Source: Methanomassiliicoccaceae archaeon (GTDB lineage: Archaea; Thermoplasmatota; Thermoplasmata; Methanomassiliicoccales; Methanomethylophilaceae). From it: DNA of 54,514 nt. The notes beneath the pieces were generated by a model that was given only the letters and a program-made list of their open reading frames with translations, searched no databases and was not told the origin of the DNA. Each line of letters opens with the position of its first letter. Position 1 is the first letter of the stretch. The stretch is taken from the NCBI GenBank assembly GCA_003557905.1, contig PWNH01000005.1, forward strand, positions 1-54,514. Direction: 5' to 3'. Below are positions 1 through 54,514 of the stretch, piece by piece. A program made the translations under genes and the position numbers.

Positions 1-16
1 AGAACGGGGTTGAACC

Positions 17-2317
17 ATGAAAAGGATCGCTGAAATTGGGGAGTTGGGAGTAGACGACATACCGTATGTCGGCGGGAAAGGAGCGAATTTGGGAGAGCTG
101 GACTCAGCTGGTTTCCCGGTACCTCCCGCCTTCGTGCTGACCACAGTCGCCTATGACTACTACATGGAGGGAACGGGCCTCCTCGACCGGATATATGAGG
201 TGCTAGGTACCATCGACAAGGGATCGGACCAGACCCTCGCCGACGCCTCTGTGAAGATCAGAGCCCTGTTCGAGGAATACGATATCCCTCAGGACCTCAA
301 GGATGAGGTGCTGAAGTCATTCCGGGGGATGTTCAAGAAGGGTGAGAGGGGTTTTGTCGCGGTAAGGTCCAGTGCCACCGCCGAGGACCTTCCTGAGGCC
401 AGCTTCGCCGGTCAGCAGGACACCTATCTGAACGTTTTCGACGAGGATGACCTCATCGACAAGGTAAGGAAATGCTGGAGCTCCCTATTCACCGCCCGGG
501 CAATCTCCTACCGTGAGAAGCAGGGCTTTGAACACTCCGATGTCAAGTTGGCAGTCGTAGTGCAGAAGATGGTGAACTCCGAGGTCTCAGGTATAATGTT
601 CACCGTTGACCCAGGGTCGGAAGGCACACACATTCTATTGGAAGCGGGTTACGGCCTCGGAGAGGCCATAGTCGGCGGTGAGGTCACCCCTGACACCTAT
701 ACCGTGGACAGAATGCACAAAAAAATCCTGAAGAAACGCATATCCAAACAGACATGGATGTACACTAAGGGCCCCGAGGGCAACACCGTGAAGATCGATG
801 TTGCACCCGATATGGCCGAAGTGCAGAAACTAAATGACTCTTTGATAATCGATCTTGCTGAATACGGTAAGCAGATAGAGATCCACTACGACAAACCCAT
901 GGATGTGGAATGGTGCCTGGAAAACGGTAACCTCTACATCGTTCAGGCCCGGCCGATCACAACTCTGGGCAACGGAGTGAAACAGGAAGGCGCTAGCATG
1001 GATGGAGCCAATATTCTAACCACCGGCCTCGGAGCGAGCCCCGGCGTCGCCGCCGGAAAGGTGAAGCTGTTCGAGGAGAGCATGAGTCTGGATGAGGTCA
1101 AGGACGGGGACATACTGGTCACCTCCATGACAATGCCTGATATGGTCCCTGCCATGAGCAGGGCAGGCGCAATCGTCACCGACGAGGGTGGGATGACCTG
1201 TCACGCTGCCATCGTATCCAGAGAGTTGGGCACCCCCTGTGTGGTCGGTACCGGCAATGCGACGAAGGTTCTCGAGGACGGCATGATGATAACTGTCGAC
1301 GGCATGACCGGAACGGTGTATGAGGGCGATGTCGCTAAGAAGAAGGATGCTTCCGCCGCGGCGACTGTGACCTTCGCCCCTACCGCCCCCGTCACCGGAA
1401 CCAAGGTCATGGTGAACCTCGCGATACCGCAGAAGGCCGAGGAGGTCTCCGAGCTGCCGGTCGATGGTGTCGGACTGATGAGGATCGAGTTCCTCTTCAC
1501 GGGATACATCGGCGAACACCCGATGGCAATGGTCAAGGAGGGTCGTGCCGCGGAGGTCGAGGACCGTCTGGCCGAGGGCATAGCCAAGGTGTGCCGTGCC
1601 TTCTATCCCCGCCCGGTCATACTGAGGACCTCTGACTTCAAGACCAACGAGTACCGTGACATGAAGGGCGGTGCGGAGTTCGAGCCGGTGGAGGCCAATC
1701 CGATGATAGGATGGAGAGGTTGCTCCCGCTATGCATCGGACAACTACAGGGCCGCGTTCATGTGCGAGCTCCGGGCCATCAAGAAGGTCCGTGACAAGAT
1801 GGGGCTGCGCAACCTGTGGGTCATGTTGCCCTTCGTGCGAAACACCGAGGAGCTGGACCACATCGCCGAGATGTTCGAGGATGTCGGTCTGCGCCGCAGC
1901 AGGGACTTCAAGCTCTACCTCATGGCGGAGTTGCCGGTCAATATCTTCATGGCCGAGGAGTTCTGCGAGTACTGCGATGGGTTCTCGATCGGATCCAACG
2001 ACCTGACACAGCTCATCATGGGAGCCGACCGTGACTCCGACATATTGGGTCGCATGGGTTACTTCGATGAGCGCAGCGAGGGGATCAAACGTGCTATCGC
2101 CCACTTGATCAAGGTTGCCCACTCCAAGGGCAAGCCTGTCGGGATATGTGGACAAGGTCCCTCAGTCTACCCGGAGTTCACTGAATTCCTGGTGCGCGAG
2201 GGTATAGACAGTATATCCCTGAACCCCGACACGGTCCTGAAGACCAAGAACATGATCGCCTCTGTGGAGCAGAAGGTGATCCTCGAGGGTCTCAGGGCAC
2301 TAAGGGACCGTTCCTGA
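17..2317 (+). CDS. ppsA: Phosphoenolpyruvate synthase
   Basis: 766-aa ORF; PEP synthase/PPDK family architecture: N-terminal VGGKGANLGEL, central TDEGGMTCHAAIVSRELGTPCVVGTG His motif, C-terminal GSNDLTQL and GICGQGPS. Confidence 0.97.
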   Translation: MKRIAEIGELGVDDIPYVGGKGANLGELDSAGFPVPPAFVLTTVAYDYYMEGTGLLDRIYEVLGTIDKGSDQTLADASVKIRALFEEYDIPQDLKDEVLKSFRGMFKKGERGFVAVRSSATAEDLPEASFAGQQDTYLNVFDEDDLIDKVRKCWSSLFTARAISYREKQGFEHSDVKLAVVVQKMVNSEVSGIMFTVDPGSEGTHILLEAGYGLGEAIVGGEVTPDTYTVDRMHKKILKKRISKQTWMYTKGPEGNTVKIDVAPDMAEVQKLNDSLIIDLAEYGKQIEIHYDKPMDVEWCLENGNLYIVQARPITTLGNGVKQEGASMDGANILTTGLGASPGVAAGKVKLFEESMSLDEVKDGDILVTSMTMPDMVPAMSRAGAIVTDEGGMTCHAAIVSRELGTPCVVGTGNATKVLEDGMMITVDGMTGTVYEGDVAKKKDASAAATVTFAPTAPVTGTKVMVNLAIPQKAEEVSELPVDGVGLMRIEFLFTGYIGEHPMAMVKEGRAAEVEDRLAEGIAKVCRAFYPRPVILRTSDFKTNEYRDMKGGAEFEPVEANPMIGWRGCSRYASDNYRAAFMCELRAIKKVRDKMGLRNLWVMLPFVRNTEELDHIAEMFEDVGLRRSRDFKLYLMAELPVNIFMAEEFCEYCDGFSIGSNDLTQLIMGADRDSDILGRMGYFDERSEGIKRAIAHLIKVAHSKGKPVGICGQGPSVYPEFTEFLVREGIDSISLNPDTVLKTKNMIASVEQKVILEGLRALRDRS

Positions 2318-2343
2318 ACGGCCTGAAAAACCCCTTTCCTTTA

Positions 2344-3186
2344 TTATTTCTCTTTTTCTATAGGCTCCAGCTTCTCATCGTCCTTGCCTAGCAGACGCGT
2401 GGTGATCTCCACGAAGGGATGCTTCGAACCTTCGATTATCGTGACATCGTCAAGAGTGCGTATGCCCCACTGTTCAGCCGTCTTCTCCATTCCCAGCTGT
2501 ACATCGTATGTGTCCGGCTCCAGTATAATGGCGTTGAAATCCAACACACCCATCTTCCGGGCCGCCAGGGCGCGATGATGGCCATCGACGAGGAGCAGAT
2601 GGGTTCTTCTCTTTATGACTATCAAAGGCTCAACAAGGCCACGGTTGATATCGTGCTGACGGCCTATGAGTTCATCCCGGAACACCTCTTTCTGCGTGGG
2701 CCTGAGGTCTGCGATGTTGACCTTGTCATCGTACATCGTCACATGGAGCCCGTGTTGTTTCTCCAAGAAGGTCTTGAGCATGCGTACCTTGTTGGGTTTC
2801 GTCCTCTCTATGTGGGAACGCACGATGTCCACATTGGATATTATACCCACAAGTTTCATCTTCTCGTCCACGATGGGCAGGTTGCGAATGCTGTAACGGA
2901 AAATAACCCGTGTGGCATCATCCAATGACATGTTTGGATTGGCGCTGATGGTGCCCATCCGCATGATCTCGCGTATCTTCGCTTTGGGACGATGGGTGTT
3001 GCGCAGAAGCTCCTTGGCGGTTATGAAGCCCAGAAGATAGCCTCTCTCAGTGACAGGGAGTCCGGCATACGGTGTGTTGATGAGTATCTTACTACAATCA
3101 TACACGGTGAGGGCGGGGTCCACGGAGACAACGTCCTTGACCATGTAGTCCGCTACAGTGGGCTTCTTCTTCATCCTCAACCTCAA
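2344..3186 (-). CDS. CBS-domain protein with C-terminal ParB/Srx-like domain
   Basis: Paired CBS repeats (MVKDVVSVDPALTVYDCSKIL..., MRMGTISANPNMSLDDATRVIF...) followed by ParB-like 'LLLVDGHHRALAARKMG'. Confidence 0.85.
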   Translation of the reverse strand: MRLRMKKKPTVADYMVKDVVSVDPALTVYDCSKILINTPYAGLPVTERGYLLGFITAKELLRNTHRPKAKIREIMRMGTISANPNMSLDDATRVIFRYSIRNLPIVDEKMKLVGIISNVDIVRSHIERTKPNKVRMLKTFLEKQHGLHVTMYDDKVNIADLRPTQKEVFRDELIGRQHDINRGLVEPLIVIKRRTHLLLVDGHHRALAARKMGVLDFNAIILEPDTYDVQLGMEKTAEQWGIRTLDDVTIIEGSKHPFVEITTRLLGKDDEKLEPIEKEK

Positions 3187-3293
3187 TCTAGCTATTTGCG
3201 GGCCCGCTGATAAATGCTTTCACCATATGGCCTGGCCCACAGGGTTTGGAGACCTTAATTCTTATATACCTGTTCAGTATTCACAAATTACCC

Positions 3294-3369
3294 GCCCCGG
3301 TAGTGTAGTGGCCTATCATGTGAGCCTGTCGAGCTTTCGACTCGGGTTCAAATCCCGGCCGGGGCGCCA
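3294..3369 (+). tRNA. tRNA-Asp (GTC) with encoded CCA
   Basis: GCCCCGG...CCGGGGC acceptor stem, CGGGTTCAAATCCCG T-arm, loop CTGTCGA with GTC anticodon, G discriminator, genomic CCA; TATA-like 'cttatatac' upstream. Confidence 0.9.
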
Positions 3370-3438
3370 CTTTCCATATTGATTGTTTTCTTGTTCATTG
3401 AATGTCTTTTTATTTGAAATCCTCATACTTCAATAACC

Positions 3439-4890
3439 ATGAGTCGTAATGTCACGGACCGGAGTATAAGTATTGATCCGGGTAAACTTAAAGCGAAAGT
3501 GACCGACCTCATACATCGTGAAGCAGGTCGCCTTATCTTCATAACGGACGCGGATGGCATTGTGACATCTTACGGTGATGGCGGTTTCGACGAAGTGCCC
3601 ATCGATGCAGATGACTGTTTAGGTCGAAGGGTAGATGACGTCATCGAACGGGTGAGAACGAAAGAGGACGATGTGACGTCCATAGAGGACAGGATATTCT
3701 TCGGTACTTTAAAAGGCGAGATATTCAAATTCAAATCCTCTCCCATTTCTACCAAGGATGGCCCTGGAACCGCTTATTTCATCATACTCAAAAAAGTTGA
3801 GGATATGGCTCAGGATTATATTGACAAGGCTGAGGAATCCAAGATTCTTTTTGAGAATTCCCCTCTGGCCATGGCCCTTGTCGATCCCAAGATGCGTGCC
3901 AATACAGTGAATGATGCGGCCAGGGACCTATTGCACATCAAGGTCGATGCAGACCTTGAGAATGGAAAGTGCGGAGAACTTATCGGTTGCTACAATTCCA
4001 CATACGGTAAAGGATGCGGAACCAATCGACCTTGCAAGGACTGCGTCATCAGGAACACTGTTAACGCGACATTCAGAGACCGCCTTCCACGAGACAAGGT
4101 GGAGGGTGACTTCATGATTGAGCGAAATGGGTTCGTGGAATTACGGCGTATACAGGTCTGGACGCGGCTAGTCGGTAATCAAACAAAGGTGCTCCTGGCT
4201 TTGAACGACATCACTGATGTTATAACGGTGGAGCGTTCCTTGTTGGAAGCAAATAAGAAATTGAACCTAATGTCATCGATAACGCGTCATGACAACTTGA
4301 ACTCCCTCACCACATTGTCCCTGCTGGTTGAGCTTGCTTCGGACGTCGAAGGGCTTGATGAGACCGCCCAAGGATATCTACGCAGGATGCAGGGCGTCGT
4401 TAGGGATCTTGGGCAACAGATCAATTTCACCAAGGCCTACCAGGACCTGGGCACACAGGAACCACAATGGCATCTGTTGACCAGAGTCATAAGTGATTCC
4501 GTTCCCGAAGATATGTCATTGAAAATGATACTGGATGAAAGTTTGGATAATATGGAGATACTCGCCGACCCCATGTTGCCAAGGGTCTTCCACAATCTCA
4601 TAGAGAATGTCATACGTCACGGTGAGAACGCCACCACCTTAAAGGTATCCGCAGAAAATGGAGAGGGGGACGTCAAAATCCTGATCCGGGACAACGGCAT
4701 AGGGGTTGCAGACTGCGACAAGGTTTCCATCTTCAACCGAGGATTCGGGAAGAACAGCGGTCTGGGACTCTTCCTATCGAAGGAGATTTTGTCCATTACC
4801 GACCTGGGGCTCTCAGAGGTCGGCGAATACGGCAAGGGTGCATGCTTCCGGATCGATGTGCCTTTGACCAGCCACCGAAGTGTGGGATGA
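3439..4890 (+). CDS. PAS-domain sensor histidine kinase
   Basis: PAS-like region with Cys-rich insert, 'SITRHDNLNSLTTL' dimerisation helix, ATPase motifs 'NLIENVIRHGE', 'DNGIGV', 'GLGLFLSKEIL'. Confidence 0.85.
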   Translation: MSRNVTDRSISIDPGKLKAKVTDLIHREAGRLIFITDADGIVTSYGDGGFDEVPIDADDCLGRRVDDVIERVRTKEDDVTSIEDRIFFGTLKGEIFKFKSSPISTKDGPGTAYFIILKKVEDMAQDYIDKAEESKILFENSPLAMALVDPKMRANTVNDAARDLLHIKVDADLENGKCGELIGCYNSTYGKGCGTNRPCKDCVIRNTVNATFRDRLPRDKVEGDFMIERNGFVELRRIQVWTRLVGNQTKVLLALNDITDVITVERSLLEANKKLNLMSSITRHDNLNSLTTLSLLVELASDVEGLDETAQGYLRRMQGVVRDLGQQINFTKAYQDLGTQEPQWHLLTRVISDSVPEDMSLKMILDESLDNMEILADPMLPRVFHNLIENVIRHGENATTLKVSAENGEGDVKILIRDNGIGVADCDKVSIFNRGFGKNSGLGLFLSKEILSITDLGLSEVGEYGKGACFRIDVPLTSHRSVG

Positions 4891-5673
4891 TCATCTGCAA
4901 GGACGGATGACACTGACCACGTGTCTACCGATACGTTCGTCATAATCCAAGTGGGCCTCGATGTTGAACACCTTACGCATGTTCTCCTCGGTCAGAACGT
5001 CCTCGACCTTCCCGGCGGCCTCGATGGCGTGGTCATGAATCAGAATCATCTTGTCGCAGTACCTGGCCACGAGCGAAAGGTCGTGGGACACGATGATGAC
5101 CGTCAGACCCTGTTCCCGGGAAAGACCGTGCACCAGGTACAACACCTCCAATTGATGATTGACATCAAGATGGAGTGTGGGTTCGTCCATCAGTATTATG
5201 CGGGGGACTTGCGCCAAGGCTCGGGCTATGATGGCCCTCTGTCGTTCACCACCGCTGACTTGGTTGATCGGACGATCCGCTAGATGGTCGACCTTTGTCC
5301 TCTGCATCGCATTCCAAACGATGCGGAGATCGTCATCACTCTCCATCTGGAACCTATCGAGTGATGGCATCCTGCCCATCAATACGATGTCGGCAACGGT
5401 GAATGCAAAGTTAATCTCGCTACCCTGGGGCACCACTGCCATACTCTGGGCAATTTCTCTCTTGGTTATCTTTGCTATATCCATGTCCTCGACCATGATC
5501 GAACCGGTCTTGGGTGAGAGATTACGGTTCATTATCTTCAAAAGAGTGGTCTTTCCCGAGCCGTTCGGACCGAGAATTCCTAGGACCTCGCCTTTCCTTA
5601 CGCGGAACCTTACAGAATCCAACACCGGTTTTCCGGCATAATCGAAAGAGACGTCATCTATCTCCATGATCAT
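4891..5673 (-). CDS. FecE/BtuD-type ABC transporter ATP-binding protein
   Basis: Walker A GPNGSGKT, signature VSGGERQR, Walker B RIILMDEP; start trimmed to the ATG overlapping the permease stop. Confidence 0.92.
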   Translation of the reverse strand: MIMEIDDVSFDYAGKPVLDSVRFRVRKGEVLGILGPNGSGKTTLLKIMNRNLSPKTGSIMVEDMDIAKITKREIAQSMAVVPQGSEINFAFTVADIVLMGRMPSLDRFQMESDDDLRIVWNAMQRTKVDHLADRPINQVSGGERQRAIIARALAQVPRIILMDEPTLHLDVNHQLEVLYLVHGLSREQGLTVIIVSHDLSLVARYCDKMILIHDHAIEAAGKVEDVLTEENMRKVFNIEAHLDYDERIGRHVVSVIRPCR

Positions 5674-6722
5674 TACCAACCCACCTCCTTCCTCCTCCTT
5701 CGGAGGAGATACACGAAGTAAGGTGCCCCTATCAAGGCGGTTATTATCCCGATAGGCAGTACCTGAGGAGCTAGAACCCATCTTGCCAGGACGTCAGCTA
5801 GGATTAGGAATATGGCTCCAGCGAAGATCGATGTCGGTACGAGTATTCGGTGATCGGGACCGACGATGAGCCTCATTACATGCGGTATGACCAAACCCAC
5901 GAAACCGATGATTCCCACGAATGCCACTGCTGCGGCGGTAGCCATGGCACAGGCCACAAGAAGATGGATCCGGACCTTAGCAACCTCGATGCCAAGGTTC
6001 TGAGCATGATTGTCACCTAACATCATAGCGTTTAGGTCTCGCGAATAATACATCACGATGGTCGCACCGATTAGTACCATCGGGATAACGATGTAGATGT
6101 TCTCCCATCCGAATTGTGTTAAATCCCCCATCATCCAGAAAACAATTCCTTGGAGCTCTTCACCAGCCAAGTAGGTCATTAGGTTGACGAGAGCTGAAAA
6201 GAATGCACCTACCGCGATACCTGCTAGGAGTAGAGTCTCAACCGGGACACGGCCTCCCACACGGGCGATGTTATAGACTATGAAGAGAGTCAATAGGCAG
6301 AATGCGAAAGCCATTGACGGTATCGCCAGATATCCGGGTAGCAGTGTTATCCCGAAGACCATCGCCAGAGCCGCACCGAAAGCTGCCCCGGATGAAAGGC
6401 CCAAGATGAATGGGGAGGCCATGGGATTACGGAAAAGGCCCTGCATCGCCACACCAGAAACCGCAAGCCCGGCACCGACGAACATCGCCATCACGACACG
6501 TGGGAATCGGAGTTGCCAGACCACCCTGTTCTCGATGTCCGTTCCTCCTCCGAAGAGGATGTCCAACAAACCCATGAAAGATATGTCCAAAGCCCCGCGG
6601 GACAACGACAGCATCATGGCTAAGAAAAGGAGTACACACAGACCTGTAAGTGTTATGGTCCATTTCACGGACCTTTTTCGGAAAAGCTCGACCCCTTTCT
6701 CGATTCCCACTGGATCGATCAT
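5673..6722 (-). CDS. FecCD/BtuC-type ABC transporter permease
   Basis: Hydrophobic, 'LRFPRVVMAMFVGAGLAVSGVAMQGLFRNPMASPFILGLSSGAAFGA' and 'GFVGLVIPHVMRLIVGPDHR' family motifs. Confidence 0.95.
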   Translation of the reverse strand: MIDPVGIEKGVELFRKRSVKWTITLTGLCVLLFLAMMLSLSRGALDISFMGLLDILFGGGTDIENRVVWQLRFPRVVMAMFVGAGLAVSGVAMQGLFRNPMASPFILGLSSGAAFGAALAMVFGITLLPGYLAIPSMAFAFCLLTLFIVYNIARVGGRVPVETLLLAGIAVGAFFSALVNLMTYLAGEELQGIVFWMMGDLTQFGWENIYIVIPMVLIGATIVMYYSRDLNAMMLGDNHAQNLGIEVAKVRIHLLVACAMATAAAVAFVGIIGFVGLVIPHVMRLIVGPDHRILVPTSIFAGAIFLILADVLARWVLAPQVLPIGIITALIGAPYFVYLLRRRRKEVGW

Positions 6723-6763
6723 CTTTCACCCGTGATGCTCTAAAAGATAAAAAGGTAAGGGGT

Positions 6764-7957
6764 TTACTTCGATGGCCAATCGAAGTCTATTCCGGGATGT
6801 AGAGTCTCCGCCATCTCAATCATACCCTTGGCCAAGCTGGGACTGTAGTTCAGGTAAGTGGCGGTGAAACGATGTATGTTCACATCACCAGGCACACCGA
6901 AGTCAGCCCTGTACTGTTCGCTTGACTTAGGATGGGCGCTCTCCAGGATTATGATGGTCGGCTGGAGGGCTATCGGACTCTCGACATCAGCGAAATAGGT
7001 GCTTCCTGCACTCGCATTCTGAGCGACGTTCTTTCCTCCAGCAGTGGTGATCAGCTCATGCATCAGAGAACCGTTGTTGACGGTACGGAGATTCCTGAGT
7101 TCGGCATATACCTTCGGCTTATCATCATCCGCTATCGACGCCGTCTTGGCAATGGCCTCGGCCTTGACATCAGTCATGTAAGTCTGGAGCTGGTCAGCGG
7201 CGGCGGTCTCATTCAATAGTATACCGAACCGACCCACCAGGTCCACCACTGCGTCATAAGATGATGGATAATAGGCCACCACCTTGATGTTGAACCCTTC
7301 AAGATGAGATATCAGCTGGGGATATGCGCCCCATGTGTAACGGTGTATGATGACCAGATCAGGATTCAAACCGGCGATGAACTCGCTGTCCCAGGAAGAG
7401 GACAGTGCTCCTAGGTTGTGGATGTCGTTGAGTGAGGAGTAATTGTTGGGGTCTTCGTCCTTGAGACCGATGCTGTAACTGTCTGAAGCTATAAGCTTCT
7501 CACCGCTATCAAGCTCGAAAAGCATCTCGGTGAATGCCTTTCCCAGGGAAACTATGGTCTGAGGATAGTCAAAGAACCCCACTTCCTTGCCACGGTCATC
7601 CGTGACCATATAGAGGAACACGTTGAGGCTGCCGCGCTTCAAATGATCGTTGATAGTGACCTTAACCTCGAACCGACCGACCTCATTCATGGGACCTATA
7701 CCGGACATGGATGCCTGTCCGTTGTTGAAGGTCAGGGTGTCCTCGTAGACCACTCCAGCCACCTCGATCCTGACCTCATGGTCCCCGTTGAGTCTTTCTT
7801 GGGAGAAAACCGCGTTGTTGAACGTTATGGTAGTGGACTCTCCAACGGAGATGTCACCAACTGTCATATCGTACCCTTCGGTGCCTTTTACTATTATAAG
7901 CGCACCGGCGGATACTATGATGACCACGCATATCAATGCCAATATCTTCTGCATCAT
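6764..7957 (-). CDS. Periplasmic/lipoprotein substrate-binding protein (BtuF/FepB-like)
   Basis: N-terminal signal/TM helix, 'PQTIVSLGKAFTEMLFELDSGEKLIASDSYS' and 'LNPDLVII' fold-family motifs; next to BtuC/BtuD-type genes. Confidence 0.85.
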   Translation of the reverse strand: MMQKILALICVVIIVSAGALIIVKGTEGYDMTVGDISVGESTTITFNNAVFSQERLNGDHEVRIEVAGVVYEDTLTFNNGQASMSGIGPMNEVGRFEVKVTINDHLKRGSLNVFLYMVTDDRGKEVGFFDYPQTIVSLGKAFTEMLFELDSGEKLIASDSYSIGLKDEDPNNYSSLNDIHNLGALSSSWDSEFIAGLNPDLVIIHRYTWGAYPQLISHLEGFNIKVVAYYPSSYDAVVDLVGRFGILLNETAAADQLQTYMTDVKAEAIAKTASIADDDKPKVYAELRNLRTVNNGSLMHELITTAGGKNVAQNASAGSTYFADVESPIALQPTIIILESAHPKSSEQYRADFGVPGDVNIHRFTATYLNYSPSLAKGMIEMAETLHPGIDFDWPSK

Positions 7958-8088
7958 ACTGATTCCTGCCTTGGATGGTTCCGCAATCACAGGTAAGGCA
8001 TAAAAATATTTACATTGGTGTTACTAATAAAACGATATTGCGGATAGCATAGAAAGTTTAATTTATTGTGTCATGTTGAGTTACAATC

Positions 8089-8427
8089 ATGAGATGGATG
8101 CTCCGCGGTAAGATTCATAGGGCCAAGGTCAGAGAGACACGGCTCCATTACGTCGGCAGTATCACCATCGACTCCGAACTGATGAAGGCCGCTGACATCT
8201 GGCCGGGAGAGAAGGTCCATGTGGTCAACATCAACAACGGTGCCCGCTTCGAGACTTACACCATAGAGGGGGAGGCGGGTAGCGGTGTGGTGGCCATAAA
8301 CGGTGCGGCGGCAAGGCTCTGCGAGCCTGATGACTTGGTCATCATCCTCGGCTATGAGCTGACGGACCAACCCATAGAGGCCAAGATCGTGGTCGTTGAC
8401 GACGATAACCGCCCCATCGGCCTTTGA
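8089..8427 (+). CDS. panD: Aspartate 1-decarboxylase, pyruvoyl-dependent (PanD type)
   Basis: 'MLRGKIHRAKVRETRLHYVGSITIDSELM' with the Gly-Ser self-cleavage site; 'NGARFETYTI', 'INGAAARL'. Confidence 0.95.
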   Translation: MRWMLRGKIHRAKVRETRLHYVGSITIDSELMKAADIWPGEKVHVVNINNGARFETYTIEGEAGSGVVAINGAAARLCEPDDLVIILGYELTDQPIEAKIVVVDDDNRPIGL

Positions 8428-8436
8428 GGCGATCGG

Positions 8437-8856
8437 ATGAAGATGATCTTCTATTCAGACGGTGGCGCCCGCGGTAACCCCGGCCCAGCCGCTTATGCCG
8501 TAATCGCCTGCAAGGAGGACGGTTTCATTCTCTACGAGAAGGCGGAGGCCATCGGCATCGCCACCAACAACGAGGCCGAGTACCGCGGACTGATCGCAGG
8601 TATAAACATGGCCGTCTCCTACGGAGCTTATGAAGCGGAGTTCGTCACGGACTCCGAACTGGTGGTTAAGCAGATGGCGGGAGTTTACCGTGTCAAAGCT
8701 GCGAACCTCAAGGAACTGCGGGACGATGCCATGGCCCTTGCCGGCGACATCAAGAAGGTCAGCTTCCGGCATGTGAAGCGTGAGGATCCGATGATCGTCC
8801 GTGCCGACGCGCTGCTCAACGCCGTTCTCGATGGGAAATCAATCCATCAGGTGTGA
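8437..8856 (+). CDS. Ribonuclease HI family protein
   Basis: 'YSDGGARGNPGPAAYAV', 'TNNEAEYRGLIAGI', 'FVTDSELVVKQM' RNase HI catalytic motifs. Confidence 0.92.
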   Translation: MKMIFYSDGGARGNPGPAAYAVIACKEDGFILYEKAEAIGIATNNEAEYRGLIAGINMAVSYGAYEAEFVTDSELVVKQMAGVYRVKAANLKELRDDAMALAGDIKKVSFRHVKREDPMIVRADALLNAVLDGKSIHQV

Positions 8857-10086
8857 ACCCAACTCTTCTATCGATACGAGCTTCTGTTCCCCGCTCTGCA
8901 TGTCACGCACGGTCACCGAATCCGTTGCCAGTTCCTTGGCACCGACGATGACGGCATAACGTGCGCCGGTAGAGGCCGCGGCCTTCATGGCCTTGGACAT
9001 CTTCCTTCTCATCAGATCGACATCCACCGCCAGGCCGGCCTCTCGCAGCAGCGATGCCACGCGGAAGCTCTCAACCCTGACATCCTCGCCTGTCGCCAGT
9101 ACGAAGGCGTCAGGACTGCGGTTCACAAAGGCCTGTTCCTCCCTCTCCAGTGCAAGGAGTATGCGGTCGAAACCGATCGCGAATCCGGTGGAGAACACGG
9201 CATCCCCTCCCAGCATCTCGGACAGGGTGTATGAACCTCCTCCGCAAACCTGTTTCTCCGCCCCTAGGCAGGGAGCCTCTATCTCAAAGACCACTCCGGT
9301 GTAATAGTCAAGCCCCCTGACGGTTCCGATGTCCAACTGGACATCCCTGATACCATAGGCGTCCAGAAATGCGAACAGCTCACGGAGATAGTCACCGGCC
9401 TCACCCTCTATAGCCGGCAACAGTTCTTTGCCACCGACCATGCGTGTCATGGCGAAGAGTTCCTCCTTATCCTTGTCAGAGACTCCGCGCGCCAGTAACA
9501 AAGGTTCAGCCTCATCGTAGGACTTCTTATCCAGTTTCTGCAGTATCTCGGCCATATCATGATCGGCGACGCCCATCGAACGCAGTTTATCCCGGAGGAT
9601 ACCTATATGACCGACCCTCAGATGATACTCCCTCAGCCCCAGTGCTCGGACCATGGCGGCCGCCAGGGCAATGGCTTCAGCATCGGTCTCCGCATTGGCG
9701 GCGCCGATGATCTCCGCACCGAACTGGAAGAACTCGCGGTAGCGGCCGCTCTGCGGTCTCTCGTAGCGGAAGCATTGACCGAAATAGAACAGTTTCAGAG
9801 GCCGGGGGAGGTTGCTCATCTCGTTCACGAACATCCTCATGACCGCGGCGGTGAGTTCGGGACGCAGGGAGATGTCCCTGCCTCCCTTGTCTTGGAATGA
9901 ATATATCTCGTCCACGATGTTGGGCCCGGACTTGGCGGTGAATAGCTCGGTGTTCTCGAAGATGGGCGTTGCCACCTCACGGAAGCAATGGGAGCGGCAC
10001 ACCCCCCGGAGCAGCGATTCATAATGCCGGCGACGCTCCATCTCCTCGGGAAGAAAGTCCCTGGTCCCACGCGGACGCTGTATCAT
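8839..10086 (-). CDS. hisS: Histidyl-tRNA synthetase
   Basis: Class II motifs; 'RPRGTRDFLPEEMERR', 'LRPELTAAVMRMFVNE', 'GLDYYTGVVFE', 'GFAIGFDRIL'. Confidence 0.97.
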   Translation of the reverse strand: MIQRPRGTRDFLPEEMERRRHYESLLRGVCRSHCFREVATPIFENTELFTAKSGPNIVDEIYSFQDKGGRDISLRPELTAAVMRMFVNEMSNLPRPLKLFYFGQCFRYERPQSGRYREFFQFGAEIIGAANAETDAEAIALAAAMVRALGLREYHLRVGHIGILRDKLRSMGVADHDMAEILQKLDKKSYDEAEPLLLARGVSDKDKEELFAMTRMVGGKELLPAIEGEAGDYLRELFAFLDAYGIRDVQLDIGTVRGLDYYTGVVFEIEAPCLGAEKQVCGGGSYTLSEMLGGDAVFSTGFAIGFDRILLALEREEQAFVNRSPDAFVLATGEDVRVESFRVASLLREAGLAVDVDLMRRKMSKAMKAAASTGARYAVIVGAKELATDSVTVRDMQSGEQKLVSIEELGSHLMD

Positions 10087-10125
10087 CGCTTCGAGATTAG
10101 GACATGGGTATTAATTGTTTGTCGG

Positions 10126-11229
10126 TCAGCGCTTGACAATGATGGAGATTATGTCACCGTCCTTCACCACATGGTCGATTCCGACCATCTGTCCGGGGAA
10201 CTTCGCGCTCGGCCCCCATACATTGGCGTATCGGAAATTCGGTCGGAAGGTCCGGTGTATCTGGTCACAGACCTCGCCTATGTCACTGTCCCTCCTCACG
10301 ATGAGAGGTTCATCGAGGTCCGCCTCCTGACCTTGTGGCTTCATATAGACACGTATCAGGTCGATGGTCTCGAACATGGCGTCCTTGAGGTCCTCCATTC
10401 CCGTTCCGTGCTGGGCGGATACCGGGACCTTGCTGAAATCCGGCAGCTTCCCATAGACCTCAGGGAGTTTGGATGGGTCGATGAGATCCACCTTGTTCAC
10501 CGCTATCAGGGCCTTGATGTAGACCCGGTTACCTGCCAGGACGTCAAGTAGCTGGTCCTCATCGATGTCCTCACGGATCACCACGTTCGCATTAACGTAA
10601 CCGAAGGCGGACACCATGGATTTGGCCAGCTCCTCGTCGATCTTAGTGAGTTTGACTGTGCTGAGAACGGTAACTCCGCCACGGTCCGAGGGTGTGATGA
10701 CGATATCGGGCTTCTCCTGGTTCAACCGTATGGCGGCGTCATCCAACTCCTTCAACAACACATGTAGATGGGGATCGAAGACATCCACCACGAAAAGAAT
10801 GACATCAGCGGAACGGGCGGCGGCGATGACCTCCCTTCCTCTTCCCTTGCCGCGGGACGCGTCCCTGATCAATCCCGGCATGTCGAGTATCTGGATCTTG
10901 GCGTGTTTGTGCTCCATCACTCCCGGGACCACGTCCAAAGTTGTGAAGTGGTAATCCCCCACCTCGCTCTTGGCATCGGTCAATTGGTTCAGGAGCGTTG
11001 ACTTACCCACGCTGGGAAACCCTATGAGCGCCACGGTGGCGTTTCCGGCCTTTTTGACGCTGTAACCTTTGGTGGGGCCTTTGGCGGAACGCCTCTTCTC
11101 AACCTCTGCGCTGAGGCGTGCGATCTTGGCCTTGAGCTTACCTATGTGGGCCTGGGTTGCCTTATTGTATTTTGTGTTGGCTATCTCGTCCTCGAGTTCC
11201 TTTATCTGTTCCTCGATGGTCAGTGCCAT
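10126..11229 (-). CDS. DRG-family Obg-like GTP-binding protein
   Basis: 'GFPSVGKSTLLNQLT', 'LDMPGLIRDASRGKGRGREVIAAARSAD', C-terminal TGS domain 'YANVWGPSAKFPGQMVGIDHVVKDGDII'. Confidence 0.96.
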   Translation of the reverse strand: MALTIEEQIKELEDEIANTKYNKATQAHIGKLKAKIARLSAEVEKRRSAKGPTKGYSVKKAGNATVALIGFPSVGKSTLLNQLTDAKSEVGDYHFTTLDVVPGVMEHKHAKIQILDMPGLIRDASRGKGRGREVIAAARSADVILFVVDVFDPHLHVLLKELDDAAIRLNQEKPDIVITPSDRGGVTVLSTVKLTKIDEELAKSMVSAFGYVNANVVIREDIDEDQLLDVLAGNRVYIKALIAVNKVDLIDPSKLPEVYGKLPDFSKVPVSAQHGTGMEDLKDAMFETIDLIRVYMKPQGQEADLDEPLIVRRDSDIGEVCDQIHRTFRPNFRYANVWGPSAKFPGQMVGIDHVVKDGDIISIIVKR

Positions 11230-11291
11230 AAGTTTGCTCCGTTCATCGTGAAATCCTACACCAATATAAATTAATCATTTGGACCAAGGTA

Positions 11292-12341
11292 ATGTTTAAG
11301 GGTATAATCACCTATCCGGGTGCGATGTCCGAAGAGAATCCAGAGAACAAGGCGATCACTTTCCTAGAGAGTAAGTACGCAGTGCCCACCGGTATCGCCC
11401 TCGCTCTGCTGATATCCTTCTTCCTTCTTCTTGCCGAGAAGGACGGGACCCTGTGCATGGCCACTCTGATAATGGCCATCGCGGCATACATAATTCCCAA
11501 GAACTTCGGACTCAAGGACCTCAAATGGATCACCATATGGGGCGTGGCTTTCGTCATGATAATCACCACTGTGGCGTTCGCCTTCACCTACGCTTATTAC
11601 GACAGCAACCCTGACAACATGGCGAACATCGAAGGCGGCCCTCTGACCCAGGGCACCGTTTATCCGATGGGTGTTGCTGATGATGGCAATTACACTTACA
11701 ACGTCATCGTGTTCAACAATGTGAGCAACGTCACCGTTCACGTGGGGTTAATAACCGCTGTCTATCTTGAAACCAGCATGGGAGAGGTCATCGAGAGCAT
11801 CGCGATGTATAACACCACCACCGAGGTGGTCCCTGGAGGTTTCTTCTATGAAGCGAACATAACATTGGACGAGGGTGAGAACTATTTCTTCTATTTCACC
11901 GCTGACCAGGATGGTGAAGAGTTCCGGACCAGCGATGCCAACGGCCCGATTACGAAGACAGGCCCCGATGCATGGTTGTTCTACTGGAGTCAGAACTTCA
12001 ACAACCTGTTCGTCCTCGTTGCCATGCCATTCTTCTTCCTGGCATTCCTGTCCTGGTGGATGAAGAAGAACGTTGACCGGGCAATTGAGAAGATGGAGGA
12101 ACAGGGTCGCGTACCTCCCCGCGACGGACGACCGTGTGTGAAATGCGGTGCGCCTCTGAGCAAAGATGCCGAGATCTGCCCGGGATGCGGTCGGATAATA
12201 CCGCAGTACGTTCCGCCGCAGATGCCCGCGAAGCCGGAGCCCGAACCGGATGAAGAGACTTTCATCTGCTCCGACTGTGGCGCCGAGGTCCCCGAGGATG
12301 CCGATGTCTGTCCCAGCTGCGGAGAGAGATTCGACGAGTAG
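11292..12341 (+). CDS. Membrane protein with two C-terminal zinc-ribbon domains
   Basis: Several TM segments then CVKCGAPLSKDAEICPGCG and CSDCGAEVPEDADVCPSCG; terminates in TAG. Confidence 0.8.
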   Translation: MFKGIITYPGAMSEENPENKAITFLESKYAVPTGIALALLISFFLLLAEKDGTLCMATLIMAIAAYIIPKNFGLKDLKWITIWGVAFVMIITTVAFAFTYAYYDSNPDNMANIEGGPLTQGTVYPMGVADDGNYTYNVIVFNNVSNVTVHVGLITAVYLETSMGEVIESIAMYNTTTEVVPGGFFYEANITLDEGENYFFYFTADQDGEEFRTSDANGPITKTGPDAWLFYWSQNFNNLFVLVAMPFFFLAFLSWWMKKNVDRAIEKMEEQGRVPPRDGRPCVKCGAPLSKDAEICPGCGRIIPQYVPPQMPAKPEPEPDEETFICSDCGAEVPEDADVCPSCGERFDE

Positions 12342-12387
12342 GGAGCCTGGCAAGATTTAATATGATTCCATCCCTTCATATGTCCGG

Positions 12388-14409
12388 ATGCACTCAGACG
12401 ACGGTATCACCAAAAAGACTGACTCCCCCCGGAAACGCTCCATAGCGAACGATCTGGCGGGTAAGCAGCAGGAGATCTCCGTAACCGAGTTCTTCGAGAA
12501 GAACAAACACATCCTCGGTTTCGATTCCCGTTCCAAGGCCCTGCTCATGGGTATCAAGGAGGCGGTGGACAACTCACTGGACGCCTGCGAGGAGGCCGGT
12601 GTCCTCCCTGACATCTCCGTATCGGTGGAGAGGACGGAAGAGGATGAGGAATACCGTATAACCATCGAGGACAACGGACCGGGGATAGTCCATCACATGA
12701 TGCCCAATGTGTTCGGGCGCCTTCTTTTCGGCTCACGCTTCCATGCCCAGAGGCAATCACGCGGACAGCAGGGGATCGGCATATCCGCCACCGTCATGTA
12801 CGGCAACATAACCACCGGCAAGTCCGCCCGCGTAATGTCCAAGATAGAGGAGGAGGACACCGCCTGGGTGATGGACATCACCGTTGACACCAAGAAGAAC
12901 CGTCCTGATGTCAAGAACGACAACCCGTTCATATGGCCGGACAAGGTCCATGGGACGAGGATCGAGTACTACATCCGCGGCCGTTACATCAAAGGCAAGC
13001 AATCGGTGTTCGAATACCTCAAGAACACAGCCATCGTGAATCCTCATGCGGAGATTACCTACACGGACCCGGATGGGAAGAGGTACCTCTTCGCCCGTGC
13101 GACAAGCCGCCTTCCTCCCAAATCCAAGGAGGTCAAGCCCCACATCCATGGTCTGGAGATAGGGGACATGATGCGTCTGGCACGGGACAGCAAGCAGAAG
13201 ACCCTGCGCAATTTCCTCAAGAACGACTTCAGCCGTATCAGCGACCGTGTCGCCAACGACATATTGGAGATCTCCGGACTGAACGGCGAGATGAGGACCT
13301 CGGCGGTGACCCGTGACAACTGTCGCGACCTGGTCAATGCGGTTTCCATGGTCAAGATAATGGCACCACCGACGGACTGTCTGTCACCGATAGGTGAGGA
13401 CCTGATCAAAAAAGGCCTCAAACATGTGCTCGAGGGCCACCGCCCCGAGTACTACGCACCACCGGTGACGAGGGCGCCGAGGGTGGCGAACGGCAATGCG
13501 TTCATCATAGAGGCGGGGATAGTCTACGGCGGAGAGCTCACATCGGAGGGGCAGGTTACCATCCTACGTTTCGCCAACCGCGTACCTCTGCTCTACCAGC
13601 AGGGTGCTTGCGCCATAACCAAGGCGGTGGAGTCCATCGACTGGAGGAACTATGGTCTGGAGCAGAGGGGCGGCAAGGGCATTCCCTACGGACCGGCCAT
13701 CATCCTGGTCCACATCGCATCCACCAAGGTACCGTTCACATCCGAGGGCAAGGAGGCGGTCGCCAACATCGAGGAGATCGGTAAGGAGGTCGCCCTGGCG
13801 CTGCGGCTGTGCGCCCGCAGCCTGAAGGGCCATCTCAACAAGAAGGAGAGGAAGAAGAAGACCCGGGCGAAGTTCGATGTGGTGCAACAGATACTGCCTG
13901 AGATCGCAGAGAAGAGCGCCACTATGCTGGGTAGACCCGTACCGAGTCTCGATTCCACCATAACCAAGATAATGAACGTGGTATGGGTGGAACCGTTCTC
14001 CAGCACAGGGAAGAAGGGGCTGCGCCACCTGCGCTACAACATATACAACTACACCACGACGCCCAAGAGTTTCATGTTACACAGCGTCCTTCCCCGGAGT
14101 TGTCTCAACGAGACCATAATGTCGGATATCCTGGTGGAGGTCACCGAGGACGGCAAGACCACATGGAAAGTGGATTCCCTGCCGCCGGCGGCATGCCTGG
14201 AGTTGGAATTCCAGCTCGACGGTGAGCTGTCCGATGTGTTCGAGGAGTCCGATATTTTCGTTTCAGGCCTCAACCCCGCGATGATAATGGGGGCGGATCA
14301 GCTCCCGGGGGATTGGGGCATCAAAGGGATGGACATAAGCGAGAGCGAATCCTACATGGACGAGGAAGAGGAAGAAATCGAGGAGGAGGTTCTGGATGAC
14401 GACGACTGA
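12388..14409 (+). CDS. top6B: DNA topoisomerase VI subunit B
   Basis: GHKL ATPase motifs 'GIKEAVDNSLDACEEAG', 'IEDNGPGI', 'GQQGIGISATVMYGNITTGK'. Confidence 0.97.
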   Translation: MHSDDGITKKTDSPRKRSIANDLAGKQQEISVTEFFEKNKHILGFDSRSKALLMGIKEAVDNSLDACEEAGVLPDISVSVERTEEDEEYRITIEDNGPGIVHHMMPNVFGRLLFGSRFHAQRQSRGQQGIGISATVMYGNITTGKSARVMSKIEEEDTAWVMDITVDTKKNRPDVKNDNPFIWPDKVHGTRIEYYIRGRYIKGKQSVFEYLKNTAIVNPHAEITYTDPDGKRYLFARATSRLPPKSKEVKPHIHGLEIGDMMRLARDSKQKTLRNFLKNDFSRISDRVANDILEISGLNGEMRTSAVTRDNCRDLVNAVSMVKIMAPPTDCLSPIGEDLIKKGLKHVLEGHRPEYYAPPVTRAPRVANGNAFIIEAGIVYGGELTSEGQVTILRFANRVPLLYQQGACAITKAVESIDWRNYGLEQRGGKGIPYGPAIILVHIASTKVPFTSEGKEAVANIEEIGKEVALALRLCARSLKGHLNKKERKKKTRAKFDVVQQILPEIAEKSATMLGRPVPSLDSTITKIMNVVWVEPFSSTGKKGLRHLRYNIYNYTTTPKSFMLHSVLPRSCLNETIMSDILVEVTEDGKTTWKVDSLPPAACLELEFQLDGELSDVFEESDIFVSGLNPAMIMGADQLPGDWGIKGMDISESESYMDEEEEEIEEEVLDDDD

Positions 14410-15496
14410 ACGGCAGGAGAAGGCGGTCCGCGAACTGTTGCATATAGCGGAATCGGTCTACGACCAGTTGGACCAGGGTGACATCCCGCAGATGAACCTG
14501 TCACTGCGGTCGAAGAAGAACATCGAGTTCGATGCACGCAAGAACGTTTGGACCTATGGAGGCCTGACCGCCAACCGCAGTGCCAAGACCATCAAGGGTG
14601 CGACCCTTATGCTCCGCACCCTGCACATGGTGGACTTCATCCGCGACATGATCGACAACAAGCATTCCTCCACCCTCAGGGAGATGTACTACATATCCGA
14701 GGGATGGGGCAACGGTAAGTTCCACTCCCAGGATGAGAGCAACCTACTCGCCGAGGACCTGGAGATAGTCAGCCGCTGCATGCGTGAGGATTTCAAACTA
14801 CGTCCTGAGGAGGATGGGGCGCGTGTTATCGGCGATCTTACGATAATCGAGACCGACCGTAAGGGCAAGCGCAAGACGATCAACTGCCGTGATGACGTCG
14901 GGGACTCCGGATACAGCATCCCCTACAACGTCGAGAAGGAGAAGATCGAGATGAAGTCCGCCGGGGCTGACTTCATCATCGCCATCGAGACCGGCGGTAT
15001 GTTCGACCGTCTGGTGGAGAACGGGTTCGATGAGCAGAGCAATGCGCTACTGGTCCATCTGAAAGGACAGCCGGCCCGCAGCACGCGGCGCTTCATGAAG
15101 CGGTTGAACGAGGAGATGGGTCTGCCGGTGGTGGTCTTCACCGACGGTGACCCGTGGTCGTTCCGCATATTCGCATCCATAGCCTACGGTGCCATCAAGA
15201 CAGCCCACATATCCGATTACCTCGCCACACCCAGTGCCGAGTACGTGGGCATCACCAGCAGCGACATCCTCAACTACGACCTGCCATCCGACAAATTGAG
15301 CGACCAGGACGTGGCAGCGCTCAAGAGCGAACTCAACGACCCCCGTTTCAACGACGAGTTCTGGAGGTCGGAGATAGAGGCCATGCTGCAGATGGGCAAG
15401 AAGGCCGAACAGCAGGCCTTGGCCAAGTATGGTCTGGACTTCGTCACCGAGACCTACCTTCCCGAGAAGCTGTCGCAGATGGGGATAATGTTCTAG
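14396..15496 (+). CDS. top6A: DNA topoisomerase VI subunit A
   Basis: Spo11/TopVIA '[12 protein letters not shown]', TOPRIM '[11 protein letters not shown]', '[14 protein letters not shown]'; overlaps top6B; ends in TAG. Confidence 0.97.
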
Positions 15497-17040
15497 CCCT
15501 TGACGACCGCTTCTGCCACCCGACCGAGGACGAAGTCCTTCTCCAGCGTGGCGAGGAAGTATCCCATTCGGGGTCCGTTCCTCCTCTCTATGAAGATACG
15601 GTACAGGATCTGGAAACCCTTCTTGGCACCCAGGCCCGAGGATTTCGCCGTCTCATAGACGATGTTGTGTACGACGTCACCGTTCCAGACGCAGACCTTC
15701 AATTCCTCCAGTAGTTCAGCGAGGAACTGGGACTCCTCGGCGCCGATGTCCACATCGGGAATGTCCTCTGCTATTGTGTACTTGACCGATTCCGGAGCGA
15801 AGGCGTTGAGCCAGTATTTGACACAGGCCACGCGCTGCTCCAGGGTCTTGAGCTCCTCCACACTGATGCCGCGCATGTCGTCGGTCCTCTTCAGCGTCTC
15901 GAGGACATCGTTGAAATCCTTTGAGACCTGGACAACGTTTACGAGATGACGATAAGATATCTGCACCGGTTTGGTCTCACGCACGCCCCGGGGCTGGGAA
16001 AGCTGATAGGCACGGACGAGGTCCTCCTCCTTGTCAGTGGCTCCTCCGTCGAAATGCATGGCCTCTATGCGGTCATACTCGTCGACCATGTCCAATATTC
16101 CCAACTCCGAGTCGTAATCGATGTGCCTCTCGGGGTTGACCCGCAGTATGGTGTAATTGAAGACCGAGGGAGGGGTCATGTTCAAAGCATCAACACCGGA
16201 GACCGCCGAGCCGGTGGATTTGTGCATCTGGCCTTTGCCCTTTAGCTGAATGAACTCATAGGGTATTGGGTGGGGAGGCTCGGCATCGAACACCTCCCTG
16301 ACGAGCCTGACACCGGAATCGTACGATCCACCCGCCGCCGCGTGGTCCTTTCCGAAAGGCTCACAGGTAACGCCGAATATCTTCCATTTGGCTGGCCATT
16401 CCAGCCTCCAACTGAGTTTTCCCTCGCCACGACGGATGTCCGCTTTGCCCTCCTCACCGCACTGACAAACGTAATGAACGTAAGGGAACTCGTATCCTGT
16501 GACCCTTGTGCTGCTGAAACGACCGCAGGTGTGGCATAATGGACTGAAAGCGTTGAAATCCTCCGGCATGGTCCTGCCGGTGACAGTGCTCAGTATCTCC
16601 ATGACCTGGTCGCGTCTCTTGAAACTTGCATCGATGGTTTCTGCGAACTCGCCGCGTTGATACAGTTCATGGGTCCAGAATATCTCACAGTTAACACCCA
16701 GACCGTCCATGGAGTCCATGAACGGTTTTATGAAATGGTCGGCATAGGTGTCATGACAGCCGAATGGACAGGGAATGTGACTGATGGGTTTGCCGACTTC
16801 CCCCTCGAATGTATCGGGAAGGAACTCGTAACAACGCCTCAGTGGGTCGTAGGAATCGATCAGGTATATCATCCTGACGTCGTCGCCTTTATCCTCCAGG
16901 GCTTTACGGACCGCCTCGGCGGTGACTGCCTCCCTGAGGCTACCCACGTGTATGGAACCTGTGGGGCTTATTCCTGCGGATATCAGATTGTTGTCCTGTC
17001 TGGACATCAACTCCTTGGCGATGACGTCTGCCCAATGCAT
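15493..17040 (-). CDS. lysS: Lysyl-tRNA synthetase, class I
   Basis: Class I HIGH-like 'SPTGSIHVGSLREA', KMSKS-like 'MHKSTGSAVSG'; archaeal LysRS-I; ends in TAG. Confidence 0.95.
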   Translation of the reverse strand: MHWADVIAKELMSRQDNNLISAGISPTGSIHVGSLREAVTAEAVRKALEDKGDDVRMIYLIDSYDPLRRCYEFLPDTFEGEVGKPISHIPCPFGCHDTYADHFIKPFMDSMDGLGVNCEIFWTHELYQRGEFAETIDASFKRRDQVMEILSTVTGRTMPEDFNAFSPLCHTCGRFSSTRVTGYEFPYVHYVCQCGEEGKADIRRGEGKLSWRLEWPAKWKIFGVTCEPFGKDHAAAGGSYDSGVRLVREVFDAEPPHPIPYEFIQLKGKGQMHKSTGSAVSGVDALNMTPPSVFNYTILRVNPERHIDYDSELGILDMVDEYDRIEAMHFDGGATDKEEDLVRAYQLSQPRGVRETKPVQISYRHLVNVVQVSKDFNDVLETLKRTDDMRGISVEELKTLEQRVACVKYWLNAFAPESVKYTIAEDIPDVDIGAEESQFLAELLEELKVCVWNGDVVHNIVYETAKSSGLGAKKGFQILYRIFIERRNGPRMGYFLATLEKDFVLGRVAEAVVKG

Positions 17041-17149
17041 ACTATCATCGGCTGGTATACCTGGTTGATATAAATGGTTTATCGGCAGACCGTCGGTTGC
17101 AATTACAAGAAGCAAGATATTTATAGAGAGGAGAATTTGTGGCTATTCA

Positions 17150-17314
17150 ATGGCTAAGAAGAAAGGAGATGGTTTCCAGTCTTCAGCGGGTCTGGTGCGT
17201 TATTTCGACACCGACGATGACAGCAGCATCAAGATCAGCCCTTACTGGGTCATCGGAGCCTGCATAGTCATTTCCATTGTGGTCGTTGCCTCCAGCAACA
17301 TATGGCCTGTTTGA
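17150..17314 (+). CDS. secG: Preprotein translocase Sec61-beta/SecG
   Basis: 54-aa ORF not in the supplied track: MAKKKGDGFQSSAGLVRYFDTDDDSSIKISPYWVIGACIVISIVVVASSNIWPV; archaeal Sec61-beta 'SSAGLVRYF..DD...IKISP' motif plus one C-terminal TM. Confidence 0.93.
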   Translation: MAKKKGDGFQSSAGLVRYFDTDDDSSIKISPYWVIGACIVISIVVVASSNIWPV

Positions 17315-17436
17315 ATTTTTCAATTCAAAGTCTGATTGTCACTCATCTGAACACAGCCCTGGCTCTGAATTGAGGCTGTGTCATAATTAAAAGATGATGG
17401 GGGAGGACCCCCGAAAAGGAAAAAGGGGTTTTGTGC

Positions 17437-18804
17437 TCAGTCGAGCATCTTGGCCGGATCGCTCTCGTACTTCTTCTTGAAGGCGTGAGCCAACCAGGGC
17501 GGCGCTATCAGAGCGGTTATTATGGACATGAACACCACGACGGTATACATGTCACGGGATATCGCTCCGGCGGTAAGTCCTATGGCAGCAATGATTATGC
17601 CCACCTCACCACGAGGAGACATTCCGATGCCCACGATATTGCCGGTTTCCTTGCCCAGGGACTTGTCGGTCCAGATGACACCGAAATAACCGGCCAGATA
17701 CTTACCAACTATCGCCAGTATGATGGTTCCAACGGCCAGACCAAGTATCTCGGTGAATCCGGCCATCTCGACGCGCATTCCCACATAGACGAAGAAGAAG
17801 GGCACGAGGAAGGCGTTGATGCCCTTGAACTTGCTCTCCAGCTTCCCATGGGCGAACTCCGCGAAAAGCATACCGGCCAAGAACGCGCCTATGATGGCGG
17901 CGAGACCGAGTGATATCGCCATGGCCGAGAGGCCGAGACAGGTCAGCATCGCCAACGGGAAAGGCTCGATCTTCCAGGGCCAGTCCCTGTCCTGGCATTC
18001 CATTCCCTTCTCGGTCAGACGGCACATCTGATACTCCTTGGCCTTCGGTATCCCTGTGCACAGCAGGAGTATGGATATCACGAATATCAGGGCGACCGCG
18101 ATCGTGGATCCTATGGTGAACAGGTCAAACGAGCCACCGTTCATGGTGGCACCGGAAATACCGACCACCACTGCCAGAACTATCATGGCCAGTATGTCAT
18201 CGACCACAGCCGCACCGACGATTATCTTTGATTCGATTGTGTCCATAACTCCCATCTCAGTCAAGACCCTGGCCGTTATACCGATACAGGTCGCAACCAT
18301 GGCCGCTGCCATGAACAGCGCATGCAGGAACCAGTCGGGGTGGGGGTTCAGATAGACCTCATAGATGAAAACCAGACCGAAACCGAAGACGAACGGTATC
18401 AATACACCAAGTATCGCCACGGATGATGCGGTCTTGCCTACTGCCCTAAGATCGCAGATCTTGGTCTCCATACCCACCGCGAAGAGTAGGAATATTACAC
18501 CTAGATTGGCAATAACCTCAAAAACCTCATGATAGACACTGGGATGTACCGGATCCCATTCGATATTCAATCCTTGGGCAAGAGTGAATCCCCCTATAAC
18601 GAGGTTTGCTATCAGAATCCCTGCTACAATCTCCCCCACCTGACCCAGCATACCGAATTTTATGAATATCTCGGCGAACAACCTGGCCAGCAGGAAAATT
18701 ATGAATAATTGGATCAATACCGCTTCCATCAAAGGCAGCGATTCCAACGCGAACGGCTCGAAGATCTCAAAGAGCGCGTCTCCTATGTCGTTCATGAAAG
18801 ACAT
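17437..18804 (-). CDS. CPA2/Kef-type cation:proton antiporter
   Basis: 12-TM protein; 'GEIVAGILIAN', 'GAAVVDDILAMIVLAVV', 'GMSPRGEVGIIIA' motifs. Confidence 0.92.
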   Translation of the reverse strand: MSFMNDIGDALFEIFEPFALESLPLMEAVLIQLFIIFLLARLFAEIFIKFGMLGQVGEIVAGILIANLVIGGFTLAQGLNIEWDPVHPSVYHEVFEVIANLGVIFLLFAVGMETKICDLRAVGKTASSVAILGVLIPFVFGFGLVFIYEVYLNPHPDWFLHALFMAAAMVATCIGITARVLTEMGVMDTIESKIIVGAAVVDDILAMIVLAVVVGISGATMNGGSFDLFTIGSTIAVALIFVISILLLCTGIPKAKEYQMCRLTEKGMECQDRDWPWKIEPFPLAMLTCLGLSAMAISLGLAAIIGAFLAGMLFAEFAHGKLESKFKGINAFLVPFFFVYVGMRVEMAGFTEILGLAVGTIILAIVGKYLAGYFGVIWTDKSLGKETGNIVGIGMSPRGEVGIIIAAIGLTAGAISRDMYTVVVFMSIITALIAPPWLAHAFKKKYESDPAKMLD

Positions 18805-18897
18805 GGTCTCACCTCGCTTTTCATACTGGATTAGATATAATAGGATTTCGGTCGGACAGCGGTTTTAGATAAAAATTGTCGATGTTCCCGACCCTGT

Positions 18898-20274
18898 TCA
18901 AGTGTGTTTGGTGATGTCTCCGTACTTACGCCTGAAGGCCTTGGCCATCCACGGCGGTGCAACCAGGGCGGTGACGATGGACATGAACACCACCACAGTG
19001 TACATCTCCTGGGTTATGGCAGCGGCCGTCAACCCCATGTAGGCCACGGTTATACCGACCTCGCCACGGGGGGACATGCCGATACCGACGATATTCGCCT
19101 CCTCCTTGCCCAGGGACTTGTCGGTCCAGAGAACCCCTAGATAACCCGCGACATATTTTCCGATTATCGCCAGGATGATGACCATAACGGTCAGAAGGAT
19201 CATGTCCCCGAAGCCGGTCAGCTGCACCCTCATACCGACATAAACGAAGAACAGAGGCACCAGTAGAGCGTTGATCCCCTTGAACTTGCTTTCCAGTCTG
19301 TCCTGTGCGAACTCGGCGAAGAGCATACCGGCAAGGAAGGCCCCGATAATCGATGCCAGACCTATGATCGAGGCCAAGGCGGATAGGCCGAGGCAGGCGA
19401 CCATCGCCAGGGGGAAGGGGTCGATGCTCCATGGCCAATCCCTTTCCTGACATCTCATACCCTTCTCCGTAAGTCGGCATCGCTTCAACTCCGTAGCCTT
19501 GGGGATGCCGTGTGAACACAGTAACATTATCGCAGCCACGAATAGAACGGCAACCAGGATGCTGGAGCCCATCCCTATCAAGTCTATACCGTCCCCACTG
19601 CTCTGGGCGGCGAATATGCTGATGACCATCGCCAGAACAATCATCGTGAGGATGTCGTCCACAACGGCGGCACCGACGATAATCTTGGACTCGATGGTGT
19701 CCATAACGCCCAGTTCATTCAACACACGTGCAGTCATTCCGATGCAGGTTGCCACCATCGCCGCTGCCATGAACAGAGCATGGACCAACCAGTTGGGGTC
19801 GTGGGTGACAAATGTGTCGAACGCCACTATCAGACCGAAACCGAGGATGAACGGAAGTATGACTCCGAATGTAGCGACCGTGAAGGAGGTCTTCCCCACC
19901 GCCTTGAGATCGCAGAACTTGGTCTCCATACCCACAGTGAACAGTAGGAATATCACTCCGAGGTTCGCAAGCACCTCGAATATCTCATGGTATACGGTGG
20001 GATCGGTGGGGTGCCACCCGATTCCCAGCGCGGATGCCAACGTGAAGCTTCCGATGGCGAGGTTGGCGATGATTATTCCGGCCATTATCTCGCCGACTTG
20101 GCTCAGCATACCGAAACGAACGAAGAGTTCGGCGAATATCCGGGCAAGAAGGAAGACTATGAATATCTGTATCAGGACGGCCTCGAGAAGGGGTGCATCC
20201 ATGATAGGGGCGAACAGAGAGTTCAGAAAGTCACCGATTACGATGAGCGAGGACAATCCTATCATTTCGCTCAA
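18898..20274 (-). CDS. CPA2/Kef-type cation:proton antiporter (tandem paralogue)
   Basis: Extensive similarity to the adjacent 17437..18804 protein; 'GAAVVDDILTMIVLAMV', 'GMSPRGEVGITVA'. Confidence 0.92.
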   Translation of the reverse strand: MSEMIGLSSLIVIGDFLNSLFAPIMDAPLLEAVLIQIFIVFLLARIFAELFVRFGMLSQVGEIMAGIIIANLAIGSFTLASALGIGWHPTDPTVYHEIFEVLANLGVIFLLFTVGMETKFCDLKAVGKTSFTVATFGVILPFILGFGLIVAFDTFVTHDPNWLVHALFMAAAMVATCIGMTARVLNELGVMDTIESKIIVGAAVVDDILTMIVLAMVISIFAAQSSGDGIDLIGMGSSILVAVLFVAAIMLLCSHGIPKATELKRCRLTEKGMRCQERDWPWSIDPFPLAMVACLGLSALASIIGLASIIGAFLAGMLFAEFAQDRLESKFKGINALLVPLFFVYVGMRVQLTGFGDMILLTVMVIILAIIGKYVAGYLGVLWTDKSLGKEEANIVGIGMSPRGEVGITVAYMGLTAAAITQEMYTVVVFMSIVTALVAPPWMAKAFRRKYGDITKHT

Positions 20275-20517
20275 TAATGAAGATGTATTTGCTATTTTTC
20301 ATCATCAATAGAAAAAATGCTGATATGTGGACATTTGAGACCACGTCAGGGGATATCTGAACGGCTTGTCTAACGGAACTGCTGATCCAGACGACGAACG
20401 TACCTCGGACCCCAATCCGTACGTCTGATCAAACGTGTTCAAAATTATCATTGGGGAATCATATGGAGAACTATTGGAGGACGATATCCATGGGTCCGTT
20501 TTCAGAATCGCTGCCCG

Positions 20518-20901
20518 TCATCCCCTGACGAACTTAACATACTCAGCAACGGAATGAGATTGGATATCGAACAACATTGACCTTAAACGTTCAGAGTCAC
20601 CTCTGATTATCAGGACCTCCAGACACTTATGGTCCTTCAAATGGGAATGCATGTGGGTCTGGATGATGTTCTCGTTCCTATGGATGATATTGGTTAGCCA
20701 TAGGTCGGCGTGTTTGTTGTGGACGACTATGAGGACCCCCTCGACATCCCCGCTCAGCTCCATCCTCTCCTTGATCTCAGCCTCGGCAGAGCGCAGGCAA
20801 AGACGGATGGCCTCACTCCGGTTGCTGAGACCAAGCAACTCTTGGAGGGAGTCGAGATCGGCTATGTTCTTATCGTTCAGAGATATGCTTACTACGGGCA
20901 A
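20518..20901 (-). CDS. NikR-like CopG/RHH metal-responsive regulator
   Basis: N-terminal RHH 'VSISLNDKNIADLDSLQELLGLSNRSEAIRLCLR'; C-terminal NikR-like 'THMHSHLKDHKCLEVLIIRG' His/Cys ligand pattern. Confidence 0.85.
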   Translation of the reverse strand: MPVVSISLNDKNIADLDSLQELLGLSNRSEAIRLCLRSAEAEIKERMELSGDVEGVLIVVHNKHADLWLTNIIHRNENIIQTHMHSHLKDHKCLEVLIIRGDSERLRSMLFDIQSHSVAEYVKFVRG

Positions 20902-21021
20902 GTTATCCAGCCTCCATCGTAAGATGGTTCTATGATTATCAATGATATTAAGATTATTAAATCCTTAGTGATAATTGATTATTATTTATTAAACAATAGA
21001 TAACTTATTAATAATTATTTT

Positions 21022-21936
21022 GTGAATGATTGCATGATGCAACAGATTCAGCTAATAGCATTGATACTGGTGGGCGCCCTTGTGATGGGAGGGGCCATCG
21101 TATTCTTCACTTCCGCACAGGATGATGACGATGTAATGGATATCACCGTTACCCTGGCATGGCAGAAGGAGATGGTGGAATGGATAGGGGGCGAGAATGT
21201 GAAGGCCACTCATATGGTTCGGCCTGGTCAGGACCCACATGTGCCTGAGGGGATGACGCCTTCACAGGTGATAGCCGCGGCAAAGTCGCCCGCTTATTTC
21301 TACATCGGTGCGGGCATGGGTTGGGAGACTGCTAACATTCCCACCATCGAATCTGAACTCCCGGACTTGAAGATGGTCAAGATGAGTGAGGGTGTTGAGC
21401 TCATAACTGGTGATGCTCACATTTGGACCTCTCCTGACAACCTACTGATAATGGCCAACAACACCAAGAACGCCCTTATCGAAATCGATCCTGCTAACGA
21501 ACAGGATTACATCAACGGTTACAACAGTTATGCCCTCAGGGTGTTCCAGATAAAGGCCCTGGCGGATGAGAAGCTAGAACCGATGGCGGGGAATGATTTC
21601 CTTGTGTACCACTCCGCTTGGAAGTATCTTGCCCAGGACTATGGTATAAACGAGTACTCCATCCAGCCTCTGACCACCGGAGGTTCAGCTATAGAATTGA
21701 CTGTCTCCAACATCCAGGAGTTCGTTGATTGGATCGAGGCTCAGAATGCCAGTCTGACCACTATGTTCGTCAGGCCTTTCGACCCTGTCAACAGCAACAC
21801 GGCATTGAAGGACGCGTTTGAAAGCAACAACATCGAAATCGTGATCGCCAACCCTCTATCACTGAATTGGTTGGATGAATTGGAAACATTCATTAACGCG
21901 CTGTATGTTTTCTGGGAGGACTCTAACACAGTCTGA
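21022..21936 (+). CDS. ZnuA-type metal ABC transporter substrate-binding protein
   Basis: Signal helix; 'VRPGQDPHVPEGMTPSQ', 'DAHIWTSPDNLLIMANN', 'DFLVYHSAWKYLAQDYG' cluster A-I metal-binding protein motifs. Confidence 0.93.
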   Translation: MNDCMMQQIQLIALILVGALVMGGAIVFFTSAQDDDDVMDITVTLAWQKEMVEWIGGENVKATHMVRPGQDPHVPEGMTPSQVIAAAKSPAYFYIGAGMGWETANIPTIESELPDLKMVKMSEGVELITGDAHIWTSPDNLLIMANNTKNALIEIDPANEQDYINGYNSYALRVFQIKALADEKLEPMAGNDFLVYHSAWKYLAQDYGINEYSIQPLTTGGSAIELTVSNIQEFVDWIEAQNASLTTMFVRPFDPVNSNTALKDAFESNNIEIVIANPLSLNWLDELETFINALYVFWEDSNTV

Positions 21937-21945
21937 GGACATTCA

Positions 21946-22707
21946 ATGGAGAAACTCCCGATAGAGATACGAAACCTGAAAGCCGGATACGGTCAAACAG
22001 TTGTGCTCGAGGACGTCTCGATGGACCTCGAGCACAACGATTTTCTTGCCATCATCGGACCCAATGGAGGCGGCAAGACCACCCTCTTAAAGCTGATTCT
22101 GGGAATCATAAAGCCGATGGAGGGGTCCATTAAGATTTTCGGAAAGGACGTTGAAGATGGTTTGAGACATATCGGCTACGTACCTCAAAAGGGCAACTTC
22201 GACAACCGTTTCCCGATAACTGTGTATGATGTTGTCCTCATGGGCACTCGGAATACCAAAGGATTAAGGCCAGTCTACGGTCCTGAGAGCCATGAGAAGG
22301 TAAAAGAGGCAATGGAGACTGTTAGTATTACGGACCTTGCAAAGAAGACTCTGGCCGACCTTTCTGGAGGGCAGTTGCAGAGAGCGCTTTTGGCAAGGGC
22401 GCTCGCTGGTGAGCCGGATATCCTCCTTCTGGATGAACCGACCGCAAGCCTGGATCCTCAGATGAAGGACTGCATATATGATTCCCTGAAAAGGATCAAT
22501 AAGGATGTCTCGATCCTGATCGTCACCCATGACATCGGTGTGGTCTCATCTCAAGTGAAGAGGATAGCCTGTCTGAACCGTAGGATCATCGTCCATGATG
22601 AGCCGTTGATAACTCCCGACATGATGAACCTTGGATATCACTGCCCAGTCGAGCTGTTGGCTCATGGGATACCCCACCGTACCTTGGGAGAGCATGACCA
22701 TGACTGA
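21946..22707 (+). CDS. ZnuC-type metal ABC transporter ATP-binding protein
   Basis: GPNGGGKTTLLKLILG, LSGGQLQRALLARAL, ILLLDEPTASLD. Confidence 0.95.
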   Translation: MEKLPIEIRNLKAGYGQTVVLEDVSMDLEHNDFLAIIGPNGGGKTTLLKLILGIIKPMEGSIKIFGKDVEDGLRHIGYVPQKGNFDNRFPITVYDVVLMGTRNTKGLRPVYGPESHEKVKEAMETVSITDLAKKTLADLSGGQLQRALLARALAGEPDILLLDEPTASLDPQMKDCIYDSLKRINKDVSILIVTHDIGVVSSQVKRIACLNRRIIVHDEPLITPDMMNLGYHCPVELLAHGIPHRTLGEHDHD

Positions 22708-23557
22708 TTGGAGCATGATACTTTCCATCAGCCTGATCCAGAACATGTTCTACGCCACATTGATGGCCAGCATACTATGCGGCATCATCGGCACATATGT
22801 GGTGATCAAGAGGATCGTGTTCGTGAGTGGCGGCATAGCACATGCCACATTCGGCGGTGTGGGTTTCGCATACTATGTCCAATCCGTACTTTTGGTGTCC
22901 TGGTTCGACCCTATGATAGGCGCTATGGTGTTCGCGGTGGGAGCAGCGCTGATAATCGGTTCTCCACGCGTGAACCAACGCTTGAGGGATGATTCCACCA
23001 TTGGCGTGTTATGGGTTGTGGGAATGGCACTGGGTGTGCTTTTCATCAACCTGACGGACCATAGTGTCGTCCAGGTTAGGTCCTACGAGAGCATCCTTTT
23101 CGGAAACGTGCTGTTGGTCAGTACGCAGGACCTGCAGATAATGGCGATAATGATCGTTGTCATATTGGCTGTTGTGGCTTTCCTTTACCGCGATCTGCAG
23201 ATAGTGACTTTCGATGAGGCCCATGCCAGGATAACGGGGATAAACGTCACATTGATGAACACCTTGCTCTACGTCCTCGTGGCGATAACCTGCGTCTTCG
23301 TGATGAACATCGTCGGCATCGTTCTGGTCATCGCCCTCCTCACCATGCCTGCGGCCTTGGCCAGTATGTTCAGCAACGACATGCGCAAGATAATGGGTCT
23401 GGCCATAGTGTCCGCAACTATACTTTCCCTACTCGGATTGGTACTGGCGATAGAGTTCGACATACCTCCAGGCGCCTCCATCGTTCTAACCCTGGGAGTA
23501 TTCTTCATGATCTCCATGGGAATCAAGACCTTGCACGAGAAGGGGTATATCAGCTGA
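22694..23557 (+). CDS. ZnuB-type metal ABC transporter permease
   Basis: 'VSGGIAHATFGGVGFAYY', 'VLVIALLTMPAALASM' ABC-3 family motifs; overlaps the ATPase gene. Confidence 0.93.
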   Translation: MTMTDWSMILSISLIQNMFYATLMASILCGIIGTYVVIKRIVFVSGGIAHATFGGVGFAYYVQSVLLVSWFDPMIGAMVFAVGAALIIGSPRVNQRLRDDSTIGVLWVVGMALGVLFINLTDHSVVQVRSYESILFGNVLLVSTQDLQIMAIMIVVILAVVAFLYRDLQIVTFDEAHARITGINVTLMNTLLYVLVAITCVFVMNIVGIVLVIALLTMPAALASMFSNDMRKIMGLAIVSATILSLLGLVLAIEFDIPPGASIVLTLGVFFMISMGIKTLHEKGYIS

Positions 23558-23567
23558 TTTCACTCAA

Positions 23568-24560
23568 TCATATGTGACCATTGTCACGGTACCATTTCAC
23601 CGTCTCACGCAGACCGTCATGCAATCTATGCTGGGGCGAATAACCCAGTTCCTGAATTATCTTCTCCACGGAGTAACTGCGGTCGCTGGTCACCGCGTCA
23701 ACGGTGCTGATGCGCCACATGAAGTTGTCTCTCCTGAGAAGTGCGTTGACAGCTTGAACCGGCGCGATCATGACCTTCGCCAACAAGGGGGGCAATCTGA
23801 TCCTTGGCATCTTCTTACCTAGGATGTCCGCCAACATGCGATAGACTTCCCCGTAGGAGTAGGACCTCTCCTCACTGACGATATAAGTCTGGCCAGAGGC
23901 CACACCGGGGTTCCTGAGAGCAAGTATGTGTGCCTGGACGACGTCGTTGACATGGACGAATTGGACCTGGCTGCTGCCATCGCCTATCATGAAACGGGAT
24001 GCTATAGAATTGGCGAATGATGTTATGAACCAGTAGGACACGTCGTTCACGTTGCGCGGACCGTATATTCCGGAGGGCCGGAGTATGGTGCAAGCGATGC
24101 CGTTGGCGGCGTATCTGTGCACAACCTCCTCCGCCATCATCTTCGAGCGTCCGTAGTCGAATGAGGGGTTCAAGGGACTTGCCTCATCGGCGGGGATGGC
24201 ATCCACCGGACCCATGGCCTCGGTGGACGAACAGTATATGAAATGCGACACGCCCTCGGCCATACAGGCACGGAGTAGGGCCTCGGTGCCTTCGATGTTT
24301 ATCCTCTGGTACATCTCCCATTTCCCGGAGAAGGTGTAATAGGCGGCGAGGTGTATCACAGCGTCCACACCACGGACCGCCTCTAGAAGGGAACCTGGCT
24401 TATCCAGATGCCCTTCCCGTAGTTCGACACCGATCCTCTCCAAGAGTGATGTGTCGCTGCTCTTCCTTATCATCGCGGCGACTTGGTAACCTTCCTTGAC
24501 CAAGGCCTCTGCCATATGGCCTCCGAGGAAGCCGGTGGCTCCGGTCAGCAATACCTTCAA
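23568..24560 (-). CDS. NAD-dependent epimerase/dehydratase (extended SDR)
   Basis: 'LLTGATGFLGGHMAEAL' Rossmann motif, YxxxK 'YGRSK', 'LRPSGIYGPR'. Confidence 0.92.
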   Translation of the reverse strand: MKVLLTGATGFLGGHMAEALVKEGYQVAAMIRKSSDTSLLERIGVELREGHLDKPGSLLEAVRGVDAVIHLAAYYTFSGKWEMYQRINIEGTEALLRACMAEGVSHFIYCSSTEAMGPVDAIPADEASPLNPSFDYGRSKMMAEEVVHRYAANGIACTILRPSGIYGPRNVNDVSYWFITSFANSIASRFMIGDGSSQVQFVHVNDVVQAHILALRNPGVASGQTYIVSEERSYSYGEVYRMLADILGKKMPRIRLPPLLAKVMIAPVQAVNALLRRDNFMWRISTVDAVTSDRSYSVEKIIQELGYSPQHRLHDGLRETVKWYRDNGHI

Positions 24561-26011
24561 CGAAGCACCTCGCGACCCATTGATTTGTCGCGCATGTACA
24601 CTCCGTAGGTGAACAGTTTCGCCATGTCCATACCGTCGTATGGTTCGAGCGCACTGCGCATGAACATGTCATCTATGGGCACGATGCGGTATGCACCGGT
24701 AGAGGGCAGCAACGGTATGATGGCCTCCAGATTACCTTTGCCCAATGCAAGACCGACCGTCTGGACCTTGTCCGCGCCCCGGTAGGCGTTGTTCATCGGA
24801 AGGTCCGTGATAAGGTCTATGACCCTCTCGACATCGTCCACCCTGACAATCTCCAGGAAACGACGGCGGTTGTGGAAGGCCAGCGGACCATATGCCTGGC
24901 TGGCCTCATCCAGGTCGCTCACCCGTTCCGACAGGCTGATGGTCCACATGTTGTCTAGATCGTCAGAGGAGAATATCTTAGCGCCAGCGAACTGGGCGTA
25001 TCTCCTGGCGCACTGCAATATGAATGCGCCGTCTTCGGGCATGCCCATCGCCATTTTGGATCCCATCTCGTCAAGATGCTTGGCAACCTTGGCGCAGAAC
25101 TCCTTGGCCGCATCCATTGATCCCAGGAAGGCCGCCTGTGTCGGGGAGGAGCATAGTTGCTGGTCGTAGAGCAGCATGTTGAGTGCCAATCCGTGTGCGG
25201 CCTCATCGTTCGCATTCTCCTCATCCACCACTCCGAATCCAGTCAGAGGGCCGTTGGAGAAGTAGCGTGGCATGTGGGGGTTCCGGGCCACCTTGGCGGA
25301 GACCTCGCCGCGGGCAGGATCCCCTCCCCAGAAGTTCACAACGCCGATCCTGGCATGGCTGAGAAGATAATCCAGTACCGGGCTACCGTGCGCAAAATAG
25401 CTGACCACAAGGAGGTCCAGCATCTCAGTGGCACCGGTCCTCTTGACCGCCTCCTCCAATGTGCTAATCACCGCGACGACGGCCTCGTAGTTAGCCAATG
25501 ACGGCTTCAATATCGTTAGGTTACCGGTGACCAGGGAACTGATCGTCGGTATAAAGGGAGGCACCAGGGAATTACCTGAGCTGATTATCAGCGCTGGACC
25601 GCTGGGATGGTTGCGGATATGCTCATCCCCGGCGATCTCCACCATCCTTTCCAAGGATTCCGCACCTCCGCGGAGCGTGGAGTTCAGGTTCTTCAGCATC
25701 TTGATGGGGTCCAGGACCTCCGCGACGAAGGCCATCTCCAACTTGATGACTTCCGGCGAATAACCGGTGTTCTGTGCCAGACGTTGAGCTACGTCATCTA
25801 GTTCCCCGGACTTCCATCTAGCCCTCCATATATCTCCCATCTCCTCGATGGTCTTAAGGCGTTTCTCCAAAGGAAGTGCGGCGGCGGCCCTCTGTAGCCT
25901 GTCCGCCTTCGCCACTATGGCCTCCATCGACGGGCGGTCGATCTCCGGGATACGCTGTTCATCGCTGATGCGGAACTGGTGACTGGGGCTGTACGGTTGG
26001 TTCATCGTCAT
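24557..26011 (-). CDS. LuxC-like acyl-CoA/acyl reductase (aldehyde dehydrogenase superfamily)
   Basis: ALDH-fold 484-aa protein; 'NLTILKPSLANYEAV', catalytic-Cys region 'YDQQLCSSPTQAAF'; 4-nt overlap with both neighbours. Confidence 0.8.
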   Translation of the reverse strand: MTMNQPYSPSHQFRISDEQRIPEIDRPSMEAIVAKADRLQRAAAALPLEKRLKTIEEMGDIWRARWKSGELDDVAQRLAQNTGYSPEVIKLEMAFVAEVLDPIKMLKNLNSTLRGGAESLERMVEIAGDEHIRNHPSGPALIISSGNSLVPPFIPTISSLVTGNLTILKPSLANYEAVVAVISTLEEAVKRTGATEMLDLLVVSYFAHGSPVLDYLLSHARIGVVNFWGGDPARGEVSAKVARNPHMPRYFSNGPLTGFGVVDEENANDEAAHGLALNMLLYDQQLCSSPTQAAFLGSMDAAKEFCAKVAKHLDEMGSKMAMGMPEDGAFILQCARRYAQFAGAKIFSSDDLDNMWTISLSERVSDLDEASQAYGPLAFHNRRRFLEIVRVDDVERVIDLITDLPMNNAYRGADKVQTVGLALGKGNLEAIIPLLPSTGAYRIVPIDDMFMRSALEPYDGMDMAKLFTYGVYMRDKSMGREVLR

Positions 26012-27276
26012 TCCTCCATCAACTCCTCAAGGGTGCCACCGCAGGCGCGCTGGAGGTCCCAGCCCTCCTTTACGGTCAATCTCCTCCCGAACTCGAACTC
26101 CTTCCCATAGTATCGGTCGGAATTGTGGAACAGCATTATGTCACCGGGGAAGAAGGCCTCCACCCAGGTAGTCACGAACGGGTTGTATATGCATATCAAT
26201 CCCTCTTTGCCCGGTTCGTCAATGAGCTCGAAGGTCTTGGGGTCAACCAGGAAGACCTCCGATAATGGATGGGGTATCTTTCCCATCAGGTCGTGGTGGT
26301 CTATGAGCGCGGTCAGTGTCTCTGTCATGCCCAGGACGTCCATGAACGGTGCCTCGACACCGTCACCGCTGCGGGATAACGCCTTGAAATAATTGCGGGC
26401 GCCCTCTGCCATCTCAGCGTAAGGTGGGAGGTCGACGAAACCTTTGGACCCGCCACCGGTTACGATGACACCACCCTTGCCGAGATTGACCGGCGGGGCA
26501 CGGGTTATGATCTTGGACACTTCGCGCTTCAGGTTGCTCATCTCATTGAAGCGCTTGGACATCAGATATACGCCAGCGGGTGCGGTGAAGAAGAGTTTGG
26601 GCTCGTCCTTGCTCTTCAGGAAACGCAGGATGTTCTTCTTGTCAGGCTGCAGACGTTGCCAGAACGTCTCGCCCTCCTCGGCCTCGCGCATGCTCATGCC
26701 GTAAAGGAGTTCTATGCCTTTGGATTCGAGCGCCAGCTCCACGAAGGCCACGAAGCTGAGCACGTTCCTCAGCTCAGGGGCGGCCATGAACAGTGCGAGG
26801 CCTTTGTTCTCCTCCAGCTCATGACCGTAAACATACTCGAAAAGGTCGGCATTGGCCTTGACCATTATAGCCAGGTCCAATGGGCTGCGGTAGATCTTGA
26901 CCGGGGCCTTACCCGTGGTACCGCTGGATTGGAAGTGTTCCCCACCCTCGTCAACGTTATCGATGACGAAGCGCTCCTGACCGCCGCCGCGGAGCATGTC
27001 AGCGGGCACCACCAGCTTGACCAGGTCCTTCCTCTCAGCTTCCTCAGGAACGATATCCAGCCTCTCGAACAGTGACGAGTAGTACTCTGAATTGTCACGG
27101 AAGAAGGCCAACGACTCGCGCATCAGTTCTTTCCGGAGCTTCGCCAGCTCATCTGGTGACATTGTGAACAGGTTCGGGTCGTGTATTATGTCCCAGACCT
27201 TCTCCACGAATGGGTTCCCGCGGTGTTTGCTCTGTGAGGCTTTCTCTTTGATCTCTTTGATTCCCAGAATGACCAC
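26008..27276 (-). CDS. LuxE-like acyl-protein synthetase / adenylate-forming enzyme
   Basis: 'HFQSSGTTGKAPVKIYRSPLDL' adenylation motif, 'DVLGMTETLTALI'; paired with the LuxC-like gene by ATGA overlap. Confidence 0.8.
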   Translation of the reverse strand: MVILGIKEIKEKASQSKHRGNPFVEKVWDIIHDPNLFTMSPDELAKLRKELMRESLAFFRDNSEYYSSLFERLDIVPEEAERKDLVKLVVPADMLRGGGQERFVIDNVDEGGEHFQSSGTTGKAPVKIYRSPLDLAIMVKANADLFEYVYGHELEENKGLALFMAAPELRNVLSFVAFVELALESKGIELLYGMSMREAEEGETFWQRLQPDKKNILRFLKSKDEPKLFFTAPAGVYLMSKRFNEMSNLKREVSKIITRAPPVNLGKGGVIVTGGGSKGFVDLPPYAEMAEGARNYFKALSRSGDGVEAPFMDVLGMTETLTALIDHHDLMGKIPHPLSEVFLVDPKTFELIDEPGKEGLICIYNPFVTTWVEAFFPGDIMLFHNSDRYYGKEFEFGRRLTVKEGWDLQRACGGTLEELMEE

Positions 27277-27341
27277 CCCCGGCCGTCATCTCTGGAACGT
27301 CATGGTTGCATATTTTATTATCGCCATCCGATTAAGGGAAA

Positions 27342-28823
27342 TCATCCCTTGGGCTGATTGCTTCTCACGTAAACATCCACCGCGGCGGTTATGGCGGCTA
27401 TCTCGCGACCTTGACGGAATGATTCCGCCAGGGTCTGCATGCGCGATTCCTCATCCTCCATATAGCCCTTGAGCTTGTTGAGTATGTCCTGCTCCTGCAG
27501 GAAGTGGGTGTGGGTGTCGCCACGGATGTAGGCGCGGTTGTTCATGATGGCGTAATGCAGGGGGAGTGTCGTCTTGACGCCTAGTATGACGTATTCATAG
27601 ATCGCGCGGCGCATCCTCTGTATGGCCTCATTGCGGTCAGAACCGTAAGCACACAACTTGGATATCATCGAATCGTACTGCGCCGGTATGGTGTAGCCCA
27701 TGTGTACGCCGGAATCGACCCTGATCCCTGGACCTCCAGGTGAACGGTAGCGGAGGATCTTTCCCGGATCCGCATTGAAATCATTCATGGGGTCCTCAGC
27801 GTTGACACGGCACTCGATGGCGTGGCCACGGATGGTTATGTCATTCTGTTTCAGTTTCAGGGGCTCACCGGCGGCGATCGCCAACTGCTGCTTCACCAGG
27901 TCCACACCGGTGATCATCTCGGTTATGGTGTGTTCAACCTGCAGACGGGTGTTCATCTCCATGAAGTAATGCTGACCGTCAGCGTAAAGGAACTCCACCG
28001 TTCCCGCGTTTGTGTAGCCTACGGTCTTGGCAACCGTGAGGGCGGACTGGGTTATCGACTCGCGTAGCTCCTCCGTCATTATCGGACAGGGGGCCTCCTC
28101 CACCAGTTTCTGGTAACGCCTCTGGATCGAACATTCCCTCTCGAAGAGATGTATGGCATCGCCGTGCTCATCGGCAAGCACCTGGACCTCTATGTGACGG
28201 GGTTTCTCGAGATACTTCTCGATGAATACAGTGGCATCACCGAACGCGGAGCCGGCTATCCTCATCGCCTTCTCGATGGCCTCCTCCAATTCTTCCTCGG
28301 AGTGGACGATCTGCATCCCGATACCACCGCCCCCGGCACTGGCCTTGGTGATTACGGGATATCCTATCTTGGCAGCTACGTCCCGGGCCTCATCGACGTT
28401 CTTGACGCCGCCCTCGGTGCCCTCCAGCACGGGGACGCCGGCCTCTCGCATCATCCTCTTGCTGCCGATCTTCGACCCCATGACCTCCATGGCCTTGGAC
28501 GGCGGACCTATGAATTTCACGCCAGAATCCTCGCAGAGTTTTGCGAATTGGCTGTTCTCAGCCAAGAATCCGTATCCGGGATGGATGGCCTCGGAACCGG
28601 ATTGCTGGACGACCTCCATTATCCTCTCCATGTTGAGGTAGCTCTTACGGGGATGGGCCTCACCGACACAGAAAGCCTCGTCAGCGTACTTCACATGAAG
28701 GGCGTTCTTATCGGGTTCGGAGTATATCGCGACTGTCTCTATGCCCAACTCACGGCATGCGCGCATGACGCGTATGGCGATCTCGCCACGGTTGGCTATC
28801 AGGACCTTATCGAAGAATGCCAT
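27342..28823 (-). CDS. pycA: Pyruvate carboxylase subunit A (biotin carboxylase)
   Basis: 'ANRGEIAIRVMRACRELGIETVAIYSEPD', 'KASAGGGGIGMQ', 'HIEVQVLADEHGDAIHLFERECSIQRRYQKLVEEAP'. Confidence 0.95.
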   Translation of the reverse strand: MAFFDKVLIANRGEIAIRVMRACRELGIETVAIYSEPDKNALHVKYADEAFCVGEAHPRKSYLNMERIMEVVQQSGSEAIHPGYGFLAENSQFAKLCEDSGVKFIGPPSKAMEVMGSKIGSKRMMREAGVPVLEGTEGGVKNVDEARDVAAKIGYPVITKASAGGGGIGMQIVHSEEELEEAIEKAMRIAGSAFGDATVFIEKYLEKPRHIEVQVLADEHGDAIHLFERECSIQRRYQKLVEEAPCPIMTEELRESITQSALTVAKTVGYTNAGTVEFLYADGQHYFMEMNTRLQVEHTITEMITGVDLVKQQLAIAAGEPLKLKQNDITIRGHAIECRVNAEDPMNDFNADPGKILRYRSPGGPGIRVDSGVHMGYTIPAQYDSMISKLCAYGSDRNEAIQRMRRAIYEYVILGVKTTLPLHYAIMNNRAYIRGDTHTHFLQEQDILNKLKGYMEDEESRMQTLAESFRQGREIAAITAAVDVYVRSNQPKG

Positions 28824-28835
28824 TTCAGCACCTCC

Positions 28836-30575
28836 TCACTCCACGACCATCAGCACATCACCGCTGGACACAACATCACCGCTGTCCACGAAGATCTCCT
28901 TGACGGTGCCGTCGCGGGGACTGTTTATGGGATTCTCCATCTTCATCGCCTCCAGTATGACCAGGGCGTCACCCTGCTTAACCTTGGCTCCGCGCTGGAC
29001 CGGTACCTTGAGAACCATCCCTGTCATGTTGCTCTTGACTCCTCCCGGCACATCGCCACGGGGGGCCTTGTCACCACCTGCGGCGGCGGGGGCGGCGGCG
29101 GAGCCGTCCACGGATACGATGCGCACGGAGAAGACCTCCCCGTCCACCTCGACCTCCATGGCAGCGGGGATGGTCCCGACGGGCTGTGCGGTCCCGGGCT
29201 TGGGAGGCAGGCACTCGCACTTCCTCTCACCCTTGAGGAAAGAGGGGGCGATGCTGGGATATATGATGTAACTCAGGATGTCCTCATCCTTCTTCACTAT
29301 GCCCAGGTCCATGGCCTCCTTCTTCATCTTCTCATACATCGGCTCGAGGAGGTCGGCGGGACGGACGGTCACAACCTCCGCGTCGCCGATGATCCTGGTG
29401 CGTATCTCATCGGATATTGGCTTGGGAGGCTTGCCGTAAAGGCCCAGGACGTAGTCCTTGACCTCCTTGGTGACATTGCTGTAACGCTCCCCGCCGGAAA
29501 GGATGTTGAATATCGCCTGTGTACCCACGATCTGACTGGTGGGTGTGACCAACGGCGGATATCCCAGATCCTCCCGGACCTTGGGTATCTCCTCGAAGAC
29601 ATCCTTCAATTTATCGAAGGCGTCCTGCTCCTTGAGCTGGGAAATCATGTTGGATATCATTCCGCCAGGGAGCTGATATATCAAAACGTCAGCGTCAACC
29701 CTCTCGGACACCGGATCGACCAGCCCTCCGTACTTTTCACGTAGGCCCAGGCAGAGATCGCGGGCCTTTCTCAGTTTGTTAATGTCCAAGCCACTGTCAC
29801 GGACGGTGCCTTGGACGGCGGCGACTATGCTCTCGGTGGCAGGCTGTGAAGTGCCGAATGCGAATGGGGACATCGCGGTGTCGACGATGTCGACCCCGGC
29901 GTCTATGGCGGCCTGGTAGCTCATGGGGGCGAGGCCGCTGGTTGAATGTGAGTGCAGGCAGACGATAATGTCCATCTCGTCCTTTATACCGGTGACTATC
30001 TCCACCGCCTCTTTAGGCGTTATGAGTCCGGCCATGTCCTTGATGGCGATGGAGTCACAATCCAAGGAGTAAAGCTCCTTGGCCATCTCTATGAATGTGG
30101 CACTGTCGTGCACAGGGCTGGTGGTGTACGATATGGCCCCCTGAAGGTGGGCCCCGTTGTTCTTCACCTCGATCATCGACTTCTTCATGTTTCGTACGTC
30201 GTTCAAAGCATCGAATACACGGAAGTTGCTTACGCCGTTGTCAGCGGCTGCGGCCACGAACTTCTCCACCACATCATCGGGATAATGACGGTATCCCACC
30301 AGGTTCTGTCCCCTCAGAAGCATCTGGATCGGGGTCTTGTGCAATACCTCCTTCAACCTACGCAAACGCTCCCAAGGGTCTTCCGCCAGGAATCTCATGC
30401 TGCAGTCGAAGGTGGCTCCGCCCCATGCCTCGACTGACCAGAAACCCATATCATCCATGGATTTGGCCAGTTCTATCATATCATCGGTACGCATGCGGGT
30501 GGCGATCAAAGACTGGTGTGCGTCACGTAAAGTGGTATCGGTGATCTTCAATTTTGTAGGGCTGGCGGGACACAT
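28836..30575 (-). CDS. pycB: Pyruvate carboxylase subunit B (carboxyltransferase + biotinyl domain)
   Basis: 'ITDTTLRDAHQSLIATRMR', C-terminal biotin attachment site 'ILEAMKMENPI'; next to pycA. Confidence 0.94.
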   Translation of the reverse strand: MCPASPTKLKITDTTLRDAHQSLIATRMRTDDMIELAKSMDDMGFWSVEAWGGATFDCSMRFLAEDPWERLRRLKEVLHKTPIQMLLRGQNLVGYRHYPDDVVEKFVAAAADNGVSNFRVFDALNDVRNMKKSMIEVKNNGAHLQGAISYTTSPVHDSATFIEMAKELYSLDCDSIAIKDMAGLITPKEAVEIVTGIKDEMDIIVCLHSHSTSGLAPMSYQAAIDAGVDIVDTAMSPFAFGTSQPATESIVAAVQGTVRDSGLDINKLRKARDLCLGLREKYGGLVDPVSERVDADVLIYQLPGGMISNMISQLKEQDAFDKLKDVFEEIPKVREDLGYPPLVTPTSQIVGTQAIFNILSGGERYSNVTKEVKDYVLGLYGKPPKPISDEIRTRIIGDAEVVTVRPADLLEPMYEKMKKEAMDLGIVKKDEDILSYIIYPSIAPSFLKGERKCECLPPKPGTAQPVGTIPAAMEVEVDGEVFSVRIVSVDGSAAAPAAAGGDKAPRGDVPGGVKSNMTGMVLKVPVQRGAKVKQGDALVILEAMKMENPINSPRDGTVKEIFVDSGDVVSSGDVLMVVE

Positions 30576-30654
30576 GAGAGTTACCTCTGTTTGATTTGAA
30601 ATCTCATAAAAACTGTTTCAGCAGAAATCAGCAGTACAAGTATAAAATATTTCA

Positions 30655-31284
30655 CTAAAACAACCAAAAAGATGTGAAAAACGTAAGTAAAGCTATGAAA
30701 GTCAGAGAAACATCTAATTTGGTGGTTACGAAACTCGGTGTTATCTCCCCACCGGCGCTGTAACCGCGGACGGTGAGAAGCTTGGATGCCTCCTCGGTAC
30801 GCCGCAGTTGGTTGACCACCAGGTTCATCGCCAACGGCACCATGCTGGTCACTGATATCGGCAAGCCCTTTATGGCCATGGCCTGTTTGATCTTCACCAG
30901 GTCGTGGCTTATCAGCTGCAGGCTCTGCAGCCCCATCTCGGCGGTAAGGCCGATATCGAAACCTATCCTCTTACCCAACAACCACACTGAGACGTCCAGT
31001 AGTTCGCTCTCCTGGCGGTCGGAATAGGCCCAGGCGGCTATCAAAAGGATGGGGATCATCCTCACCAGGTAGTTCAGGCCCATACCCCCTGTGTACTCTG
31101 ATACCAGCGCCGTCAGCGTTATCATCAGCAGAACACCGAGCAGCATGCGCGGATGGGGGATGGCCTTTAGACGCGGAGTGAACAGTAACCACCATAGGAA
31201 AGCGATCACCGCCCCTCCCGTGCTCATGAAGGCCGCCGTGGAAAGCAGTATCGTGGCGGCTATCCTCAATCGCGGGTCGCGCAT
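30655..31284 (-). CDS. ECF transporter T component (EcfT)
   Basis: Multi-TM with EcfT-like 'RRTEEASKLLTVRGYSAGG' coupling motif; next to two ECF ATPases and BioY; ends TAG-TGA. Confidence 0.83.
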   Translation of the reverse strand: MRDPRLRIAATILLSTAAFMSTGGAVIAFLWWLLFTPRLKAIPHPRMLLGVLLMITLTALVSEYTGGMGLNYLVRMIPILLIAAWAYSDRQESELLDVSVWLLGKRIGFDIGLTAEMGLQSLQLISHDLVKIKQAMAIKGLPISVTSMVPLAMNLVVNQLRRTEEASKLLTVRGYSAGGEITPSFVTTKLDVSLTFIALLTFFTSFWLF

Positions 31285-31958
31285 AGTGCCTCCATCGAAT
31301 CCTGTAGGGTGATGTTCTGAGGTCTGGCGCCCCTCTGCAACGCCTGGCGTAGATAGGGTGGGGGCGAGGCCCATTGACTGACCGCCTCCGGGGTGCTCCC
31401 GTGGTGTATCAGCTTGCCATCGGCTATGTGTGAGATGCTTTCCACGCGGGGAAGCACAGACCGCTCATGGGAGAACACCATGGTGATCTTGTCCTTCCGG
31501 GACTCTATGGCCTTACAGACACGGGACTTGACCATACAATCCAAGGAGGAGAATGGCTCATCCAGGAGGAGGATGTCCGGATCGAGGGCGAAAACGCAGG
31601 CCAGGTTCAATCTCTTCAACTGGCCGCGACTGAGCTTGAAAGGATCTATGGCGCCCCTATCCTCCATGCCAGCACGGGGAAGCACGTCGCGGGGATCTAG
31701 ACCCCATGATCTGACCTCATCGTCCACTGACGACGAGGTTATGTGGTACTCAGGGAACTGCATTGACAGAATCGTTCTCTGCACGCCTTTCGTCAAATAT
31801 CTGCCCTGACACTGCAACAGGGATGCCATGACCAAAGCCATAGTGCTCTTTCCGCTTCCGATCACGCCGCTGACCAGATGTACGCCTTCGCCGTAGGATG
31901 CTACACATCTCAGTTTGAAATCCTCACGTTCCACCATGAAGTCCAGGTCGGCCCTCAT
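31266..31958 (-). CDS. ECF transporter ATPase
   Basis: Walker A 'GVIGSGKSTMAL', signature 'LSRGQLKRLNLA', Walker B 'ILLLDEPFSSLD'. Confidence 0.88.
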   Translation of the reverse strand: MRADLDFMVEREDFKLRCVASYGEGVHLVSGVIGSGKSTMALVMASLLQCQGRYLTKGVQRTILSMQFPEYHITSSSVDDEVRSWGLDPRDVLPRAGMEDRGAIDPFKLSRGQLKRLNLACVFALDPDILLLDEPFSSLDCMVKSRVCKAIESRKDKITMVFSHERSVLPRVESISHIADGKLIHHGSTPEAVSQWASPPPYLRQALQRGARPQNITLQDSMEALCATRD

Positions 31959-32623
31959 TGTGACAACCTCCACAGGCTGGGATAGAAACAGCTGTCCTCC
32001 AGCTGCCCGAACACCTCTGCGGGCGAGCCTGAGAACTGCACTCTGCCATCCCGCAAGAATATCACGTGGTCGGCGGTGGAGGCGCGGTCCATGTCCTGCG
32101 TGCAGAAAAGAGTCGGTATCCCCGAGAGTTGAACGGCATCGGTTATAATCCCCGCAGTGGCCTCGTCCAGATGACTGTCCACCTCGTCCAGTATCAATAT
32201 GTCAGGGGAGTTCACGATGGCAGCGGCGAAGGCGACCAATGCCTTCTCGCCGCCGGAAAGGCTCCTTGTGTAACGTTTGAGTAGGTCGGGCCTTTTCAGC
32301 ATGGCCATCGACTCCATCACTATGAGGTCGGCATCCTCCTGGTCGACCTTGGTGAACCGTAGCGAGGACGCCACCTCGTCGCAGACACGTGAGAACAACA
32401 TGGTGCGGTCTGGGAACTCCCCCACCCATCCCACCTTTACCTGGGATGGGGACTTACCCAACACCTTGACGCTGCCCTCACGTAACTTGTCCATTCCGGC
32501 CAAGACCTCCAATAGAGTGGTCTTACCGGCCCCGTTGGGACCGATGAGCGCGACCCGTTTCCCTTCGGCATCGAGTCTTTCTATGTCTATCAGATGATGC
32601 CTCATCCCACGGACACTTATCAT
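31955..32623 (-). CDS. ECF transporter ATPase
   Basis: Walker A 'GPNGAGKTTLLE', 'LSGGEKALVAFAAAI', 'ILILDEVDSHLDEAT'; ATGA overlap with the next gene. Confidence 0.9.
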   Translation of the reverse strand: MISVRGMRHHLIDIERLDAEGKRVALIGPNGAGKTTLLEVLAGMDKLREGSVKVLGKSPSQVKVGWVGEFPDRTMLFSRVCDEVASSLRFTKVDQEDADLIVMESMAMLKRPDLLKRYTRSLSGGEKALVAFAAAIVNSPDILILDEVDSHLDEATAGIITDAVQLSGIPTLFCTQDMDRASTADHVIFLRDGRVQFSGSPAEVFGQLEDSCFYPSLWRLSQ

Positions 32624-33126
32624 TCCAACCTCTCACCTATCACGTAAGCAGCATACAGTTTGGCGGCATCGCCCAGTATGAAGGGGACCATCCCGAGTAT
32701 GGTGGCCTCGAATATGGGTATCGATGCTGAATATGACAACCATGACACGCCGAAGAGATAAATCATGAGGCTGGCAATTGTCAGTCCGAGGATGCGTGTG
32801 AATTTGGATCTGCTCTCATAGGCCAATCCGGCTATCAGGGCGGCAGGCACGAAACCTATCAGGTAACCTCCCGTCGGTCCGAGCAGTATGCCTATCCCCG
32901 CGGTGCCGTTGTGGAAAACGGGAAGGTTCAATGCGCCTAGGATGAGATAGAGAGTGACGGGAATCACCGCATGGCGGCGCATGACCACGCCCGCCAGAAG
33001 AACGAACAGTGTCTGTAGGGTGAGGGGCACCGGTATGAAGGGGATGGATATCCAGCTCCCCGCGGCTATCAGGGCTATGAATGTGGCACTGTAGGAGAGC
33101 AGTGATGCGCGGTTCTCTATCCTCAT
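32620..33126 (-). CDS. bioY: Biotin transporter BioY (ECF S component)
   Basis: 'PFIPVPLTLQTLFVLLAGVVM', 'GGYLIGFVPAALIAG' BioY family motifs. Confidence 0.93.
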   Translation of the reverse strand: MRIENRASLLSYSATFIALIAAGSWISIPFIPVPLTLQTLFVLLAGVVMRRHAVIPVTLYLILGALNLPVFHNGTAGIGILLGPTGGYLIGFVPAALIAGLAYESRSKFTRILGLTIASLMIYLFGVSWLSYSASIPIFEATILGMVPFILGDAAKLYAAYVIGERLE

Positions 33127-33194
33127 AGGGTCACCTTCCTAAGCCTGGCTAACCGACTAACTAGTATAGAAAAAGAATGGAGATTGGTGGGGTT

Positions 33195-34175
33195 TCAGAG
33201 TTGGAAGAGATCGCCGGCGATGACCTTCTCCACCTTGCCGTTGTCCTTCCTTATGATGAGGGCCCCATGCTGGTCTATGTCGATGGCCTCCCCCTTGAAC
33301 GACTTGGTCATCGTCTTCACATGGACGCGGCGGTTCAGCGTGAGTGACAGACTCTTCCACTCCCTGACGATGGTGTCGTACTCCCCGCTCTCCAATTGGA
33401 GCAGGCGGAGTTCGAACTCCTTCAGGACGCGGGCGAGGAACTTGGCGCGGTCGACGGGCTCCCCTATCTCCTCATGGAGTGAGGTGGCTATCTTACGCAG
33501 TTCATCGGGGAGCTCGCTGAGGTCCACGTTGGCATTGATGCCCAACCCCAATAGCACATGGTTCACGGTGTCACCATCGGTGTCGACCTCCTGTAGAAGC
33601 CCGGCGACCTTCTTGCTGCCGATGAAGATGTCGTTGGGCCACTTTATCAATGCCAGCAGGTCGTACTCCCGCCTTATGGCCCTGGCGATGGCCAGGGATC
33701 CTGCCATGGTGACCATGAACAGACGGTCGATGGGGATATGGGTCTTCATGATGACCGTGGCCCATATGCCGCCGGGAGGCGAGGCCCATGAACGGCCCAT
33801 CCTTCCCACCCCTCCGGTCTGTTGCTCCGACACAACGACAGTCCCGTGCAGATTCTCGGCATCCATCTCCTGGGCCAACCGCTTGGCGGCAGCCAGGGTC
33901 GACGGGATGGAATCGAAGTAACGGAGGTCCTTGCCGACGAAACGGGTGCGGAGCTTCTTGTTCAACTCATAGGGCAATATACGGTCACTGCGGCCGACCA
34001 GAGAATGCATCCCATCCTCGGTGGAGGAGATGTCATACCCCAGGCTCACCAGCTCACGGATGCGTGGTACCAGCTCAGCGGCGTCCACTGAGAGTCTCTC
34101 CGCCATCTCCTGTGTGGAGATGGCCTTTCCAGCGTCCTCGAGTATTTCCAACACCTCAAATGCCATTTCTCTCAT
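33195..34175 (-). CDS. birA: Biotin--protein ligase / BirA-type repressor with N-terminal HTH
   Basis: N-terminal HTH 'MAFEVLEILEDAGKAISTQEMAERLSVDA'; catalytic 'SEQQTGGVGRMGRSWASPPGGIWATV', 'IKWPNDIFIGSKKVAGLLQE'. Confidence 0.94.
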   Translation of the reverse strand: MREMAFEVLEILEDAGKAISTQEMAERLSVDAAELVPRIRELVSLGYDISSTEDGMHSLVGRSDRILPYELNKKLRTRFVGKDLRYFDSIPSTLAAAKRLAQEMDAENLHGTVVVSEQQTGGVGRMGRSWASPPGGIWATVIMKTHIPIDRLFMVTMAGSLAIARAIRREYDLLALIKWPNDIFIGSKKVAGLLQEVDTDGDTVNHVLLGLGINANVDLSELPDELRKIATSLHEEIGEPVDRAKFLARVLKEFELRLLQLESGEYDTIVREWKSLSLTLNRRVHVKTMTKSFKGEAIDIDQHGALIIRKDNGKVEKVIAGDLFQL

Positions 34176-34606
34176 TTCAATACCTTCTTTGACCCTGCGG
34201 GACGGGGACGTTCCCGCCCTTCCTCGGTTAGATGGTTGTTGAGACCCGTTCAGGATATCAACCTTGTGCCTCAATCCTGAGTGAGGTACGGTTGTTATTA
34301 TTGTCATAATCGTTTATTTGTTTATTGTAACGATTGCAAATTACCCAAGTTCCGTATCTATTGTGTGATCGACATTTCGACATTTTATTGAAAACACATC
34401 GTTTCAAAAGGAGGAAACAACAGAGAAGGAGCATTCTTGGAGTTGATTTGATACCGAATGGAGGAGGATTTGGTCGGCTATCTGTTTGACATCTATGCAT
34501 TACTATCAGATGCCTGATTTACACCCTCCTTCCATCATCAGATGTCATCACAATAATCCTCAATGAGCGGTTGTTAATCCAGGACCATTTGCGTTTTGGA
34601 TGAGTA

Positions 34607-35545
34607 TCATTGACTCAAAATGATGTCTGGATCCATGCCAGACATCTTCTTGGAAAGCTCCCAGACCCTGACTGCCAGTGCAGCATCTCCTCCCCTTCCC
34701 TGAGGTTCAACCTTATCGGGCTTTCCTCTGAACCCTCTCCAACCATCCGGCCCGTAGAATTCCCCTCCTCTGACCTCATCGCCGGTACAGGCTGTCAGAC
34801 AGGGGGCAGCGCCTTCGGAAATGCTGTGCATGAAAGGTCTAAGGAGAAGGCCCAGAGACCTCCCGTTACGATAAAGGGGCGTGTACACCAATCCGGGATG
34901 ACAGGCTACACTTATCGGATCCTTTAGTCGATGGCTGTCGAGCCGTCTCTGCAACTCCAAAGAGAACAGAAGTGTTGCAAGCTTGCTCTGTTTATAGGCC
35001 TTCCATGGATTGTGATGTCTTTCTGTAAAGATGTTGACAAAATCTATTTCGGCGGTATCATGGACGATGCTTGATTGCGTGACCACGCGCGAACCTTCAG
35101 TGTGCAAAAGGGCCTTCAACAGAAGGGTGGTCAGGGAGAAGTGCCCTAAGTGATTGATCCCCCAGTGTGGTTCATGACCGTCTGATGTGATGCGGAAAGG
35201 AGGGTTCATCACCCCGGCGTTGTTCACCAATATGTCCAATCTGTCGTTTGCGGAGAGGAAGGAATCGGTGAATTCCTTGATAGATCGCAGGTCGCCCAGG
35301 TCTAGATACATCGCCTTTGCCCCTGATCCATATGATGATTCGAGCTTATTTGCTTCAGACTGACATCTTACAAAGTCTACGTCAGCCATGATCACCCCCA
35401 TACCTGAACTGCACAAGGCTCTTGCAACATGAAGTCCCAGGCCGGAGGCCGCTCCAGTAACTATAGCGACCTTCGAAACACCATGCCTGCCATTAGCGTC
35501 GAAGTTCGCCACATTCTCAGAAATTGATTCGCAGTAGATAACCAT
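34607..35545 (-). CDS. Short-chain dehydrogenase/reductase
   Basis: 'VTGAASGLGLHVARAL', 'ILVNNAGVMN', 'YKQSKLATLLF' YxxxK. Confidence 0.9.
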   Translation of the reverse strand: MVIYCESISENVANFDANGRHGVSKVAIVTGAASGLGLHVARALCSSGMGVIMADVDFVRCQSEANKLESSYGSGAKAMYLDLGDLRSIKEFTDSFLSANDRLDILVNNAGVMNPPFRITSDGHEPHWGINHLGHFSLTTLLLKALLHTEGSRVVTQSSIVHDTAEIDFVNIFTERHHNPWKAYKQSKLATLLFSLELQRRLDSHRLKDPISVACHPGLVYTPLYRNGRSLGLLLRPFMHSISEGAAPCLTACTGDEVRGGEFYGPDGWRGFRGKPDKVEPQGRGGDAALAVRVWELSKKMSGMDPDIILSQ

Positions 35546-35641
35546 GTCCGAAAAATTGATCGGGATGCCGGCGGATATTCGTTGAAGGACAAATGAAAAT
35601 GGGTCTTATTTTAATAGTCCTGGTAATCTACTATCGTTAAG

Positions 35642-36226
35642 GTGACGGATATGTCGTTCATAAAAAAAGTAAAGGATTTTTTCGCAGGTTTGACAGGTGG
35701 CAAAAAGGGCGCTGAGGAAGAGGTCGTTGAAGAGACTCACATCGAACCTGAGATCACTGTGCCTGAACCAGAGGTGGTTGAGGAACCTGTGTCTGAACCA
35801 GAGGTGGTTGAGGAGGTCAGCGACAAACTGGAAGAGCCGGTCGAGGAGACTGTGACAGAACCCACTGTAGAGGAGCCGGAGCCCGCCCCGAAAGAATCTG
35901 AGCAGGTGGAAGATGTCAAAGAAGAGAGCCGATTGGCAAAGGCACTGGCTTTCGCTGAGGCGAAACTAGATGAAAAGAAAAGCGAACTGAGCAATGCTGA
36001 AATTGAGATGTTCCGTTCAAAAATCGCATCTTACACCGACAAGGTCGGCAAGGATGAGGAGGCTGCTTTGGTGTCAGTAAGCCAACTCATAGGTGGGATA
36101 GTTACGGCCAAGAAGGCTGCCCCTGCGCCAAAGGCGACGAAGAAAACGCCGGCCAAGAAGAAGGCGAAGACAACTGCCAAGAGCGGCGAGACGGCGAAGA
36201 AGAAACCGGCCAAAAAGAAGGCCTGA
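35642..36226 (+). CDS. Hypothetical protein: acidic repeat-rich N-terminus, Lys/Ala/Pro-rich C-terminal tail
   Basis: Intact 194-aa ORF; EPEVVEE repeats followed by KKTPAKKKAKTTAKSGETAKKKPAKKKA tail. Confidence 0.75.
   Translation: MTDMSFIKKVKDFFAGLTGGKKGAEEEVVEETHIEPEITVPEPEVVEEPVSEPEVVEEVSDKLEEPVEETVTEPTVEEPEPAPKESEQVEDVKEESRLAKALAFAEAKLDEKKSELSNAEIEMFRSKIASYTDKVGKDEEAALVSVSQLIGGIVTAKKAAPAPKATKKTPAKKKAKTTAKSGETAKKKPAKKKA
35759..35818 (+). repeat. Two-copy 30-bp in-frame tandem repeat
   Basis: gtgcctgaaccagaggtggttgaggaacct / gtgtctgaaccagaggtggttgaggaggtc. Confidence 0.85.
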
Positions 36227-36474
36227 GGCATGAAGATCGTGTGATATCGGAACCGATCCAGCATCAGTTCGACGAGTATCGGACGATTTGCATGATACCG
36301 ACCAGGTTGCTCCACATCAGGAATTCCGTCGCATCCTAGCCTTGTGGTGTTTTACCATCCATCGGTATCAACTAAGATGTTGGGTGTCAGTTATGACTGG
36401 CATCCGCATCAAACCCCTTTTTACAATCATGAATATGATTGGGGCATATTTCAAGGGCGGGTTTTTTCAGATGG

Positions 36475-37116
36475 TCAGCCCATCTCCTCCCTCGTTCGCT
36501 TTATCACTTTCACCATCATGTCCACCGCTTCACCTATATCGCGCTGGTGCAACGCACCTGTCTTCACGGCAACGCCTTCCGCTCCCGCTTTCAGTGTCTC
36601 AGCTATGTTGAAAAGCTTGATCCCACCGATGGCCACCACCGGTATACTGATGGAATCCTTCAATGCCTTTAGGTCATCCAACCCTTGCAACTCGCCGAGA
36701 TCCTCGAGATAGCTGGGGAACAATGGCCCCCAAATGAGATAATCGGCACCATCCGCCTCAGCCTTGGATGCGGCATCGGCATCCCTTACCGAAACACCGA
36801 CGATGAAGCCGTCCGGACCTTTGGCCTTGGCATCCTCAACACTGATGTCGGATTCATAGATATGTAGGCCGGCGGCACCGGATCCCAATGCGGCATCGAG
36901 GTCGTCACATACTATCAGGCTCGTGCCGGACCCCTTGATCGCCTCCAGAACCTCTTTGGCGCTGTTGAGGAGTTCCTCCGAACTCATCTTCTTGTCCCGC
37001 AGCTGCAATACGTTAGCTCCGTACTTCGCACATTTCTGGGCTATATGGACGGGACTTCTGCCGGTGGCAGCTATCTCGTCCGTTATGACATACAATCCGT
37101 AATTCATCGGCCTCAC
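36475..37116 (-). CDS. Thiamine-phosphate synthase family protein (ThiE-like)
   Basis: TIM-barrel with 'YGANVLQLRDKKMSSEELL', 'VGVSVRDADAASKAEADGADYLIWGPLFPS', 'VVAIGGI'. Confidence 0.85.
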   Translation of the reverse strand: MRPMNYGLYVITDEIAATGRSPVHIAQKCAKYGANVLQLRDKKMSSEELLNSAKEVLEAIKGSGTSLIVCDDLDAALGSGAAGLHIYESDISVEDAKAKGPDGFIVGVSVRDADAASKAEADGADYLIWGPLFPSYLEDLGELQGLDDLKALKDSISIPVVAIGGIKLFNIAETLKAGAEGVAVKTGALHQRDIGEAVDMMVKVIKRTREEMG

Positions 37117-37302
37117 CCTTATCCGCTGATCTTAGGCCATCGAGCGTGTCCGCATCCCAGGCCGTCAACGGCAATTCATTTGTTTTATCGCCTTTTAAAT
37201 GTATTCGAGCTTCCGATGGATTTGGTATTGAACCGGTTGGTTCGTTTCGAACAGTGACCCAATCCGATCATTGGATTCCAACCACGCCTCGGGGATTATC
37301 GA

Positions 37303-37719
37303 CTAGATCTTGAAGAACTTCTTAACGCCGGGCCGGAACAGGTAGTAGAGTATCACCGCGTTGATGACCAGTGTGACCATACCCGCAGGCAACGCCAGCA
37401 AAGAGCTCAAGGCCATTAGGGCGGATATTATCACGCCGAGGTACCACATTATCGACCAACCGTTAAGGAATCCATAGGCTATCACGAACAATATCAGGCC
37501 GGTAACCAACAGACCTGCACCGATCGGGCCACCCACCACAAGGAGCCCTGGCACGGTGATAGAGAGGCCGAATATTGCCGCCATGCCCACGAAAAGCATC
37601 GTTAGACCCATCAGCAGATAGATGTAGCCAATTATTGAGATCAACAGGGGTCTTTTCGCCATATTCAAGCATTTGTTACCGTCAATATATGTAACCTTGG
37701 TCTTGGAAATCACTTTCAA
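37303..37719 (-). CDS. Small multi-TM membrane protein, unknown function
   Basis: 138-aa hydrophobic ORF with about 4 TM segments; ends in TAG. Confidence 0.6.
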   Translation of the reverse strand: MKVISKTKVTYIDGNKCLNMAKRPLLISIIGYIYLLMGLTMLFVGMAAIFGLSITVPGLLVVGGPIGAGLLVTGLILFVIAYGFLNGWSIMWYLGVIISALMALSSLLALPAGMVTLVINAVILYYLFRPGVKKFFKI

Positions 37720-37739
37720 GGGGTTGGTTGGTTCATGTT

Positions 37740-37795
37740 ATTGATATCATAAAAATAAATACATTATAAAAAATTAAAATGGGAAATGGTTTGTT
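37740..37795 (-). terminator. T-rich archaeal-type terminator tract downstream of mtmB
   Basis: Minus strand after the mtmB TGA reads ...CCCATTTTAATTTTTTATAATGTATTTATTTTTATG. Confidence 0.45.
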
Positions 37796-37805
37796 TTGTG
37801 TTTGT

Positions 37806-39200
37806 TCAGTTGCGTATGTCTAGACCGAGGTCCCTAAGTTTCTGAACAACAGACGCATAGACTGCCAGATACTCTTCCTTCGGTTTGACGCTAAGGACAT
37901 CATAGCACTCTTGGAATCGCTTTCCGGATGGTGCTTTTGCATAATCCTTCTCATAACCGCTTACGAGAGCCTCTATGATGGGGTTGACCTCTTCGATCGC
38001 CATACCTGCGGCAGCCTTCGCAGCCTCTCCCATGATACGTGCCTCCATTCCAGTGGTCTTGTCCATAGCTACACCTTTTGCAGCTGCTGAGCCGGACAGG
38101 AGTTCACGACCGGATGCGGTATCCGATATTGCCTGTGCTGCGGTCTCCAACAAACACATCTCGGTGCAAGGGCCAGCCACCGGATAGTATTGGTTCGCAA
38201 TCAGCAGATCTGTGTTCTGATCCATAGCCGCGGCGGTATGGGCGGCAATCTGCATAGTTTCCCTCGAAGTGGTGTTACCCCATCGAATATGGATCGGTCC
38301 ATCCAAATGGAAGTTGGCACCCAAGAAGGCAAAGGACGCTATGTGAGTGGCAGTGTCACAGATTGCGGTCTCTTCCACGCCACCACAGTAACCGCCGAAT
38401 ATGGGCATCTGCTCCATCATGATGATGTTGCCGTTTGCTGTCCAACCAGCAAGCATGTTCAAGGCAGCTCCATCAATTTTCAGCTCATTCAGTTGTGAAC
38501 ATTCGTGTGAATCACATGGCCTCATGCCTGAATGAACAAGGTCCGCTGCGAGACGTCCCCCTACTGAAAGGGGCGTCTCAGGTCCCTATATGGCCATATA
38601 AGGACGGTTGGCACGTACCCTAGCCTCTTTCAGCGCGCGGAGCTCAGCCATTGTTGCTTTGATCTCCCAGGGCGTATTGGTGGTGGCAGGCCTACCTTCT
38701 ATGGTTGACATGACGCCGTTAACCAGGGTATCCACTATCGCCTCCTGGGCATAGCTCTGCATAACCTGAACGAAAACATCCTCGGAAACGGGTGCACCGG
38801 TGGGTCCACCCTGAATGACTGGCTTCTTTGACGAGTTGCCACGGCGGGGCTCGAATTTGACTGCGTCCCGGTACTCACCGAGAACCAGGCTTGTAGGGGT
38901 TTTCTTTATTCCTTCCCAAATCTCTTCCTCGGTGAACTTGGCGACACGCTTCATGTCACAGTTGTAGAAACCAGTTGTCACCAACATCTCCATGCCTGCT
39001 TGGAACAGCCTGTTGGCCACATCCTTATCATCAGGCACGATGTTCTTACCGAAGTCGAGTTTGTATTTGTTCTTGAGTTCCGCAGCGTTCATTGGAATTA
39101 TCTTATAATCCCAATCACTCTCCGACATCTTCTCTCCTTTTAGGAATCTGTCGTAGACATCGCAAACGGTCAGTGGTCTTTGTGCTACCATATCAATCAC
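37806..39200 (-). CDS. mtmB: Monomethylamine methyltransferase MtmB with in-frame pyrrolysine (UAG at 38586-38588)
   Basis: Two track ORFs (37806..38525 and 38586..39200) in the same frame separated by one TAG; joined '...NRPYMAI-O-GPETPLSVGGRLAADLVHSGMRPCDSHECSQLNELKID...' matches the remembered Methanosarcina MtmB '...GMGV-O-GPETSLSAQGN...DSHEVSQLNELKID'; stop TGA. Confidence 0.97.
38550..38579 (-). promoter_or_regulatory. PYLIS-like stem-loop downstream of the mtmB UAG
   Basis: Minus: UAG-GGACCU-GAGACG-CCCC-UUUCAGUA-GGGG-GA-CGUCUC; 6+4 bp stem with 2-nt bulge, starting 6 nt after the amber codon. Confidence 0.7.
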
Positions 39201-39835
39201 TTACCTAGCAACCTGTTGACCAGTTGGACACACTCGGCTGCATTTTCGGAATATCCGTCTGCACCAATCTCGTCAGCCCATTCCTGGGTACATGGTGCAC
39301 CACCGAATATGGTCTTCACTGGAACATTTTCTTCATTCACTGCATCCACCAGGTCTTTTTGGACCATTAGAGTGGTTGTCATCAACGCAGAACCGCCAAC
39401 GACATCAGCCTTCTCCTTTTCCACTGCCTCCAAAAAGGATTCCACGGAAGTATCCGGACCGAGGTCGAATACCCTGTATCCCGCTCCTTTTAGCATCGCA
39501 CAGCAAACGTTCTTGCCTATCTCATGTATATCTCCGAGAACAGTGCCCATAACAACAGTGCCCCGGTAGGACGTATCGCCTGACGCAAGAGTGGGAGCAA
39601 GGATCTCCAATGCCTTCTCCATGGCCTTGGATGCCCCAAGAACATGGGGCAGATAGATTTCAGCCTTATCGAATCTATCCCCTATGACTTCCATTCCTTT
39701 TGCCAGACCCTTGTCCACAATCTCACCTGCAGGGATCCCGGCTTCAATCGCCGCTTTGGTGGCAACCTCGGCTAGATCCGCGTCCCAGGTCTCTATAGAC
39801 TTCTTAAGGTCCGCAAATATCTTTTCATTGCTCAT
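39197..39835 (-). CDS. mtmC: Monomethylamine corrinoid protein MtmC
   Basis: B12-binding 'GDIHEIGKNV' (DxHxxG), 'GGSALMTTTLMVQKDLVDAV', '[26 protein letters not shown]'; ATGA overlap with mtmB. Confidence 0.95.
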   Translation of the reverse strand: MSNEKIFADLKKSIETWDADLAEVATKAAIEAGIPAGEIVDKGLAKGMEVIGDRFDKAEIYLPHVLGASKAMEKALEILAPTLASGDTSYRGTVVMGTVLGDIHEIGKNVCCAMLKGAGYRVFDLGPDTSVESFLEAVEKEKADVVGGSALMTTTLMVQKDLVDAVNEENVPVKTIFGGAPCTQEWADEIGADGYSENAAECVQLVNRLLGK

Positions 39836-39861
39836 TTACTATCCTCCACCCACATCGGAGC

Positions 39862-39881
39862 TCGTTTATTGGAATAAACGA
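39862..39881. promoter_or_regulatory. Perfect 9-bp inverted repeat upstream of mtmC
   Basis: TCGTTTATT-GG-AATAAACGA, 27 bp upstream of the mtmC start codon. Confidence 0.65.
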
Positions 39882-40484
39882 CTCAGACGCGGTTGAGAAT
39901 ATAACCGGAACAATCTTATTTAATTATAGCGAAATATAGTTTACACTACTATAACTAGACAGGGACTAGGCCTCGAATGACCCAAATGGTCCAACGACTC
40001 TGTCTCCTACATTCGTTATGTAATCGCGATTATCCGATAAATACATGTCTATGAATAACAGAAAAGGAAGTTGGATGACTCGTACAGCCAACAAATCATA
40101 ATTTTTGGTTTGGATCTTCTTTTATTAAAATCAGAGAAGGATTTGTAATTAGATGTCCAGTAATTTTTAAACTGTGTTTTTTTTATAGATTTCCGAATAT
40201 TCGAATAGGATTACATATTTCGTATTTAATACCATATTTGGATGGATGGATAATCCATTGATTTAACACAATATATTATATACAACCATTTTAGCAAATG
40301 TGTCTGAAATAGTTAAGTTTATATATAAAATTACTAAAGACCGTTTACTCAACAGTTATCTTTAAATATCAATTAACGAAATCTGAAATTTGATAAAGAT
40401 GAATTGGGTCTTAATTGCTGCAATTTATACCGTGTTCGTTTCGGCACGACCTCCTGCAAAGATTTGCCCATTCTTTTCAACTAT

Positions 40485-40554
40485 GAGGGGCGATCTGGGA
40501 TCGCTAGGCCTCTACAGCCAAAGCAGCCGGGTTCGATTCCCGGGTCCCTCGCCA
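40485..40554 (+). tRNA. pylT: tRNA-Pyl (CUA anticodon) with encoded CCA
   Basis: 70 nt: GAGGGGC-GATC-TGG-GATC-GCTAGGC-CTCTACA-GCCAAAGC-AG-CCGGG-TTCGATT-CCCGG-GTCCCTC-G-CCA; anticodon CTA, no linker before the D-stem, tiny D-loop, interrupted anticodon stem; immediately upstream of pylS. Confidence 0.95.
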
Positions 40555-40564
40555 TCTAACTCTA

Positions 40565-41404
40565 ATGGAGGCCGATAGGATGCCGCTGACCTACACACCC
40601 GCCCAAAAACAGAGGTTGCACGAGTTCGGTGTTAAGGAAACCGGTATACATTTCGATTCTCATGAGAGGAGGAAAGTGACCTTTCAGAATTATATAAAAA
40701 ATATGTCAAAACTATGTCAGAAGGCCATCCGCGAGATGGTAGAGACTCCTTCTAGACATATACTGTCAAGTTTTGAGAACGATCTTGCCTCATTCCTCAC
40801 AGAAAGAGGATTCATCGAGGTCAAAACCCCCACTATAATATCCACTGCATCTCTGAAAAAAATGGGAATCGGTAAAGATCACCCGTTATACAAACAGGTT
40901 TTCCATCTGGATGAAAAAAGATGTATGAGGCCCATGCTAGCACCCAACCTTTACGCAGTAATGGGTCACATGAGAAAGAGTGTCAAGGAGCCCTTGAAAC
41001 TCTTTGAGATAGGTTCCTGCTATCGAAAGGAAAGCAGGAGTTCTGAGCATATGTCGGAGTTCACGATGTTGAACATTGTGATCTTGGGTCCCGAACGGGA
41101 ACCTCGTTCGGGGGTTCTCGACTTGATCGATACTGTGATGGACATCGTGGGATTGGAATATGTGTTGACAGAATGTGAGTCCGAGGTTTACAAACAAACG
41201 ATAGACGTCGAGGTTTTCGGTCATGAGGTGGCTTCAGCAGCCATCGGACCCCATACTCTGGATGCCAGTCATGGGATTGATGAGCCTTGGTGTGGTGTCG
41301 GGTTCGGCCTCGAAAGGCTATTGATGTTGAAGGAAAGGAAGGGGAGCGTCAACAGGGTCGGTCGTAACCTCGTCTACCAAAATGGAATACGAATCGACAT
41401 TTAG
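40565..41404 (+). CDS. pylS: Pyrrolysyl-tRNA synthetase, catalytic domain only (no N-terminal PylSn)
   Basis: 279 aa; class II core 'MRPMLAPNLYAVMGHMRK', 'LFEIGSCYRKESRSSEHMSEFTMLNI', 'GIDEPWCGVGFGLERLLMLKE'; terminates in TAG. Confidence 0.97.
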   Translation: MEADRMPLTYTPAQKQRLHEFGVKETGIHFDSHERRKVTFQNYIKNMSKLCQKAIREMVETPSRHILSSFENDLASFLTERGFIEVKTPTIISTASLKKMGIGKDHPLYKQVFHLDEKRCMRPMLAPNLYAVMGHMRKSVKEPLKLFEIGSCYRKESRSSEHMSEFTMLNIVILGPEREPRSGVLDLIDTVMDIVGLEYVLTECESEVYKQTIDVEVFGHEVASAAIGPHTLDASHGIDEPWCGVGFGLERLLMLKERKGSVNRVGRNLVYQNGIRIDI

Positions 41405-41414
41405 GAGTGTATCG

Positions 41415-42473
41415 ATGTCGAGCTCTTTCCAAGATATCCTCTCCCGCTCATTGGAAGGTCATCAGCCGACCTATGGGGAAGTGTTAGAACTTCTTTCAGT
41501 CGAAGACCCTTATCTCATCAATGATCTCCTCAATACAGCCCGAGAAATCCGTTTTAAAAGGTTTGGCAATAAGGTCTTCCTCTACGGCTTCGTATATTTC
41601 TCGACCCACTGTAGGAATGACTGTGGTTTCTGCTATTATCGCCGCAGCAATGACATACCGCGTTACCGGAAACCTTTGGACGACATCATAAATGTCGCCG
41701 AACAGCTGGAGGATTCTGGTATCAATCTCATAGATTTGACGATGGGAGAGGATCCGGCGATCAGTTCACAGAAGAGTTACCGTAACCTTCTGAGGATCGT
41801 GTCGGAGGTCGACGAACATGTCGACCTCCCTATAATGGTATCACCGGGAACACTTCCGCCCGAGGCTTTTGGACAGCTTCGGTCCGCTGGAGCGGATTGG
41901 TTCGCCTGTTATCAAGAGACGCATAATCGTGATCTTTTCAAAAAATTGAGACTTGACCAGGACTATGACTATAGATTCAACCAGAAGCTGTGGGCTAAAA
42001 AAGAAGGAATGATGATAGAGGAGGGGATAATGATCGGCGTGGGAGAGGATGTCAAGGACAGGGCGGACTCGATCATGATCATGGGCGACCTGGATGCCAA
42101 GCAGGTCAGGGCAATGACCTTCCTGCCACAAGAGGGTACACCCATGCAAGGCCGAAAAGCTCTGGATTTCATGGAGGAGATCAGGACGATAGCCGTAATG
42201 CGCCTAGTCCATCAGGATAAATTGATACCCGCTAGTCTTGACCTTGAAGGCATCAGAGGAGTGAAGGCTAGATTGATGGCTGGAGCGAATGTCATCACTT
42301 CAATCGTGCCTCCGAACAAGACCTTGGCAGGTGTAGCGCAACATGAATTAGACATCGATAATGGGATGCGGTCCAAAGAACAGATAGAATCTGAGCTTGA
42401 TGGCCTTGGTTTGAGAGTGGCCAGTGAAAGTGATTACCTCTCCTTCCTCAAAAAATGTTCATTGGAGGCTTAA
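41415..42473 (+). CDS. pylB: Methylornithine synthase PylB (radical SAM)
   Basis: Radical SAM CxxxCxxC 'STHCRNDCGFCYYRRSN'; position after pylS. Confidence 0.97.
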   Translation: MSSSFQDILSRSLEGHQPTYGEVLELLSVEDPYLINDLLNTAREIRFKRFGNKVFLYGFVYFSTHCRNDCGFCYYRRSNDIPRYRKPLDDIINVAEQLEDSGINLIDLTMGEDPAISSQKSYRNLLRIVSEVDEHVDLPIMVSPGTLPPEAFGQLRSAGADWFACYQETHNRDLFKKLRLDQDYDYRFNQKLWAKKEGMMIEEGIMIGVGEDVKDRADSIMIMGDLDAKQVRAMTFLPQEGTPMQGRKALDFMEEIRTIAVMRLVHQDKLIPASLDLEGIRGVKARLMAGANVITSIVPPNKTLAGVAQHELDIDNGMRSKEQIESELDGLGLRVASESDYLSFLKKCSLEA

Positions 42474-43640
42474 ATGGTCCGTCTAGCAGTTATCGGCGGA
42501 GCGCTCCAGGGGATGGAACTGGCATATCTAGCTAGAAAAGCAGGGTATGAGACGGTTGTCGTCGATCGTGACCCCGGAGCTCCTGCATTAAATTTAGGAG
42601 ACCATCGGGAAATCATCGATCCGCTCATGGACCCGATGTCACTCATGAACATCATCTCTGATTGTGATGCGGTGGTCCCTGCCAATGAGAACATCATGTT
42701 GCTGAATTCTTTGGTGGGACTGACGAAAGCGGCCGAGGTGCCCTTTCTTTTCGATATCGATGCCTACCGTATAACCTCTTCAAAAATCCAGAGCAACCAA
42801 ATGTTCACCGAATTGGGTATAAAGTCACCGCATGAGTGGCCACGGTGTGGTTTTCCAGCGGTTGTCAAGCCGTCATCATGCAGCGGCAGTAAGGGTTTCA
42901 GAGTGGTCAAGACCCCTGATGAGTTGCATGACGCCCTTCACTATGTTTCTGAGATCGGCCATGAGCCTGTTGTTCAAAAATTCCTCTCCGGCAGGAACTT
43001 GTCACTTGAAGCGATAAGGGACGGGACAACGAGTACCACATATCTAACCACCGAGATATTACTTGACGATAGGTACGATTGCAAAGGCGTTTTCTGTTCT
43101 CCGAACCTAGTTTCTGAAGAAGTCGAAGAAAAATTGCAGGAGTACTCCGTCAAGATAGCTGACCAACTTGGATTATCCGGACTGATGGATGTTGAAGCGG
43201 TGATGGACGAGGGCGAGCCCCATCTGTTGGAGGTCGATGCCCGCTTCCCCAGTCAGACGCCGGCCGCCATTCTGCATGCCAGCGGGGTCAATCTCCTCGA
43301 TGAACTGTACTCGATCCTCATAGAAGGCGGGCAACCACGAAAGCCCAAAAGAGGTTTTTCACTTTACGAGCACTTCACTTCAGTGAACGGCCTTCTACGT
43401 TCCTGTGGGGAGAAACGGTTCTCCTCCGTTCATGCACCGGAGATAATACCAGGATTCTACGGATGCGACGAAGCGATCACCGATTACCGTGTCGGATGTC
43501 AGAAGTGGAGTGCGGCCATCATGATTAGCGGCCAGAACGAGGAGGAGATCCTCACACGCCGTCGCGATTGTATAGCGAGAATGATGGCGGATAATGGCCT
43601 ATCGATATACATAGACCCCAAACCAGCGGAGGCATTATGA
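42474..43640 (+). CDS. pylC: 3-methylornithine--L-lysine ligase PylC
   Basis: ATP-grasp family; 'VVKPSSCSGSKGFRVVKT', 'EPHLLEVDARFPSQTP'; located between pylB and pylD. Confidence 0.97.
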   Translation: MVRLAVIGGALQGMELAYLARKAGYETVVVDRDPGAPALNLGDHREIIDPLMDPMSLMNIISDCDAVVPANENIMLLNSLVGLTKAAEVPFLFDIDAYRITSSKIQSNQMFTELGIKSPHEWPRCGFPAVVKPSSCSGSKGFRVVKTPDELHDALHYVSEIGHEPVVQKFLSGRNLSLEAIRDGTTSTTYLTTEILLDDRYDCKGVFCSPNLVSEEVEEKLQEYSVKIADQLGLSGLMDVEAVMDEGEPHLLEVDARFPSQTPAAILHASGVNLLDELYSILIEGGQPRKPKRGFSLYEHFTSVNGLLRSCGEKRFSSVHAPEIIPGFYGCDEAITDYRVGCQKWSAAIMISGQNEEEILTRRRDCIARMMADNGLSIYIDPKPAEAL

Positions 43641-44494
43641 CACGATTGACACCGGTGATGATTGATAATGTGGCTTCGTCATTAGATGGAAGGGATGAGT
43701 CCTTACGCTCAGAACTGGGAGTGGACCTGCAGATGTTCGCCTTTGAGGCGACCGGCCTGACGCCACAGAACGATGGTGAACTCCCCTTGGTCGCGGTCGT
43801 CCCCATGAGTTGTGGAAAAGGGATAATAAACGGTTTCACGGAAACGGTGAGTGCCGTCGCAGACCACATTGGATTCCGGTCCTTCGTGACCCGGGGAGCC
43901 AACGCCTCGGGGTTGGCCGAGGCCTATCAATCCGGCGCTGAGATAATTATGATGGCGGACGATGATGAGTTCATAGCCATCAATGTCAGATCCAATCAAA
44001 TCACAAACAACACGCTCTGCACAGCACTAGGATATGTTGAGGCCCTGAGGATGGCAGAGGGCTCACTATGGGGTAAGGATGTGGCCGTCATCGGCGTAGG
44101 GAGGGTGGGCAGCGAATCCATCAGCCTTTTGAATTCATACGGCGCCCGGGTCCATATATTCGATAATGATGTGCGTAGATGCGAGGAGATATCCGCCCTC
44201 TACTCAGATGTCGTTGTTCATGACAGCATCCCTTCAGCACTGGGTTCCTGCCGCTTGGTCGTAAACGCATCACCGGCGGCGATAAGAGAGGAATGCTTAC
44301 AAAGAGAATCGACCATATCCTGGCCAGGAATGCCCTTCAATTTTCTGGGGTCGGATAATCCGTGTCGTCACACGATAATCCATGACCCTTTGGAACTGGG
44401 TGTGGCAGTGATGGTGGCGAAGGCCTACTCCTTCTCCATTTCGGCAACAGAGCCGCTTCCGGCGCAACCTGACCCCTTGTTGGTGATTCATTGA
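43637..44494 (+). CDS. pylD: Pyrrolysine synthase PylD
   Basis: C-terminal Rossmann 'DVAVIGVGRVGSESISLLNSYGARVHIFDND'; directly follows pylC. Confidence 0.95.
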   Translation: MTRLTPVMIDNVASSLDGRDESLRSELGVDLQMFAFEATGLTPQNDGELPLVAVVPMSCGKGIINGFTETVSAVADHIGFRSFVTRGANASGLAEAYQSGAEIIMMADDDEFIAINVRSNQITNNTLCTALGYVEALRMAEGSLWGKDVAVIGVGRVGSESISLLNSYGARVHIFDNDVRRCEEISALYSDVVVHDSIPSALGSCRLVVNASPAAIREECLQRESTISWPGMPFNFLGSDNPCRHTIIHDPLELGVAVMVAKAYSFSISATEPLPAQPDPLLVIH

Positions 44495-46119
44495 ATAGAT
44501 ACGGTATCGCGATAGACATCGGTACGAGCGGCCTACGTTGTCAGGCACTGGACCTTGAAACTGGAAAAGCGGTGTCCACCGCGATAACCACACGTCACCC
44601 GATACCGGGTATGAATGTCATAGACCATGTGAATCATTCCATTGAATCTGGGGCTGACTCGGGCAATCGGTTGATGATCGATGCTTTCAATCGCTTGTTG
44701 CCGCTACTCGATATCGATCTTGGTAAGGTCGAGAGTATTGCAGTTTGTGGTAATCCATTCCAACTATCATTATTCCAGAACATCGAGATCAGAGACCTAG
44801 CCTATGCGGGCAAGTCCATGCTAGAAAGAATCGGGGTCAAACCGGTGAAGAGGGATGGTGCGATTGTTGCAGCAAAGGATCTGGGCCTGATTGGACTTGA
44901 TGGGGCACATGTCATAATCCCTCCCGCTGTCAGCCACGAGATTGGGGCAGATGCCTTGGCAATGTTGTTAGTCACTGGAGCCATGGACGAGGATAAACCT
45001 TGCCTGGTCATCGACTATGGGACGAATGCCGAGATGGCTCTTATCGTGGATGGAGAGGTCTTCACTGGTTCCGCCGCCGCTGGTCCTGCTCTAGAGGGTC
45101 AACAGATCGAAAAAGGCATGTTGGCCGCCCCTGGATGCATCTCAGACCTGGATGTCGTAAAGGACGGATGGAGGAACACCGTACTCGATGATGGTTTCAC
45201 ACCCTGCCAATGCGATCTCGTCGACCCTTCCGATGGTCGTGTGATTGAATCGGGGATGATGCATGGGAGGGCCAAAGGAATCACAGGAACAGGAGTCATA
45301 GCTGCAATATCATGCGGCATCGACACTGGCCTGATGGCCGTACCGAACATCGCCACCCCGGATGGCAAAGCCCACCTTCAAGAGGGGATATGGTTGAAAC
45401 CCAAGGACATAGAGGAGGCGGGTAAGGCCATCGGTGCCATCCGTGCCGGCTATCTTACCCTAATGCGAGAAGCGGGTTTGTGGGTGGAGGATGTGACCAA
45501 ATCATATATGTCCGGTGCTGCCGGCCTTTATGTTGATGCGCATAAGGCTCAGAACATCGGACTTGTGGCTCCAGGCTCGGAAGAGATAGTTCAATTCGGA
45601 AATACCTCATTGGTTTTGGCAAGGCAATTGGTCACTGGGACCCGTAGCCTTGACGAACTGCGCGATTTCGCCAACCGTTTGCGGGCGAAACATTGTATGT
45701 TCGCCACCTCTGACATCTTCAAAGACCTCTATTCCGTTGAGCTCTCCCTATGGTCTTACGGCATGCCCGCATCAGCCTACAATGATATGTTAGACATCTA
45801 CAAAATCCCGCATATACCCATGCGGCCTGTCGAATCAAAGGTTAGAAAGATGGTCATCCGTGACTTACCGGACGTTGATCAGCACGATGTCGTGATATTG
45901 GACGATCCAGGGGTGACACTCTGTGGAGAGATGCCTGATTGCATCATGTGCGGGAAATGCACAGAGATATGCCCGGAGGATGCCATAACGGTCGACGATT
46001 CGACTGGAACCCCGGTGGCCAAAGTCAATTCTGGAAGATGCGCGGGTACCGCCTGTAAACGCTGCGAGTTCAACTGTCCGGTCAAGACCATCCATATAAG
46101 AGATCTGCGGGTCTGTTGA
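44491..46119 (+). CDS. ramA: RamA-type corrinoid protein reductive activase
   Basis: ASKHA ATPase 'AIDIGTSGLRCQALDLETG', 'VIDYGTNAEMAL'; two C-terminal 4Fe-4S motifs 'CIMCGKCTEICPED', 'CAGTACKRCEFNCP'; TTG start overlapping the pylD stop. Confidence 0.93.
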   Translation: MNRYGIAIDIGTSGLRCQALDLETGKAVSTAITTRHPIPGMNVIDHVNHSIESGADSGNRLMIDAFNRLLPLLDIDLGKVESIAVCGNPFQLSLFQNIEIRDLAYAGKSMLERIGVKPVKRDGAIVAAKDLGLIGLDGAHVIIPPAVSHEIGADALAMLLVTGAMDEDKPCLVIDYGTNAEMALIVDGEVFTGSAAAGPALEGQQIEKGMLAAPGCISDLDVVKDGWRNTVLDDGFTPCQCDLVDPSDGRVIESGMMHGRAKGITGTGVIAAISCGIDTGLMAVPNIATPDGKAHLQEGIWLKPKDIEEAGKAIGAIRAGYLTLMREAGLWVEDVTKSYMSGAAGLYVDAHKAQNIGLVAPGSEEIVQFGNTSLVLARQLVTGTRSLDELRDFANRLRAKHCMFATSDIFKDLYSVELSLWSYGMPASAYNDMLDIYKIPHIPMRPVESKVRKMVIRDLPDVDQHDVVILDDPGVTLCGEMPDCIMCGKCTEICPEDAITVDDSTGTPVAKVNSGRCAGTACKRCEFNCPVKTIHIRDLRVC

Positions 46120-46128
46120 AAGAGCCGT

Positions 46129-46740
46129 TCATCCGATACTTTCCTTAACCCTAGACAGGGCATCCCTTAGCAACTCGTAACCACCGACCGTCTCCTCATG
46201 CCTGAGATTCATCTCTTTAGCGAAGTTTTTTGATAGGTCCATGAGGTGAGGGCGATCACCCGCACCAGTATCGATGAACAGACAGCGCGAGTAACCATCG
46301 AACATCATTAGCAGTAGTTCCTTGGGATCAATCTTATCGGCCACCAGATCGAGCTTCAATTCCTTTATCGCCCCATCCACACCTTCCTTGGCCCAACCTG
46401 GGGAGTTGAACCATGTCCCAGGGCAATGGGAACGCTCCTCCTCATATCTCTCCGGTGTTAGGAATACGCCGATACAGTCATCCGTGTGCATCATCTCGGC
46501 GGGGACATGGATATGGTCCAACACCCCCTCCAAAGACTGGCAATAGCAATAACCCAATAGTATCCCATCGACTTTGTCGGTCAGTGAATTCGCTTTTTTT
46601 ATTACTTCATCCCTGAGACGTTCCGGCTCATTATGCAACGCCAGTTCTAGGTATTCAATATGGATGATGTCCTCATCATCCGCGATCAACTGGTCGAGCT
46701 CCTCTTTGAAGATCTCGCATGCTATCACGCCTATGCGCAT
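46129..46740 (-). CDS. DUF1638 family protein
   Basis: 'MRIGVIACEIFKEEL', 'GILLGYCYCQSLEGV', 'HTDDCIGVFLTPERY'; family recalled near corrinoid methyltransferase genes. Confidence 0.75.
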   Translation of the reverse strand: MRIGVIACEIFKEELDQLIADDEDIIHIEYLELALHNEPERLRDEVIKKANSLTDKVDGILLGYCYCQSLEGVLDHIHVPAEMMHTDDCIGVFLTPERYEEERSHCPGTWFNSPGWAKEGVDGAIKELKLDLVADKIDPKELLLMMFDGYSRCLFIDTGAGDRPHLMDLSKNFAKEMNLRHEETVGGYELLRDALSRVKESIG

Positions 46741-46972
46741 GATAACAAGCCCCCTGCCTCTTGGATTGGTTTCCACACCGCGTTCTTATACTATATCGTG
46801 AACGAATCCGAGGTTATAGGATGTGCATCCGTGGCCTCCATAAGTTTATCGAAGTAACGCATGGAACCGTATTGTTTTGAGGAGTATCTATTGTTTATTA
46901 TTGTTGGGCACATCTTCGGGCCTGTAATCGTTAATCGCATACCCTAAATATTCATTGATAGATGACCAGGAT

Positions 46973-47521
46973 ATGACTGGCATGGAGGAAATCATCAAAA
47001 AATTACAATCGATGGAGGGCGTTAATCATGTCCTTGTTCTCGATGAGGAATTACTTGCGGAACTCCGTAGCGAGGAGTCAAAAGTAAAAGCAGTCATGAA
47101 CATCGGAGTGAAGAACGAAGGGTTCTCAGAGTCAATAATGAGAGAACACGTAATATGTATCATAAAAGATTCCAGATTCCGACCTCCGCCCGAACCAACC
47201 GTGGTTTTGATGAGTGATACAGGACAAGTCACGGGGATGGAGGTCTTTCCGCATCAACGGGAAAATTTTGAAGGTAGGAAGGACGTGCTGTGGCTCACTC
47301 CCGATTTCGCTGTCTTCACAAGCATTAATGATGGCAGCAAGGAGTTCTTCATAATGCCGCCGGTCAGTTTCCCTGAGCTTCATGAAGGGATAGGTTGTAA
47401 AGACGTTGTCTCCTGCAGCCCCTCCCCCACCAGCGACCTGATGATAAAGGAGAGGCATGGACTCGATGACGACCCGAAGCTGGCTAGTATACTGGTGGGT
47501 TTCAATAGTTCCGAGAATTGA
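46973..47521 (+). CDS. Hypothetical protein in the methylamine island
   Basis: Intact ORF with ATG (MTGMEEIIKKLQSMEG...), no family recognised. Confidence 0.6.
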   Translation: MTGMEEIIKKLQSMEGVNHVLVLDEELLAELRSEESKVKAVMNIGVKNEGFSESIMREHVICIIKDSRFRPPPEPTVVLMSDTGQVTGMEVFPHQRENFEGRKDVLWLTPDFAVFTSINDGSKEFFIMPPVSFPELHEGIGCKDVVSCSPSPTSDLMIKERHGLDDDPKLASILVGFNSSEN

Positions 47522-47552
47522 TCGGAATAAAAGAAAAGAAAAAGTTTGGTGG

Positions 47553-48578
47553 TCAGCCTTTCACTGACTTGACGAGAGCCATCAGGTTCTCGTTGGAAAT
47601 TAGAGCCGAAAGGCCACAACCGGGTGAAACGACGTTTATACCGGATGCGGCGACGGCCTTTCCATGTTGGATACAATCCTCAGGAGTGCCCTGCAGTAGC
47701 GGGTGGACCACACCGACGTTGCCCACCAAAGGCACACGCCCGGCCACCTTTTCTACGGCTTTGACAGGGTCGACCTTCTCTTCTATAGATAACGCATTGG
47801 CTCCGGTGGATATCATCTGATCCAGTATCGGATATGTGTTTCCACAGATATGCAGACAGGACATGGCGCCTTTCAGTTTCTTGTATCCTCCTTGAAGATA
47901 CGGTGCTGCGAACTCCTCAAACATCTCCGGTGAAAGGAGATCGCAGGAAGCGGTCGGCTCACTCATCTGAATAACGTCTGCTCCGGCGTCAGACAATGCC
48001 TGGCTGAAATAATCCGTTATCTCAGCAGCCGCCTTGACCCATTTTCCAACCTCGTCGGGAGACATTATGATACCGAAAACAAGGTTCTCGGTGTCCACAA
48101 GATGTCCTGCCAGGGTGAATGGGCCTGTATTACCGGCTATGACCGGATAGCGGTCCCCGTACTCTTTGACAAGGATTTCAACAGCATCGAGTATGACCTT
48201 CGGCCTACCCTGACTCACAACATCCTCAGGAGCCAGAAGGTCAGGTTCCTCCTTGGCCTTGTAAGCTCCTTTGAAAGGATGGCTCTTCAGCATCGGTTGC
48301 GAATTCTGTTTTCCGGGATCCACCTCGGCACCGAGCACCTCGGCCTCAGAAGTGAGGCAGAATGTGGCCCTTACGGCTTCAAAGCCGAGGATGTCTGCCT
48401 GACCTGCACTTAATTTTGCCATCAGGCGAGGATCGGAATGGGCTTCTGGCCAGTAGACGCCGAGCGCCTCCATCTGGCCGATTGTCGCACTCTGGGTGAA
48501 AACGGCCACCGGAGGACGATCTAGCTCCTCCATCCTCAAAGCCGCTAGCACTCTTTCTCTGGGTGTCATTTCTGTCAT
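47553..48578 (-). CDS. mtbA: Methylcobamide:CoM methyltransferase (MtbA/MtaA family)
   Basis: UroD-superfamily; 'LHICGNTYPIL' HxC and 'VVSPGCGLSALI' zinc-ligand motifs; 'MTPRERVLAALRMEELDRPPVAVF'; methylamine context supports MtbA. Confidence 0.9.
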   Translation of the reverse strand: MTEMTPRERVLAALRMEELDRPPVAVFTQSATIGQMEALGVYWPEAHSDPRLMAKLSAGQADILGFEAVRATFCLTSEAEVLGAEVDPGKQNSQPMLKSHPFKGAYKAKEEPDLLAPEDVVSQGRPKVILDAVEILVKEYGDRYPVIAGNTGPFTLAGHLVDTENLVFGIIMSPDEVGKWVKAAAEITDYFSQALSDAGADVIQMSEPTASCDLLSPEMFEEFAAPYLQGGYKKLKGAMSCLHICGNTYPILDQMISTGANALSIEEKVDPVKAVEKVAGRVPLVGNVGVVHPLLQGTPEDCIQHGKAVAASGINVVSPGCGLSALISNENLMALVKSVKG

Positions 48579-48590
48579 TCAAAACAGCTC

Positions 48591-48695
48591 CTATTTCTCT
48601 TTCGGAAGTAATGGGTTTCCACCAGCCCATAGGCTGGTGTAAGATTCTTTGGCTGACGTTGAGCTTGATATTCCTTGACGGGTCGACTCAAACAT
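48591..48695 (-). CDS. Candidate 34-aa sORF between the hydantoinase-like gene and mtbA, ending in TAG
   Basis: GGAGGGATCAA-ATG RBS context; MFESTRQGISSSTSAKESYTSLWAGGNPLLPKEK-TAG; contains a perfect hairpin. Confidence 0.35.
   Translation of the reverse strand: MFESTRQGISSSTSAKESYTSLWAGGNPLLPKEK
48620..48639 (-). promoter_or_regulatory. Perfect 8-bp hairpin upstream of mtbA
   Basis: CACCAGCC-CATA-GGCTGGTG (plus strand), about 41 nt upstream of the mtbA start. Confidence 0.6.
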
Positions 48696-50712
48696 TTGAT
48701 CCCTCCGTTGTGTGAGAATCTCCGTTATCCGGTTTACCCATCGCTGTGGCCACAACTTTGGTTCCGATGTAAAGTCCCTTCCCGTTTCCGTAGCCGAAGT
48801 CACCGAACTCGTCCTCGAACGAAATTTCGGCTTCTGGATTGTTAGCTCCTGCCGATAAGGCCATCTCCAACACCTTGGACCGAACATAGTCCAATGAGAA
48901 ATCCTTGGCAGCGGATAACGTGGGAAAATCCTTACGTCCCTCTAAGGTGAATACCATACAGGGACAATCCTCACTGGCACTCAATCCCTTCTTCGGCTTG
49001 ATCATCATCTCCAGCCTCTCTACGACGCTGGATGCGATGGCCCCGATGGCGTTCCCGACCTCGGAGTGCTCGGGCAGCGGCATACTCGTACGGAATCTAT
49101 CCGCAACATCCGGGAGGTATGCCCCTGCAGGAGCCCCTATGCCGATTATCGGTTTATCGAGATGCAGCACCATGGCGAAATCCTTCCCTTTGTGGCCTTT
49201 GGAAGCCATGTCGACGAATCTTGTCGCCAGCTTGCATTCTGGAATCAGTCCGGAATCATCAGCGGTCAATTTCATGAGTGCTGATTCAGCAATCTTGTCT
49301 ATCGCCGCCGAACGGACCATATTACAGAAATCCTCCTCGGTGATTCCCAATAACTTCGCCTGTATCCGGGCGCCTGTCTTTGAGGCCGAGGAGTCATATT
49401 TGACGTAGAGCCCCAACGAATGCATGGCATCTGTGGGTGTGAAACCTATCCGGGAAATCAAACCCATCCCCTCAAGATGGCTTATACTGTAGTTATGGGG
49501 GTCGAAACCGGTATGTAGTCCCAGGTCGAAGATGTTGCATGGACCCTTCTCGAGGAAATTCAATATTCTATCATCGATCTCGGTCAGACTCGCCTTAAAG
49601 GTTCTTTTGTTCAAAACTATGAACTCAGCCAGTTGAGGGATCTTATCAGGGTTGTAGGCCCTGCCTTTGAGCCGGGGGGGGTTTCGTTCAATCTCCTCTA
49701 AAGCATCCATCAGTCCGGGGTACTTGGGAACCCCGATACATAGCGGCGTTACACGTAGAGATGAGAGTCTGATGTCATTCTTGGAAACGATTACCCGGCT
49801 GTCGCCCCCGATACCGGACGTCATCACGTCCACAGCCCTGACACGGGTCCTCCAACCTCCGATCATGGCGCCCTCGTCATCAACGGACGGCATTCCTTCA
49901 CGGAGGATGCCGATATCGGTGGTGGTGCCGCCGACATCGATCGGCATAGCGGAGTCCTTGCCGGTGAGGTATCTTGCACCGACCATACTGGCAGCAGGTC
50001 CTGAAAGGACTGTTTCGATCGGTCTTTTCAAAGCCATTGCTTCACTCATGAAGGATCCGTCACCCTTCACCACCATGAGCGGGGCATTCACATCGGCTGA
50101 ATGCAACACCTGTTTGACCGCGACCATCAGCTCTTTTATGGTCGGTATCAATCGTGCATTGAGTACGGCGGTCACAGCCCGCTCATAGAATCCAAGTTGT
50201 GACGACAGTTCGTGTCCACAGACTACGGGAAGGCCGCTCAGTTCGTCAATTATGTCCCGAGCAGAAATCTCGTGTTCTGGATTCCTGACGCTAAGCAGGG
50301 CAGATACTGCGAATGCTTCCACATCATCCTTCACCTTCTCAACGAATGCTCTAACCGCCTTATAATCGAAAACTGCCTGGGGAGAGCCGTTGAGATAATG
50401 CCCTCCCTCCACCTCGATAAGGTGTTCAACGGGCATCTTCTCACGGCTTTCCATGCCAATTAGTATCAGGGCTACCCTTCCACCCTTACCTTCAACTATG
50501 GAGTTTGTTGCCAATGTGGATGATAATGAGACAAGCCCTACTTCCTTGAACAGTGATTGATTCAAAGATGAGAGGGATTCCTGAATCCCTATGACAAGGT
50601 TCTCCCTAGTCGTCAATGCCTTAGCCTTGCTAAGCACATTGCCAGAGGAGAGGTCCAAAATCACCGAGTCAGTATAGGTTCCTCCGGTGTCGATTCCCAA
50701 ACCTATGGTCAT
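48688..50712 (-). CDS. Hydantoinase/oxoprolinase family ASKHA protein
   Basis: 'GLGIDTGGTYTDSVILD', 'SSTLATNSIVEGKGGRVALI', 'MPIDVGGTTTDIGILREG', 'GIGAPAGAYLPDVADRF'. Confidence 0.9.
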   Translation of the reverse strand: MTIGLGIDTGGTYTDSVILDLSSGNVLSKAKALTTRENLVIGIQESLSSLNQSLFKEVGLVSLSSTLATNSIVEGKGGRVALILIGMESREKMPVEHLIEVEGGHYLNGSPQAVFDYKAVRAFVEKVKDDVEAFAVSALLSVRNPEHEISARDIIDELSGLPVVCGHELSSQLGFYERAVTAVLNARLIPTIKELMVAVKQVLHSADVNAPLMVVKGDGSFMSEAMALKRPIETVLSGPAASMVGARYLTGKDSAMPIDVGGTTTDIGILREGMPSVDDEGAMIGGWRTRVRAVDVMTSGIGGDSRVIVSKNDIRLSSLRVTPLCIGVPKYPGLMDALEEIERNPPRLKGRAYNPDKIPQLAEFIVLNKRTFKASLTEIDDRILNFLEKGPCNIFDLGLHTGFDPHNYSISHLEGMGLISRIGFTPTDAMHSLGLYVKYDSSASKTGARIQAKLLGITEEDFCNMVRSAAIDKIAESALMKLTADDSGLIPECKLATRFVDMASKGHKGKDFAMVLHLDKPIIGIGAPAGAYLPDVADRFRTSMPLPEHSEVGNAIGAIASSVVERLEMMIKPKKGLSASEDCPCMVFTLEGRKDFPTLSAAKDFSLDYVRSKVLEMALSAGANNPEAEISFEDEFGDFGYGNGKGLYIGTKVVATAMGKPDNGDSHTTEGSNV

Positions 50713-50831
50713 TTCTTAATTCCCTCCTTATCATCAATCATTCTATGTTGTATCTATCGCTCATATTTTGGCGGAACGCGAATCATCATCTTGAAGCAAA
50801 TGGCTTACATTATTGGGGATTGTAATGGGTT

Positions 50832-50866
50832 TGTAAAGGGGCGGCCGCATGGAGGACAACCGCCTT
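50832..50866 (-). terminator. Hairpin + T-tract downstream of mtbB
   Basis: Minus: AAAAAGGCGG-ttgtcctccatgcgg-CCGCCCCTTTAC; near-complementary arms followed by Ts. Confidence 0.35.
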
Positions 50867-50876
50867 TTTGGACCCC

Positions 50877-52283
50877 TCAAGACTTAAGCTGCCTCCTGAA
50901 TTTTTCACAGCAGTTTATCTTGATATCCAGGACCTTCTCGATGTTCATCTTTGCCGCTATGCCTTTGGGGGCTCCGGCAACTGAGGTGATGACACCGATA
51001 CCCAATTCCTCCCTGATGTCCCTCATTATGTGCTCATCACTGAGGTCAGCAGGGGTTACACCGAGCTTCTTGGCCACAAATTCCTTCGCCTTCGAAATCT
51101 TCATGTTCTTGGCGAACTCCATCCTCATGACGAGGTCTCCGCCAGCGCGGATGCCGCTCATGCCCGAGGTCATCAAGTGTGCGATCGGCATACCCATAGG
51201 GTCGCCGACCCCAACCTATATGCCGTCGACGCCAGCGATCTCCACCATCGCCTTGCTAGCGTGGGAGACGGCGTCAATGGTTGGTGTCTCGAACATCGGT
51301 ATTCCGCCCACGCCCATACCCATGTTCACATGGACAGGTATGGGGGATTCCTTGACGGATTCCTTGACGAAGGTCACGGCACGGGCAAGATTCCAGGCAC
51401 TGGACTGAGCCGTGCTGGTGTTGATTGCGGGCCCGAAGATGTTGGAGCCGGCCTTGGCCATAAGTTTTGCCTGCTGGTGAGGCCAAAGGCCTGCTAGCAC
51501 CTGACCGTCATATGCTATCTCGCCGTGTAGGCCGAGGACCATCTCCCCTGCCATCCCAGTCTCGATATACATCTCAGGGAACTCTTTACGCAGGGCCTCG
51601 ACGGCCCTTAGAACTCCGAAAAGGTCTCCATCGCCCGCAGCACCGCAGGTGTCGAAATTGGCTCCATCGGATCCAGCCTTCATCATCTTCTGCATTATCC
51701 ATATCATGTCCCGGGTCAGATGGTCTGCTGAATCCTCGGTAGCTTTCTGAGCCTCTTTGATTTTGAAGGCCTTCATAAGGTCTCCAGGATTGTCGAAGGG
51801 TCCATCGGGACGGTAGTACAGACCCATGTTGGGCATGGCACCATAGACCACAGGAACTATCATGTTCTGCTGCACAACCTCCATCGATTGCATCTCCTGG
51901 GCAATGACCGGCTTCACAGGTTTGTAACTGTAGTCGATATGCCCAAGCTCCATGGAGTCGGCACCGAAGGCGCGCTCATGCATCATCATTCCGATCAGAC
52001 GGCTGGAAGGTATCCCCACGCCGCTGTTGCCCTGATCGCCGTCGATGCGTAGAGTTCCAATGTCATGGGTGACAGGAACCTCCATGCCACTCTTGACCCC
52101 GACCATACGGCCAGGGATCATCAGAATCTCCATCAATTCATCAATCTCGTTCGAGTTGAGAACCGGTATGTCTGCAAGATCGGCCGCATCCTCGGAACCT
52201 GCTACGATATCCTCGTAGATTTGATCCTTGGATAGGAAGATCCTCTTACCGTCTCCCATCCTCAATGAGTATTCTTTCACCAT
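50877..52283 (-). CDS. mtbB: Dimethylamine methyltransferase MtbB with in-frame pyrrolysine (UAG at 51216-51218)
   Basis: Track ORFs 51216..52283 and 50877..51197 share one frame separated by a TAG; joined '...[35 protein letters not shown]...' matches remembered Methanosarcina MtbB; stop TGA. Confidence 0.97.
51199..51211 (-). promoter_or_regulatory. Hairpin 4 nt downstream of the mtbB UAG
   Basis: GGGTC-GGC-GACCC on minus strand (perfect 5-bp stem, 3-nt loop). Confidence 0.4.
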
Positions 52284-52309
52284 TTTATTCCCTCCATAAA
52301 ACCCAGGTC

Positions 52310-52957
52310 TCAGATTCCCATCAGCTTATGGACGAGTTTGACCGCCTCACTAGCGTTCTCACTGTATCCATCGGCACCGATCTTATCCGCGTAGGCTTGT
52401 GTGACTGGTGCACCGCCGATGATGACCATGACATCCTTCCGCATCCCTTTCTCGATAAGGGTCTCAATGACCTCTTTCTGAGTCTGCATGGATGTGGTCA
52501 TCAGCGCTGAAAGACCGAGCACGTCAGCATTCCCCTCCTTAACCGCATCCAGGAAGGTTGCGGTCGGAACATCTCTACCAACATCGTTGACTTCGTATCC
52601 AGCACATTGCAGCATGGTCGAGACTATCGATTTCCCGATGTCATGGACATCGCCCTCGACGGTTCCCATGACAACATGACCGCGGTTTCCACCGCTCATG
52701 GTCGCTGCGAGATCCCCCTCGATCAACGCCACGCCTGAAGTCATCGCATTGGCGGCGACCATCACGTGGGGCAGGAAGAGTTTCCCGCGCTCGAATCTGA
52801 TACCCACCTCATGCATACCTTCTGAGAGGGCATCGATAATCTCTTGAGGCGTAATGACGCCTCGGGCAGCTTCAACATTGCTCACGGTCTTGTCCAAATC
52901 GCATTCCACGATGGCATCGACCAAGTTCTTACGTAGGGTTTCCACTTGTCCGTTCAT
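52310..52957 (-). CDS. mtbC: Dimethylamine corrinoid protein MtbC
   Basis: '[30 protein letters not shown]' B12-binding motif, '[26 protein letters not shown]'; upstream of mtbB. Confidence 0.93.
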
Positions 52958-53067
52958 GCAAGTCCTCCTTCATCATCCCAAAAAAAGGGTGCGTCGCGTT
53001 CAAACGTCGATGCACCACGGGCATGATGGCAGAGGGCTTGGATGTCGATCTATATTTTGTAGCTCAT
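52954..53067 (-). other. Candidate amber-interrupted leader ORF of mtbC
   Basis: aggaggaaggag-ATG AGC TAC AAA ATA TAG ATC GAC ... CTT GCA TGA; frame is open after the TAG for 31 codons and its TGA overlaps the mtbC ATG (ATGA). Confidence 0.4.
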
Positions 53068-53434
53068 CTCCTTCCTCCTATCATCAATCCAAGATCCATG
53101 CATTTGGCATGAACTCGACTTAAAGTGTAACCTGTTAGTCATTATTTAATCCTTATGAATAATCCAGTATGTGAATCGGAATCACTTGGAAATCGCACCA
53201 AAAATTATACTCAGTGACTTATGAAGTTTGTTTTGAATCAGTAATTTCAATAAAGAATATTTCGTAGAACTCAGTTCATTCAAAATGATGTGATAACTTA
53301 ATTCATTCTATTGGAATTTTGAATCCTGGACCTTAGCGGAGTCAGTATTTACAATAATTCAATAATAATATCGATTGGCTTGTGAAAACCAATATAAGTA
53401 AAAGTTGGAAAGGGTTTAGGGATTTCAGACCTGG

Positions 53435-53572
53435 TCAGAAATCTCGGTTCATGACCTTCGCCTTGTAAAGAGCGAAGGCAGAGACGATGACTATTACGGC
53501 CATCATCACCCATTCTGAACCAGGTATCAGTCCCTCGGAGAAGAAATCGGACAAAGCTTCCATATTTGACAT
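53435..53572 (-). CDS. 45-aa single-TM protein
   Basis: Not in the track: MSNMEALSDFFSEGLIPGSEWVMMAVIVIVSAFALYKAKVMNRDF; follows the wHTH and EamA genes on the same strand. Confidence 0.6.
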   Translation of the reverse strand: MSNMEALSDFFSEGLIPGSEWVMMAVIVIVSAFALYKAKVMNRDF

Positions 53573-53585
53573 GTCTTTTCCCTCC

Positions 53586-53876
53586 TCACTTTATGAGACA
53601 GTCCTTCAACCTGTCGAGTCCGAAGGGAGTGACTTCATACCTGTGCAGTAAAGCGCCTTTTTTATAGATGCCATCCGCGTCAATCATCACCTCGATCTCC
53701 TTTATCATCCCTCCAGCTGCCACCTCGATGATATCGAAGTTTATGGAATCCCTGCCATAATCTCCGGCCATATCATACTCGGCCTGAAGCTGGGTGACTA
53801 TCTCATTGTTCCAGTGCGGCTCTCCATCTTTGAAAAGCTGCAGGATTCGGAACTTTATCGGATATTCTGCTGCCAT
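53586..53876 (-). CDS. Small winged-helix-like protein
   Basis: 96 aa 'IKFRILQLFKDGEPHWNNEIVTQLQ...YEVTPFGLDRLKDCL'; compact wHTH-like pattern. Confidence 0.6.
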   Translation of the reverse strand: MAAEYPIKFRILQLFKDGEPHWNNEIVTQLQAEYDMAGDYGRDSINFDIIEVAAGGMIKEIEVMIDADGIYKKGALLHRYEVTPFGLDRLKDCLIK

Positions 53877-53880
53877 TTCA

Positions 53881-54513
53881 TCAACCTCTCAATGATTCTA
53901 GTTCAAGTGGTTCTTCCGTGTACATGACCAGGCTACCGATTATGCACAGCGATCCACCGATTAGAACGGTCCATGTCGGCTCCCATCCCAAGAACAGGAA
54001 GATGAATATCACCGCGAACAGACCGTACAGATTCGCTATCCCTTGACCTCTGCCCACTCCGATAAGCGGGAAAGACTTGTACCAGGAAACATAACAGAAT
54101 CCAAAAGTCAGACCCATCATCGACAGTATCAATAGAGTTACGGGCTCGAAAATCTGGAAGGCGTACTCGTACATCGGGAACCCGGCTATGAACAGCGCAG
54201 GTATGATGACGATCCACCACAGGACGTTCTCCGCCAGGAACCTGAGTGTGATACCGATATCGGGCTCGGATATGTCCAAGGCCTTACCGGCGACGGCTCC
54301 TTCGATACCCCATCCGAGAGCTGCCATTGCACCACCGAGGTAACCGATCAGGCTACCTCCGGCCTGGAGGTCCTGATAGGCTCCGATGATGTAGATGATT
54401 ATTCCACCGAGAACTATCATCGATATGCCTGCCAAAGCTCTCTGGGTGATCCTCTGACCTCCCCATTTCACCGACACGAGCGTACCCACGACTGGGTACA
54501 GCAAGGCTGCCAC
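53881..54513 (-). CDS. DMT/EamA-type membrane transporter (5' end outside window)
   Basis: Multi-TM ORF open at the window edge; two-halved EamA-like arrangement, 'ALLYPVVGTLVSVKWGGQRITQRALAGI', 'GRGQGIANLYGLFAVIFIFLFLGW'. Confidence 0.75.
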   Translation of the reverse strand: MAALLYPVVGTLVSVKWGGQRITQRALAGISMIVLGGIIIYIIGAYQDLQAGGSLIGYLGGAMAALGWGIEGAVAGKALDISEPDIGITLRFLAENVLWWIVIIPALFIAGFPMYEYAFQIFEPVTLLILSMMGLTFGFCYVSWYKSFPLIGVGRGQGIANLYGLFAVIFIFLFLGWEPTWTVLIGGSLCIIGSLVMYTEEPLELESLRG

Positions 54514-54514
54514 G

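Follow-up and report, generated by a model that had tools for sequence, protein, structure and literature searches.

The window, by which we mean the whole 54,514-nucleotide stretch of DNA that was analyzed, carries genes in the order mtbC, mtbB, a hydantoinase-like protein and an MtbA/MtaA-type methyltransferase. The genome from which it comes, that of an uncultured methanogen, is referred to as G000, and a second genome of the same genus, with which it is compared throughout, as G002 (record SKGM01000029, Candidatus Methanomethylophilaceae archaeon CSBr16_145). The first three of these genes are located as follows, with mtbC and mtbB confirmed by NCBIfam models:

52310-52957, minus strand: mtbC, dimethylamine corrinoid protein (NF041607, E 1.2e-89, with a score of 299 bits that falls under the model's own cut-off of 350; TIGR02370 above its cut-off)
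50877-52283, minus strand: mtbB, dimethylamine methyltransferase, with one in-frame TAG (pyrrolysine) (TIGR02368, E 2.5e-253)
48688-50712, minus strand: hydantoinase/oxoprolinase-family protein with an ATPase domain (Hydant_A_N, Hydantoinase_A), found in G002 at L039 8793-10883

The hydantoinase-like protein, which lies between mtbB and the mtbA-like gene, is possibly a corrinoid reactivation factor. The machinery for pyrrolysine (Pyl) is present in the window as well, with pylS, pylB, pylC and pylD named from sequence and order rather than by family search. A tRNA-Pyl with a CTA anticodon lies at about 40483-40553 on the plus strand; it was missed by ARAGORN, and at its site Rfam gave only sub-threshold tRNA-Sec and mascRNA matches.

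An earlier note, made from the sequence of this DNA, had described an amber-interrupted leader open reading frame (ORF) directly upstream of mtbC and suggested that it couples UAG decoding to mtbC translation. The leader region contains the following features:

53126-53150, minus strand: promoter module ATTAAATA-N11-GTTACA, a TATA-like box with a downstream hexamer
53068-53079, minus strand: Shine-Dalgarno (SD) sequence of the leader ORF, aggaggaaggag, whose G002 counterpart is gggaggcagggg
53050-53067, minus strand: leader ORF before the switch, ATG AGC TAC AAA ATA TAG (MSYKI-amber)
52954-53049, minus strand: readthrough part of the leader ORF, 31 codons plus TGA, as read in the sequence

The note's description of the ribosome binding site and the codons that follow it is correct to the base, with ATG AGC TAC AAA ATA at 53067-53053 and the TAG at 53052-53050. 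Its 31 sense codons after the TAG are also there as claimed, followed by a TGA (52956-52954) that overlaps the mtbC ATG (52957-52955). Absent from the note was a strong SD belonging to mtbC itself, AAGGAGGA, at 52970-52963. The leader frame is open upstream too, as far as an ATG at 53142 that lies inside the promoter and is probably not used. Two features of the leader are ordinary when taken singly. The note had cautioned that 31 open codons are unremarkable, and indeed 34% of shuffles were equally open. Likewise, the TAG codon alone proves nothing, because TAG is the ordinary stop of approximately 13 to 16% of ORFs of at least 200 aa in the two genomes. In Methanomassiliicoccales genomes surveyed earlier, amber made up at most 11% of stops (PMC3941956).

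A close mtbC was found in only two of the six genomes of the genus, namely G000 and G002, whose mtbC proteins are 90% identical. The comparison is thus one between two species of one genus, made on incomplete assemblies of which one is 67% complete. When we ran the comparison of mtbC upstream regions that the note had suggested, the leader SD, start, TAG and readthrough frame were all kept in G002 despite diverged surroundings. There, gatgatgggaggcagggg is followed by ATG GCC CAC AGG ATA TAG and by a readthrough frame of 25 codons, which ends in a TAA directly upstream of the mtbC SD. The block from SD to TAG (SD, ATG, four codons ending in ATA, and TAG) is identical at 28 of 36 nt between G000 and G002, compared to just 41 of 76 nt from the TAG to the mtbC SD. 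With its SD and ATG kept in both species, the mtbC leader has a ribosome binding site of its own. The exact ATGA overlap, on which the note had leaned as a main support, turned out not to be essential, because the G002 mtbC leader ends 11 nt before the gene start. The sole indel between TAG and gene start is one of 3 nt, both in this pair and in the pair of mttB leaders described below.

The peptide encoded after the TAG was considered as a functional product and rejected. Only 1 of its first 12 residues is conserved in mtbC (by eye), and in neither the mtbC nor the mttB leader pair do the changes after the TAG show a codon-position bias or a third-position excess. Given this lack of bias, the leader peptide itself is probably unimportant, and the simplest reading of these alignments is that translating the stretch would matter, not what is made from it.

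The note had also proposed looking for conservation across the Methanomassiliicoccales, but in the genomes searched the leader is confined to one genus and is not spread through the order. A search of 148 genomes of the order with the 36-nt block gave two matches only, in G000 and G002. A covariance model run over the order recovered the two known leaders at E 3e-33 and 4e-31, with the rest at E 0.015 to 0.08, which is chance level; one weak full-length match, in G129, was set aside as it sits in unrelated sequence. A scan of genome contigs returned the G002 record only, and viral contigs gave no match. Extending the mtbB search to 392 genomes of the phylum turned up no further genome with mtbB beyond the order. 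Outside the genus, the closest mtbB (80%) is carried by G134, whose mtbC leader is missing because its sequence begins inside mtbC. Among the other genera examined that have mtbC or mttB, the amber leader is absent from all.

According to the earlier note, a ribosome that stops at the TAG leaves about 100 nt unprotected. By our folding this stretch is more than bare RNA, as it is predicted to form a conserved hairpin in which the mtbC SD is concealed:

52959-53040, minus strand: conserved hairpin over the mtbC SD, starting about 10 nt after the TAG, supported by folding z scores and covariation
53031-53035, minus strand: anti-SD CCTCT in the 5' arm, pairing with GGAGG at 52968-52964 and found in the same alignment columns in G002
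52964-52968, minus strand: mtbC SD core GGAGG in the 3' arm

In each species the 90-odd nt after the TAG fold as a single long hairpin with the mtbC SD paired (z of -4.9 in G000 and -3.2 in G002), and the computed probability that this SD is unpaired is 0.002 and 0.003, respectively. The longer G002 fold also pairs the leader ATG. In a structure-blind MAFFT alignment, 26 pairs of the two separately computed minimum-energy structures share columns, and RNAalifold gave 31 consensus pairs, 7 changed on both sides and none broken. When the 28 pairs of the G000 hairpin were read in G002, we counted 6 double changes, 5 single changes, 15 unchanged pairs and 2 broken ones. As few broken pairs were obtained in 19 of 20,000 trials with bases redrawn in the same columns and in 0 of 20,000 with random columns, both null models resting on one species pair. 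Shuffled spacers closed the SD as fully and at as low an energy in 1 of 2000 and 4 of 2000 cases. An SD unpaired at 0.01 or less is not rare in itself, being found before 5 of 98 and 14 of 125 SD-led genes (5 to 11%).

We then computed how the position of a ribosome bears on this structure, by folding the leaders with pairing forbidden in a footprint that reaches from 15 nt before the A-site codon to 12 nt past it, a calculation that describes equilibrium and not kinetics. With the TAG in the A site, the mtbC SD stays closed (unpaired 0.001/0.003 in the two mtbC leaders). Two codons past the TAG the values are 0.20/0.15, at three codons 0.32/0.73, and at four codons 0.88/0.81. In G000 the SD can close again with a single ribosome in the middle of the hairpin and is fully open once that ribosome approaches the end of it. 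The G002 SD is accessible over most of the first half, and again when the end is reached. In this model, ribosome position alters the accessibility of the mtbC SD: a ribosome terminating at the TAG would halt just short of the helix, and a ribosome reading through the TAG would disrupt it.

The idea of a UAG-coupled leader gained an independent second case, in both genomes, before the other amber gene mttB. In G000 (L073), the mttB leader ends in GTT TTC GGC ATA TAG, after which come 30 codons and a TGA overlapping the mttB ATG; its start would be a TTG, or else an ATG too near its SD. In G002 (L039), ATG CAT CTG GTA CCG ATC ATA TAG is followed by 31 codons and again by a TGA overlapping the mttB ATG. 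Across 230 upstream regions of methylamine genes, taken order-wide, SD-led and TAG-interrupted leaders that end at the gene start were these four only; TGA and TAA controls in the same scan gave scattered matches, several of them with more than one stop. The distance from TAG to gene start is 95, 92, 95 and 92 nt in the four leaders. Both mttB leaders share ATCCTCCT, with a UCCUCC anti-SD 33 nt after the TAG that sits in a short conserved stem, which could present it as a loop to the mttB SD. Pairing of SD with anti-SD is not the main state of the mttB leaders in nested folding, and their overall folding energies are ordinary; we therefore put forward an mttB lock as a proposal, possibly in the form of a pseudoknot.

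All four leader TAGs are preceded by ATA. The same codon precedes every enzyme TAG examined in the two genomes (mtbB and mttB in G000 and G002, and mtmB in G000), and order-wide it stands before 53 of 127 enzyme TAGs of mtbB, mtmB and mttB, compared to 2.5% of codons in the genes of the window. These counts fit leader TAGs that share the decoding context of true Pyl codons, and ATA before enzyme TAGs may reflect either a decoding context effect or a protein constraint. The promoter module lies 83, 82 and 75 nt upstream of the leader starts of G000 mtbC, G000 mttB and G002 mttB, and a search allowing up to two mismatches in six genomes of the genus found it nowhere beyond those three sites. From the usual archaeal spacing, transcription of the mtbC leader is predicted to start near 53120. 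In G002 the mtbC leader comes after mttB-mttC, on their 3' side, and its transcription may start at the mttB promoter.

To gauge the background, we scanned 1.35 Mb of the two genomes, in which the whole architecture precedes approximately 0.5 to 1% of 895 SD-led genes; among mtbC and mttB of the two species it is found 4 times out of 4. The readthrough frame is open in all four leaders, for which the single chances are 0.23 to 0.47. Elsewhere the scan returned four other TAG loci, about ten TAA loci and one TGA locus. Of the TAG loci, L089:5581 was rejected as it precedes an ORF that has no Pfam match and looks spurious, and the remainder were rejected because they lack ATA-TAG and occur in one genome only.

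Several other observations on methylamine genes and amber codons were made along the way. Order-wide, the commonest codon before the mttB enzyme TAG is ATG. Upstream of mtmC, a stretch of about 55 nt (39957-40010, minus strand) is conserved in G002, where it also lies upstream of mtmC (L153), and reads taggagacagagtcgttggac...gtccctgtct; the ends of this element can pair (AGACAG/CTGTCT), it has no Rfam match, and it may be tRNA-like or a small RNA. Of 21 mtmC leaders compared, those of G000 (39836-39930) and G002 (L153) have the most tightly closed SDs (unpaired 0.012 and 0.007). An amber leader ORF is absent before mtmC in both genomes, and another kind of control may act there. Finally, two long minus-strand ORFs are split by an in-frame TAG, one in L089 (550 aa, then 560 aa) and one in L105 (164 aa, then 574 aa), which may encode additional Pyl proteins, be neighboring frames that have fused, or have arisen by chance.

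Taken together, the conserved leader, the hairpin hiding the SD and the mttB case support the coupling of UAG decoding to mtbC translation that the earlier note had suggested, as far as sequence comparison and folding can speak to it. We consider it likely that the leader is a Pyl-decoding sensor that controls mtbC translation by ribosome-driven unfolding, a control that probably extends to mtbB through the operon. In the presence of charged tRNA-Pyl, the ribosome would decode the UAG, enter the hairpin within a few codons, free the mtbC SD and end on or beside the mtbC start, so that mtbC would be translated. Without Pyl-tRNA, a release factor would end translation at the UAG with the leading edge of the ribosome short of the helix; the hairpin would stay closed and mtbC untranslated. 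We infer the ON-with-pyrrolysine direction. For mttB, the leader is of the same kind and a closed structure is hinted at. Nearly as likely, in our estimate, is a regulon of two operons in one genus, in which leader UAGs sense pyrrolysyl-tRNA and thereby lock or unlock translation of Pyl-dependent methyltransferase operons. Coupling of the unfolding type and NTGA overlaps are established, and coupling is known from Haloferax volcanii as well (PMC12548453). Pyl insertion itself is thought to be plain competition with the release factor, with no dedicated signal (PMC9499178).

A different account would keep the hairpin, which is the best-supported element, and take the TAG as nothing more than the codon that ends a short leader ORF, with temperature, salt, a protein, a small RNA or a stalling peptide opening the structure. 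TAG does serve as a stop in this genus, and in other genera mtbC is preceded by SD-led short ORFs with a TGA at or just before the start (L058 and L065, with GTG/TTG start; L020 and L030; example peptides are MSKKRILEASL and VTEKSPSNRMELSFKR). Since those leaders may end in TGA, leader ORFs need not involve amber. Such an account is nevertheless unlikely in our view: in footprint folding a ribosome ending at the TAG leaves the helix untouched in both species, the frame after the TAG is open through the hairpin in all four leaders, and the ATA-TAG context and the restriction to two amber-gene operons would have to be coincidence.

Two further explanations strike us as very improbable, and to the same degree. 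In the first, the hairpin and seven T of G000 would terminate transcription unless readthrough ribosomes intervene. A GC-rich stem is indeed followed directly by CTTTTTTT (52987-52980) in G000, but the corresponding position of G002 reads GGTTTATC. What the two species share is thus the pairing of the SD and not the U-run; an intrinsic terminator was rejected on this ground. In the second, ATATAG, which each of the four leaders carries at much the same distance from its gene, would be a TATA box and the leader ORF would lie upstream of the transcript. An mRNA starting about 25 nt downstream would lose the anti-SD arm of the conserved pairing, which makes ATATAG an unlikely TATA box; moreover, a better TATA, ATTAAATA, lies in the genus-unique module 75 to 83 nt upstream of three leaders, and the conserved leader SD and start would be left without a reason.

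We give still less credence to the idea that the hairpin is no lock on the SD but acts in the manner of PYLIS, raising readthrough so that a functional small Pyl peptide is made. Its start, about 10 nt past the UAG, would suit such an element, but the hairpin runs through the mtbC SD, and the peptide is not conserved and shows no codon-position bias. PYLIS models gave no match to the leaders, with only the coding TAG of mttB matching RF02510, and an Rfam search for riboswitches and other curated families at the mtbC leader gave just two chance-level matches far below gathering scores, neither overlapping the leader. PYLIS has moreover been found dispensable for Pyl insertion (PMC9499178). Chance is just as hard to credit: although an open frame, a TAG, an ATGA and a closed SD are each common singly, they come together before mtbC and mttB of both species and are joined there by covariation, the ATA-TAG context and a shared promoter.

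If the leader does act as a Pyl-decoding sensor, a leader UAG that tests decoding would be a direct answer to how cells with an ambiguous UAG time the production of Pyl enzymes. The signals to which leader ORFs respond would come to include a stop codon that is decoded as the 22nd amino acid. The mtbC leader would rank among the few archaeal examples of leader-ORF translational control, as a riboregulator that takes as its input the working state of an expanded genetic code. Tools for genetic-code expansion could also use it as a natural gate that can be tuned.

The note's statement that no such element is known held up in a literature search in which subscription journals were thinly covered, and which found no Pyl leader, amber leader or uORF of this kind. 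The logic of the proposed switch is known from leader-peptide attenuators, and the event sensed is not described in the literature searched. Bacterial attenuators of the erm and cat type share with it an SD-led leader ORF, a hairpin that hides an SD and an opening decided by ribosome position. They are opened by antibiotic stalling, whereas here the choice would lie between termination and amber decoding, the signal would be charged tRNA-Pyl and the host is an archaeon. In trp-type attenuators, too, a leader ORF reads the availability of one charged tRNA, but those act on transcription and register the shortage of a standard tRNA by stalling; here stop-codon release would act on translation initiation, and the T-run is not conserved. 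Release factor 2 (prfB) controls its own synthesis by frameshifting at a UGA inside its own gene, thereby sensing the release factor. There, as proposed here, an early in-frame stop codon acts as sensor through competition at that codon; unlike in prfB, the amber is placed in a leader ORF distinct from the gene, and what it would sense is tRNA-Pyl. PYLIS (Rfam RF02510 for mttB) resembles the leader hairpin in that an RNA fold comes soon after a UAG that is, or in the leader would be, decoded as Pyl, but it sits inside enzyme genes, whereas the leader hairpin takes in the SD of the next gene and matches no PYLIS model. In the coupling of adjacent genes, too, an upstream ribosome opens a structure that covers an SD and terminates where the next gene begins (PMC12548453); in the mtbC leader, unlike in usual coupling, the upstream ORF encodes a non-conserved peptide, and the coupling would be conditional on decoding of the UAG.
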